From a bacterium (GTDB lineage: Bacteria > Actinomycetota > Acidimicrobiia > Spongiisociales > UBA5794), in the NCBI GenBank assembly GCA_024226255.1, contig JAAELU010000748.1:1-53019 (forward strand): a DNA stretch of 53,019 nucleotides, written 5' to 3'. Below, one piece after another: positions 1 to 53,019 of this stretch (its first letter is position 1; each line of letters begins with the position of its first letter). A program made the position numbers and the translations under genes. The notes beneath the pieces were generated by a model. It saw only the letters and a program-made list of their open reading frames with translations, was not told where the DNA came from and did no database searches.

Positions 1-3000
1 AATGTCGTATTCGGCGCGGATCGCAGCGAACGTTTCGGCTTGTTTGACGGTGTCGACTCCCAGGTCGGCTTCGAGGTCCAGGTCGAGGTCGAGCATGTCA
101 GGTGGATACCCGGTCTGGCCGGCCACAATCTCGAGCACCTTCGCCGCCACCTCGTCGGATGCCGCTGTGTCGTCTTGGGCCACGGTCGCGGGAACTGTCG
201 GTGGTTCGGTAGTGATCGGCACGTCTTCGGAAACGACCGGCGCGGTCGCGTCCTGCAACGGGCGAGGCGGCGCCGCCATCTCAGAGCGCACGGCGGCGGC
301 GGGAATGGTTGACGGTGGTCCGGCATCGCGCACCCGCAACGTCCGCCGATCGACCTCGACGGTCGGACCGTCGAGTCCCGTGACGTCGGCCAACCACTGA
401 CTCCACCGGGCCGGGTCGACGAGTCGTGTCTCGAAGCCAAGCTCATCGGGTTCCGGATGGACGCCGTGCAGCGCCGGGATGTGCCGATACAGTGTCATGC
501 TGACCTGGGAACCGAATCCGGCGCCCAGCCGCAGGGCGTACTCGATCGGATACGAGCCACCGCGCGACAGGTTCAGATTGCCGAGCTCCGGATCGCTCAC
601 TCTGTGGTTGGGAACCGGAGGTACGATCCCGGTTTCGAGCGACTTGATCGCGAGAATGTCTTCGACTCCCGCACCCATGGCGTGTCCGGTGTAGCCCTTG
701 GTATTGGCGATCACGATCGAATCTGCCGAGCTACCAAAAACGTGCCGGAGCGAGTCCACCTCAGCCTGCGCACTGCCGCCGCGCGCCGGGGTGTATGTCT
801 CGTGCGAAACAAAGACAGTCTTGGGAGCGATTGTGTGTCGATCGATACCCCAGCGGTTTTCGGCCGTGGTGATCAGATCCTCCATGACCTCGCGGATGTG
901 GGACGGATCGAGTCGACTTCCGTGATAGGCCGAGTTGGCGACAACCGATGACAGCACTTCGGAAATCGGCTGGATGCCTCTGGCGGCCGCACTAGCGGGG
1001 TGTTCTATGACGATGGCGGCAGCCCCCATGCCGATGATCATGCCGTGGCGTCTGCGATCGAACGGAACTGCGGCCTCTTCCACGATCTCATCGGTCGCGG
1101 CGGCACCTACTGCCAGGAAACCCGATGCGAACCACTCGATCATGTGGTCCGTAGTGATGTCGTCGGCAGCCACGACAAGTACCCGCTCGCACCGTTGCGT
1201 TCTTATCCAGTCCTCGGCGATAGCGACGGCCTGAGTTGTCGAAGCGCAGGCGGCATTGATCTGGGTGTTGGGTCCGCGGGCGCCGATGTACTCGGCCATC
1301 TGCGAGTGCCCCATTGAGAGCGCTCGGAACAGGAACCGGCGATCGAACTCATAGCCGTCCGTTTCGAGCTGATGCTCGAGCTCGTGGACTCTGTGTTGCA
1401 GCTCTTCGGCCAGCAGGGCGCTCCCTCCTAGGTCGGCGAGCCTGGACTGAAGTGTCTTGTAATCCTCGAGCCTCTGTTTGAGTGTCTCGGACTCATAGAA
1501 GCTCTCCAGCTCGGTCATCAACGCGTCCACCCCAGGGAAGGCCGACGCAAAAATGACTCCCGTGGTGTCCCTGTAGGCCGCAGGGAGCAACCAGCGCTCC
1601 GGCAGCTTGGTTCCAGTAGTGGTGTCCTTGTAGTGCATGGCGAGCGGAATTCCGGCGTCGCGCAAAGCGTCGAGCCCGGCTCCAATTGCGAGCATCGTTG
1701 TCCGGTCGAGGGCGGAGACCCGGTCGGCTGGAAAACCGAACTCCTCTACGAGGTCGATTTCGCCCGACCTCCCGGCCAGCTTGATCACGTCTGCCTGGCT
1801 GTCGATGGTCTCGAAATGGCCACCGCCTGCCTCCGACTTGACCAGCCGGTTGATGTGCTTGTCCGCCACCTTCTGCCGGAATCTCAGCGGAATGGTGTCG
1901 ATCATCTGCTCGCCGGAAAGCAGCGCAGGGATCTTGTCGTCCCCGAAGACCCGCTTGCCGCCGGGCAGTCCGAGTCCGGCTCCGGTTACCGCGACCGGGC
2001 GTTGCGAGTCCAGTGCCGCCGGGCCGGCCGCCGGCGCAGCAGCAGATGACTCGGTGCCCGAGTAGATCTTGTAGCCCGTCGCGAGGAAGTCGGCGAACAC
2101 CTGGCCCAATTCTGTGAGCATCGCGGTATCGGCCGCGGCGCCTACGGCGGGTTCTGCACGGGGGCCGTCCGGCGCCGCGCTCGGCAGCTCGGCTGCCGAC
2201 GCCACGGGAGCAGCGGCTAGTGCGTCTGAGTCGGTCGCAGCCGCCGTGGTCGGGGGGACGGTTGCTGTTTGCGGTTTGGTTCCTACACCCATTCCCGCGG
2301 CGTACAAGCCGCACAGCGCATGGTTGAGGGTGACCACGTCGCCGAGCTTCGGGTGGTTGGTAAAGATGGCTGCGACGTCGGGGTCGTCGGCGAAGACATT
2401 CTCCACCAGTCCGTGCAGCGCCTTTTTGGGGCCGACCTCGACGAAGACCCGGCATCCGGCGTCGTAGAGGGTGCGGAGGCCGGTCGCAAACTGAACCGGA
2501 GAGGCGATTTGTTGGCCGAGGATGTCGATCATCCGTGATGTCACGTTCGGTCCCATCGGGTAGAACTCACCATCGACGTTTGCGACCAGAGGAATCGCCG
2601 GAGAGGCGAGCCGGAGGCGACCCAGGATTTCCCGCAGTGGCCCGCTGGCAGGGGCCACGATCTCGGTATGAAATGCGTGACTCACAGGGAGCGGCACGAC
2701 CTGGGCCCCCCTGTCCTTCAGGCGGCGCGAAGCCTTTTCAACGCCGGGCGTCGAGCCGCCGATGACCGCCTGCTGATAGCTGTTGAGGTTGGCTATGACC
2801 ACGTAGTCCTCGACATCGTTCACCACGTCTTCGATCTCGCTGAGAGGAGCAAAGACCGCCGCCATACGTCCGTTGTCTTCCACTTCGACGTGCGCCATTT
2901 CGCGGCCGCGTCCAGCCACAGCCTCGAGGGCGTCCTCAAATGGCAGCGCTTTGGCTGCGACGAGCGCACCGTATTCACCCAGGCTATGGCCCATGACCAT

Positions 3001-5076
3001 GTCGGGATGGACTCCGTATGCGCCCAACATCTCGGTCAGAGCCTGATCAACCGTCAGCACCGCCGGCTGGGTGATCTCCGTTTGGCGAAGCTCATTGGCC
3101 GCGACCTTGATCCCTGCTTCGTCGCTCGGGTCGGAGTACATGTAGTCAGACAGCGGCGCCCCGAGAATTGGTTCCATGATCTGATCGGCCCTGGCGAGCA
3201 CGTCGGCGACGATCGGCTCTTCGTGGCGCAGCGTCTCGAGCATGTTGACGTACTGCGACCCCTGACCGGTGTAGAGAAACGCGACCAGAGTCGGCCCGCC
3301 CTCGCCCAGGAACACGCCTTGATTGCGCAACGCCTTCCAGATAGCTGGATTGGCCGCTTCCAGCGCCTTGATGGCCTTGTCTCCCTTCGCGGCCAACTCA
3401 TCGGCCGATCCGTAGTCGATGGCAAGTCGCACCTCGGCACGGAGGTCATCCTCGGCGGGCGGTGCGGGCGGCGGAGCGGTGCCCGCGTGAGCGGCCGCGA
3501 CAATGGGTCGCAGCGCCGCGAGGACTTGCTCCTTCGTTGCGGCTCCGATGACCAAGGCACCGCGTAGCGGGTCCTTCAATCGATCGCCGGTGACCTGTGG
3601 CTGCGACTCCGGAAGCGCCACCGTCGCCGCTGACCCTCGCTCAACCTGTAGCCGACCGGGGATGTACTCCTCGAGGACAACGTGGAAGTTGGTGCCACCA
3701 AATCCGAATGCCGATACTCCGGCGGTTCTGACCTGGCCCGGCTGCGCTTTCCACTCGCGCAGTTCCTTGTTGATGAAGAGCGGAGAGTCACCGAAGTCGA
3801 TGTTTGGGTTGGGCCCGGTCTCGCCGAGGCTGGGCGGGATCAGTTTCTCGTCGAGGGCCTTGATGGCCTTCATCATGCCGGCGGCGCCGGCAGAGCTCTT
3901 GAGGTGGCCGATGTTCGACTTGACCGAGCCGAGCGGGATTGTTCCCGGCTTCAACTCCAGGCCGGAGAAGACCTTGCTGAGGCTGCTCACCTCGACCACA
4001 TCCCCAACTCTCGTCGAGGTGCCGTGGCCTTCGATGTAGGTCGCCTCGTTGGGCGTGAGATTGGCGTTGCGCCAGGCTCGGCTGACAGCAAATTCTTGGC
4101 CCACGGGATTGGGGGCGGTGATGCCCTTGCCCTTGCCATCGCTCGAGCCGCCGAGCCCGCGAATCACGGCGTAGATGTGATCGCCGTCTCGTTCCGCGTC
4201 TGCCAGTCGCTTGAGGAGGAACACCGCGGCTCCCTCGCCCATTACAAAGCCGTCGGCGCCTTCATGGTATGGCCGCGTTCCCGTAGGCGAGAGCGCCCCG
4301 ATCTTGCAGAACTTGATGAAACTGGGCACACCCATATTGGCGTCGACGCCGCCCGTGAGGACTGTGTCGTAGTCGCCTTGCTCGAGGCCCTCGATCGCAG
4401 CATCGATCGCGGCCAGGGCCGAGGCACACGCCGCGTCCACGACAAAGTTGGGCCCGTGGAAGTCGAACAGATTGGCCACCCGGCCGGCGATGATGTTGCC
4501 CAGCTCGCCCGGCATCGTGTCTTCGGTTATGTCCGGAAAGCGGCGCCGCACCCCGTCATGCATCTCTCCCACGATTGCCTGGCGGACGTCGTCATCGAGG
4601 TGCTGGAAGCTCGGAGCTTGGGTCAACTCCTCGGCGAACTCGGGGAAGTAGACACGCATGGCTGTCATGTAGTGGAGATCGCCGGCCATGGCGTTGCCGA
4701 GCACTACAGCAGTGCGGTCACCGTCGAGCGGCCGCTCGGGGTAGCCGTAGTCGAGGAGCGCCTCGCGGCACGCCATTACCGACCACTTCTGGGTGGGATC
4801 CATCGATTCGGCGACTTTTGGAGGAATGGGCAGGCGCCAGTCGAGCGGCGACCAGTCGTAGTCACGGACCCATCCGCCAATTGTTGAGTAGGTCTTGTCC
4901 TCAGCCTTGGGATCGGCGTCGAAATAAAGATCACGGTTCCAGCGATCGGGAGGGACCTCACTGATGGAGTACTTGCCTTGCTTCAAGTTCTCCCAGTAGG
5001 TCGGTGCATCCGGTGCATCCGGCAGCACCGCCCCCAGTCCGACGACCGCAACTGCTCGTTCGACCTTGTCAACCAT
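1..5076 (-). CDS. Iterative type I PKS / PUFA-synthase-like megasynthase, KS-AT-KS2-ACP..., C-terminus truncated by window edge
   Basis: Reverse-strand translation from ATG at 5076 (MVDKVERAVAVVGLGAVLPDAPDAPTYWENLKQGKYSISEVPPDRW) stays in one frame. KS1 VDAACASAL (~4428), AT GHSLGEY (~2985), KS2 INAACASTTQA (~1248) with VSHETYTPA and NTKGYTGHAMGA, ACP DLGVDTVKQAE (~1-60). The three active-site codons and the ACP at the window edge are all in the frame of the ATG. Absent from the ORF track because there is no stop in the window. Confidence 0.92.
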   Translation of the reverse strand, partial: MVDKVERAVAVVGLGAVLPDAPDAPTYWENLKQGKYSISEVPPDRWNRDLYFDADPKAEDKTYSTIGGWVRDYDWSPLDWRLPIPPKVAESMDPTQKWSVMACREALLDYGYPERPLDGDRTAVVLGNAMAGDLHYMTAMRVYFPEFAEELTQAPSFQHLDDDVRQAIVGEMHDGVRRRFPDITEDTMPGELGNIIAGRVANLFDFHGPNFVVDAACASALAAIDAAIEGLEQGDYDTVLTGGVDANMGVPSFIKFCKIGALSPTGTRPYHEGADGFVMGEGAAVFLLKRLADAERDGDHIYAVIRGLGGSSDGKGKGITAPNPVGQEFAVSRAWRNANLTPNEATYIEGHGTSTRVGDVVEVSSLSKVFSGLELKPGTIPLGSVKSNIGHLKSSAGAAGMMKAIKALDEKLIPPSLGETGPNPNIDFGDSPLFINKELREWKAQPGQVRTAGVSAFGFGGTNFHVVLEEYIPGRLQVERGSAATVALPESQPQVTGDRLKDPLRGALVIGAATKEQVLAALRPIVAAAHAGTAPPPAPPAEDDLRAEVRLAIDYGSADELAAKGDKAIKALEAANPAIWKALRNQGVFLGEGGPTLVAFLYTGQGSQYVNMLETLRHEEPIVADVLARADQIMEPILGAPLSDYMYSDPSDEAGIKVAANELRQTEITQPAVLTVDQALTEMLGAYGVHPDMVMGHSLGEYGALVAAKALPFEDALEAVAGRGREMAHVEVEDNGRMAAVFAPLSEIEDVVNDVEDYVVIANLNSYQQAVIGGSTPGVEKASRRLKDRGAQVVPLPVSHAFHTEIVAPASGPLREILGRLRLASPAIPLVANVDGEFYPMGPNVTSRMIDILGQQIASPVQFATGLRTLYDAGCRVFVEVGPKKALHGLVENVFADDPDVAAIFTNHPKLGDVVTLNHALCGLYAAGMGVGTKPQTATVPPTTAAATDSDALAAAPVASAAELPSAAPDGPRAEPAVGAAADTAMLTELGQVFADFLATGYKIYSGTESSAAAPAAGPAALDSQRPVAVTGAGLGLPGGKRVFGDDKIPALLSGEQMIDTIPLRFRQKVADKHINRLVKSEAGGGHFETIDSQADVIKLAGRSGEIDLVEEFGFPADRVSALDRTTMLAIGAGLDALRDAGIPLAMHYKDTTTGTKLPERWLLPAAYRDTTGVIFASAFPGVDALMTELESFYESETLKQRLEDYKTLQSRLADLGGSALLAEELQHRVHELEHQLETDGYEFDRRFLFRALSMGHSQMAEYIGARGPNTQINAACASTTQAVAIAEDWIRTQRCERVLVVAADDITTDHMIEWFASGFLAVGAAATDEIVEEAAVPFDRRRHGMIIGMGAAAIVIEHPASAAARGIQPISEVLSSVVANSAYHGSRLDPSHIREVMEDLITTAENRWGIDRHTIAPKTVFVSHETYTPARGGSAQAEVDSLRHVFGSSADSIVIANTKGYTGHAMGAGVEDILAIKSLETGIVPPVPNHRVSDPELGNLNLSRGGSYPIEYALRLGAGFGSQVSMTLYRHIPALHGVHPEPDELGFETRLVDPARWSQWLADVTGLDGPTVEVDRRTLRVRDAGPPSTIPAAAVRSEMAAPPRPLQDATAPVVSEDVPITTEPPTVPATVAQDDTAASDEVAAKVLEIVAGQTGYPPDMLDLDLDLEADLGVDTVKQAETFAAIRAEYDI

Positions 5077-5109
5077 TGTTAGTGCTCCTGGAGACGATTC
5101 TGTAGCGGT

Positions 5110-6765
5110 CTAATCCCGTTCGTAGATGGCGTCGGCCACCAAATCCATGTCTGCGATCAACCCGGACTGGGCCTGCTGGATGGCTTTGCTGCCGACCGCG
5201 GCTTCGAAGGCCGCGGCGTCGATTGAGCCCGCTGTGCCGGCGCCGAGCACCCATCGAGTTCCGTCCATAGCAACCTTGGCAGCGGCCTCTCTGACAAACA
5301 CGCGAGCGACTGCGGACTGGGCCTCGGGATTGAACCGTTGATCAGACTTCACCGGACTCGTTCCGGCTAGGGCTGCGGCGGCACGGCGACACAACGCTCC
5401 AGCCGATTCGACATAGGCCACGATTTCGCCGAGGCGGAACAACACGTGTTGATTCCTGGTCAGGCGGTGAATCCGGGCTTGTTCCATGACCTCGCTGAGG
5501 CCATGGAATGCGAGGGCGGCGATGTCGGCCCCGACAGTTGGGCTGTGGGCGGCCAGCGCCTCGAGTTCGTTCGCCTGGTCGTGGTAGTAGCCGCCGCGTG
5601 TCTTGAGATGCTGCTGCCACCGATCTCGAGCAATAGTCATCTCCATGATCTCTGAAGTGCCTTCATAGATGGTGGTGATCCGAACGTCGCGCTTGATCTT
5701 CTCCACCATGTACTCCTTGGTGTATCCATAGCCTCCGAGGGCTTGGATGGAGCTGTCGGCTGCGAGATTGCCGGCCTCGGTCGCCAAGTACTTGGCAATG
5801 GCACCTTCCGCGTTGAGGAGGTCTTCGCCGGCATCGAGCCGACTGGCTGTCTCCTCGATATAGGCCCGGCTGGCTTCGAGCCGCACCGCATGGGGCACGA
5901 TGAGCTTGTGCGTGTAACCCTGCTTGGTTGAGAGGGGTGCTCCACCTTGGATCCGCTCTTGCGAGTAGGGGATGGCGCGCTCGAGTGCCGCCCAGCCTGC
6001 TCCGAGCCCGAACGCGGCCACCATCAGCCGGGTATATCCAAAGACGGCTTGGGCTTGGATCAGTCCGAGTCCTTCTCGCTCTCCAACTAGCCGGTCGGCG
6101 TCGACTCGGACGTCGGTTAGAGAAAGGGCCGCGGTGTTCGAGGCGCGGATACCGTGTTTGTCCTCCGGTTTGCCCTTTTCGAATCCGTCGGTGTCGTGGT
6201 CCACCACGAACCATGTTGGCCCCCCCGGAGTGTTGGCGAGGATGGTGTACAGGTCGGCATACCCGCCGTTCGAGATCCACTGCTTGGCGCCGTTGAGCAA
6301 GTAGCCGACGGTCTTGCCGTCCTCCTCGATCGGTTTGGCTGTGGTTGTCAGAGCTCCCAGATCGCTCCCGGCAGCGGGTTCGGTGGCGCCATACGCCATG
6401 AGGAGGCCCTCCTCGGCGATGCGCGTCATCCAGCGCTGCTTCTGTTCGTCCGTGGCACCGAAGACAATCGGATCGCTCCCCAAGAACGTAGCAAACACAC
6501 CGGTAGCTACCCCGACGTCGATGCGCGCCAGCTGTTCGCAGATGCGGTACACATCGAAGGTGTCGGCGCCCATGCCGCCATAGGCTTCCTCGATGAAGAG
6601 AAGGGAAACACCGATCTCACCCAGCATCCGGCGAACGGTTTGCTCGGGAAATTCGTCTTTGGTGTCGAGCTCGAGCAAGTATTCGTCGCTCAGCTCATCG
6701 TGAGCGAAGTCCCGGATGGTGCTGAGCACAAGATTGAGCGTGTCGCGGTCGAGACCTTCCACCAT
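5110..6765 (-). CDS. Acyl-CoA dehydrogenase family protein
   Basis: 551 aa ORF with ACAD motifs ([49 protein letters not shown]); same strand and directly upstream of the megasynthase. Confidence 0.95.
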
Positions 6766-6909
6766 ACCGACTCTTCCTCCTCGGTTATGGTCAAAACTAA
6801 CGGCGGGATTCCAACCGTAACAGGGTCATTCGACCCGCTCCAATGGACTTCCTGGTGAGGGTCAGAGCAACGGGCGACCACTTCGTGTATCGCCATGATC
6901 GTCAGGAGA

Positions 6910-7022
6910 CTGTTGAGTAAACGCTGTGGACGGGAACGGACCTGGCGGATCCGTTCCTTGGGAGTCACTGGGAACGCCTGCGGCGTTCCTTTCAACTCCA
7001 GGATCTGCGCGTTGTTCAACAG
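6910..7022. other. Structured intergenic element: outer inverted repeat enclosing two perfect 8-bp hairpins
   Basis: Outer arms CTGTTGAGTAAACGC (6910-6924) / GCGTTGTTCAACAG (7009-7022); GGAACGGA/TCCGTTCC (6933-6940/6950-6957); GGAACGCC-TGC-GGCGTTCC (6971-6989). Confidence 0.6.
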
Positions 7023-7118
7023 TTTCCGAGGCGTAGTGCACCAGGTTCGCCTAGTGTCAGATCGTCCCACGGAGGCGGAATGTCTCTGTCGCCAGATCGG
7101 GTCGGTTGATCCTCCACC

Positions 7119-8573
7119 ATGAGCGCCGTTACCCCGCTACCCCGAATAATTCAGGGAGGGATGGGTGTTGCCATCTCCGGCTGGGAGCTTGCCAACGCAG
7201 TCGGTCGTCGCGGCGAATTGGGAGTCGTCTCCGGAACGATTCTCGAGGTAGTGATGGCACGGCGCCTTCAGATGGGAGACCGCGGAGGTCCGGTCCGGCG
7301 GGCGCTTGCTGCGTTCCCTTTCCCGGATGCCGCCGAGCGGATTCTCGATACCTACTTCGTGCTCGACGGTAAGGACCCGGAGAAGCCTTTCAAGAACGTC
7401 CGAACATTCACGGTGGATCCTGAACCGGCCCTGCAGGAGCTGACGGTGGCGGCGAACTTTGTCGAGGTCTTTCTGGCCAAGGAAGGCCACAACGGCCCCA
7501 TCGGGATCAACTACCTGCGCAAGATCGAGCTGCCCATTCTGTGCTCGTTGTATGGGGCGATGCTCGCCGGCGTCGATTTTGTGATCATGGGGGCAGGCAA
7601 CCCAAAGGATCTGCCCCACATCATCAACCGGCTGACCCGCAACGAACCTGTGGAGCTCAACCTGCGGGTCCAAGGCCTGAATTCGGCCGACGCTGACGTC
7701 GCAGCTCACTTCGATCCTGCGGCCCTGCATCGAGGCCGACCACCGACCATCAAGCGTCCCGACTTCCTAGCGATCGTGGCATCGGTTGACCTAGCCAAGG
7801 GCTTGGCAACCATGGATGAGCCCCCCGATGGCTTCGTTGTGGAGGCGCCGAGCGCGGGCGGCCACAATGCTCCACCGCGTGGCCCACGTCGATTGGATGC
7901 GTTGGGTCAGCCCGTATATGACGAGCGCGATGATGTCGATCTCGAGCAGCTGCGCTCAATCGGCCTTCCCTTCTGGTTAGCGGGATCGTATGGAACACCG
8001 GAAGGATTCCGGCGGGCCCGCGCCGAACAGGCGGCTGGGGTTCAACTGGGCACAGCTTTCGCTTTCTGCGAGGAGTCGGGGATGGCTCCAGAGCTAAAGG
8101 AACAGGTCATCGCCGACCTCGCTGCCGGCAAGCTCGATGTTCGCTCCGATTGGAGGGCATCCCCGACCGGGTTCCCCTTCCGGGTGATCCAGTTGCCCGG
8201 TTCGCTGTCCGATGACGAGGTTTACGAGAGCCGGCGTCGGGTGTGCGACTTGGGGGCGCTGCGGGTGCCTTACAAGACCGAGAATGGGAATATCGGTTAT
8301 CGCTGCCCGGCGGAGCCGCTGCGGGCCTACACGGACGTCAAGGGGGGCCGAATCGCGAATACCGATAGCCGGGTGTGTCTGTGCAACGGGCTGTTGGCGA
8401 CTGCCGGCCTGCCCCAATACCGTGCCAAAACGGCTGGTGTGGAGCCGCCGGTGGTAACCGCGGGATCTGACTTCGATGGTGTCAGAGCGTTGATGGGGAA
8501 GGTGCGGCCCGGCGACAGGTCATATCGGGCTGCCGACGTCATCGACTACGTGTCGGGTGAGGACGCCCGATAG
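7119..8573 (+). CDS. Nitronate monooxygenase / PfaD-like FMN enoyl-reductase family protein
   Basis: 484 aa; IIQGGMGVAISGWELANAV N-terminus, GGHNAPPRG and QLGTAFAFCEESG motifs of the 2-nitropropane dioxygenase/PfaD family; divergent from the ACAD-megasynthase pair. Confidence 0.85.
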   Translation: MSAVTPLPRIIQGGMGVAISGWELANAVGRRGELGVVSGTILEVVMARRLQMGDRGGPVRRALAAFPFPDAAERILDTYFVLDGKDPEKPFKNVRTFTVDPEPALQELTVAANFVEVFLAKEGHNGPIGINYLRKIELPILCSLYGAMLAGVDFVIMGAGNPKDLPHIINRLTRNEPVELNLRVQGLNSADADVAAHFDPAALHRGRPPTIKRPDFLAIVASVDLAKGLATMDEPPDGFVVEAPSAGGHNAPPRGPRRLDALGQPVYDERDDVDLEQLRSIGLPFWLAGSYGTPEGFRRARAEQAAGVQLGTAFAFCEESGMAPELKEQVIADLAAGKLDVRSDWRASPTGFPFRVIQLPGSLSDDEVYESRRRVCDLGALRVPYKTENGNIGYRCPAEPLRAYTDVKGGRIANTDSRVCLCNGLLATAGLPQYRAKTAGVEPPVVTAGSDFDGVRALMGKVRPGDRSYRAADVIDYVSGEDAR

Positions 8574-8609
8574 GGAAGGTTGGGCGCTCGGTGGGATCCC
8601 CTTGGGCCT

Positions 8610-8732
8610 CGTACTTCGTATTGCGTACTACGGCGTATTCCGGGAGTGGGCGCGGCTCTTCTTACAACTTCGATGGGAAGCTCAGGCGCACGGATAGGTG
8701 TGCATAACTTCCGGTCGGCAATACGTAATACG
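8610..8732. repeat. Heptanucleotide repeat locus A (CGTAYTN) with distal inverted copy
   Basis: CGTACTT CGTATTG CGTACTA (8610-8630); CAATACG TAATACG (8719-8732) is its inverse. Confidence 0.75.
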
Positions 8733-8862
8733 GGGGAGCCTCCGAATCGACCTCACCCGGCCCGCGTACCCGCCGAGGATCTCACGCCCGCGTCAGGCCG
8801 CGCTACGTGTCTTTCGCGATTAGCTCACCAAATGACCCAACTATCCTCTACGCCGCGCCTTC

Positions 8863-8933
8863 GCGGGTGTAGCTCAATGGCAGAGCCCCAGCCTTCCAAG
8901 CTGGTTATGCGGGTTCGATCCCCGTCACCCGCT
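8863..8933 (+). tRNA. tRNA-Gly (TCC anticodon)
   Basis: Acceptor GCGGGTG/CACCCGC, D-arm TAGCTCAATGGCAGAGC, loop CTTCCAA, T-arm GGGTTCGATCCCC; CCA not encoded. Confidence 0.95.
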
Positions 8934-8955
8934 CCGGTCCCGGATGGACCGAGCT

Positions 8956-9028
8956 GCCCCCGTAGCTCAGTGGACAGAGCAGGAGCCTTCTAAGCTCTTG
9001 GCCGAGGGTTCGAATCCTTCCGGGGGCG
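8956..9028 (+). tRNA. tRNA-Arg (TCT anticodon)
   Basis: Acceptor GCCCCCG/CGGGGGC, loop CTTCTAA, T-loop GGTTCGAATCC; CCA not encoded. Confidence 0.95.
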
Positions 9029-9059
9029 CCGCTCTCCCGAGCTAAATTGGGGGAGACAT

Positions 9060-9135
9060 GGTGGCCGTAGCTCAGTTCGGTTAGAGCACCTGGTTGTGGT
9101 CCAGGAAGTCGCGGGTTCAAATCCCGTCGGCCACC
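9060..9135 (+). tRNA. tRNA-His (GTG anticodon)
   Basis: Acceptor GTGGCCG/CGGCCAC with extra G at -1, anticodon GTG, T-loop GGGTTCAAATCCC. Confidence 0.95.
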
Positions 9136-9142
9136 CCAAGGA

Positions 9143-9175
9143 GGCCGGTCCCTCGCCTCGAGCGAGGGACCGGCC
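9143..9175 (+). terminator. Strong stem-loop after tRNA-His
   Basis: GGCCGGTCCCTCGC-CTCGA-GCGAGGGACCGGCC, 14-bp perfect stem. Confidence 0.75.
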
Positions 9176-9233
9176 CAACTTTGTAATCCCAGAGCGCACA
9201 TTCGATAGTGCGATTCCCAGAGTGAGGACACCG

Positions 9234-10676
9234 ATGCAGACCGAGTTGACCGAGGCGGGGCCATACGAGCAGATGCTCAAGCTCACGCTGGAAGAGTCCG
9301 AGCTCGAAGGGGCCAAGGACAAGGCAGCTCGCAAGCTGTCGATGGACATGAAGATCAAGGGATTCCGCCCCGGCAAGGCGCCCCGCGCCATGGTCGAGCG
9401 CATGGTCGGCCCCGCCAACCTGCGTTCGGAGGCCATCGACGAGGCGCTCCCCGAAGCGGTTACCGGTGCCCTCCGCGAATCGGAGCTGTCGCCGGCCACC
9501 ACGCCCCGGGTCGAGGACATTCGTGATCTTGACGACGGTGGCGTGGAAATCGACATCCGCATCACCATGTGGCCTGAGACAGAGGATGTCCCCGATTTCA
9601 CCGGCCGCACGGTCGAAGTCGAGTTGCCGACTGTCGAAGACTCCGAGGTCGAAGACCAAATGGAGCGACTCCGTAGTCAGTTTGCCGAGCTCGAAGACGT
9701 CGCGCGCGCCGCAGCCGAGGGTGACTTCGTGATGATCAACGTTGCGGCTTTCAACGGAGATGTCGCAATCGACGATGCATCCGCCGACGACCTTCTCTAC
9801 GAGGTGGGCTCCCAGTCGTTCTTTGGCGGCCTCGACCAGCTCGTGACCGGCGCCAGCGCCGGTGACATCCGCAAGGGGCCCGGGCTCCTTCCTCAAGGGT
9901 TTACCGACCACGAGGGCGAAGTGACACTCAATGTCCTGGTCAAGGGAGTCAAGGGCAAGCTGCTCCCCGACGTTAGCGACGACTGGGTGTCCGATATCAC
10001 CGAGTTCGAGACGGTGGGTGAGCTCAACGAGCAGTTCGAGAAGAACCTATACGCGATGAAGTTGAACACAACCGGCCAACAGTTCCGAGAGAAGCTTCTC
10101 GACGAGGCGATCGGGGAGTTGGACGTCGAGGTTCCAGAAGCGCTCATTGATGCCGAGATGGAAGCCTCCTTGCACAACATGGCCCATAGCCTCGAACAGC
10201 AGGGGATTGACCTCGCGAACTACCTGCAAATCACCGGTCAGGATCAGGAGTCCTTTATCGCCGAAGTGAGGGAACGTGCCGTGGACGCCATCAAGACCAG
10301 GATCCTCCTCGAGGGCATCGCCTCCCGTGAAGAGATAACGGTCGAGGAGGAGGAGCTGACGGGCGCGATCGAAGGCTTTGCCGCCCAGTCGGGCCAGGAG
10401 ATCGAAGAGGTGAAAGTCGCTCTGGCACAGAGTGGTCAAGTAGTAGCACTGGCGGGTGATATCCTTCGCAGGAAGGCGCTGAACCATATCCTGGAGCAGG
10501 CCAGCCCTGTAAACGCAGATGGAGAGCCGGTGGACTTGACTCCGCCGGGCTTCGAAGCCGAAGAGGACGAGGCCGCAGACGAGGAAACGGACGGCGCCGT
10601 TGCTAGCTCAGAGCAGGTCAATGAGGACCAACCAGAGACGAGCACTGCAGAAGATGAAGATTTGGCCGATGAATAG
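9234..10676 (+). CDS. tig: Trigger factor
   Basis: MQTELTEAGPYEQMLKLTLEESELEGAKDKAARKLSMDMKIKGFRPGKAPRAMVERMVG; followed by clpP-clpX. The track ORF starting at 9096 runs back through tRNA-His. Confidence 0.95.
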   Translation: MQTELTEAGPYEQMLKLTLEESELEGAKDKAARKLSMDMKIKGFRPGKAPRAMVERMVGPANLRSEAIDEALPEAVTGALRESELSPATTPRVEDIRDLDDGGVEIDIRITMWPETEDVPDFTGRTVEVELPTVEDSEVEDQMERLRSQFAELEDVARAAAEGDFVMINVAAFNGDVAIDDASADDLLYEVGSQSFFGGLDQLVTGASAGDIRKGPGLLPQGFTDHEGEVTLNVLVKGVKGKLLPDVSDDWVSDITEFETVGELNEQFEKNLYAMKLNTTGQQFREKLLDEAIGELDVEVPEALIDAEMEASLHNMAHSLEQQGIDLANYLQITGQDQESFIAEVRERAVDAIKTRILLEGIASREEITVEEEELTGAIEGFAAQSGQEIEEVKVALAQSGQVVALAGDILRRKALNHILEQASPVNADGEPVDLTPPGFEAEEDEAADEETDGAVASSEQVNEDQPETSTAEDEDLADE

Positions 10677-10716
10677 GTACGGGTCGGAGCGCCCAGTAAA
10701 TGCCCAGGAGTAAACA

Positions 10717-11325
10717 ATGAGCTATCTCGTACCCACAGTTGTGGAACAAACCCCTCGTGGTGAGCGCGCTTTCGACATATACAGCCGCCTTCTCAAAGAA
10801 CGTATCGTCTTCCTGGGTACCCCAATCGACGACGGCGTCTCCAATGTGATCATGGCCCAACTGCTGCACCTCGAGGGCGAAGATCCCGACAAGGACATCT
10901 CGATGTACATCAACTCGCCGGGTGGCTCCACTTACGCCCTGATGGCCATCTACGACACGATGCAGTTCGTCAAGCCCGACGTCGCCACCTATTGCATGGG
11001 CCTGGCCGCCTCGGCTGCGGCCGTGCTTCTTGCCGGCGGTGCCAAGGGCAAGCGCTTCGCACTGCAACACTCGCGGATCATGCTCCACCAGCCGCACGTG
11101 TCGGGCGTCGGAGGCCAAGCCACCGATATCGAGATTCATGCTCGTGAGATCCTCAAGACTCGCGAGGAAATCAACGTCATCCTCCAAGGGCACACCGGGC
11201 AAGAACTCGAGAGGGTTCAGGATGACACAGAACGCGACTACTGGCTCAGCGCCGAAGAGGGTGTCGAGTACGGTGTCATTGACGAGGTTCTCTCGTCACG
11301 TTCTTTGGAAGCCGTCGCAAACTAG
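10717..11325 (+). CDS. clpP: ATP-dependent Clp protease proteolytic subunit
   Basis: [22 protein letters not shown]...[34 protein letters not shown]. Confidence 0.97.
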
Positions 11326-11337
11326 GGAGACGCGAGC

Positions 11338-12609
<1,272 letters not shown>

Positions 12610-12614
12610 AGCCC

Positions 12615-12642
12615 AGATGTGAGATGTGAGATGTCAGATGTG
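12615..12642. repeat. Heptanucleotide repeat locus B (AGATGTG x4)
   Basis: AGATGTG AGATGTG AGATGTC AGATGTG, starting 5 nt after the clpX stop. Confidence 0.9.
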
Positions 12643-12966
12643 AGACATCCGGCGTTCGGGTTCGTTGTTCGATGGGCGTCGTTCGCCATCCTGCTATTCG
12701 TGCTTGTCACGTGGCTTTGGATCGACGTCACAACGGATTGCCTCATCAACACTCGTGATTACGCGGGCTGCCCTCGACACCTCCCAGCGCCACTGCGCGT
12801 GTTCTTTCCGTACGGATTCGTGATCGTGGTGCTCTTGGGGGCGCTGGCTGCGCGATCGAGGTTGGCCACGGCCGTGCTGATGGCGGGGATTCTCGTCGTT
12901 GTACTCTCCGTCCTCGGTGGCCTGGAGTGGTGGTTAACGGGGGACTTTCTGCTGGGCTACCTCTAG
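12619..12966 (+). CDS. Small predicted membrane protein
   Basis: 115 aa with three hydrophobic segments (FAILLFVLVTWLWI, FVIVVLLGALAA, AVLMAGILVVVLSVL); start codon uncertain, candidates lie in the heptad repeat. Confidence 0.6.
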   Translation: MRCEMSDVRHPAFGFVVRWASFAILLFVLVTWLWIDVTTDCLINTRDYAGCPRHLPAPLRVFFPYGFVIVVLLGALAARSRLATAVLMAGILVVVLSVLGGLEWWLTGDFLLGYL

Positions 12967-13168
12967 CCTGGGACGGCTGTCCCGGGAGGAGCGCGTCCAT
13001 GACAACGGCCGGCAGCCAAACGTCCCGAGTAGCGGAGGAACGAGAAAAACATTGCCGCGCGGAGTAAGGCGCGGATTCACGGTTTACGTGCAGTTGTGAT
13101 GCGCCGCCGCTGACCAATGTGCGTTTGGATGTTCACCACCGCGTCTTGCGCTGATCTCGCGTCTCCGC

Positions 13169-13244
13169 GGCCCCCTCCGAGGCTCGTTCCTCGCCTCACC
13201 TCCCCCAAGAATTGCCCGCCGAGGACGGCGTGCAACGGGGGAGG
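13169..13244 (+). repeat. Dispersed hairpin element, copy 1
   Basis: GGCCCCCTCC + CGAGG-CTCGTT-CCTCG hairpin + CACCTCCCCCAAGAATTGCCCGCCGAGGACGGCGTGCAACGGGGGAGG; last 48 nt differ from 17495-17542 at 4 positions. Confidence 0.8.
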
Positions 13245-13318
13245 AAACTGACGTGCTGCCTTTGAGGTTCAGTTATGGGACCGTGCGCTCGCCAGAGGGC
13301 GGGGTTCAGGCTGCATCG

Positions 13319-13418
13319 CGCAGTCGCCCCTCGGCATCGGTGCATCGTGCCGTCACTGCCGCGTTATCAGGAGGCCGCACAGTCACCGCCGCGTCTTCAG
13401 GGGCGCCGAGCCGTCACC
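13319..13418 (-). repeat. ~30-bp phased repeat (GTCACC-type), about 4 units
   Basis: GTCGCC 13323, GTCACT 13352, GTCACC 13382, GTCACC 13413 (spacing 29, 30, 31) with recurrent GCCGCGTCTTCAGG-like text. Confidence 0.6.
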
Positions 13419-13430
13419 GTTGGTGTTGTC

Positions 13431-15077
13431 CTAGGGCTCAAGCTCTCCGGCTTCAGGCTCATCCGCTTGGGCGAGAGCCTCCACGATCTCCTTGCGGATC
13501 GCTGGGTCTGACAGGGCTTCGCGAATCGAACTCACGACTGTCCTGCGAATCTCTTCCGGGTCGGCCGATCCGTTGCCGGGGGAACCGGCGAGGTTGGTCA
13601 GCAGGCCGTCTAGACCGAAGGTCTTGAGCACACTCATTGCGGTGCCAACGGCAGTCGGCACCGATGTGCTGAGCCGCTCCAAGGTTCCTCCGCCGTCGCC
13701 TCCACCGGAGTCGATCATCATGATGCTGTCGATCTCGCCGAACGGCGCCGCGGCGGCTCCGACTACCGACTCGAGTGCTGGGATGAGTTGCTGGAGGAGT
13801 TGAACCCGCTCGGCGCGCTCATCCATGACGAGCATCGCCTCGGCCAGCTCCCGCTGACCGGCTGCCTGGGCGCTCAGCAGAGCACCGGTGCCGTCGGCCT
13901 CTGCCATCCGTTTGGCTTTGTCACCTGCCGCCTCGGCTTGCAGCTCTGCCAACTTGGCTGCAGCCAAAGCGGTCTGGGCTTCGGCGTCGCCCTGTCCCTC
14001 GAATACCGCGGCGGCCTTCTCGGCCGCAGCCTGTGCCCGAACGGCTTCGGCTCGCGCTTCAGCCGCCTTCACCGTGGTGATCTTGGCTGCCTCGGCGTCC
14101 TCTGTTGCCTTGAGCCTGGCAGCGGTGGCTTCCGCTACGACATCGACCTCGAGCGCCTTGGTGCGGGTTTCGAGTCGGGCGGCCTCTAGAGCCAACTTGG
14201 CCTGCATCTCGCGTTGCTCGACCGCAACCTGAGCCTCAACAACGGCCTGTTGCGCTTCAGCGTCGGCCAACGGGCCGGCCTGCTCCGTACGAGCTCGCTC
14301 GGCTTCCGTTTCGGCTCGTGCCATGGCTAGGCGCACATCTCGATCGCGCTCAGCCTCGGCGACTTTGGCAGCCGCTTCTGCCTCCGCCTCTTGGGCTTCA
14401 CGGTCGGCCTGCGCCTTGGCGATCCGGGCTCGCTTCTCGGCAGCAGCGACATCCTCTTCCGCTTGAGCCACAGCGTCGGCGACCCTCTTCTTGCCAAGGG
14501 CATCAAACAGTCCGGCATTGTCACTGATCTGCTGAATCTGGAACGACATGACCCGCATGCCGAACTGGCGGTACTCAGCGTTGGCGGCTTCGGTCAGGTT
14601 CTCTTGGAGGGTGGCGCGGTCCTGATTGAGCTGCTCCGGCGTCATATTGGCAACCACACCGCGGATTTGCCCGATGAGGACCTCGCGGACGGCAGCGTGG
14701 ATTTGATCGGGTGTGTAGTGCAGGAAGTTGGTGGCCGCGGTGACGGCCGACTCCTCATCCATGCCGTACCCGATCACGGCGACACCATCGATTGATACCT
14801 GGACGTTGTCGCCTGCAAAGACGTCGGTGAGTTGTACGGCAACCGTCATCGGTTTGAGGGACATCCAGTCGACCTGGTGCATCAAAGGGATACGGATGCG
14901 ACGCCCACCGCGCACATAGCTGACGTTGCGCTGGGAGTCGCCAGCGCCAGACGATCCGCCACCGGTGAACACGGCCAGCTCATCAGGCGGAACCTTGACG
15001 ATCAGCTTGGCGATCGAATAAACGGCGAGCAGAAGGCCACCAACGATGGCTGCCGCTGCGATTAGGACTGGGTTCAC
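13431..15077 (-). CDS. Flotillin/SPFH-domain protein (GTG start)
   Basis: 548 aa; N-terminal TM MNPVLIAAAAIVGGLLLAVYSIAKLIV, SPFH region, long Ala/Glu coiled coil, QAAGQRELAEAMLVMDERAERVQLLQQLIPAL. Confidence 0.9.
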   Translation of the reverse strand: MNPVLIAAAAIVGGLLLAVYSIAKLIVKVPPDELAVFTGGGSSGAGDSQRNVSYVRGGRRIRIPLMHQVDWMSLKPMTVAVQLTDVFAGDNVQVSIDGVAVIGYGMDEESAVTAATNFLHYTPDQIHAAVREVLIGQIRGVVANMTPEQLNQDRATLQENLTEAANAEYRQFGMRVMSFQIQQISDNAGLFDALGKKRVADAVAQAEEDVAAAEKRARIAKAQADREAQEAEAEAAAKVAEAERDRDVRLAMARAETEAERARTEQAGPLADAEAQQAVVEAQVAVEQREMQAKLALEAARLETRTKALEVDVVAEATAARLKATEDAEAAKITTVKAAEARAEAVRAQAAAEKAAAVFEGQGDAEAQTALAAAKLAELQAEAAGDKAKRMAEADGTGALLSAQAAGQRELAEAMLVMDERAERVQLLQQLIPALESVVGAAAAPFGEIDSIMMIDSGGGDGGGTLERLSTSVPTAVGTAMSVLKTFGLDGLLTNLAGSPGNGSADPEEIRRTVVSSIREALSDPAIRKEIVEALAQADEPEAGELEP

Positions 15078-15101
15078 GGTGTCCTCCGGGACTTCAGATG
15101 T

Positions 15102-15701
15102 CTATATGTCTTCTAAGAATGAGAATTCGTCGACAACCACGTGTTCGGCCGTCGACAGCAGGACAAGGACCTGCTTGCCCGCCGCCACTTCGTGGTCTTT
15201 GTGGTTCGATCGGGCGTCGCGGCGCACCACCATGCCATGGGGATCGGTGAACTGCACCGTCCCGACTCCGTTGGCAGGGATTCTGACTACGACCTCAGCC
15301 GTCAGCCCGCTATAAGACTCCACAGCCTGCATGTCGTCGCCCTGTTGCGACTTGAGCATCGGAAAGAGGAACTTGACGGCCAACGCCCACAGAGCGACTC
15401 CGACGAGGATCGACAGCAACCACACGGCAATAGCGGAGTACCCATTGGTCGTGGTTGCCCAGCCAACAAAACCGAAACCGACAGCACCGACGGAAAGGCC
15501 CTTGATGCTGACCCACTCGAGGATCCCCCCACCGACGGCCCCGCCATGAACGTCACTATCTAGGTCTGCCTCGAGATCGACGTCTATGTCCGCATCCATG
15601 TCGAGGTCGGCATCGTCAGCGCCAAGGAAGGCTGATACAACTAGGAGGACCATCCCGACCGCGCCGATGACCAGGAATGTGTTTGCCGCCATTCTCGACA
15701 T
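15102..15701 (-). CDS. NfeD/DUF1449-like membrane protein with C-terminal OB-fold-like region
   Basis: TM helices, acidic DDADLDMDADIDVDLEADLDSD segment, C-terminal GLTAEVVVRIPANGVGTVQFTDPHGMVVRRDARS; adjacent to flotillin; start inferred at MSRMAANTF. Confidence 0.75.
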   Translation of the reverse strand: MSRMAANTFLVIGAVGMVLLVVSAFLGADDADLDMDADIDVDLEADLDSDVHGGAVGGGILEWVSIKGLSVGAVGFGFVGWATTTNGYSAIAVWLLSILVGVALWALAVKFLFPMLKSQQGDDMQAVESYSGLTAEVVVRIPANGVGTVQFTDPHGMVVRRDARSNHKDHEVAAGKQVLVLLSTAEHVVVDEFSFLEDI

Positions 15702-15827
15702 CCTCCCTAGGCGCACCCCGGTAGCTTCTGACCTCGCCAATTCTAGTGCCGACCGGGATCCTGCAATCCGGACGGGTTACCAAGAGCCGGGGCCAGAGCG
15801 TCGGCGGCGAACTGAGTCGGGCCGGTC

Positions 15828-17042
15828 TCAGCCTTTGACGCTGGCGCCGTTCTTCCAGATGTGGGTTACCCGGTCCGGGTCGCCCCACGGCGCCCAATCC
15901 TCGAGCGGGTTGAAGTCCACGGCGATCACGTCGGCGTCGTAATCCTCTTTGAGTTGGCCGGAAAGTGGCGCCTGACCCCCGAGTGTCTCGGGCCCGTTGG
16001 CCGTCGCTGCCTCCAACGCGTCGAGCGGGGGAAGTCCAGCATTGATGAGGAGGGCGATCTCGGCGGTGCAGCGGTTGTACATCTCGCCGCTGACGATGAT
16101 GTCCGTGCCGGTCGCCATCTTGACTCCGGCAGACACCGCGATCTTCATGGCCCGTTCATGGTGCTCGGCCACCATCTTGCCCTTGCGGAACGCATAGGCC
16201 GGGAGCCGTTCCTCCATCTGAAGCAACTCGTGGATGACGAACCGCGTCGGCACCAGGATCGCTCCGGTTTCGACCATAGCCTCGGCCGCCTCTTCGTCTA
16301 GGTAGGAGCCGTGCTCAATGGTGGTCACGCCGGCCTCGAGTGCAGCCATGATTCCGGGCTTTCCATGGCAATGAGCCGCCACTGCGCGTTCGGCCCGCCC
16401 GGCCTCATCGACGATCGCCTTGAGCTCATCGCCTGAGAACTGTTGATGGATGGGGTGGTCGATCTCGCTCATCACGCCGCCGGAGGCGCAGATCTTGATG
16501 ACGGCGGCACCGCGCCGCAGGTTCTGGCGCACCGCCTTGAGGGCTTCCGGAACTCCGTCGCAGATCAACCCGACCGTATCGGGGTGACTCGTCACAAAGT
16601 CGAGGGGATAGGCGTGGACATCGGCATGACCGCCGGTCGTCGACAAGATGCGGCCTGCGCCGTAAATGGATGGACCCACAATCGAGCCGTCATCGACGGC
16701 GTGCCGAAGGTCGATCCCGAGGCCGCCCACTTCACGGACTGACGTGACTCCGGCGGCCAGCATCGCAGCCATGTCCCGAGTGGCGCGAGCACCTCGGGTC
16801 GCCGTTGGATTGCTCAAAGCGCCGGGCAAAACGTCGGGGTCGGTCATTCCAAAGAAGTGCCCATGGCATTCCCAAATCCCGGGCATAACAGTCGCCACCG
16901 AAACCACCGAGTCGGCGGCCGGCGCCGCGTCAGTAGGCCCGGCGTACGCGATACGCGATCCCTCCATCACAACGGAACCATCGGCGATCGGATCACCACG
17001 GCCAGGAACAAGCAGCGCAGCATCAATGCGGGTAGAAGTCAT
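15828..17042 (-). CDS. Amidohydrolase family protein
   Basis: VMPGIWECHGHFFG, AAVIKICASGGVMSEIDHP, AVAAHCHGKPGI, TTIEHGSYLD, MATGTDIIVSGE motifs. Confidence 0.9.
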   Translation of the reverse strand: MTSTRIDAALLVPGRGDPIADGSVVMEGSRIAYAGPTDAAPAADSVVSVATVMPGIWECHGHFFGMTDPDVLPGALSNPTATRGARATRDMAAMLAAGVTSVREVGGLGIDLRHAVDDGSIVGPSIYGAGRILSTTGGHADVHAYPLDFVTSHPDTVGLICDGVPEALKAVRQNLRRGAAVIKICASGGVMSEIDHPIHQQFSGDELKAIVDEAGRAERAVAAHCHGKPGIMAALEAGVTTIEHGSYLDEEAAEAMVETGAILVPTRFVIHELLQMEERLPAYAFRKGKMVAEHHERAMKIAVSAGVKMATGTDIIVSGEMYNRCTAEIALLINAGLPPLDALEAATANGPETLGGQAPLSGQLKEDYDADVIAVDFNPLEDWAPWGDPDRVTHIWKNGASVKG

Positions 17043-17059
17043 GGAAGAAGAATAAGGCC

Positions 17060-17101
17060 CCAGAAGCCAGAAATCAGAAGTCAGAAATCAGAAGTCAGCA
17101 A
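17060..17101. repeat. Heptanucleotide repeat locus C (TCAGAAR x6)
   Basis: CCAGAAG CCAGAAA TCAGAAG TCAGAAA TCAGAAG TCAGCAA. Confidence 0.9.
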
Positions 17102-17131
17102 CGAAAGGGCCCGCTTCACCTCCGTCTCGGC

Positions 17132-17201
17132 GGCGACTGTGCGCTGCACTGATCACGCAAGGTGACTGTGCGATGTCTTGCAGCCGCGTGGTGACTGTGC
17201 G
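17132..17201 (+). repeat. 29-bp phased repeat, 3 units of GGYGACTGTGCG
   Basis: Starts at 17132, 17161, 17190 (exact 29-nt spacing); inverted relative of 13319-13418. Confidence 0.75.
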
Positions 17202-17275
17202 ATCACCGGTGCGTCGCCGCCCGCTTGTCAGAGCCCGTCGTACAAAGCGGAGAGCGGCGGCGCAAACGTTGTTCT

Positions 17276-17345
17276 CTCCCCCCGTCTGACTCCGCTTTGG
17301 GAGGCAGACGGGGGGAGTCGCCGAGGAACGAGGCGGAGGGGGGAA
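17276..17345 (-). repeat. Dispersed hairpin element, divergent inverted copy 2
   Basis: CTCCCCCCGTCTG...CAGACGGGGGGAG, 13-bp perfect stem (17276-17288/17305-17317), followed on + strand by GTCGCCGAGGAACGAGGCGGAGGGGGG. Confidence 0.55.
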
Positions 17346-17410
17346 GCGAAGGCAGTAGACAAAGAGAACGTTGCGTCCTGGTACCAAGTGGCCGCGAGCC
17401 GAGAGCCCGC

Positions 17411-17542
17411 GGCGGTTGGGTGTCCGCCTACCCGTGTTGCGGTTTGCTGGGTCCCTCCGCGACACCCTCCGTTCCCGGCCCAGAGCGGCCGGGCCACCTC
17501 CCCCAAACGTTGCCCGCCGAGGACAGCGTGCAACGGGGGAGG
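17411..17542 (+). repeat. Dispersed hairpin element, copy 3 (longest)
   Basis: GGCGGTTGGGTGTCCGC...TTGCGGTTTGCTGGGTCCCTCCGCGACACCCTCC + CCCGGCC-CAGAGC-GGCCGGG + CCACCTCCCCCAAACGTTGCCCGCCGAGGACAGCGTGCAACGGGGGAGG. Confidence 0.85.
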
Positions 17543-17689
17543 AGACACATTCGCAACCTCCTCACTCCTCACTCCTCCTCCTCCACTCCTCTGACCAGGT
17601 AACTAGTCACCGTGACACACCAACGTATGTGCCTGTACTGGGGCATCTATGTACCTGATACTCGTCATGTCAGCGCAACTCTCTCCTGT

Positions 17690-17890
17690 GTTGACAGGCC
17701 GCAGGCTTTTGCGGGCCAAGTCCGGTTCGGGCAAGCAGGGGGAACTGGGGTGAGCATCCCCGGGGGCAGCGCTCCCGGGGGGCACATCTTTCGATGAGAG
17801 GTCTGGGAAGGCACAAGTTCGGGTGAGCGGTGGGGGCAAGTACCGCTCACCAGGGGGAAAGAGAGACCCGGGGTCCGTCCCGGGTCTTCT
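17690..17890 (+). ncRNA. Candidate structured RNA ending in terminator-like hairpin; class unknown
   Basis: Hairpins GGCCGCA/TGCGGGCC (17697-17717), CCCCGGGGGC/GCTCCCGGGG (17758-17780), GGTGAGCGGT/ACCGCTCACC (17822-17851), GACCCGGG-GTCCGT-CCCGGGTC (17865-17886); no convincing CDS. Confidence 0.3.
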
Positions 17891-17966
17891 CGCGTCTCCG
17901 GTGCGTCGCGGTGGCCCGTCGGGCGGTTGGGCGCTGCGTCTCTCCGGCCAGCGGCGTCCCTGGCGT

Positions 17967-18134
17967 CTGCTCGGGACGTTTGGCTTTCTGCTTATGGCGA
18001 CCACGTTTGGGGGAGGGCCTCACCCAAACCCCTCGTCCTTCGCCTCGACGCATCTGCCGATGCTGCTCGGGACGTTTGGCTATCGGCGTGGATTCGGGTC
18101 GCGTTCTGGGGGCCTCACCCAAACCCCCCGCGGC
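17967..18134 (+). repeat. Tandem two-unit repeat, ~96-bp period
   Basis: CTGCTCGGGACGTTTGGCT at 17967 and 18063; GGGCCTCACCCAAACCCCYCG following each. Confidence 0.7.
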
Positions 18135-18269
18135 CTTCGTTGTGCGTCCTACCCAGGAACACCGCTGACTCGGAGATGCGCGACCGCCACCAGTCCGACG
18201 GACCACTACAATCACGCCACCGAAGGCGGAGTTCCGCCGAGGCGAAAGGTCGCGAGATGAGTGGTCACG

Positions 18270-20879
18270 ATGAAGCCAACGTACGAACCGCACGACATCG
18301 AAGCGCGCTGGTATCCGATCTGGGAAGAATCCGGATCCTTTCGACCTGAACTGAACCCCGATGGTGATCCATTCACCATCTCCATTCCTCCTCCAAATGT
18401 CACCGGCGTTCTTCACATGGGCCACGCTCTCGACGGTTCGATTCAGGACGCCATCATTCGTCGCAAGCGGATGCAGGGCTACCAGGCGCTGTGGCTGCCA
18501 GGGATGGACCACGCCGGGATCGCCACGCAGAACGTCGTCGAACGTGAGCTCGCCAAAGAGGGGATGACCCGTCACGACCTGGGCCGCGAGAAGTTCATCG
18601 AGCAGGTTTGGGCCTGGAAGGCTACGTCCGGGGGCACAATCACCAAGCAGATGCGGGCCATGGGGTTCTCATGCGACTGGTCGCGGGAGCGCTTCACCCT
18701 CGATGAAGGTCTGTCTGCTGCGGTCCGCGAAGTGTTCGTCACACTCTATGAAGAGGGCTTGATCTACCGGGGCAATCGCATCATCAATTGGTGTCCCCGC
18801 TGCCACACGGCCATCTCCGATATCGAGGTGGAGTATCAGGACGAAACCGGCACCCTGACGCACATTCGTTATCCCTTCAGTGACGGCGACGGCGACGGCT
18901 ACGTCGAGGTGGCCACAACCCGTCCAGAGACCATGCTCGGCGATACCGCAGTCGCAGTCCATCCCGACGACCCGAGGTACGCCGGCGCCATCGGGCGCAC
19001 CGTCCGCCTGCCGCTCATGGACCGTGACATCCCCATCGTTGCCGATGATGCCGTCGAGATGGAGTTCGGCACCGGTGCAGTCAAGGTGACCCCGGCTCAC
19101 GACCCCCTCGACTTCGAGATCGGCTTGCGTCACGACCTTGAACCGATCCGGGTCATCGATACCGAAGCCAACATCACACCTGCCGGCGGCCGCTTTGCCG
19201 GTATGGATCGGTTCGACGCCCGGGCCGCCGTTGTCGAAGCCCTTGGTGAGCTCGGAGTGCTCGGCGAAATCGAGGACCATCACCACTCGGTCGGGCACTG
19301 TTCGCGCTGCAAGACCGTCATCGAGCCGATGCTCTCATTGCAGTGGTTCGTAAAAGTGCAACCTTTGGTGACGCCCGCGATTGCGGCGGTCAAAGATGGC
19401 CACAGCCGCTTTGTCCCCAAACGGTGGGAGAACAGCTACTTCCCTTGGATGGAGAACCTGCGGGATTGGACGATCAGCCGCCAGCTCTGGTGGGGACACC
19501 GGATCCCGGCTTGGTATTGCAACGACTGCGACAAAGTCATCGTCACCAGAGAGGATCCGGTCGACTGTCCCGATTGTCACGGCACGGTCTACGAGGATGA
19601 GGACGTGCTCGACACTTGGTTCTCTTCGGCACTGTGGCCGTTCTCGACGCTTGGCTGGCCCGAGCAAACCGAAGACCTAGCAACCTTCTACCCGACGAGC
19701 GTGTTGGTCACCGGCTACGACATCATCTACTTCTGGGTGGCGCGGATGCTCAAGATGGGCATCCACTTCACCGGCAAGGCACCGTTTGCCGATATCGCTA
19801 TCCACGGCATGGTTCGTGCCGAGGACGGCCGCAAGATGTCGAAGAGCCTGGGCAACTCGGTCGATCCGCTCGAGCTGGTCGACGAATACGGGGCCGATCC
19901 GTTGCGCCTGTCCCTGCTGCAAGCCGCTGCCCAGGGTGAGGATGTGCCCTTCAGCGAGGAATGGGTCGACGCGGCGCGTCGTTTCGGCAACAAGCTGTGG
20001 AATGCACTGCGTTTCGCAGTCGAACACGTTGGCATCAGCGACGTGCCGGCGAGCGAAGGCTACCCGGCCGATCCGCCGCCGCCGGAGCAGTGGATCCTGT
20101 CACGGCTCCACACCGTGACGGCCGAGTACGACGCCCTCCTCGATGAGTACAAGTTCTCCGACGCGGTAGCGCTCATCTACAACTTTGCTTGGTCTGAGGT
20201 CTTCGATTGGTACCTCGAGATGGCCAAGACGCCGCTCAAGGACGAGTCGCGCTCCGAGGTCACCAAGCAGACGCTTGGCGTCGTCCTGCGCGATCTCCTC
20301 AAATTGCTCCACCCCCTGATGCCGTCGGTGACCGAAGAGCTCTGGTCAGAGCTCGTTGGCGATGGCCTGCTCATCGCCGCCGCATGGCCGCAACCGCCGG
20401 CCCACGAGGTCCCGGCGGGCGTCGGCGACCTCCAAGAGCTGATTATCGGCCTGCGTCGTTTCCGGGCCGAGCACAACCTCGGCGCTAGGAAGCTGGCGCT
20501 GGAGGTCGACCATTCGGGCGGTACTAGTGCCGAGTGGTGGATGGAACAGCTCAGCGCGCTCGGCCGCGTCGACGCGACCGTAACTCGGGCAAGCATCGAC
20601 ACAAAAGCTCAAATCGGCCGTGCCCACATCTCCGCGGGAGACATCCATGCCTACATCCCGCTTGAAGGTGTCATCGACCCTGAGGCCGAGTGCCCCCGTC
20701 TCCGCAAAGCGATCGCGGAAGCTGAGGGCATGCTCAAGGCAACTGAGGGCAAACTCGCCAACAGCAACTTTGTGGAGCGGGCCCCCGACGAGGTCGTCGC
20801 CAAGGAGCGCGCCAAGGCGGCCGAATTCACGGCGACACTGGAGCGCTTGCAGGGGCAGCTCACCGAGTTGGGCTGCTGA
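18270..20879 (+). CDS. valS: Valyl-tRNA synthetase
   Basis: MKPTYEPHDIEARWYPIWEESG, PPPNVTGVLHMGHAL, GRKMSKSLGNSVDPLELV; track ORF opens at 18261. Confidence 0.97.
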   Translation: MKPTYEPHDIEARWYPIWEESGSFRPELNPDGDPFTISIPPPNVTGVLHMGHALDGSIQDAIIRRKRMQGYQALWLPGMDHAGIATQNVVERELAKEGMTRHDLGREKFIEQVWAWKATSGGTITKQMRAMGFSCDWSRERFTLDEGLSAAVREVFVTLYEEGLIYRGNRIINWCPRCHTAISDIEVEYQDETGTLTHIRYPFSDGDGDGYVEVATTRPETMLGDTAVAVHPDDPRYAGAIGRTVRLPLMDRDIPIVADDAVEMEFGTGAVKVTPAHDPLDFEIGLRHDLEPIRVIDTEANITPAGGRFAGMDRFDARAAVVEALGELGVLGEIEDHHHSVGHCSRCKTVIEPMLSLQWFVKVQPLVTPAIAAVKDGHSRFVPKRWENSYFPWMENLRDWTISRQLWWGHRIPAWYCNDCDKVIVTREDPVDCPDCHGTVYEDEDVLDTWFSSALWPFSTLGWPEQTEDLATFYPTSVLVTGYDIIYFWVARMLKMGIHFTGKAPFADIAIHGMVRAEDGRKMSKSLGNSVDPLELVDEYGADPLRLSLLQAAAQGEDVPFSEEWVDAARRFGNKLWNALRFAVEHVGISDVPASEGYPADPPPPEQWILSRLHTVTAEYDALLDEYKFSDAVALIYNFAWSEVFDWYLEMAKTPLKDESRSEVTKQTLGVVLRDLLKLLHPLMPSVTEELWSELVGDGLLIAAAWPQPPAHEVPAGVGDLQELIIGLRRFRAEHNLGARKLALEVDHSGGTSAEWWMEQLSALGRVDATVTRASIDTKAQIGRAHISAGDIHAYIPLEGVIDPEAECPRLRKAIAEAEGMLKATEGKLANSNFVERAPDEVVAKERAKAAEFTATLERLQGQLTELGC

Positions 20880-20882
20880 ACC

Positions 20883-22202
20883 GTGTCAATCAGTCCCCAT
20901 CTGATCGAAACCTATGACGAAGCGGCCGCCTTCTTGGACGCGCGGATCGGTCTTGGCGTGAAGCCGGGCCTAGAGCGAATCGCCGCCGCGATGGACGTGC
21001 TGACCGATCCCCAGGCGTCCTACCCGACGATCCATGTGGCCGGTACCAATGGCAAGACGACGACGGTTCGACTGCTCGACAGCATTCTCACCGCCTCGGG
21101 AATCCACACCGGTACCTATGTCTCGCCCCACCTGCACTCGGTAGAACGCCGCTACAGCTTGGCGCTCGAGCCACTCGATGAGGACACATTCCGCCAAGCA
21201 GTCGCCGATGTTGCTCCCTTCATCGAGCACTACGAGACGACTTCTGGCGAGAAGCTGACCTATTTTGAGACCACGGTCGCCATCGCCTATCAGGCCTTTG
21301 CCGCCGCCGGAGTCGACGTTGCCATCGTTGAGGTGGGCCTGGGCGGGCGGCTCGATGCGACCAATGTTGTTGAGGCCGCCGTCTCCGTTATCACCGGCAT
21401 CGCAATGGATCACATGGAGTATCTGGGTGACACCATCCCGCTGATCGCCGCCGAAAAGGCGGCCATCCTCAAGGAGGACGGCCTTCTGGTGACTGGTCCG
21501 CTGCCCCCTGCGGCTGAGGGGGCCATAACCGCACAGGTTGCCGCCACCGGGTCCAAGTGGATGCGATCCGGGAGCGACTTCGCCCTCACGGATTCGTTCC
21601 GGGCGGTTGGCGGCTGGCATTGCACCGTGGACGGACTCCACGCCGTGTACGAGGATCTGTACCTGCCGTTGCATGGACGGCACCAGGTCGACCACTTGGC
21701 CACCGCGATCGCGGCCGCGGAGGTGTTCCTCGATCAGCCGATCGAGCAGGAGGCCCTGGTGAATGCATTGGCTCAGGTCACCTCGCCAGGTCGACTGGAA
21801 ATCGTGGGCCGCCGCCCGCTGGTGCTCATCGACGGCGCCCACAATGCGCAGGGCCTTGACGGCCTAGCCCAAACAGTGAACGACGAATTCCCAGACACCG
21901 ACCGGGTCCTCGTGGTCGGCTTCCGCGGCGAGCGAGATGTCACCGAGTTGCTCAAGCCACTGTCCGGCCTTTTCGACGAGGTCATCGTGACTGAAGCGGC
22001 AGACAAGATGGCGATTCCCGCCGCCGACGTCGTGGCAGGAGTTCGGGCTGCATTCGGCCCGGATGTCTCGATCGAAACTGCAACGCCGGTGTCGCAGGCG
22101 CTAACGGAGGCGCTCCACCTCGTTGGCGAGGATGACATGGTGGTCGTGACAGGCTCGCTGTACGTGGTCAGTGATGCCCGTGATCGGATGCTTACCGACT
22201 GA
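20883..22202 (+). CDS. folC: Folylpolyglutamate synthase/dihydrofolate synthase (GTG start)
   Basis: GTNGKTTTVRLLDSIL, VEVGLGGRLDATNVV; 3 nt downstream of valS. Confidence 0.95.
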   Translation: MSISPHLIETYDEAAAFLDARIGLGVKPGLERIAAAMDVLTDPQASYPTIHVAGTNGKTTTVRLLDSILTASGIHTGTYVSPHLHSVERRYSLALEPLDEDTFRQAVADVAPFIEHYETTSGEKLTYFETTVAIAYQAFAAAGVDVAIVEVGLGGRLDATNVVEAAVSVITGIAMDHMEYLGDTIPLIAAEKAAILKEDGLLVTGPLPPAAEGAITAQVAATGSKWMRSGSDFALTDSFRAVGGWHCTVDGLHAVYEDLYLPLHGRHQVDHLATAIAAAEVFLDQPIEQEALVNALAQVTSPGRLEIVGRRPLVLIDGAHNAQGLDGLAQTVNDEFPDTDRVLVVGFRGERDVTELLKPLSGLFDEVIVTEAADKMAIPAADVVAGVRAAFGPDVSIETATPVSQALTEALHLVGEDDMVVVTGSLYVVSDARDRMLTD

Positions 22203-22269
22203 CTCTGCCCGTCGCGGTTTCGCTACCATCCGGCGCTGCAACTTCCACCAGAACATGAGGCTCTAATCG

Positions 22270-22674
22270 ATGGCTGTCGAAAACACTTACGTCATGGTCA
22301 AGCCGGACGGCGTAGCTCGCGGGCTCGTCGGCGAGGTAATCGGCCGACTCGAGCGCAAAGGGCTGAAGCTCGAAAAGATGCGCATGCTCACGATCACAGA
22401 GGAACTGGCCGGCCGCCACTACGGCGAGCACGTGGACAAGCCGTTCTTCGGTGACCTCGTTGAGTTCATCACGAGTGGTCCCGTAGTGGCGATGCAGTGG
22501 TCGGGCGAGGGCGCCGTCGCTGTCGCCCGTACCTTGATGGGTGTTACCAACCCCGCGGAGGCGGCGCCCGGCACGATCCGCGGCGACTACGGCCTCGAGA
22601 TCACGTTCAACATCATTCATGGCTCAGACAGCGTCGAGAGCGCTGAGCGCGAGCTCGGGATATTCTTCGGGTAA
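22270..22674 (+). CDS. ndk: Nucleoside diphosphate kinase
   Basis: [44 protein letters not shown]. Confidence 0.97.
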
Positions 22675-22683
22675 GAAGGCTCT

Positions 22684-22750
22684 GTAGCCCGTATCACGTA
22701 TCACGTAGCACGAGAATCAGTCGTGATACGTGATACGGGCTACGTGATAC
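22684..22750. repeat. Heptanucleotide repeat locus D (CGTATCA) arranged as 22-bp perfect inverted repeat
   Basis: GTAGCCCGTATCACGTATCACG (22684-22705) / CGTGATACGTGATACGGGCTAC (22722-22743), 16-nt loop. Confidence 0.95.
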
Positions 22751-22828
22751 CCAACTTTCCTTTGGTGCCTAGCAACCGCGGATGTCTACACTTACGAATT
22801 CGCGAACTCGACCTCTAGAGGGTTTCTG

Positions 22829-23860
22829 TTGAACGACATCTTCTCCTTTACCAGCCGTGACATGGCGATCGACCTCGGTACCGCAAATACCCTGGTCTTT
22901 GTGCGCGGTATGGGCATCGTTCTCAACGAGCCATCGGTGGTTGCGATCAATACGCGCGACAATCGACCACTCGAAGTGGGAATGGAAGCCAAACGAATGA
23001 TCGGACGCACGCCGTCCTACATTCAGGCCATCCGGCCGCTGCGCAACGGGGTGATCGCTGACTTCGATATCACCGAGAAGATGCTGCGCTACTTCATCGA
23101 CAAAGTGAAGACCGGTCGATTTGGCACCAAGCCGCGGATCGTTATCTGCGTGCCGTCCGGAATCACCGCCGTCGAGCGTCGGGCGGTGGAAGAGGCCGCT
23201 TATCACGCTGGGGCGCGCCGGGCGTACACGATTGAGGAACCGATGGCTGCAGCTATCGGAGTCGGACTGCCCGTCCACGAGCCGGCCGGCTCGATGGTTG
23301 TCGACATGGGTGGAGGGACCACCGAGGTCGCCGTTATCTCACTGGGCGGCATCGTTGTCTCCAAGAGCATCCGCATCGGAGGAGACGAGCTCGACGAGTC
23401 GATCATTTCCTGGGTGAAGAAGGAATACAATTTGATGCTCGGCGAGCGCACCGCCGAGCAGGTCAAGATGGCCATCGGATCTGCCTTTCCGTACGAGGAT
23501 GAGCCCGCCGCGGAAGTCCGGGGACGCGACCTCATCACGGGGCTTCCCAAGACGATCGTTCTTTCGAGCCACGATGTGCGTGAAGCGATCGAAGAGCCAA
23601 CCCAGTCGATCGTCGATGCGGTCAAACTGACTCTCGACAAGACGCCGCCGGAGTTGGCCGCCGACATCATGGAGCGCGGCATCGTGCTCACCGGCGGTGG
23701 CGCCCTGTTGCGAGGGCTCAACCAGCGCCTCGCCAACGAGACCGGCATGCCGATCATTACGGCTGACCGGCCGCTGCAGTCCGTGGTTCTTGGTTCCGGC
23801 GCCTGCCTCGAGGAGTTCGAGGTCCTGCACGTCGTTCTGCAGTCGAGCGGTCGGGGATAG
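22829..23860 (+). CDS. mreB: Rod shape-determining protein MreB (TTG start)
   Basis: DMAIDLGTANTLVFVRGMGIVLNEPSVVA; VVDMGGGTTEVAVISLGGIV. Confidence 0.96.
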   Translation: MNDIFSFTSRDMAIDLGTANTLVFVRGMGIVLNEPSVVAINTRDNRPLEVGMEAKRMIGRTPSYIQAIRPLRNGVIADFDITEKMLRYFIDKVKTGRFGTKPRIVICVPSGITAVERRAVEEAAYHAGARRAYTIEEPMAAAIGVGLPVHEPAGSMVVDMGGGTTEVAVISLGGIVVSKSIRIGGDELDESIISWVKKEYNLMLGERTAEQVKMAIGSAFPYEDEPAAEVRGRDLITGLPKTIVLSSHDVREAIEEPTQSIVDAVKLTLDKTPPELAADIMERGIVLTGGGALLRGLNQRLANETGMPIITADRPLQSVVLGSGACLEEFEVLHVVLQSSGRG

Positions 23861-23912
23861 CCGGCTGCGCGCAGCCCACCCGGCTGCCTAGTCCCGCCCC
23901 CCGATAGGCACC

Positions 23913-24803
23913 ATGGAGTCATTCCGAAGATTCGACCGCTCCACCTCCCTGTTCATCGGCCTTTTGATCGTGTCATTCCTCGTGGCGACGGTCGACGTTC
24001 GCTCCCAAGGCGCCGGGATCGGTGACACGCTGCGAGACGGCACTCAGACCCTGTTCGCTCCACTCCAGGATGCAGTTTCGATCGTGACTCGCCCGATCGT
24101 GGGATTTGTCGACGGCATTTCCAACATTGCCGGGCTTCGTGAGGAGAATGAACGGCTGCGTGACCAGGTCGGCGAGCTCGAGGCCCAGGTGCAAGATGTT
24201 GTCGGCCTGCAAAACCGGCTCGAGGAGCTCGAGAGAATCAACGGCCTCGACCCGCCGGGAGACCTGCTTGCGATCACCGCCAGCATCTTCTCTGTGGGGG
24301 TTACCGGCTTCGACCATATTCGTTGGATCGATCGCGGATCTGATAATGGCGTGGTCCCCGGCCACACCGTTGTCGACGAGGACGGGCTGGTGGGCCGCGT
24401 CGACTTTGTCACCGCCACGCGGGCTCGAGTCCGCCTGATCAGCGACCCCCGCAACGGCGTCGGTGTGCGCGATCTCGTTACCAATGAGACCGGCGTGGTC
24501 GAGGGGCAGGGGTCCGGTCTCTTGCGGCTGCGGATGTTCAATGCCCAGGAATCGGTCGAGGAAGGCCACCTCATAGTCACGCAGGGCGGGCGTTACGCTC
24601 CGGGCATCGTCGTAGGGCGAGTCGCCGAGTCGGCGTCCTCGGAGGCCGGTTTCTCGCTGATCACGGATGTGACTCCAGCCGTCGACTTCACACGCATCGA
24701 CTTTGTGAAGGTCATCGTTGGCTGGCTGCCGAGCGAATTTGCCGCTCCCGACGAGCCGAGCGACCCGATTCCTGAGCTTCCCGATCCCTTCGAGGGGAAC
24801 TGA
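23913..24803 (+). CDS. mreC: Rod shape-determining protein MreC
   Basis: N-terminal TM, coiled coil, VTGFDHIRWIDRGSDNGVVPGHTVVDEDGLVGRV; between mreB and mreD. Confidence 0.93.
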   Translation: MESFRRFDRSTSLFIGLLIVSFLVATVDVRSQGAGIGDTLRDGTQTLFAPLQDAVSIVTRPIVGFVDGISNIAGLREENERLRDQVGELEAQVQDVVGLQNRLEELERINGLDPPGDLLAITASIFSVGVTGFDHIRWIDRGSDNGVVPGHTVVDEDGLVGRVDFVTATRARVRLISDPRNGVGVRDLVTNETGVVEGQGSGLLRLRMFNAQESVEEGHLIVTQGGRYAPGIVVGRVAESASSEAGFSLITDVTPAVDFTRIDFVKVIVGWLPSEFAAPDEPSDPIPELPDPFEGN

Positions 24804-25312
24804 TGACGGGTAGGCACATCATCTATGCCCTCTTGCTGTCTGTGGCCGGTCTGCTCATTCAGACAACTCTGTTTGGAGAAAGCAGGATCAATCCTTTCGG
24901 CGCGGCTCCCAACGTCGTGCTGTTGCTGATCATTGTCAGCGCCGCACATCTCGAGGCAGAGCCTGCCCTGCTCGTCGCATTCACGGCCGGACTACTGATG
25001 GACCTGCTCGGGGGTTCGACGATCGGGATGTGGGCCATCTCGTTCCTCGTGGTCGCCTACGTGACCCTGCGGGTCCGGCGCCGCATCGATGATGGCCTCC
25101 TCGTCGTGGCCGCAGGAGTGCTGGGCCTCTCGGTCCTGGGGCAAGCGGTATTTTCGATCATCGGTACTCTGTTTGGGCAACAGGTGTTCGCCGATCCCGG
25201 GTGGTACCGCCAAATCGTGCTTCCGTCTCTGTACAACATCGTCTTAGCCATCGTGCTAATCCCAATCGTGTCGCGGATAATGGGCGGCAGCGACACCAGG
25301 CGGCTGGTGTGA
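24803..25312 (+). CDS. mreD: Rod shape-determining protein MreD
   Basis: Hydrophobic 169 aa, stop/start overlap with mreC, mre locus context. Confidence 0.88.
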   Translation: MTGRHIIYALLLSVAGLLIQTTLFGESRINPFGAAPNVVLLLIIVSAAHLEAEPALLVAFTAGLLMDLLGGSTIGMWAISFLVVAYVTLRVRRRIDDGLLVVAAGVLGLSVLGQAVFSIIGTLFGQQVFADPGWYRQIVLPSLYNIVLAIVLIPIVSRIMGGSDTRRLV

Positions 25313-25313
25313 G

Positions 25314-27278
25314 ATGAACCTCGGTTGGCGACTCGGTGCTTTGGCCCTCACTTTCGCGGTGCTCTTTGGAGTGCTGGCTCTGAAGATGTGGACGATCCAG
25401 GTGACCGCGACGTCGACCTTTGTTGAGGCGGCCCAGAACAATCTGGTGAAGTTCGTCGAGACGCCGGCGCCTCGGGGCCAGATCCGAGACATCAACGGCA
25501 ATCTGCTCGCCGATAACCGCAATGCGCGGGTGGCCGTGATCGAGGGAGCACTCGTCACCCGTGGCGGAGAGGACCTTCTGGTTCGGAACCTGGCGGCTTT
25601 CTCGGGACGTCCCGCATCGGAGATCAAGGAGCTCGTCGATGAGGCCCGGCGCCGCGGCGACCGCATCGAAGTCGTCAGTGAGCTGACCGACGAACAGGTC
25701 GTTTTCCTTTCGGAGCACCATGAGGACTTTGTTGGGGTCCGCATTGTCGACACGCCGGTACGGGTGTATGTCGACGGCAAGCTGGCAGCCGATGTCATTG
25801 GATATATCGGCCGGCCCAACGCCGACGACCTCGAGAAGCCGGGCGTCAAACCAACCGACGTACTTGGCAAGGCGGGCGTAGAGCGCCAGTACGACGGGGT
25901 CATTCGTGGCGAGTCGGGTCGCATCGGCTATCGCATCAATGCCCGCGGTGAGATTCTCGCCCAACTCAGCGAGGACCTGCCGTCGCCGGGAAGCACGGTG
26001 TACCTCACGATCGACAGTGAAGTGCAAACGATTCTCAACTCGTCGCTCGAACAAGGTTTGCTCAACGCCCGCGAGCAATATCGCGTTGGGGGTTGTGTCC
26101 CCGGCGATGAGGACATTGGCTGTCCGGTGCGTGCCGTTGGCCTGGTGCTCGACGCTACCGATGGGGCTGTTGTTGCCATGTCGTCCGTCCCGTCGTTCGA
26201 CCCCAACATCTTTGTAGAAGGAGTCTCCGAGGATGAGTGGGCCCGCCTCAATTCGCAGGCGGTATTCAACAACTTCGCCATCCAAGGTCTGTACGCACCG
26301 GCGTCAACATTCAAGACGGTCGCATATGTCGCCGCCTTGGAGGAAGGGATCTTTCCGCAAGACGTCACCCACGATGAAGACAACGGTTACATATGCGACG
26401 GCCTTCTCGAATTCCGGTTCAACGACGGCAGTCCGCAGCTCTATCGCGACTGGTTGGCCGGCGGTCATGGCGCAATCAACCTGCATGACGCCCTCCACCA
26501 GTCGTGTGACCTCTACTTCTGGGAGATCGCGCTCAAGGTGTGGAGCGGGCGTGGCACCGAGTTCGAGCAGGACTTGCTTCAGCAATGGGCTCGGAAGTTT
26601 GGCTTCGACTCGCAGACCGGCATCGATCTCCCCTTCGAGCGCGGCGGGCTGATCCCCGACCAGGAGTGGTTCGACAATGCGCAGGTAGAGACACCCCTCC
26701 TGGTGCGTGACACCCCGTGGGCCGGTGGTGACGTGATGAACATCGTCATCGGGCAGGGTTCGGTATTGGCCACCCCACTACAGATGGCGAATGCGTATGC
26801 GGCCATGGTCAACGGCGGCACGCTGTGGCAGCCCCGGGTGGTCGATCACGTCGAAACCGCCGAGGGAACAATCCTCCCGAACACGCCGGTCGCTGTCAGG
26901 GACATCGGCATGGATGACAGGACAATTCAGCTACTGCGCCGGGATCTGCAGCAGGTCATCAACGGTCCTAGCGGAACGGCTCGCACGGCGTTTGCCGACT
27001 TCGGCGACAACGTCGAACTCGTCGGCGGCAAGACCGGTACCGGGGAGGTCATCAAACGCAACGAAGACAATGCCGACGAGATCCTGCGAGACGTCGACGA
27101 CGCCCTCTTCGTCGGTGTCGCTCCGATCAACAACCCCAAGTATGTGGTTGTGATTGTGATCGAGCGGGGCGGCTCCGGAGGCCGCTTCGCCGCCCCAATT
27201 GCGGCACGGGTACTCCAGTTCCTACTCAACGGAATCGAGGGCGTCTCTGACGTCGGTTCCGGTGCGGAAGCCGACTGA
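25314..27278 (+). CDS. mrdA: Penicillin-binding protein 2 (elongasome transpeptidase)
   Basis: YAPASTFKTVAYVAALEEG (SxxK), KTGTGE; between mreD and rodA. Confidence 0.95.
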   Translation: MNLGWRLGALALTFAVLFGVLALKMWTIQVTATSTFVEAAQNNLVKFVETPAPRGQIRDINGNLLADNRNARVAVIEGALVTRGGEDLLVRNLAAFSGRPASEIKELVDEARRRGDRIEVVSELTDEQVVFLSEHHEDFVGVRIVDTPVRVYVDGKLAADVIGYIGRPNADDLEKPGVKPTDVLGKAGVERQYDGVIRGESGRIGYRINARGEILAQLSEDLPSPGSTVYLTIDSEVQTILNSSLEQGLLNAREQYRVGGCVPGDEDIGCPVRAVGLVLDATDGAVVAMSSVPSFDPNIFVEGVSEDEWARLNSQAVFNNFAIQGLYAPASTFKTVAYVAALEEGIFPQDVTHDEDNGYICDGLLEFRFNDGSPQLYRDWLAGGHGAINLHDALHQSCDLYFWEIALKVWSGRGTEFEQDLLQQWARKFGFDSQTGIDLPFERGGLIPDQEWFDNAQVETPLLVRDTPWAGGDVMNIVIGQGSVLATPLQMANAYAAMVNGGTLWQPRVVDHVETAEGTILPNTPVAVRDIGMDDRTIQLLRRDLQQVINGPSGTARTAFADFGDNVELVGGKTGTGEVIKRNEDNADEILRDVDDALFVGVAPINNPKYVVVIVIERGGSGGRFAAPIAARVLQFLLNGIEGVSDVGSGAEAD

Positions 27279-28432
27279 TGGCGCTCACTGCCCGCCGCAC
27301 CGAGCCGGTCACAATCCTGCAGAGAGAGCGGGCTCTGCGGCCCGACATGTTTCTGATACTGCCCTACCTGGCGCTTGCCGCGCTGGGAATCGTCATGGTG
27401 TACACCGCGTCGGCGCCCCGCAACGAGCTGCTCGGCCTCGATCCGGCATCAACCGTGCGTCGCCACATCGTTTTTGTCCTCATCGGTTTTGCGGTCTTCA
27501 TAGCGTCGTCGCTCATCGGCGGGCGCACATTGCGCAGTCTCTCGATCCCTTTCTATATGGGATCTCTGCTGGCATTGGGGATCGTGTTGAGGTGGGGTCG
27601 CGAGCTCAAGGGCGCCCAGCGGTGGATCCAGATCGGTCCCCTCCAATTACAGCCGTCGGAGTTCGCCAAAGTTGCTGTGATCCTCGCTCTGGCCGTATTG
27701 CTGGCCAACGCCGGCAATACTCTGCGCTGGTTCCACATTGGTCGCGCCGTCTTGCTGGTCGGGGCGCCCGCCATCCTGATCTTCCTGCAGCCCGACCTCG
27801 GAACGATGTTGGTCTTTGCATTCGCCTCGGTGGTGATGATGTTTGTCGCCGGCACCACCCTGCGTCAGCTGGCGTTCATTGGCCTCGCCGCTGTGGTGAT
27901 GGCGGTGGCCCTGTTTCAGGTTGGGGCGATCGAGGAGTATCAGATCGCCCGGGTTACGTCCTTTCTCGACGGAGCCGGAGACGAGGAGGACGCTGACTAC
28001 AACCAGCGGCAATCAGAGATTGCGATCGGGTCGGGCGGATTCTTTGGCAAGGGTCTTTTTGGCGGGACCCAGACCAACCTGTCGTTCGTACCAGAGCAGA
28101 GTTCCGACTTCATCTTCACGGCGGTGGGGGAGCAACTTGGCTTTGTCGGCGGCTCCATCGTTCTGGGCCTCTACGTGATGATCGTGTGGCGACTACTCGT
28201 GGCCGCCATCAACGGTCGAGAACGCTTCTCGCAACTGGTCGCGATCGGAATCGCCTCGCTGCTGGTTTTTCACGTCTTCGTCAACGTGGGAATGACCTTG
28301 CGGCTGCTGCCCGTCACCGGGCTTCCGTTGCCCTTCCTCAGCGCCGGGGGCACATTCTTCATCGCCATGAGCCTGGCGCTCGGCTTGGCCCACAGCGTGT
28401 GGATGCGGCGATCGCCGGTTCCGGACGAATAA
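27278..28432 (+). CDS. rodA: Rod shape-determining SEDS protein RodA
   Basis: RWIQIGPLQLQPSEFAKVAVILALA; LPFLSAGGTFFIAMSLALGL. Confidence 0.95.
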   Translation: MALTARRTEPVTILQRERALRPDMFLILPYLALAALGIVMVYTASAPRNELLGLDPASTVRRHIVFVLIGFAVFIASSLIGGRTLRSLSIPFYMGSLLALGIVLRWGRELKGAQRWIQIGPLQLQPSEFAKVAVILALAVLLANAGNTLRWFHIGRAVLLVGAPAILIFLQPDLGTMLVFAFASVVMMFVAGTTLRQLAFIGLAAVVMAVALFQVGAIEEYQIARVTSFLDGAGDEEDADYNQRQSEIAIGSGGFFGKGLFGGTQTNLSFVPEQSSDFIFTAVGEQLGFVGGSIVLGLYVMIVWRLLVAAINGRERFSQLVAIGIASLLVFHVFVNVGMTLRLLPVTGLPLPFLSAGGTFFIAMSLALGLAHSVWMRRSPVPDE

Positions 28433-28438
28433 GAGGAA

Positions 28439-28507
28439 GGAAGTCAGAAGCCAGACGTCAGAAGTCAGATAGGGGTTCTGACTTCTGACGTCTGATTTCT
28501 GACTTCC
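28439..28507. repeat. Heptanucleotide repeat locus E (TCAGAAG), ~31-bp imperfect hairpin
   Basis: GGAAGTCAGAAGCCAGACGTCAGAAGTCAGA (28439-28469) against 28477-28507, 2 mismatches, 7-nt loop. Confidence 0.95.
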
Positions 28508-28549
28508 CGGCCACGGCTCGACAGAAACTCCCTCTGCTATGTTGCTCCT

Positions 28550-29167
28550 ATGCATCGACGCGCTGGTCAAGGATGGATTGAAGTCATTGCGGGGCCGATG
28601 TTTTCTGGGAAATCAGAGGAATTGATCCGCCGTATTACCCGCTATCAACTCGCTCGGGTTCCGACCCAGGTCTTCAAGCCGGCGTTGGATATCCGTTACG
28701 CGGTCGGTGAAGTTGTGTCGCACTCACGCCAGAAGACGGCGGCGATGCCGGTCGAAACCAGCGACGATCTGCTCAAAGCGGTGGACGAGCGCACTGTGGT
28801 CGTTGGCATTGACGAAGGCCAGTTCTTCGACGATGGCCTGGTCGACGTCGTGACTATGTTGGCGGGTGCCGGCAAGCAGGTCATCATCGCCGGACTGGAC
28901 ACTGATTACCTTGGCCGTCCTTTCGAGCCGATTCCCTCTCTGATGCTCAAGGCCGAATACATCACCAAGAGCCTTGCCGTCTGTCATCGCTGCGGAGGGC
29001 CCGGAGTGTTCACTCAACGTGTGGTCGACTCCGATGAACTGGTGGTCCTCGGCGCCACCGACTCCTACGAGGCACGATGCCGTCGCTGTTGGGACCCCGA
29101 AGAGCCCCAACAGGACACCCTGGCGATCGACCTGACCGAAGCCGCGAGCCAAGAAGCCGCTGTTTGA
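28550..29167 (+). CDS. tdk: Thymidine kinase
   Basis: GWIEVIAGPMFSGKSEELIRRI; FFDDGLVDVVTMLAGAGKQVIIAGLDTDYLGRPF; CxxC zinc site. Confidence 0.95.
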   Translation: MHRRAGQGWIEVIAGPMFSGKSEELIRRITRYQLARVPTQVFKPALDIRYAVGEVVSHSRQKTAAMPVETSDDLLKAVDERTVVVGIDEGQFFDDGLVDVVTMLAGAGKQVIIAGLDTDYLGRPFEPIPSLMLKAEYITKSLAVCHRCGGPGVFTQRVVDSDELVVLGATDSYEARCRRCWDPEEPQQDTLAIDLTEAASQEAAV

Positions 29168-29170
29168 AGC

Positions 29171-29244
29171 CGTACCGAGTAGCACGTACGGCAGTTGGGT
29201 GTACCTGTACTGAATTCGTGTTACGTGATGCGTGTTACGGGATA
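29171..29244. repeat. Heptanucleotide repeat locus F (CGTGTTA-type)
   Basis: CGTGTTA CGTGATG CGTGTTA CGGGATA (29217-29244), preceded by degenerate CGTACCG AGTAGCA CGTACGG. Confidence 0.8.
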
Positions 29245-29548
29245 CGACGACGCACCGTTTGCTGAAGTTGTGGTCAATCGTGTCCGATACCATCAACAGG
29301 AGCACATAAAGCATGTGCTACTCTGAACTTCCGATCGGGTCGCGTCCGCGCGGCCACCTCTGAACGGCCAAGGACACCCATGCCGAACCTTTGTGTTCCG
29401 CTGCGTATGACAACATCGCTTCGAGTTACGTTGGTCCTTTCCCTCGCCGTCTCCGGGGTTTTCCGATCGTCACATGACCAAGACGCCGCCCTCTCGACCG
29501 GATGTACTCGTCCGCGCCCGAGTTCGGCGTCCCATAAGGAGCTTTTTA

Positions 29549-31174
29549 ATGGCACTATTCCGCAAGAAAGCTGCCCGAGTTGTTCGGCGCAGCGACGCGG
29601 TCGAAGAGAGAATTGTTCAAAACGTCGGCGACAAGACAGTTACGGTGCGTCGATTCAAGGCGCAGCCCGAGGCTGAAGCGGCCCCCAAGGCCCAACAGCA
29701 GAAGCAACGCCAGTCCCGTTCCGGCGGCAATTCCACAAAACCTCGTACCGGCAATCGGCAGAAGCAGAAGCCGCGCAGTCAGCAGTCGCGCAATCAGAAG
29801 TCGCGTCAACGCAGTGATCAGGGCACTCGGACTCAGCGGCGACCTCGGCCCCATCTCGAGATCGTTCAGCCTCCTGAGACGGCCCGCAAGCAGATGCTGG
29901 TGCGCTCGAGCCCCCATCAGACGCAGATCGTGGTCCTCGAAGGCCCAGTGCTTGTCGAGCACTACGTCGCCCGTTCCGATCAGAAGTCGTTGGTCAACAA
30001 CGTCTACATGGGCAAGGTGCGCAATGTGTTGCCGGGCATGGAGGCGGCATTCGTTGACTTCGGTGAAGGCAAGAACGGGGTTCTCTACGCCGGAGACATC
30101 AACTACGAGGAATTCGAGATCGAGGGCAAGAAGAAGCGCATCGAGATGGCCCTCAAGCCAGGCGACGCGGTTCTAGTCCAGGTAGTCAAGGACGCAATGG
30201 GCCACAAGGGCGCCCGCCTCACCAACCAGATCAGCCTGGCGGGGCGCTACTTGGTGCTGTCTCCGGACGCTGACGTGCGGGGTATTTCGCGCCGGCTGTC
30301 GGACGACGAGCGGCGCCGTCTCCGCGAAATCGTTGGCGAACTTCGGCCCAAAGGTATGGGCGTCATCGTTCGCACGGCGGCCGAAGGCGCTTCCCGTGAC
30401 GATATCGAGGCTGACATCGCACGCCTCCTCGAGATCTGGAAAGACATCGAGGGGAAACGTGACAAGGTGACCGCCCCAGCGCTCTTGTACAAGGAGCCAC
30501 CGCTGGTGCTGCGCGTCATCCGGGAGAACTTCACCAAGGATTTCCGTCGCTTGCTCATCGACGATGAGAAGACATACAAGAGTGTTCTGAAGTATCTCGA
30601 GGGTACTGAGGCCGATCTCAAGAGCAAGGTGCAGAAGTACAACGACGAGCTGTCCATCTTCGAGCGGTTCCATGTCGAGGATCAGCTGCGCAAGGCATTG
30701 GATCGCAAGGTGTGGTTGCCTTCCGGCGGCCACATCGTCATCGATCGCACCGAGGCGCTCACCGTCATCGACGTGAACACCGGCCGCTTCGTTGGCCGCA
30801 GCAACCTCGAAGAGACGGTGCTGCAGAACAACCTGGAGGCGGCCGAAGAGGTCGCTCGCCAGCTCAGGCTGCGGGACATTGGCGGCATCATCGTGATCGA
30901 CTTCATCGACATGGAGGTCCTCAAGAACCAGGAGCAAGTGCTGTTGCGGTTCCGCGAGCATCTCGCCAAGGACAAGATGCGCACTCAGGTGTTCGACGTC
31001 TCCAACCTCGGCCTGGTCGAAATGACCCGCAAGAACGTGTCGGCGGGGCTTCTGGAGAGCTTCTCGGACATCTGCCCGACATGTTCGGGCCGGGGAATTC
31101 TGCTGCATGAGGACGCGGCCGCCACTGGAGCTGAGATCTCCGCAGTGGCCGATGCATCGGACTCCACCGAGTAA
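29549..31174 (+). CDS. rng: Ribonuclease E/G
   Basis: MALFRKK start after AAGGAGC; GKVRNVLPGMEAAFVDFGEGKNGVLYAGD; VIDVNTGRFVG; CPTCSGRG. Confidence 0.93.
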   Translation: MALFRKKAARVVRRSDAVEERIVQNVGDKTVTVRRFKAQPEAEAAPKAQQQKQRQSRSGGNSTKPRTGNRQKQKPRSQQSRNQKSRQRSDQGTRTQRRPRPHLEIVQPPETARKQMLVRSSPHQTQIVVLEGPVLVEHYVARSDQKSLVNNVYMGKVRNVLPGMEAAFVDFGEGKNGVLYAGDINYEEFEIEGKKKRIEMALKPGDAVLVQVVKDAMGHKGARLTNQISLAGRYLVLSPDADVRGISRRLSDDERRRLREIVGELRPKGMGVIVRTAAEGASRDDIEADIARLLEIWKDIEGKRDKVTAPALLYKEPPLVLRVIRENFTKDFRRLLIDDEKTYKSVLKYLEGTEADLKSKVQKYNDELSIFERFHVEDQLRKALDRKVWLPSGGHIVIDRTEALTVIDVNTGRFVGRSNLEETVLQNNLEAAEEVARQLRLRDIGGIIVIDFIDMEVLKNQEQVLLRFREHLAKDKMRTQVFDVSNLGLVEMTRKNVSAGLLESFSDICPTCSGRGILLHEDAAATGAEISAVADASDSTE

Positions 31175-31268
31175 CGATTTCGGCCGGGGCCTGGTGTGAC
31201 TATCATGCCAAGGCACTTCGAGCGTGTCGTGTGCAGTTTCGCGACGCCGCTCCCATTCGGAGGAAACC

Positions 31269-31646
31269 ATGTACGCCATCATCCGCGCAGGCGGTAAACA
31301 AGCGAAGGTTCGCGAGGGCGACGTCATCGACGTCGAGCGAATCAAAGAGTCCGGCGAAGAGATCACCTTCACGCCGTTGCTGCTCGTTGCCGAAGATGGC
31401 AGCGTCGTGTCCGATCGCGCCAGCCTCGACAAGGCCAAGGTCGAAGCCAAGGTGCTTGGCGAGAGCCGCGGCGAAAAGATCGACATCTTCAAGTACAAGA
31501 ACAAGACTGGCTACCGGCGCCGTCAGGGTCATCGCCAGACATACACCCGCATCGAAGTGACCAAGATCTCAGGGCCTAAGAAGAAGGCCGCGGCGAAGAA
31601 GAAGAAGACCAAGGCCGAGGACATTCCGGCCGAAGAGGAGGCGTGA
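31269..31646 (+). CDS. rplU: 50S ribosomal protein L21
   Basis: MYAIIRAGGKQAKVREGDVIDVERI; KYKNKTGYRRRQGHRQTYTRIEVTKI; track ORF 31224 is over-extended. Confidence 0.97.
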   Translation: MYAIIRAGGKQAKVREGDVIDVERIKESGEEITFTPLLLVAEDGSVVSDRASLDKAKVEAKVLGESRGEKIDIFKYKNKTGYRRRQGHRQTYTRIEVTKISGPKKKAAAKKKKTKAEDIPAEEEA

Positions 31647-31649
31647 GCC

Positions 31650-31901
31650 ATGTCAAAGACCAAGGCAAGCGGTTCATCTAAGAACGGCCGCGATTCAGCA
31701 GCACAAAGGCTCGGCCCGAAGGCTTTTGACGGCCAGTTCGTCACCGCCGGTTCGGTACTCGTTCGCCAGCGGGGCACTCGTATCCACCCCGGTGACAACG
31801 TCGGCAAGGGCAGCGACGACACGCTGTTCGCCAAGATCGACGGCACCGTCCTCTACGGCTCACGCCGCGGGCGCCGCCGCGTCTCTGTAGCCGCCGAGTA
31901 G
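31650..31901 (+). CDS. rpmA: 50S ribosomal protein L27
   Basis: [48 protein letters not shown]. Confidence 0.97.
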
Positions 31902-31948
31902 GGCACCGGGCGGCCCACCGCTCTGGTCAGTTCCCAGAGGGCATCATT

Positions 31949-33211
31949 TTGTTCGTCGATCGGGTCCGAATTCAGGTCCGCGGAGGAGCAGGTGGCGCCG
32001 GCGTTGCTTCGTTTGTTCGTCGCAAGGGAATGCCGCGCGGCAAGCCGTGTGGTGGCTCCGGCGGCCACGGGGGCGATGTGATAGTCACAGCCTCGGCGCA
32101 CACATCTTCTCTTCTCAAGTTCTCCCGGCAGCCTCACTGGACGGCCGGCGATGGTGCCCATGGCGAGGGCGACTTCAAGCACGGCAAGCTGGGTGATGAA
32201 CTTCGCGTCGACGTGCCCCTTGGCACCATGGTCTACGACGAAGACGACAGGCTGATCGCCGATCTCGTCACGGAAGGCCAGGAGGTCATCGTTGCCCGTG
32301 GAGGACGTGGCGGGAAGGGCAACGCCGCCTTCGTAGCTCCCGAACGTCGCGCCCCGACGTTTGCCGAGCAGGGTGAATACGGCGAGGCAGTTTGGATCGC
32401 TCTCGAACTCAAGCTGATCGCGGACGCCGCGCTGATCGGCTTCCCCAACGCGGGGAAGTCGACCCTGATCTCACGCGTCTCGGCCGCCAAACCGAAGATC
32501 GCCGAATACCCGTTTACGACACTCGAGCCCAACTTGGGCGTGGTGTCGTTCGGCGACCGCGAGTTCGTGCTTGCCGATATTCCGGGCCTCATCGAAGGTG
32601 CCGCCGATGGCAAAGGGCTCGGGCATGAGTTCCTTCGCCACACCGAGCGGGCCCGGGTGCTCGTCATCCTGCTCGATCCATCGGAACTCCAGCAGGCCAG
32701 CTACCAGGAGCAGCTGTCCGTACTGCTCAACGAGTTGGAAGCACACTCGCCCGACCTGGTGACTCGGCCCTACCTGGTCGCACTCGCCAAGATCGACACG
32801 CTCGACGATCTAGACGAGCCGACGGCATGGGCGGCGGCCGCCGATATCAAACTGTTCCCGATCTCCAGTGTGAATGGAGTTGGGCTCGAAGAGCTCATGT
32901 ATGCGCTGGCCGATGAGGTGGAAAGGCACGTACGGGAGGCTCCCGACCGTGAGGGTTTTGTTCTCCATCGACCGTTGCGAGCCTCGTACTCGATTGCGCG
33001 CCGGGACGGCACGTGGGTTGTCAGCGGCCGAGCCGCCGAGCGGGCGGTCAACTTGTCAGATCTCACTGTGCCGGAGGCAGCCGACTACTCGGCCAAGCGC
33101 TTGGCATACTTGGGCGTCGATGCCGCCTTGGAGGCCGCCGGCGCCGAAGCCGGTGACGAGGTCCGGATAGGCGACATCGTCTTCACGTATACGCCGGGCG
33201 AGCTGGGCTGA
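31949..33211 (+). CDS. obg: GTPase Obg/CgtA (TTG start)
   Basis: FVDRVRIQVRGGAGGAGVASFVRRKGMPRGKPCGGSGGHGGDV; GFPNAGKSTL. Confidence 0.97.
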   Translation: MFVDRVRIQVRGGAGGAGVASFVRRKGMPRGKPCGGSGGHGGDVIVTASAHTSSLLKFSRQPHWTAGDGAHGEGDFKHGKLGDELRVDVPLGTMVYDEDDRLIADLVTEGQEVIVARGGRGGKGNAAFVAPERRAPTFAEQGEYGEAVWIALELKLIADAALIGFPNAGKSTLISRVSAAKPKIAEYPFTTLEPNLGVVSFGDREFVLADIPGLIEGAADGKGLGHEFLRHTERARVLVILLDPSELQQASYQEQLSVLLNELEAHSPDLVTRPYLVALAKIDTLDDLDEPTAWAAAADIKLFPISSVNGVGLEELMYALADEVERHVREAPDREGFVLHRPLRASYSIARRDGTWVVSGRAAERAVNLSDLTVPEAADYSAKRLAYLGVDAALEAAGAEAGDEVRIGDIVFTYTPGELG

Positions 33212-34290
33212 TGCGTCGTCCTGCTGCACATGGACGGCCAATCGTCGTGAAGGTAGGTTCGTCGAGCCTCTCGGCGCCGGGGACGGGGCTCGATATGGAC
33301 GCGGTGACCCGAGTGTGTACCCAGGTTGAGACGTTGTGGGGGAGCGGCCGACCTACGGTGCTGGTGTCTTCAGGAGCAGTATCAGCGGGCTTGCCGGCTT
33401 TGGGCCTGACCGCGCCCCCCGCCGACCTGCCGAGTTCGCAGGTGGCGGCTGCCGTTGGGCAGAGCCGCTTGATGGAAAGCTACGGGGTCGAGTTCGGCAA
33501 GGTGGGCCGGGTCACCGGCCAGGTCCTGCTCACCCGCGACGTTTTGGCCAGGCGCCAGCAGTATCTCCACGCCCGCGAGGCACTGGAACGGATGCTCGAC
33601 CTGGGCGTCGTTCCAATCGTCAACGAAAACGACACGGTGGTCGTGGACGAGTTGCGCCTCGGTGACAACGATCGGTTGGCTGCGATCGTGGCCCACCTGG
33701 TCGACGCCGCCATGCTGATCATCCTCACCGACACCGCCGGGCTCTACTCGAGTGACCCTCGCCTCGCCCCTCAGGCTGAACTGATCAGCGCAGTCGTCGC
33801 CACTGACGAAATCCTCGACGACCTTTGGAGCACCTCGAGCAAAGGTGTGCTGGGTTCCGGGGGAGTGGCCACGAAGATAGCGGCGGCTCGAATGGCTGCC
33901 TGGTCTGGCATACCAACCGTGATCGCCCCCGCTGATGATGTCGCGGTCACGTTGAGCGCAGCGACCGGTGACGAGGTCGGAACCTGGGTCGAACCGCACC
34001 AGACGAAGCTCCCATCTCGCAAACTGTGGATTGCCTTCGGATTGCCTGCACAGGGACGGCTGACCGTCGACGCCGGCGCTCGCAGGGCGATCGTGGACGG
34101 CGGCGGCTCGCTGCTGGCAGTAGGTATCGACGCCGCTACTGGCGAGTTCACACCGGGCGACGCCGTCGAGGTCTTCGACGAAGCTGGAGCACTGATTGGC
34201 AAGGGCCTGTCTCGGATGACGGCAAAGGAAGTCAGAGCCGGACTGGACGGCCCGGTAATCCACCGCGACGACCTGGTCGTGCTTGTCTAA
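33211..34290 (+). CDS. proB: Glutamate 5-kinase
   Basis: IVVKVGSSSLSAPG, PIVNENDTVVVDELRLGDNDRLAAIVA, C-terminal PUA-like region. Confidence 0.95.
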   Translation: MRRPAAHGRPIVVKVGSSSLSAPGTGLDMDAVTRVCTQVETLWGSGRPTVLVSSGAVSAGLPALGLTAPPADLPSSQVAAAVGQSRLMESYGVEFGKVGRVTGQVLLTRDVLARRQQYLHAREALERMLDLGVVPIVNENDTVVVDELRLGDNDRLAAIVAHLVDAAMLIILTDTAGLYSSDPRLAPQAELISAVVATDEILDDLWSTSSKGVLGSGGVATKIAAARMAAWSGIPTVIAPADDVAVTLSAATGDEVGTWVEPHQTKLPSRKLWIAFGLPAQGRLTVDAGARRAIVDGGGSLLAVGIDAATGEFTPGDAVEVFDEAGALIGKGLSRMTAKEVRAGLDGPVIHRDDLVVLV

Positions 34291-35211
34291 CTAGCCAAGG
34301 ATCTCTAGGGCCTCTGCGGCCAGTTCCGCATTCCTTGCCACGAGCTGGAGGTAGACACGCGACACACCGGCGGCTTCGAACTGGCCGAAGCGGTCCTTGT
34401 GTTCTTCCCACGTCTGGAACGACAACCCACGCTCTTCCCACGAGTTGCGGATCTCGGCCCCGCTGCGTCCACTGTCGCCCTCCATGCGAACCAAGTTGTC
34501 GTTGATCTCAGCGTCGGTGTGTCCACTGACAATCGGAGCCGATGTGGTCACCATCAGTTTGCCGGGATCCCGCCCGACGGACTCAGCTGCGGCGTGAGCT
34601 CGTTCAACCCTCTCGGCAATGGCCTCCGGCTCGACCCCGGCCATCGAATACTCCCCGCCGTACGTTCCAGCGAGGCGCGGCGTGCGCTTCGGACCGCTGC
34701 CGCCCACAAGGATGCGGAGGTCTTTGCGGGCTTTGGGCTCGTATCCCAAGCCCTTGAAGCGATAACGCTCCGACTCGAAACCCTCTTCGGGTTCGTCGAA
34801 GAATTGGCGCAGGTAACCAAGCGCATCCTCGAGCATCCCGAACCGTTCGGAGCGGTCCGGGTAGGGGATTCCGAAGTAGCCGTGTTCATCGTCGTGCCAC
34901 CCAGTGCCCAGGCCGAGGACGAAGCGGCCTCCCGACAACTCATCGATCGTGATCGTCGCCTTGGCATAGAAGGCCGGGTGACGGAACGTAATTGGCGACA
35001 CCAGCATCACAATTTCAATGCCGCTCGTATCGCGTCCCAGTGCGGCGGCCTGCACGTAGCTGTCATAGACGGGCGCAACGTAGCGGTCGTCGTTGTTGCC
35101 ATATAGGTAGTGGTCGGCCAGCGAAACCGCAGCGGCACCGGCACCCTCACAGACGCGGGCGATTTTCAGAACGTGGTCGTAGTCCCCAACCACTTGCAGC
35201 GCATATTCCAT
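34291..35211 (-). CDS. LLM-class (F420-dependent luciferase-like) oxidoreductase
   Basis: 306 aa; FVLGLGTGWHDDEHGYFGIPYPDRSERFGMLEDAL; ILVGGSGPKRTPRLAGTYG. Confidence 0.9.
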   Translation of the reverse strand: MEYALQVVGDYDHVLKIARVCEGAGAAAVSLADHYLYGNNDDRYVAPVYDSYVQAAALGRDTSGIEIVMLVSPITFRHPAFYAKATITIDELSGGRFVLGLGTGWHDDEHGYFGIPYPDRSERFGMLEDALGYLRQFFDEPEEGFESERYRFKGLGYEPKARKDLRILVGGSGPKRTPRLAGTYGGEYSMAGVEPEAIAERVERAHAAAESVGRDPGKLMVTTSAPIVSGHTDAEINDNLVRMEGDSGRSGAEIRNSWEERGLSFQTWEEHKDRFGQFEAAGVSRVYLQLVARNAELAAEALEILG

Positions 35212-35293
35212 GAGTCGAGAGGCTAGCGAGGCTTGAACAGCATTCCGCAGCTGATGCGACCCACCGGCTCAAGTCTGTGCGGCACGAGGCTCA

Positions 35294-35953
35294 CTACGTT
35301 TCAACGGTTTGCGGTTTCCTGACGGGTTCCGGCGCCGGAGCTGTGAACACCCGGTCGCCGGGCCGCACCGTCACCGCGTCTTGTCCTTCATCGAGAACAA
35401 GTAGAAAGCCCCGTCGGCCTCGACCTAGGAAGCGCAGAGTCTCGCGCAGCTCATCCTTCGGCATCTCGACGTGTTGGTTCTGAGCGCAGAACTGACTGAA
35501 TTCGACGCAGGGTGCGGCGAAGCTGACGAAGCTCAACCTCGCCAAATCGCTGGTGTCCTGGTTCTCGATCTCCACAAAGCCGTGTATGTCTTCGGGCCAA
35601 ATCTCGCGTGGTGTGTCGATGACTATGTTTTCGCCCGCAATGCCGTCCACCATGTGCGCTCCGAACTTGGAGCGCATCGATTCGTAGTGTGACGTGAATC
35701 CGATGCACACCAAGTCGTCATCGTCGTATGCCTTGCGTGGGTGACTCAGATGATGCACGTCAAGCACATGTGTGCCGTCTGCGAGCGTTGCCTCAATTCC
35801 CTTCGAAGTGATGACCAGCCGGTCAACCTCGACTCGGCGGCTCGAGTCGTAGAAGGAACCGGTGGGCGTGTCCGGGCGGTCGATGATGAGGCCTTCTGGT
35901 TGAACCTGAACCACCGCTACCTCCCCAAGTTGGTTGGCTCGTCGGTTTCGCAT
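35294..35953 (-). CDS. MOSC-domain-like protein
   Basis: MVDGIAGENIVIDTP, FAAPCVEFSQFC, RGFLLVLDEGQDAVTVRPGDRVF. Confidence 0.65.
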   Translation of the reverse strand: MRNRRANQLGEVAVVQVQPEGLIIDRPDTPTGSFYDSSRRVEVDRLVITSKGIEATLADGTHVLDVHHLSHPRKAYDDDDLVCIGFTSHYESMRSKFGAHMVDGIAGENIVIDTPREIWPEDIHGFVEIENQDTSDLARLSFVSFAAPCVEFSQFCAQNQHVEMPKDELRETLRFLGRGRRGFLLVLDEGQDAVTVRPGDRVFTAPAPEPVRKPQTVET

Positions 35954-35962
35954 CGTGGTCCT

Positions 35963-36451
35963 TCAGTTGTGGCGAATCGGCGGAATGCCCCACGCATAGG
36001 TTTGTTTGGTCAGCTTGAGATACGTGTGAGCCTCCAGAGACGAGATTCCCACGAGTCCGCGCAGGTCGGCCATGACCTCTAGGAGGTGATCGTTGTTGGC
36101 GCACAGGACTTCGACCAGAAGGTCGAAGCGGCCGGCCGTCATCACTACGTACACGGCGTATTCACGTTTCCCGATTTCGTCGCTGAGCGCCTCGATGTCT
36201 CCGTCGACTCTCAGACCCACCATCGCTTGAACCGTGAAGCCGATACGCAGTGGGTCCGTAATCGCAACGATCTCCAGGACGCCGGATTCGATCAGCCGAT
36301 TGACCCGCAGTCGAATTGCCGCCTGGCTCAGCTCGATCCCCTTCGCCAGGTCGGCATAGTTGGCGCGCCCGTTTAACTGGAGCGCGGCAATGATGTCGAG
36401 ATCCCGCTCATCGACGTCGGGCGTCCTGGATGCGTCGTTGTTCTGAACGAT
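35963..36451 (-). CDS. Lrp/AsnC-family regulator, apparently AUC-initiated
   Basis: Frame extended upstream of track ORF 35963..36223 gives IVQNNDASRTPDVDERDLDIIAALQLNGRANYADLAKGIELSQAAIRLRVNRLIESGVLEIVAITDPLRIGFTVQAMVGLRVDGD (HTH + effector domain). No ATG/GTG/TTG between the upstream in-frame TGA and 36223; AAAGGAG at 36460-36466 lies 8 nt before ATC. Confidence 0.8.
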   Translation of the reverse strand: MVQNNDASRTPDVDERDLDIIAALQLNGRANYADLAKGIELSQAAIRLRVNRLIESGVLEIVAITDPLRIGFTVQAMVGLRVDGDIEALSDEIGKREYAVYVVMTAGRFDLLVEVLCANNDHLLEVMADLRGLVGISSLEAHTYLKLTKQTYAWGIPPIRHN

Positions 36452-36482
36452 GGCGGCTTCTCCTTTCGAGTTTCTGTAGGTT

Positions 36483-36599
36483 CTCAGATTTCACTACTTT
36501 TGTCGCCCCATTTCTACTATTTGATCAGCAACAGGGTGAATTAGCTTGCGGATGGTTCGATTCCCGTGCTATCAATAGCAGCATTGCGAATTCTGCTCG
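36483..36599 (+). promoter_or_regulatory. Two-box promoter/regulatory module, copy 1
   Basis: Box A CTCAGATTTCACTACTTTTGTCGCCCC (36483); Box B GCTTGCGGATGGTTCGATTCCCGTGCTATCAATA (36544) with TTGCGG-18-TATCAA. Confidence 0.75.
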
Positions 36600-36624
36600 T
36601 GTTGACGAGTGATTGAGAGGGCCG

Positions 36625-37989
36625 ATGACAGCCAATATCAGTCCGGATCGTGTCGCCGAACTCACGAAGTCGATGGAGGAGGCGTTGCGGCTCCGTACTC
36701 GTCGCTCTGGAGAGTTTGTCGAGGAAGCCAAGCAAGTCCTTCCGTCGGGGGTTGCATCGTCCTTTCAAGAGAACTCACCCCATCCCATCTACATCGTCGA
36801 AGGCCAGGGTTCCAAGGTCACCGACCTCGACGGCAACGAGTACAGCGACTTCCACAACGGTTTCGGGGTGATGGTCGTCGGCCATGCTCACCCCGTCGTG
36901 GCCGCCGCCATCGCCGAGACAGCCAAGAAAGGGACCCATTTCGCGGCACCCAACGAAGGTTCCGTGACAGTCGCTCGCGAGCTGTCTCGCAGGTTTGGGC
37001 TTCCCAAGGTGCGGTTCTCAAACTCCGGTACCGAAGCGACGCTGGATGCGATTCGTTTGGCCAGAGCGTTCACCGGCAAAGATGGACTGATCAAGATTGA
37101 GGGTTCCTACCACGGCCATCACGATGCCGTGATGGTCTCGGTGCATCCCGACCCTGAGAAGATGGGACCACGGGCCCATCCGATTTCTGTTCCGCAGTCC
37201 GCCGGCATTCCGCAGGCGCTCCTGGACATGACGGTCGTCGTACCGTTCAACGACCCGGACGCCCTCGACGCGGCACTCACGGCGAACAACGACATCGGCA
37301 CAATGATCATCGAGCCGATCATGCTGAACATCGGAGTCGTGCCGCCCAATGATGGCTATCTGCAAGCAGTCCGCGAGATCACCCGCAAACACGGCGTGAT
37401 ATTGATTTTCGACGAGGTAAAGACCGGGGCGACTGTCGCCGCCGGCGGTGCGGTGGAGAAATACGGAGTAGCCCCGGACCTCGTCGCCTTGGCCAAGGCG
37501 ACCGGCGGCGGGACACCCATCGGGGCGGTTCTCGGTACCGAGGAGATCATGGCTCAGATCTCAGAAGGGACTGTCGCGCAGATCGGAACCTTCAACGGCA
37601 ACCCGCTCACGATGGCAGCGGCCGAGGCGACGTTGCTCAGCGTGCTCGATGCGGATGCTTATGTCGGGCTCGACCGGATCGGCGGGCGGATACTCGCCGG
37701 CTGCCAGGACGTGTGTGATCGTTACGGGCTGCCGGCCTACGCAGTGGGGGTCGCCTCGAAAGGTTGCGTGATGTTCGCCAGCGATCACGTCGTCGACTAC
37801 AGGTCCTACGTCGAGCACTTCGACGACAGTCTCAACTACCTCGGTTGGCTTTATCACATGGTCAATGGGGTCTATATGACGCCGGGCGCCGACGAACAGT
37901 GGACTCTCTCGGTGATGCACAGCGACGCCGAGATCGATCATTACGTCGCAGTATTCGAGGAGTTCGCCCGGGACATCACGAACGGATAG
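36625..37989 (+). CDS. Class III PLP aminotransferase (glutamate-1-semialdehyde aminomutase-like)
   Basis: VRFSNSGTEATLDAIRLARAFTGKDGLIKIEGSYHGHHD; LIFDEVKTG; LVALAKATGGGTPIGAVLG. Confidence 0.9.
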   Translation: MTANISPDRVAELTKSMEEALRLRTRRSGEFVEEAKQVLPSGVASSFQENSPHPIYIVEGQGSKVTDLDGNEYSDFHNGFGVMVVGHAHPVVAAAIAETAKKGTHFAAPNEGSVTVARELSRRFGLPKVRFSNSGTEATLDAIRLARAFTGKDGLIKIEGSYHGHHDAVMVSVHPDPEKMGPRAHPISVPQSAGIPQALLDMTVVVPFNDPDALDAALTANNDIGTMIIEPIMLNIGVVPPNDGYLQAVREITRKHGVILIFDEVKTGATVAAGGAVEKYGVAPDLVALAKATGGGTPIGAVLGTEEIMAQISEGTVAQIGTFNGNPLTMAAAEATLLSVLDADAYVGLDRIGGRILAGCQDVCDRYGLPAYAVGVASKGCVMFASDHVVDYRSYVEHFDDSLNYLGWLYHMVNGVYMTPGADEQWTLSVMHSDAEIDHYVAVFEEFARDITNG

Positions 37990-38099
37990 GAGATGCTGCG
38001 AGCTGTTGCTCTGGGAATCATTGTGAGACGCAGGAATGGTTCCGGGGCTGAGCGCCCGAGTGACACACCGCCCGAATTTCGAATGGAAGGACGTCGCAA

Positions 38100-40553
38100 A
38101 TGAGCACTGAGCTGCCGGATCGCGCTCAGGTAGTGATCGTCGGCGGAGGCGTGATCGGTGCCAGTGTCGCCTATCACCTGACGAAACTCGGTTGGACCGA
38201 TGTTGTTCTCATAGAGCGCGACAAACTCACGTCCGGCACTACCTGGCATGCGGCCGGTCTCATCGTATCCGGCGGCATGACGACCGAGACCTCGGCGTGG
38301 ATGGCGCGGTACACCCGCGAGCTCTACGAGGTGCTCGAGGAGGAAACGGGACTCTCGACCGGATTCAACCCCATTGGTTATCTGCAGACCGGAGCCACGC
38401 CAGACCGTATCGACAAGCTGCGGCGTGAGGCCGACTTCTTGCGGTGCGTCGGCATCGAGCGCGAGGAAATCTCACCCGCCGAGGTGCAGAATCTTTGGCC
38501 AATACTCGATGCGAGTGACGTAATGGCGGGGTTCTATACCGCCAACGAGGGTCAGGCCGATCCGGCCAATTGCGCTATGTCGCTTGCCAAAGGGGCGCGG
38601 ATGGCGGGTGTGCGGATTATCGAAGACACTCCGGCGACCGGATTCGTCATTGACAAAGGTCGGATCAAGAGCGTCAAGACTAAGCGGGGCGACATCGAGT
38701 GTGAGCATGTCGTCAACTGCGCCGGCGCGTGGGCGCGCCAGCTTGGAGCGATGGCAGGCGTCTCGGTCCCGCTTCAGGCCGCCGAACACGCGTACTTGAT
38801 CACGGACCAGATCGAAGGCATCGAGGTGATGCCGATCCTGGAGGACCCCGACCGCTACGCCTACTACCGCGTGGAGGCCGGGGGGTTGATGGTCGGGCTA
38901 TTCGAGCCGCTGGCTGCTCCCTGGAGCGTCAAGGGTGTTCCCGAGGACTTCAGTTTCGGCGAGATTCCGAATGATTGGGATCGGCTGGCTCCGTTCCTCG
39001 AGAGTGCCATGGAGCCGCTTCCCGTGCTGCAGGAAGTGGGCGTGCGCAAGCTGTTCACCGGGCCCGAGAGCTTCACGGCGGACAACGGCTCGCTGATGGG
39101 TCCGGCGCCGGAGGTGGAGAACTTCTGGGTCGCTGCCGGGTTCAACTCGCTCGGCATCCTGCTCGGCGGCGGCGCCGGCAAGATCATGGCGCATTGGATG
39201 GTTGAGGGACTACCGCCGGTTGATGTGACCGAGGTCGACATCGCCCGTGTGCACCCTTACGAAGCCACCCCACGCTTCCGTAGCGACCGGACGGTTGAGC
39301 TGCTGGGCAGACTCCACTCGACAGGCTCCTGGCCGCACTCGCAGCCCATGCGAGCGCGCAACGCTCGGCGGTCGTCGCTGCACGATCGCCTGGGCGCCGC
39401 CGGAGCCCACTTCGGCGTCTCGGCCGGTTGGGAGAACACTGAGTGGTTCGCTCCACCCGGCGCCGAGATTCCACACGAGCGCTCGTACCGACGACAAGCG
39501 TGGTGGCAGTACCACGAGGCGGAGCATCACTCGACCCGCAACGATGTCGCCCTCTTTGACATGTCTTCGATGTCCGACTTCCTCGTTGAGGGGCCAGATG
39601 CCGAACGTCTGCTGAATCGACTCAGCGGCAACAACGTCGCTGTGGAGCCCGGCCGTTGTGTCTATACGCAATGGCTGAACACAGCCGGCAAGGTGCTCGC
39701 CGATCTGACCGTCACCAGGCTCACCGATGTGAGCTTCATGGTGGTAGTGGCCGAGGGATTCCACCGGCGTGTCGACATGATGATGCGGCGCGCCATCGGC
39801 CCAGATGACCGCGTATCGATTCACGATGCGACATCCGGTATCACACTCATGAGTGTGCAGGGACCCAAGTCGCGGGATCTGCTGTCGAAGATCACGGATG
39901 CCGACCTCTCCAATGAGTCGTTCCCGTACTTCACGGCACAGCAGATTGACCTCGAGTTTGCGGTCGGTTGGGCGTTCCGCATGAGTTTTGTCGGCGAGCT
40001 TGGCTGGGAGCTGCTGGTTCCGACCGAGTTCAGCCTTGGCGTATACGACGCCTTGGTGCGAGAGGGGGCGCCATTCGGTCTCGCCCATGCCGGAATGGCC
40101 ACTCTCGAGAGCGCACGGACCGAAGCTGGACGCAAGGACTACGGACTCGACATGGAGAACACGGACTCGCCTCTCGAGGCAGGTCTTCGCTTCGCTATTG
40201 ACTTCGACAAGCCCGGGGGATTCGTCGGGCGCGACGCGCTGCTCAAGGACATCGAGGCTGGGCCCCTGAAGGCGCGGTTGGTTCAGTTCCTTCTCGAAGA
40301 TCCTGAACCGTTGCTTTTTGGAGAGGAGCCCATCTATCGAGACGGCGAGAGAGTGGGATATCTCCGCTCGGGCAACTACGGCCATACGCTCGGCGCTGCG
40401 ATGGGCTTCGGATACGTCGAGGATGAAGACGGTGTCACCCCTGACTACGTGAAAGCAGGTCGCTACGAGATTCAGGTCGCCGGCGAGATGATTCCCGCCA
40501 AAGCTTCGCTGCGGCCGATGTACGACCCCAAGGGCGAGCGCGTTCGGATGTGA
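38100..40553 (+). CDS. Dimethylglycine/sarcosine dehydrogenase-like FAD oxidoreductase fused to GcvT-like domain
   Basis: VVIVGGGVIGASVAYHLTKLGWTDVVLIERDKLTSGTTWHAAGL; C-terminal ALFDMSSMSDFLVEGPDAERLLNRL and ESARTEAGRKDYGLDMENTDSPLEAGL. Confidence 0.92.
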   Translation: MSTELPDRAQVVIVGGGVIGASVAYHLTKLGWTDVVLIERDKLTSGTTWHAAGLIVSGGMTTETSAWMARYTRELYEVLEEETGLSTGFNPIGYLQTGATPDRIDKLRREADFLRCVGIEREEISPAEVQNLWPILDASDVMAGFYTANEGQADPANCAMSLAKGARMAGVRIIEDTPATGFVIDKGRIKSVKTKRGDIECEHVVNCAGAWARQLGAMAGVSVPLQAAEHAYLITDQIEGIEVMPILEDPDRYAYYRVEAGGLMVGLFEPLAAPWSVKGVPEDFSFGEIPNDWDRLAPFLESAMEPLPVLQEVGVRKLFTGPESFTADNGSLMGPAPEVENFWVAAGFNSLGILLGGGAGKIMAHWMVEGLPPVDVTEVDIARVHPYEATPRFRSDRTVELLGRLHSTGSWPHSQPMRARNARRSSLHDRLGAAGAHFGVSAGWENTEWFAPPGAEIPHERSYRRQAWWQYHEAEHHSTRNDVALFDMSSMSDFLVEGPDAERLLNRLSGNNVAVEPGRCVYTQWLNTAGKVLADLTVTRLTDVSFMVVVAEGFHRRVDMMMRRAIGPDDRVSIHDATSGITLMSVQGPKSRDLLSKITDADLSNESFPYFTAQQIDLEFAVGWAFRMSFVGELGWELLVPTEFSLGVYDALVREGAPFGLAHAGMATLESARTEAGRKDYGLDMENTDSPLEAGLRFAIDFDKPGGFVGRDALLKDIEAGPLKARLVQFLLEDPEPLLFGEEPIYRDGERVGYLRSGNYGHTLGAAMGFGYVEDEDGVTPDYVKAGRYEIQVAGEMIPAKASLRPMYDPKGERVRM

Positions 40554-40614
40554 GTGCTGCTGTTGGTCCTGGGCGTCGGGCTTCCCCAGCTACCAGAAAC
40601 AGGACAACGTATTG

Positions 40615-40730
40615 CTCAGATTTCGCTACTTTTGTCCCCTCTCAGTTGCCGATTGGGCAAAAAAGTCTGACTTTCGCTTGCGGATGGCTCGATTCACCTG
40701 CTATCAATACCCCATTGTGAATTCCTGTCG
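40615..40730 (+). promoter_or_regulatory. Two-box promoter/regulatory module, copy 2
   Basis: Box A CTCAGATTTCGCTACTTTTGTCCCCT (40615); Box B GCTTGCGGATGGCTCGATTCACCTGCTATCAATA (40676); 61-nt A-B spacing as in copy 1. Confidence 0.8.
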
Positions 40731-40933
40731 ATTCGCTGAAGGTGACACGAACCGGCTGCCGGTGGCTGCGGGCAAGCTTGGGTATCAACAGCTCCCTCAC
40801 AGTTCGACCACGGGATTCCTCACCTCGCCGACAGTTTCGATCCGAATCATCGCTCCGTCGGAAGATCTCTCGGAGGCGCACGCGTGACCCAGCCGGCGCC
40901 TTCGACGTAATCGTGAAAGGAAGTGGATCTCGC

Positions 40934-42358
40934 ATGGACCTGCGCAACTACATCGGAGGGGAGTGGCGACCGTCGTCAGACGGAGCTACCGAGCAAGTCC
41001 TGAATCCCGCCACTGCAGAGTCTTTGGGAGCCGCACCTGCAAGCACGCCGGCCGACGTGGACGCGGCAGTCAAGGCTGCTGCCGCTGCGTTCCCGGAATG
41101 GTCTGACAAGACGCCGCGGGAGCGATCCGAAACCATTTTCAAAATCGCCGATGTGATCGAGGCCAACCTTGATGAGCTGGCGAAGCTCGAGATCGCCAAT
41201 GTCGGCAAGCCCGTCTCAATCATCGAATTCGAATTCGATCTCACGCTCGACAACTGGCGCTTCTTTGCGGGAGCGGCCCGCCACATCGAGGGCAAGGCGG
41301 CGGGCGAGTACTGGACCGACGCCACGTCGTACGTGCGACGCGATCCGCTTGGGGTCGTCGCCGCGATAACGCCGTGGAACTACCCGCTGAACATGGCGAC
41401 CTGGAAGTTGGGCCCGGCTCTGGCTGCTGGGAACACGATTGTCCTCAAGCCCTCAGAGGTGACCCCGCTGACCGCCGTCCGCCTTGCCGAGCTGTTGGAA
41501 GACGTACTGCCCCCGGGAGTGCTCAATGTTGTATGCGGGACCGGTCCGGTTGTCGGAGAGGCAATGTCGGCGCATCCCGATATCGCCATGATCTCGATCA
41601 CCGGCAGCGTTGGGGCGGGAAGAGCGGTAGCACGCACAGCTTCCGAGACCCTCAAGCGGGTCCACCTCGAACTCGGGGGCAAGGCTCCAGTTGTTGTCTT
41701 CGACGACGCTGATGTTGGTGCAGTCGCCGAAAAACTCAGAGAAACAGGCTTCTACAACTCAGGCCAGGATTGCACAGCTCCGTGCCGTGTGATTGCGACT
41801 GCTGGTGTCCATGGCGATCTCGTGGATGCTCTCGAGGACCAGGTCAGTCAGATCAGCGTCGGTGATCCCACCGATCCCGATGTGGAGATGGGACCGCTGG
41901 TTTCGGCAACGCAACTCGATCGTGTCTCGGGTTACGTGGATCGGGCTGTGGCCGAGGGTGCCAAGGTGGTGCGTGGCGGTAATCGTCTCGACGGTGTCGG
42001 CTACTACTACGAGCCATCTCTGATCACAGTCGCCGACCAGAAGTCGGAGATCGTTCAGCGCGAGGTCTTCGGGCCCGTCATCACCGTGCAGAGCGCTGCC
42101 GACGAGGCCGAGGCCCTGGCTTGGGCCAATGATGTCGACTACGGACTGGCGGCATCGGTCTGGACCAGAGACGTCGGACGTGCCATGCGGATGTCAAAGC
42201 GGCTTCGGTTCGGGGCGGTGTGGGTCAATGACCACATCACGATTGTCTCCGAAATGCCCCATGGCGGATTCAAGAATTCGGGCTACGGCAAGGACATGTC
42301 GGCGTACGCTCTCGAGCACTTCACAGAGGTCAAGCACGTGATGATCAACCATGCGTAG
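40934..42358 (+). CDS. Aldehyde dehydrogenase (betaine/aminobutyraldehyde dehydrogenase-like)
   Basis: [59 protein letters not shown]; track ORF 40742 over-extended. Confidence 0.93.
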
Positions 42359-42394
42359 TAGGGAAGTTTCATCGAACGTCGGAGGAGTAGTCGA

Positions 42395-43474
42395 GTGACC
42401 GCAAGTACCGCTGCTGTTGGCATCCACGGTGTCACCAAGAGGTTCGGTGAGGACGTCGTGGCTGTCGACGACATCGACCTCGAGATTCAGGACGGCGAGT
42501 TCTTCTCCCTTCTCGGTCCGTCGGGTTGCGGCAAGACCACAACGCTACGAATGATCGCCGGTCTCGAATACCCCACAGCGGGCAGCATTCGCATCTTCGG
42601 CGAGGAGATGGGGCTCAGGCCGCCCAACAAGAGACCGATCAACACCGTGTTCCAGTCCTATGCCCTGTTCCCTCACATGAACGTCGAGGACAACATCGGA
42701 TTCGGGCTGCGGATGCAGAAGGTGGAGAAGGCGGAAGTCAGCTCCAGGGTGGGGGAGGCCATCGATCTGGTCAGACTCACCGGGTTGAATAGTCGACGGC
42801 CGGGTGAACTCTCGGGCGGCCAGCAGCAACGTGTTGCGTTGGCGCGCGCTCTTGTGAATCGACCCAAGGTTCTCCTCCTGGACGAGCCGCTCGGAGCGCT
42901 CGACCTCAAGCTCAGGCAGACGATGCAGCTCGAGTTGAAGGACATTCAGAGCAACGTTGGCATCACCTTTGTCTACGTGACTCACGACCAAGAGGAAGCT
43001 CTGACCATGTCTGATCGGATCGGTGTGATGAACCACGGACAGCTTGTTCAGGTCGGTCGTTCCGAAGACATCTACGAGTTTCCGAGCAATATGTTCGTGG
43101 CTGGCTTCGTCGGCGAAATGAGCTTCCTGCCAGGCGAAGTCGTCGAAACTGGATCGGTTCGCCTTGCCGGCGGGGAGGTCGTCCGCGCAAGAACCGACTC
43201 GAGCCCCGGGACGAGCATCACCCTCATCCTGCGGCCCGAGAAGCTTCACCTGTATGGAGAAGTCTCCGAGGTCCCTCCTGGCCGCAACGTCCTGAACGGC
43301 TCCGTCTCGAGGAGGACCTTTTACGGGAACTCGCTGTCCTACGAAGTCGAGCTCGGTGCGTCAGGCTCGTTCGATGTGCAGGTCGAGAACGTACCCAGCC
43401 AGACTCGCTGGGACGTGGGCGACAAGGTGGTTATCGACTTCCACCATGAGGCTGCATCGGCGTTGGCCGAATGA
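42395..43474 (+). CDS. potA: Spermidine/putrescine-type ABC transporter ATP-binding protein (GTG start)
   Basis: LLGPSGCGKTTTLRMIAGLE; LSGGQQQRVALARAL; TOBE-like C-terminus. Confidence 0.9.
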   Translation: MTASTAAVGIHGVTKRFGEDVVAVDDIDLEIQDGEFFSLLGPSGCGKTTTLRMIAGLEYPTAGSIRIFGEEMGLRPPNKRPINTVFQSYALFPHMNVEDNIGFGLRMQKVEKAEVSSRVGEAIDLVRLTGLNSRRPGELSGGQQQRVALARALVNRPKVLLLDEPLGALDLKLRQTMQLELKDIQSNVGITFVYVTHDQEEALTMSDRIGVMNHGQLVQVGRSEDIYEFPSNMFVAGFVGEMSFLPGEVVETGSVRLAGGEVVRARTDSSPGTSITLILRPEKLHLYGEVSEVPPGRNVLNGSVSRRTFYGNSLSYEVELGASGSFDVQVENVPSQTRWDVGDKVVIDFHHEAASALAE

Positions 43475-44376
43475 CGCTGACCGACGAGCGGAAGCCCTCC
43501 GAGGAGGAGGCGGCAAACCCCGAACTGGAACGCGGGGCCGAACGACGCGAGGCGTGGCGCGGTTTTCTCCATGCTGTTCCTGCATACGCGTATTTGATTG
43601 TGTTCTTCGTGCTACCGCTGGTCATCGTGTTTGTCTTTTCCTTTGCCAGCCGGGGCCGAACCGGGAGGCCCTTGCTAGAGGACTGGAACGTCGACGGATG
43701 GGCCAGACTCACTGACCCGCTGGTGAGAACCATTGTGGGCCGGTCCCTTCTGGTAGCGGTCATGAACACGGTCTTTTGTCTCGTCATCGGATACGCCTTC
43801 GCCTACTGGATCGCGACTCGACGGAAACAAAGCACACGGACCCTCCTGTTGATCCTTGTCCTCATTCCGTTCTGGTCGAACTTCCTGGTTAGAACTTACG
43901 CGTGGCGGATGTTGCTCGACTCGGACGGCTACATCACTCAGCTTGGCGAATTCACCGGGCTGTGGGGCCGCACGCTCTTCACCCTGCCCGCGGTTTTTCT
44001 CGGCCTGTTGTATGGGTACCTGCCGTTCATGGTGCTCCCCCTTTATGCCGCTATTGAGCGGATCGATTGGAGCCTGGTGGAGGCCGGTAGAGATCTGTAC
44101 GCCTCCGGCGTGAAGGCTTTCCTTCGGATCACCTTGCCTCTGTCGCGTCCCGGGATTATTGCCGGATCGATTCTCGTGTTCGTTCCCAGCCTCGGCGCCT
44201 ACGTGACGCCTGACATACTCGGCGGGGCGAAGACGACGCTGTTGGGGAACTTCATCGTCACCCAGTTTGGTGCGGCGCGCAATTGGCCGTTTGGCTCAGC
44301 ACTATCCGGGGCAATACTGATCGTGATGCTGCTGGCCACGATCCTGTACTTCCGTACCGGAGGGAGGACGGTATGA
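43471..44376 (+). CDS. potB: Spermidine/putrescine-type ABC transporter permease
   Basis: 301 aa TM protein, IERIDWSLVEAGRDLYASGVKAFLRITLPLSRPGIIAGSILVFVPSLGAYVTPDILGG; overlaps potA stop. Confidence 0.9.
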   Translation: MTLTDERKPSEEEAANPELERGAERREAWRGFLHAVPAYAYLIVFFVLPLVIVFVFSFASRGRTGRPLLEDWNVDGWARLTDPLVRTIVGRSLLVAVMNTVFCLVIGYAFAYWIATRRKQSTRTLLLILVLIPFWSNFLVRTYAWRMLLDSDGYITQLGEFTGLWGRTLFTLPAVFLGLLYGYLPFMVLPLYAAIERIDWSLVEAGRDLYASGVKAFLRITLPLSRPGIIAGSILVFVPSLGAYVTPDILGGAKTTLLGNFIVTQFGAARNWPFGSALSGAILIVMLLATILYFRTGGRTV

Positions 44377-45179
44377 CGTCACGTCACGCCGCTTCGGGCC
44401 GCACGCGGACGGATCGTTGGCTCTCCTTGAACGGCTGGTTCGTATTTGCGTTTCTGTACCTGCCGATCCTGGTGGTCATCGTGTTCTCGTTCTCGGGAGC
44501 GGCCAATGTCGGCACGTGGGGCGGGTTTTCCCTCCGTTGGTACCGGCGGTTGGCTGGCAATGAGCAATTGCTGGCCTCGCTCGAGAACTCACTGTGGGTT
44601 GCTCTGTATTCAACGATCGTTGCCACTGTGTTTGGTACCGCGGCGGCGCTCGCCCTGGATCGTTACCGACGCTGGGCGAGTCGCGGCACGTTCGATGCCA
44701 TCCTGTACCTGCCTGTCATCATTCCCGACGTGACGATGGCCGTGATGCTTCTGCTGTGGTTCACCCAGATCGGGTTGCCATTGGGGCGGGCATCGATCAT
44801 CTTGGCCCATATTGCCTTCAATATCTCGTTCGTGGCGATCGTTGTCCGCGCCAGGTTGGCCCACATGGATTCGTCGATGGAAGAGGCTGCGGCCGATCTC
44901 TACGCGACCCGGTGGCAGACCTTCCGCCGTGTGACGTTGCCACTGATCATGCCGGGCGTTCTCGGTGGGGCACTACTCGCCCTGACCCTCTCTTTGGACG
45001 ATGTCGTGATCACGAGCTTTGTCCAGGGCCCCGGATCGACGACGCTGCCCGTCCATGTCTTCGGGCTCATCAGGCGTTCGGTAACTCCAGAGATCAACGC
45101 CGTCTCTACTCTGATGGTGACCGCATCCATGATTCTTGTTTTTTCATCTCTAGCAATACAACGTCGAGGAGAGAACTAG
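44373..45179 (+). CDS. potC: Spermidine/putrescine-type ABC transporter permease
   Basis: MDSSMEEAAADLYATRWQTFRRVTLPLIMPGVLGGALLALTLSLDDVVITSF; overlaps potB stop; track ORF 44283 over-extended. Confidence 0.9.
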   Translation: MTSRHAASGRTRTDRWLSLNGWFVFAFLYLPILVVIVFSFSGAANVGTWGGFSLRWYRRLAGNEQLLASLENSLWVALYSTIVATVFGTAAALALDRYRRWASRGTFDAILYLPVIIPDVTMAVMLLLWFTQIGLPLGRASIILAHIAFNISFVAIVVRARLAHMDSSMEEAAADLYATRWQTFRRVTLPLIMPGVLGGALLALTLSLDDVVITSFVQGPGSTTLPVHVFGLIRRSVTPEINAVSTLMVTASMILVFSSLAIQRRGEN

Positions 45180-45188
45180 GAGGAATAG

Positions 45189-46322
45189 ATGAAACGTTTA
45201 CTGATCGTAATGGCTGCCCTCGCCCTGGTGGCAACGGCATGCGGAGGTGGGAGTGACTCCCAGGCTTCGGCCGATGATTGCACGCTTGGCCAGACCGACG
45301 GCGATCTCAATCTGTACAACTGGACCGAGTACATCCCGACCGGGTCATTGGCCGAGGAGGCCGAGGTGACCGACCTCATCGCCGCCTTCGAGGACGAGTT
45401 CGGCGTGAATGTGGTGCTTACCGAGTACGACTCCAACGAGACGATGCTCGCCCAGATTGACGCCGGTGTGGCCTACGACGTCGTCGTGCCATCGGACTAC
45501 ATGGTGTCGATCATGCGGTCGGATGACCTGCTCGTGAAGCTCAATCCGGACACAGTCCCCAACATGGCAAACATCGCCGACGAATTCACCGCTCTGCCGT
45601 ATGACCCGGGGAACCTGTACTCCGCTCCGTACCAATGGGGCACCACCGGAATCGGCTACAAGTACGGCGAAATCGATGATGAGAACGGCGTCTCGTGGGG
45701 CGTGATCTTCGACCCGGCGATGAATGCCGACAATACGGGCTTCATCTCATTGCTCGACGACGAGCGTGAAACGATGGGGGCAGCCCTCATCTACCTGGGC
45801 TACTCCCTCAACACGACGAGTGAAGCTGAGGTCGACGAAGCGGCGGCTCTGATTAAGGCGACCAAGGACCGGATTGCGGCCTTCTCGTCAGCCGGGTACT
45901 GGGATCTGCTGACCAGCGGCGAGACGATGGTCTCGCAGGGATGGAATGGCGACTTCCTGGCGGCCTACGACGAGGCGTCGACCGACGAATACGACGCCTA
46001 CGAGGACTTCGGCTACGCCATCCCGACGGAGGGCGCCGCGGCCTGGGTCGACACGATTGCCGTTCCGGCAACGGTGGAACATCCGTGCACCGCACAGACG
46101 TTCATCAACTTCATCCTCGACGCTAAAAACGGCGCGACGCTGACCAACTACAACTACTACGCCAGCCCCAACGCGGCGGCGGAGGAGTTCATTTGGGAAG
46201 ACATTCTCGAATGGGAAGCCATCTATCCGCCGGATGATGTGGTGCAGAGGCTCGAATTCTTCGAGGATCTCGGCGACTTCGGCACCTATTACGCAGATGC
46301 GTATTCAGCTGCCAAGAGCTGA
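45189..46322 (+). CDS. potD: Spermidine/putrescine-type substrate-binding lipoprotein
   Basis: Lipobox MKRLLIVMAALALVATACGGG; LNLYNWTEYIP; AYDVVVPSDYMVSIM. Confidence 0.9.
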   Translation: MKRLLIVMAALALVATACGGGSDSQASADDCTLGQTDGDLNLYNWTEYIPTGSLAEEAEVTDLIAAFEDEFGVNVVLTEYDSNETMLAQIDAGVAYDVVVPSDYMVSIMRSDDLLVKLNPDTVPNMANIADEFTALPYDPGNLYSAPYQWGTTGIGYKYGEIDDENGVSWGVIFDPAMNADNTGFISLLDDERETMGAALIYLGYSLNTTSEAEVDEAAALIKATKDRIAAFSSAGYWDLLTSGETMVSQGWNGDFLAAYDEASTDEYDAYEDFGYAIPTEGAAAWVDTIAVPATVEHPCTAQTFINFILDAKNGATLTNYNYYASPNAAAEEFIWEDILEWEAIYPPDDVVQRLEFFEDLGDFGTYYADAYSAAKS

Positions 46323-46343
46323 ACGCACCCTGAGGCTCGAAGA

Positions 46344-46372
46344 AGAGGGCCGGTCCCCTGGACCGGCCCTCT
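46344..46372 (+). terminator. Stem-loop after potD-like gene
   Basis: AGAGGGCCGGTC-CCCTG-GACCGGCCCTCT, 12-bp perfect stem. Confidence 0.8.
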
Positions 46373-46427
46373 GGGAGCCTGGTTGTGCTGTCCGTTTAGG
46401 AGTTGACTGCTAGCCACCGGAGGCCAT

Positions 46428-48440
46428 ATGCCACGCGACCCCCGCTTCGACGTACTGTTTGAGCCCGTCCAGATAGGTCCGGTCACTGCGCCGAACCGCT
46501 TCTATCAGGTGCCCCATTGCACGGGTATGGGGTATCGACGCCCGCAGACCCTCGCAGGCTTGCGTGGGGTAAAAGCTGAGGGCGGCTGGGGCACTGTGTG
46601 CACTGAATACTGTTCGATCCATCCTTCGTCAGATGACGAGCCGTTCCCATCTGCTTCGTTGTGGGACGACGAGGATATTCGAGCCCTTGCCCTCACCGTT
46701 GACAGCATTCACGCCCACGGCGCCATTGCCGGTGTCGAGCTGTGGCACGGCGGCGCCGCAAGCGCCAACCACTATTCGCGGGAGGCGCCGCTCGGCGTGT
46801 CCTCGAGGCCGGCCGGCGTCTACGACCCGGTACAGACCAGGGCGATGGACAAGTTCGACATCAAGCAGCTGAAGAATTGGCACCTCGAAGCCGCTAAGCG
46901 GGCCCAACGAGCTGGATTCGACATCGTCTATGTCTATGCCGCCCATTGGTATCTGCTGCGCCAGTTCCTGTTGCCATCAAACCGGCGCAGCGACGAATAC
47001 GGCGGATCGCTGGAGAATCGAGCCCGTTTGCTCAAAGAGCTGATTATCGAGACCAAAGAGGCCGTGGGCGATACGTGCGCCGTCGCCGTCCGCTTCTCCG
47101 CCAGCACCGGGGGAGAGGACGACAACCAGGACACCGCCGAACCCCGGGCGATGATCGAGATGCTGGGCCATCTTCCGGACCTCTGGGACATAACGGTTCA
47201 CGACTACAGCTACGAGATGGGGACTTCTCGCTTCGTCAAAGAGGCCGGGCTCGAAGCAACGATGTCGTGGGTCAAGAGCGTCACCGATAAGCCGGTCGTC
47301 AGCGTTGGGCGGCTCACTTCGCCCGAGACGATGCTTCGTCTGGTTCGCCAGGGCGTTGTCGACCTCGTGGGTGCGGCCCGTCCGTCGATCGCCGATCCGT
47401 TCATCCCGCAGAAGATCGCCGAGGGTCGCGAAGACGAGATCCGAGAGTGCATCGGATGCAACATCTGTTACAGCGGGGATCAGACGGGTACCCCGATCCG
47501 CTGCACGCAGAACCCGACGATGGGCGAGGAGTGGCGCAGAGGTTGGCATCCGGAGCGGATTCCCGCCAAGGCCTCAGATTCGTCGGTTCTCGTCGTAGGC
47601 GGTGGGCCAGCGGGGCTCGAAGCCGCCGTCGCCCTGGGCAAGCGGGGTTACCAAGTCACCCTCGCCGAGGCTCGCACCGAACTCGGCGGCCGTGTTAGTC
47701 GCGAATCTTCACTCCCCGGGCTCGCCGAGTGGGCCCGCGTCAGAGACTATCGACTCGTTCAGCTGTCCAAGCTTCCCAACGTCGAGTTCTTTCTCGATAG
47801 CGTGGTTGATGAGGCACAAATCCTCGAGTTCGGCGCAGATTATGTGGCTTTGGCAACGGGATCGAAGTGGCGTCATGACGGAATGGGCCGCTGGCTCGAG
47901 GACCCAGTCCCCGGCTGGGAGGGCCCCACTGTCCTTACCCCCGACGACATCATGGCCGGCGAGATGCCGACCGGTCCCGTTGTGGTCTACGACGATGACC
48001 ACTACTACATGGGTGGTGTCATCGCCGAGAAGCTGCAGCGTGCCGGGTGCGAAGTGACCCTGGTGACGCCGGCCAACGAGGTCTCGACGTGGACAACACA
48101 CACCGATGAGCAGTACCGAATCCAGCAGCGACTACTAGAGCTCGACATCGCGCTCGAGACGGGTATCACGTTGGCCGCAGTGAATGATGACGCCGCAGTC
48201 TTGGAGTGTGTCTACACCGGGCGTACCCGCGAGGTTGCGGCAGCCGCGGTCGTGATGACGACTTCCCGGCTTCCCCAGGACGAGCTGTATCACGCCCTCG
48301 TCGACCGGATAGCCATTGAGCGGATCGGCGACTGCGATTCGCCCGCCACGATCGCCAGAGCCGTCTACGCCGGACACCGCTACGCCCGCGAGATGGACGG
48401 CACGCAGCCGAGGGAGCTTGTGTTCCTCCGCGAGAGATAG
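46428..48440 (+). CDS. Trimethylamine dehydrogenase/histamine dehydrogenase-family flavoprotein (FMN, 4Fe-4S)
   Basis: PRDPRFDVLFEPVQIGPVTAPNRFYQVPHCTG (FMN-Cys site), KAEGGWGTVCTEYCSI, CIGCNICYSGDQTGTPIRC cluster motif, C-terminal VLVVGGGPAGLEAAVALG. Confidence 0.93.
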   Translation: MPRDPRFDVLFEPVQIGPVTAPNRFYQVPHCTGMGYRRPQTLAGLRGVKAEGGWGTVCTEYCSIHPSSDDEPFPSASLWDDEDIRALALTVDSIHAHGAIAGVELWHGGAASANHYSREAPLGVSSRPAGVYDPVQTRAMDKFDIKQLKNWHLEAAKRAQRAGFDIVYVYAAHWYLLRQFLLPSNRRSDEYGGSLENRARLLKELIIETKEAVGDTCAVAVRFSASTGGEDDNQDTAEPRAMIEMLGHLPDLWDITVHDYSYEMGTSRFVKEAGLEATMSWVKSVTDKPVVSVGRLTSPETMLRLVRQGVVDLVGAARPSIADPFIPQKIAEGREDEIRECIGCNICYSGDQTGTPIRCTQNPTMGEEWRRGWHPERIPAKASDSSVLVVGGGPAGLEAAVALGKRGYQVTLAEARTELGGRVSRESSLPGLAEWARVRDYRLVQLSKLPNVEFFLDSVVDEAQILEFGADYVALATGSKWRHDGMGRWLEDPVPGWEGPTVLTPDDIMAGEMPTGPVVVYDDDHYYMGGVIAEKLQRAGCEVTLVTPANEVSTWTTHTDEQYRIQQRLLELDIALETGITLAAVNDDAAVLECVYTGRTREVAAAAVVMTTSRLPQDELYHALVDRIAIERIGDCDSPATIARAVYAGHRYAREMDGTQPRELVFLRER

Positions 48441-48455
48441 GCCGCCAGCAGACTC

Positions 48456-49835
48456 CTAGCGCAGCAAACGCCACATCCACTGCGCCAGCCTGGACTCGCG
48501 GCCGGACCGCGACTCCGACCGGTCGGCGGCTCCCATCACGCGAAGGGCTCCGTTGATTTCGAGCCAGCGAATCGGTTCCGGCTCCCATCGTCGCGATTGG
48601 TGGCCGACCCACGGAAGATCTATCCGATTCGACTCGGTGCCGGTGATCAAGTCGGCAAGCGTGCGACCAGCGAGGTTCGATGCTGCGACCCCCTCGCCCA
48701 CGTAGCCGCCGGCCCAGGCGAGCCCAGTCGCTCGGTTGAGGCCGACTGAAGGGAACCAATCGCGAGGTACGCCGAGAACCCCGCCCCACCGGTGGGTGAT
48801 CTTGGTCCCTTCGAGGACGGGCAGCAGGTCGACCAGCGTCTCGAAGATGCGGTCGTGGATGCGTGACCGGTGCTCGATCGAAGCGTCGATTCGGGATGCG
48901 AAGCCGTAAGGGGCGCCCCTGCCGCCAAATGCAATTCGACCGTCGGCCGTTCTCTGGCCGTAGATGACCATGTGCCGTTCGTCGGCGAAGGTCTGACGGT
49001 CCGCCAGCCCAATCTCATTCCACACCGATTCGGGCAGCGGCTCCGTGGCCACCATCAGTGAGTAGAGCGGCGCCAGGGTCCGGGCATGTCCGGCGAGGGA
49101 GCCGGTGTAGCCCTCGAGGGCGCGCACGATGATCTCGGCGCGGACGATGCCTCGGTCGGTGACAACCCTTCCCGGCTCGATGCTGGTGACGGCAGTCTGC
49201 TCGACAATCGTGCCGCCGGATCGTTCCACCGAGTCGGCAAGACCGCGAACCAGTCGTGCGGGGTCGAGTGCCGCGCTGTGAGCAAAGAACATCCCACCAA
49301 CGGTGTCGGTTCCTCTTATGTGTCGGCGGGCCTCAGCGGCATCGACGATTCGAAGGTCGTCATCTGAGAGTCCGAAGGCCTGATGCTGGTGGTCGACCTC
49401 GCCGCGTTGGCGCGCCAGGTGAGCCGGACCACGGGCGAGTCGAATTGTGCCGCCTTTGGCGAAGTGGCAGTCGATACTCTCACGTTGCGCGACATTGCCC
49501 ACCTCGTCAACCGTCGCGAACAGCTCGTGCAGGAAACGGCGGGCAGCAGCATTGTCGGTGGCGTCCTCATGTCGATCGGGCCCGGCCGCGATCTCGCCGA
49601 TGCACCAACCACCGTTGCGGCCCGACGCCCCAAAGCCCACGATCTCCTTTTCGATCACGAGAATCCGCAGAGTCGGGTCCAGTTGGAGCAAGTAATAGGC
49701 GGTCCACAGGCCGGTGTAGCCGCCGCCGACAATGGCGACATCGACCGTGGAATCGCCGTCCAGGCTCGGACGGGGGTCGAGTGATCCGGGGAATCCGTCG
49801 AGCCATAGTGATCTGTTTCGGTAGTCGACGGTCAT
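48456..49835 (-). CDS. DAO-type FAD-dependent oxidoreductase (PuuB-like)
   Basis: VDVAIVGGGYTGLWTAYYLLQLDPTLRILVIEKEIVGFGASGRNGGW; ITHRWGGVLGVPRDWFPSVG. Confidence 0.9.
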   Translation of the reverse strand: MTVDYRNRSLWLDGFPGSLDPRPSLDGDSTVDVAIVGGGYTGLWTAYYLLQLDPTLRILVIEKEIVGFGASGRNGGWCIGEIAAGPDRHEDATDNAAARRFLHELFATVDEVGNVAQRESIDCHFAKGGTIRLARGPAHLARQRGEVDHQHQAFGLSDDDLRIVDAAEARRHIRGTDTVGGMFFAHSAALDPARLVRGLADSVERSGGTIVEQTAVTSIEPGRVVTDRGIVRAEIIVRALEGYTGSLAGHARTLAPLYSLMVATEPLPESVWNEIGLADRQTFADERHMVIYGQRTADGRIAFGGRGAPYGFASRIDASIEHRSRIHDRIFETLVDLLPVLEGTKITHRWGGVLGVPRDWFPSVGLNRATGLAWAGGYVGEGVAASNLAGRTLADLITGTESNRIDLPWVGHQSRRWEPEPIRWLEINGALRVMGAADRSESRSGRESRLAQWMWRLLR

Positions 49836-49863
49836 GGGATCAACCGCGGGGTGTGGCGGATCC

Positions 49864-51270
49864 TCACGAATCGAACCCCACTCCGAAACGGTCGAGCAGG
49901 CTCAGCCACGGTCCCCGTTTGCCGTCACGACGGTCGGCCCGTTGGATCGCTCTTCTCGTGAGTTGAACCCCCGCCCACCGGACAGGTTCGGGGGGGAAGG
50001 GGAGTGGCTTCTTTCGAACCATCTCGAGCTCGGTGAGCTCGGTGGTTCGCCCTTGAACCAAGTCGAGCGCGACCCTGGCACCGAAGCGACTGGCGCCCAC
50101 CCCCAGTCCTGTGTAACCGGCGACCCAGGCAAGTCGTCCCTGGTGGGAGGTTCCCCACGTCGCGGAGAACTTGGTTGTCGTCGCGATGGGTCCGCCCCAG
50201 CGGTGGCTGAACCCGACCCCTTCAAGCTGGGGGAACGTGGCGAAGAAGTGCTCAGCCAACGCGCTGTGGGTTTCCTCACTTTGGTCGTGCTTTGGGTCGA
50301 GGCCGTTGCCGTAGTGATAGGTAGCGTCATAGCCGCCCCACAGGATGCGGTCGTCCTCGGTCATGCGGTAGTAGTGGAACTGGTTGGAGACATCCCCGAC
50401 ACCCTCTCGACCCTCCCAGCCAATTGCTGTCAACTGCTGGGCATTCAGCGGCTCGGACATCAGAACGTGGTCGTAAACAGGTATGACGTAGCGGCGCTGG
50501 CGCGAAACTGGGTTCGGGTAGGCGTTGGTCGCCATCACCACGCGCTCGGATCGCACCGAGCCCTCTGGGGTGACGACGTTGAGTGCTGTCCCATCACGGC
50601 TGATGCCTGTGGCAGGAGAACGTTCGTAGATTCTGGCGCCGAGTGACTCTGCGGCGGTACGCAGTCCCCAGCACAATCGCGCAGGGTCGACCAACGATGT
50701 GTCATTGCGACGAACCAATCCGCCGAGGTATGTCGGCGAGTTGACTCGGGAGCGTGTTCCCTGAGCATCGAGGAGTTCCATGTCATTGCCGGCGGCACGA
50801 TGGGTTGCGAGGCTCTCGGCCAGCTCGTCGAGGTGCCACGCTTCGGTTGCGACGCCGATCTCGTGGGTCCGTCTGAAATCGGCGCTGATTTGGTGCCGCT
50901 CGATGGTGGCCTCGATCGCGTCGAGATTGGCACGACCCAGACGGAGCAGCGTCTCGGTAGCGGTGGGCCAATGAGCGAGGCCGTTCTCGAGGCCGTGGGT
51001 CAGCGAACTGTCGCAGAAGCCGCCGTTGCGCGAGCTGGCTCCGAAGCCGCACCGATCACTCTCGAGAACGACGACCCGAATCCCAGGTTGGTCCTCGAGG
51101 GCCTGGATCGCGGCCCACAGACCGGTGAAGCCTCCTCCAACCACTGTGAGGTCTGCAGTGTCTGGTCTCCGCAACGTAGGCGCCGGCGCCGGAGCGTCGG
51201 CCCGGTCACTCCAGAACACCGCAGGTTTGGCACCTGCGAGTGCCCGCTGCGCCCAACTGTTAGTGGCCAT
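49864..51270 (-). CDS. DAO-type FAD-dependent oxidoreductase (PuuB-like), paralog of neighbour
   Basis: ADLTVVGGGFTGLWAAIQALEDQPGIRVVVLESDRCGFGASSRNGGFCDSSL; FSHRWGGPIATTTKFSATWG; start inferred at MATNSWAQ. Confidence 0.9.
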   Translation of the reverse strand: MATNSWAQRALAGAKPAVFWSDRADAPAPAPTLRRPDTADLTVVGGGFTGLWAAIQALEDQPGIRVVVLESDRCGFGASSRNGGFCDSSLTHGLENGLAHWPTATETLLRLGRANLDAIEATIERHQISADFRRTHEIGVATEAWHLDELAESLATHRAAGNDMELLDAQGTRSRVNSPTYLGGLVRRNDTSLVDPARLCWGLRTAAESLGARIYERSPATGISRDGTALNVVTPEGSVRSERVVMATNAYPNPVSRQRRYVIPVYDHVLMSEPLNAQQLTAIGWEGREGVGDVSNQFHYYRMTEDDRILWGGYDATYHYGNGLDPKHDQSEETHSALAEHFFATFPQLEGVGFSHRWGGPIATTTKFSATWGTSHQGRLAWVAGYTGLGVGASRFGARVALDLVQGRTTELTELEMVRKKPLPFPPEPVRWAGVQLTRRAIQRADRRDGKRGPWLSLLDRFGVGFDS

Positions 51271-51290
51271 CTGTGGTGGTGGCTGCGGCG

Positions 51291-52730
51291 TCACCGGACA
51301 TTGCCGATATCGATGACAAGGGTCTGTGGGTCGGTGAACTCTTCGATACTCCCGCGACCCCACCCAGTATCGGTGCCGGCGGCCCCACCGAACGGTTGGA
51401 ATGTCTCCCAGAAATCGGTCGAATCATTGATCACAACCGTGCCGGAGCGAACCCGATCGGCATACCAGAACGCTCGTTGCAGGCTCGATGTGAATACAGC
51501 TGCTTGCAGTCCAAGATGGGTGCGGTTTGCCAGAGCAACGGCGTCGGTGTCACTAGCTACCGACAGAATCGGCAGTACGGGACCGAAAGTCTCCTCGGTA
51601 GAGACTGCTGCCGCCTCGGGAACTTGGTCGATGATGGTGAATTCGTAGTAGAGGTCTGTTGGGAATCCTTCGGCTCGATGCCCGCCCGCCACGATGGACG
51701 CCCCGCGGTCGGCCGCATCGGCTAGGTGCCGGTCCATTTTGGCGGCCGTGGGTTCGTTGCAGAGCGGACCCAGATTGGTGGCCTCGTCGAATGGATCGCC
51801 GAGCTTGACCTGCTTGGCGGCTCGTAGGGCCAGCTCGACAAACTCGTCGTGAACCTCGTCAACCACGATGACTCGCTCCGTAGCGCAGCACACCTGTCCG
51901 GCGTTGTAGTGGGCGCCGTACACGGCCAACTCGGCGGCCTTCTCGACATTGGCGTCCGCGGTGACGACTGTGGGCCCGTTGCCGGACATCTCCATTATTG
52001 ACCGCTTAATGCCCATCTGAGAGATGATGCGTCGACCGGTCTCAGATGAACCAGTGAAACCAATGGCGTCGATACCATCGTGCGCGACCAGCTGTTCCCC
52101 GATCTCGGCGCCGCCTGGGATTATCGACACGAGTCCCTTCGGCACACCGGCAGCATCGAAAGCTTCGGCCAACTTGAGCAGGCCCCACGAGGTGAATTCA
52201 GGGGGTTTGACGATGACGGCGTTGCCCGTAGCCAACCCGGGTCCGACGTATTCCAGCGGAATCGTGACTGGAAAGTTCCAGGGGGTGATCGCGGCCCAAA
52301 CGCCGATCGGCCGGTTGAAAGTGAACATCCGTTTATTGCGGTCCGTGGTGGGTATGACCCTGCCTTCGAGTCGCTTGACGTCCTCAGCGGCGTTGATGAA
52401 GTACTGGTTCGCCTCGGCGATGTCGTCGATCGACTCGGCGTGATAGGGCTTCCCCTGTTCGAGCGTCTGGATCCGAGCTATTTCGGCGACACTCTCACTG
52501 ACTGCATCGGCAATCCGGTGCATGAGAGCGGCCCGCTCGAAGGCCGACCAGTGGCGGAATTCGTCCTGAGCCACCCTGGCTGCGGCGACAGCTCGTTCGA
52601 TGTCGGCGGCGGAGGCCAACGGCACATTGGCGATATGTTCGCCCGTGGCGGGACTGACAAGTTCGTGGAAGGTTTCGCCGGTTCCTTCGGTCCACTCGCC
52701 ACCGATGTACAGCTTCAGGTTCTCGGCCAT
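51291..52730 (-). CDS. Aldehyde dehydrogenase family protein
   Basis: PIGVWAAITPWNFPVTIPLEYVGPGLATGNAVIVKPPEFT; MEMSGNGPTVV; NAGQVCCATERV. Confidence 0.94.
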   Translation of the reverse strand: MAENLKLYIGGEWTEGTGETFHELVSPATGEHIANVPLASAADIERAVAAARVAQDEFRHWSAFERAALMHRIADAVSESVAEIARIQTLEQGKPYHAESIDDIAEANQYFINAAEDVKRLEGRVIPTTDRNKRMFTFNRPIGVWAAITPWNFPVTIPLEYVGPGLATGNAVIVKPPEFTSWGLLKLAEAFDAAGVPKGLVSIIPGGAEIGEQLVAHDGIDAIGFTGSSETGRRIISQMGIKRSIMEMSGNGPTVVTADANVEKAAELAVYGAHYNAGQVCCATERVIVVDEVHDEFVELALRAAKQVKLGDPFDEATNLGPLCNEPTAAKMDRHLADAADRGASIVAGGHRAEGFPTDLYYEFTIIDQVPEAAAVSTEETFGPVLPILSVASDTDAVALANRTHLGLQAAVFTSSLQRAFWYADRVRSGTVVINDSTDFWETFQPFGGAAGTDTGWGRGSIEEFTDPQTLVIDIGNVR

Positions 52731-52920
52731 GGGTTCCTCACGTCTCTCGAGAGAATCTACTACTGGACTCCTTGCCCATCGAGTCCCGCCCCAGCTACTA
52801 GGTTTCTCCCCGCGGAGTGGGGAGTTGCCACGTGTTCAACCGCTCTGAGCGAGATTCCACGCGCTCGTACGGAGGTGGCGCCAAGAACATTCTCCTTCTC
52901 CGTCGAACGACGAAGTCGGG

Positions 52921-53019
52921 CGACGTTTGGGGGAGGTGGGCTGCCCTGCGGGCAGCTTGGGAGGGGGTTGCGGAGGGACCCAGCAGACCGCAGCAAGCTG
53001 CAGCGGACATCCAACCGCC
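52921..53019 (-). repeat. Dispersed hairpin element, copy 4, truncated by right window edge
   Basis: Reverse complement GGCGGTTGGATGTCCGC...TGCGGTCTGCTGGGTCCCTCCGCAACCCCCTCC + GCTGCCC-GCA-GGGCAGC + CCACCTCCCCCAAACGTCG aligns with 17411-17513. Confidence 0.85.

Follow-up and report, generated by a model that had tools for sequence, protein, structure and literature searches.

Two copies of a conserved promoter element lie 4.1 kb apart in the genome of an uncultured actinobacterium, each preceding genes for the breakdown of amines. We judge it probable, on the pattern of symmetry and conservation described below, that each is an operator–promoter module for a regulator of the Lrp/AsnC family, bound as an octamer, repressing, and released by an amine-derived compound. 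The window analyzed is a stretch of 53,019 nt (GCA_024226255.1, contig JAAELU010000748.1, forward strand), from a lineage classified by GTDB as Bacteria; Actinomycetota; Acidimicrobiia; Spongiisociales; UBA5794. The source genome is a 4.99 Mb draft in 778 contigs.

Two copies of a spaced element

The first-pass annotation had described two boxes, A and B, that occur twice with identical spacing, and both points are borne out. In copy 1 Box A lies at 36483..36504 and Box B at 36544..36577, and in copy 2 they lie at 40615..40636 and 40676..40709 (all on the + strand), so that the start-to-start distance is 61 nt in both. The genome-wide search that the annotation had proposed finds just two copies of each box in the 4.99 Mb at up to three mismatches; neither Box A nor Box B has a third match, and shuffled sequences gave 0 in 100 for each. 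Past Box B the conservation extends into CATTGYGAATTC. The interval between the boxes had been taken to be unconserved. Its overall identity is indeed low, at 16/40 columns between the copies, yet a middle box, TTGCCGATnnGnCA, recurs within it. The middle box of copy 2 (40646..40660, +) is the 15-bp semipalindrome TTGCC-GATTG-GGCAA, and this form is common to the related genomes G034, G035, G088 and G087 (10–13/16 positions); that of copy 1 (36514..36528, +) is a divergent form.

Could the two copies have arisen merely by recent duplication or misassembly, free of functional constraint? The fragmented state of the draft and the occurrence of copy 2 in the source genome only would allow this, but we regard it as highly improbable. 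Copy 2 is equally distant from copy 1 and from the element of G088 (66/96 positions identical in each comparison), the boxes are kept while the surrounding sequence diverges, and copy 2 sits within one contig, flanked by intact genes. Around copy 2 we find no remnant of the aminotransferase or lrp gene by short-word BLAST or on inspection of the six-frame translation by eye.

A four-site dyad array over a weak putative core promoter

A symmetry scan of six aligned copies, all related (window copies 1 and 2, G034, G035, G088 and G087), reveals four dyad centres in a regular array, spaced by 28.5, 25.5 and 27 bp. The best regular four-centre set, at 18.5/47/72.5/99.5, was equalled in 0/400 column shuffles and 0/300 block shuffles, with a dyad arm length that was picked after some palindromes had been spotted by eye; the leading centres are robust to other arm lengths and to leaving out single sequences. 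Site 1 falls in Box A (centres 36492.5 and 40624.5 in copies 1 and 2), site 2 is the middle box (36521 and 40653), and Box B holds sites 3 and 4. In copy 1 site 3 is TTAGCTTGCGGA (36541..36552, +, centre 36546.5), lying over the putative –35, and site 4 is TGCTAT-CA-ATAGCA (36567..36580, +, centre 36573.5), lying over the extended –10; in copy 2 the corresponding centres are 40678.5 and 40705.5 (+). Sites 3 and 4 are the strongest dyads and are in register with site 2. Site 3 carries a paired change, from TTCG-N4-CGAA in G034 to TTCA-N4-TGAA in G035. The dyad of site 1 is clear in G034 and G035 only, weak in G088 and both window copies, and missing in G087.

Targets of Lrp-family proteins typically carry several semipalindromes at regular intervals (PMC2995911), and the four centres, each an imperfect semipalindrome, are of this kind. 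The spacings of 25.5–28.5 bp correspond to 2.4–2.7 turns at 10.5 bp, compared with the reported rule of two or three whole turns (PMC2995911), and the four dyads share no obvious common sequence. Four dimers of an Lrp-family protein, assembled as one oligomer, would fit this layout. Each copy may thus be viewed as one module of ~110 bp for the divergently encoded regulator, in which the four sites would be occupied by the four dimers of a single octamer that bends or wraps the DNA.

Box B is the putative core promoter of both copies. The TTGCGG-18-TATCAA arrangement that had been noted there is present in copy 1, with the putative –35 at 36546-36551 and the putative –10 at 36570-36575 (+, 18-nt spacer), but the hexamers are weak, matching the consensus at 3/6 and 4/6. 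Indeed, a consensus scan of the region finds no sigma-70 promoter at 9/12 or better. TGC directly precedes the –10 as a TGn extension, and the position of the weak hexamers with this extension is kept in all six copies. Box A had been proposed as a distal regulator site at about –90; its centre does lie ~90 bp ahead of the inferred start, but it is one of four dyad sites.

The position of sites 3 and 4 on the –35 and the extended –10 makes repression the most likely effect of binding. It is possible, if rather unlikely, that Lrp is instead an activator, bound chiefly at Box A and at the middle box, that aids polymerase at the weak Box B promoter, with the palindromes of Box B incidental or simply parts of the promoter. 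The poor core promoter would suit such a role. A. hospitalis BarR activates its divergent aminotransferase gene and leaves the promoter unprotected in the footprint (PMC10201364), whereas here two dyads cover the –35 and –10. That the parts of the module are separable is shown by G087, where Box A has been lost but Box B and the middle box remain. Against activation, the dyads over the –35 and –10 are precisely the strongest of the array and share the register of site 2. We continue to favour repression, in which the bound regulator would close the promoter until an amine-derived amino acid (e.g. GABA or a related catabolite) alters the oligomer and leads to its release.

An RNA leader or riboswitch in place of DNA operators has very little to recommend it. 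A leader of ~220 nt before the aldehyde dehydrogenase gene is certainly long, but neither copy 1 nor the relatives have anything equivalent, and the conserved block stops close to where transcription is inferred to start. Rfam gives no match near either copy, its one sub-threshold match falling inside the aminotransferase gene.

The divergent lrp gene and conservation in relatives

How general is the element? Among 138 genomes of the same order, Box A and Box B are found at the same spacing in G034, G035 and G088, each time between an lrp gene and a divergent aminotransferase gene. The copies thus do not vary freely in relatives, an outcome that the first-pass annotation had named as telling against its proposal. 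The composite pattern at up to three mismatches gives five matches in the 138 genomes, all at the lrp–aminotransferase locus; the reversed pattern gives about ten at the same threshold, and so only matches with 0–1 mismatch were counted as real. A model built from the relatives, with the window excluded, recovers both window copies (E 5.7e-17 and 2.7e-12) and, in G087, detects the half of the element that contains Box B (E 0.001). This conservation stands despite an identity of only 47–53% at the 4-fold codon sites of the adjacent gene among G034, G035 and G088. Between copy 1 and G088, 17/18 positions of Box A and 30/38 of Box B are identical, compared with 47% of 4-fold sites. The comparison supports the view that the element is a conserved regulatory promoter. 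In the 12 genomes searched with the model we find no further regulon members.

The lrp gene (35963..36451, – strand) encodes a regulator of 162 aa with an AsnC-type HTH and a ligand-binding domain. In the contig it has no ATG, GTG or TTG start, and the best start is an ATC following AAAGGAG. The full domain set is present above cut-offs (PF13412, PF13404 and PF01037), placing the protein in the FFRP family. Its scores against the NCBIfam equivalogs LysM, AsnC, LrpA and E. coli Lrp are far below cut-off (the best being LysM at 58.6/180 bits), and we assign it to none of these; among solved Lrp/AsnC chains of mycobacterial type, even the nearest is distant (4pcq, E 2e-5). Copy 1 had been placed in the 5′ region of this divergent gene, and Box A does lie ~40 bp ahead of the inferred start of lrp. 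With site 1 at this distance, copy 1 probably controls lrp itself.

An lrp orthologue adjoins the element in the window and in G034, G035, G088 and G087. As the adjacent divergent gene in every element-bearing genome, lrp is the natural candidate for the cognate regulator, with the caveat that the linkage could be mere neighbourhood. Indeed, a different regulator encoded elsewhere might bind the module, although we consider this improbable. Copy 2 does not adjoin lrp, and no shared Lrp consensus is recognizable by eye across the four dyads. On the other hand, in the 138 genomes the element is found only beside the lrp–aminotransferase pair, save for copy 2, 4.1 kb away. It is absent upstream of other aminotransferase orthologues (G128, G114, G059, G057, G061, G097 and G098), and those orthologues that lack an lrp orthologue also lack the element. 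The array of spaced semipalindromes, too, argues for an Lrp-family protein.

With Lrp as the candidate, the gene order suggests what each copy would control. The first gene after copy 1 encodes a class-III aminotransferase of 454 aa (36625..37989, +), whose transcript copy 1 would govern, probably along with lrp. It is followed by an FAD oxidoreductase–GcvT fusion resembling dimethylglycine/sarcosine dehydrogenase (38100..40553, +). The first gene after copy 2 encodes an aldehyde dehydrogenase of the aminobutyraldehyde dehydrogenase subfamily (40934..42358, +; NCBIfam NF010000, 703.9 bits, cut-off 615), and downstream are potA, potB, potC and potD of a polyamine-type ABC transporter (42395..46322, +; potA 42395-43474, potD 45189-46322). 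In relatives the order is aminotransferase–aldehyde dehydrogenase–potA (G068) or aminotransferase–aldehyde dehydrogenase (G088); a search of seven related genomes at E 1e-140 gave no aldehyde dehydrogenase orthologue, a cut-off too strict to pick up the truncated copy in G088. In the window the dimethylglycine-dehydrogenase-like gene splits the aminotransferase from the aldehyde dehydrogenase, and the latter and the transporter genes have a module of their own. Copy 2 would bring these genes under the same switch, and relatives would reach the same co-control by keeping them behind the aminotransferase. A bolder version, which we think improbable, is that Lrp is strictly local and has a regulon of just two complete four-site modules; a single higher-order Lrp assembly would span the 4.1 kb between them and hold the intervening genes in a regulated loop, the second module having been placed where another catabolic gene broke the operon.

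Relation to known Lrp systems and significance

The closest parallels in gene layout come from three groups. BarR of the Sulfolobales is likewise encoded divergently from an aminotransferase gene, and the shared control region contains several regularly spaced semipalindromes, with one octamer per control region; spacings for Ah-BarR include 27 and 29 bp (PMC10201364). The window, G034, G035, G088 and G087 all have such a divergent pair with the sites in the shared region, a likeness of gene layout. BarR promoters are archaeal, however, and its sites are AT-rich 15-bp TTG...CAA semipalindromes (PMC10201364); moreover the module here also precedes a second transcription unit. In Mycobacterium, LrpA (Rv3291c) is another actinobacterial Lrp beside an aminotransferase gene, lat (Rv3290c), and its binding to DNA upstream of lat has been reported (PMC4726150, citing Reddy et al. 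2008). LrpA is described as a global starvation regulator, unlike the local candidate here, and the portion of PMC4726150 drawn on reports no duplicated module. The Lrp/AsnC proteins PA2577, BkdR and KynR of Pseudomonas are local regulators, each controlling a divergently oriented gene for catabolism or transport from the intergenic region that the two genes share, and PA2577 acts as a repressor (PMC8707732). Their targets are different, and the part of that source used here reports no four-site array at two units. The literature on actinobacterial polyamine-linked Lrp yielded no closer system than these. What we describe looks like a switch of an established type that a split operon employs twice.

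Our analysis leads from sequence alone to a predicted operator for a local Lrp in uncultured actinobacteria, with exact centres for mutation. Site 2 is strong in one of the natural copies and weak in the other, and the pair provides a ready test of the roles of site number and spacing in Lrp control. More generally, the two copies suggest that a broken operon can retain its control by carrying a whole regulatory module before each piece.

Conservation of the module

The module is present twice in the window. Box A lies at 36483-36504 in copy 1, between the divergent lrp and class-III aminotransferase genes, and at 40615-40636 in copy 2, before the aldehyde dehydrogenase gene; Box B is found at 36544-36577 and 40676-40709, respectively. 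As the first-pass annotation had it, the two boxes start 61 nt apart in each copy. Neither pattern has another match in the window, and shuffled sequences gave zero. In the whole genome (4.99 Mb, up to 3 mismatches) Box A and Box B are present solely at these two places. Directly 3' of Box B the copies have CATTGYGAATTC in common.

The aminotransferase following copy 1 has orthologues at 77-88% identity, and an Lrp orthologue (66-82% identical to that of the window) is divergent from it in G034 and G035 of the same genus, G001 of the same family, and G088 and G087 of another family of the order. We aligned these intergenic regions. In G034, G035 and G088 the distance from Box A to Box B exactly equals that of both window copies, G087 keeps Box B and the middle parts with Box A absent, and no convincing module was seen in the G001 region. 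At 4-fold synonymous sites of the aminotransferase, the window, G034, G035 and G088 are 47-53% identical. Box A is identical at 17/18 positions between copy 1 and G088 (11-17/18 for pairs among the five copies having it), and Box B at 23-33/38, while the spacers and flanks are mostly near or under the 4-fold-site level. Because the boxes exceed that level, free variation in relatives, which the first-pass annotation had named as a refuting outcome, is rejected, and the module is a conserved control element. The proposed two-box element captured both ends of the module and missed its middle: the interval, taken to be unconserved, contains a shared middle box, TTGCCGATTGGGCA in copy 2, of which 10-13/16 positions are shared with G035, G034, G088 and G087. 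That of copy 1 is the outlier (7/16 identical to copy 2).

How general is the module? Across 138 genomes of the order, a search with a fixed-spacing composite pattern, up to 3 mismatches allowed, returned five hits at 0-1 mismatch: both window copies, G034, G035 and G088. The reversed pattern gave about 10 chance matches, so weaker matches would carry no weight. When a model is built from G034, G035 and G088 only, the window copies score 57.6 bits (copy 2, E 5.7e-17) and 42.6 bits (copy 1, E 2.7e-12), and in G087 the middle box and Box B are detected at E 0.001. A six-copy model found no additional copy among 12 genomes, including the window's own; thus the regulon, as marked by the module, comprises one site in relatives and two here.

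Some features of the neighbourhood may be recorded. A 219-aa protein without a Pfam match (35294-35953, - strand) is 61-70% conserved near lrp in G034, G035 and G088. In G005 (L114 1290-1520, - strand; G005:C60) an lrp orthologue and an aldehyde dehydrogenase orthologue share a strand, lrp lying directly 5'. Between them are TTGCCGATCC...CAA and CAATAGCG, which recall the middle box and the end of Box B. The G088 locus L059 (G088:C133) is 87% identical to the window in aminotransferase and 81% in Lrp, against 84-88% and 75-82% for members of the window's own genus. A member of another family is thus as similar as congeners, which suggests that the lrp-aminotransferase cluster has spread horizontally.

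A regular array of dyads

Complementary pairs were counted at each of 222 centres in an alignment of the six copies (125 columns, no gaps), using arms of seven bases with the innermost pair excluded, an arm length chosen after some palindromes had been spotted by eye. The top three centres are 99.5, 47.0 and 72.5; the best regularly spaced quartet consists of 18.5, 47.0, 72.5 and 99.5 (sites 1-4), with gaps of 28.5, 25.5 and 27 bp. The observed three- or four-centre set was matched in 0/400 column shuffles keeping conservation and composition, and in 0/300 shuffles inside 12-column blocks. The leading centres are unchanged, apart from small swaps, at arm lengths of 6-8 or with any single sequence omitted. 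In the window copies alone, centres 2-4 score 0.67, 0.67 and 0.83 (ranks 2, 2 and 1 among 222), and centre 1 just 0.33. In the four relatives alone, centre 4 still ranks highest, centre 2 shares third place and centre 3 is outscored by its neighbour 74.5. Site 3 shows a two-sided change, TTCG-N4-CGAA in G034 versus TTCA-N4-TGAA in G035. Only G035 (AGATTGCGCTATCT) and G034 show a clear dyad at site 1.

Placement on the putative promoter and predicted control by Lrp

Site 3 overlies TTGCGG and site 4 TGCTATCAA, the -35 and -10 proposed in the first-pass annotation. Their positions are identical in all six copies; the hexamers themselves are weak, and a consensus promoter scan listed nothing there. 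If transcription starts at about 36582, as inferred, the aminotransferase ATG (36625) follows a leader of about 43 nt that includes GAGAGGG as its ribosome-binding site. Downstream of copy 2 a long leader (40710-40933) without recognisable content reaches to the aldehyde dehydrogenase start. In copy 1, site 1 is about 40 bp upstream of the inferred lrp start.

The divergent gene encodes a protein of the Lrp/AsnC family with both HTH and ligand-binding domains, fitting none of the named Lrp/AsnC equivalogs. Its frame has no ATG, GTG or TTG ahead of residue 77; the best start is an ATC (36449-36451, - strand), 8 nt 3' of AAAGGAG, where G034, G035 and G001 have ATG. The ATC may be a near-cognate start or reflect a sequencing error; otherwise the gene is damaged.

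Lrp-family targets are described as imperfect semipalindromes in clusters, centred two or three helical turns apart, with the DNA wrapped around oligomers (PMC2995911). The closest worked example is BarR of Sulfolobales, which the module resembles in layout: there lrp is divergent from an aminotransferase gene, and 15-bp semipalindromes at 27 and 29 bp spacings bind one octamer (PMC10201364). Since two sites overlie the putative core promoter, we favour repression by Lrp, lifted by an effector, as the predicted mode of control. The main rival is that Lrp acts as an activator at the module; BarR represses its own gene and activates the aminotransferase (PMC10201364).

Origin of the second copy

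G068 has aminotransferase, aldehyde dehydrogenase and potA, in that sequence. In G088 the aminotransferase is followed by the aldehyde dehydrogenase (81%), which runs to the end of the contig, and in G087 by potA (85%). In the window a dimethylglycine-dehydrogenase-like gene separates aminotransferase from aldehyde dehydrogenase, and copy 2 precedes the latter. Copy 2 may be the kept promoter of a second aminotransferase operon whose first gene was lost; an aminotransferase remnant was sought in the 224-nt stretch 3' of it and not found. Copy 2 is equally near to G088 and to copy 1 (66/96 each), so it did not arise by a very recent duplication. The aldehyde dehydrogenase exceeds the cut-off of the aminobutyraldehyde dehydrogenase subfamily, as PotA does that of the polyamine transporter subfamily, so the substrate of this part is likely to be putrescine or a related amine.

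The module is a real, conserved and duplicated operator-promoter, operator and promoter both being predicted from sequence comparison. As such it is a putative local Lrp switch of a type already known, of which the second copy is unusual.
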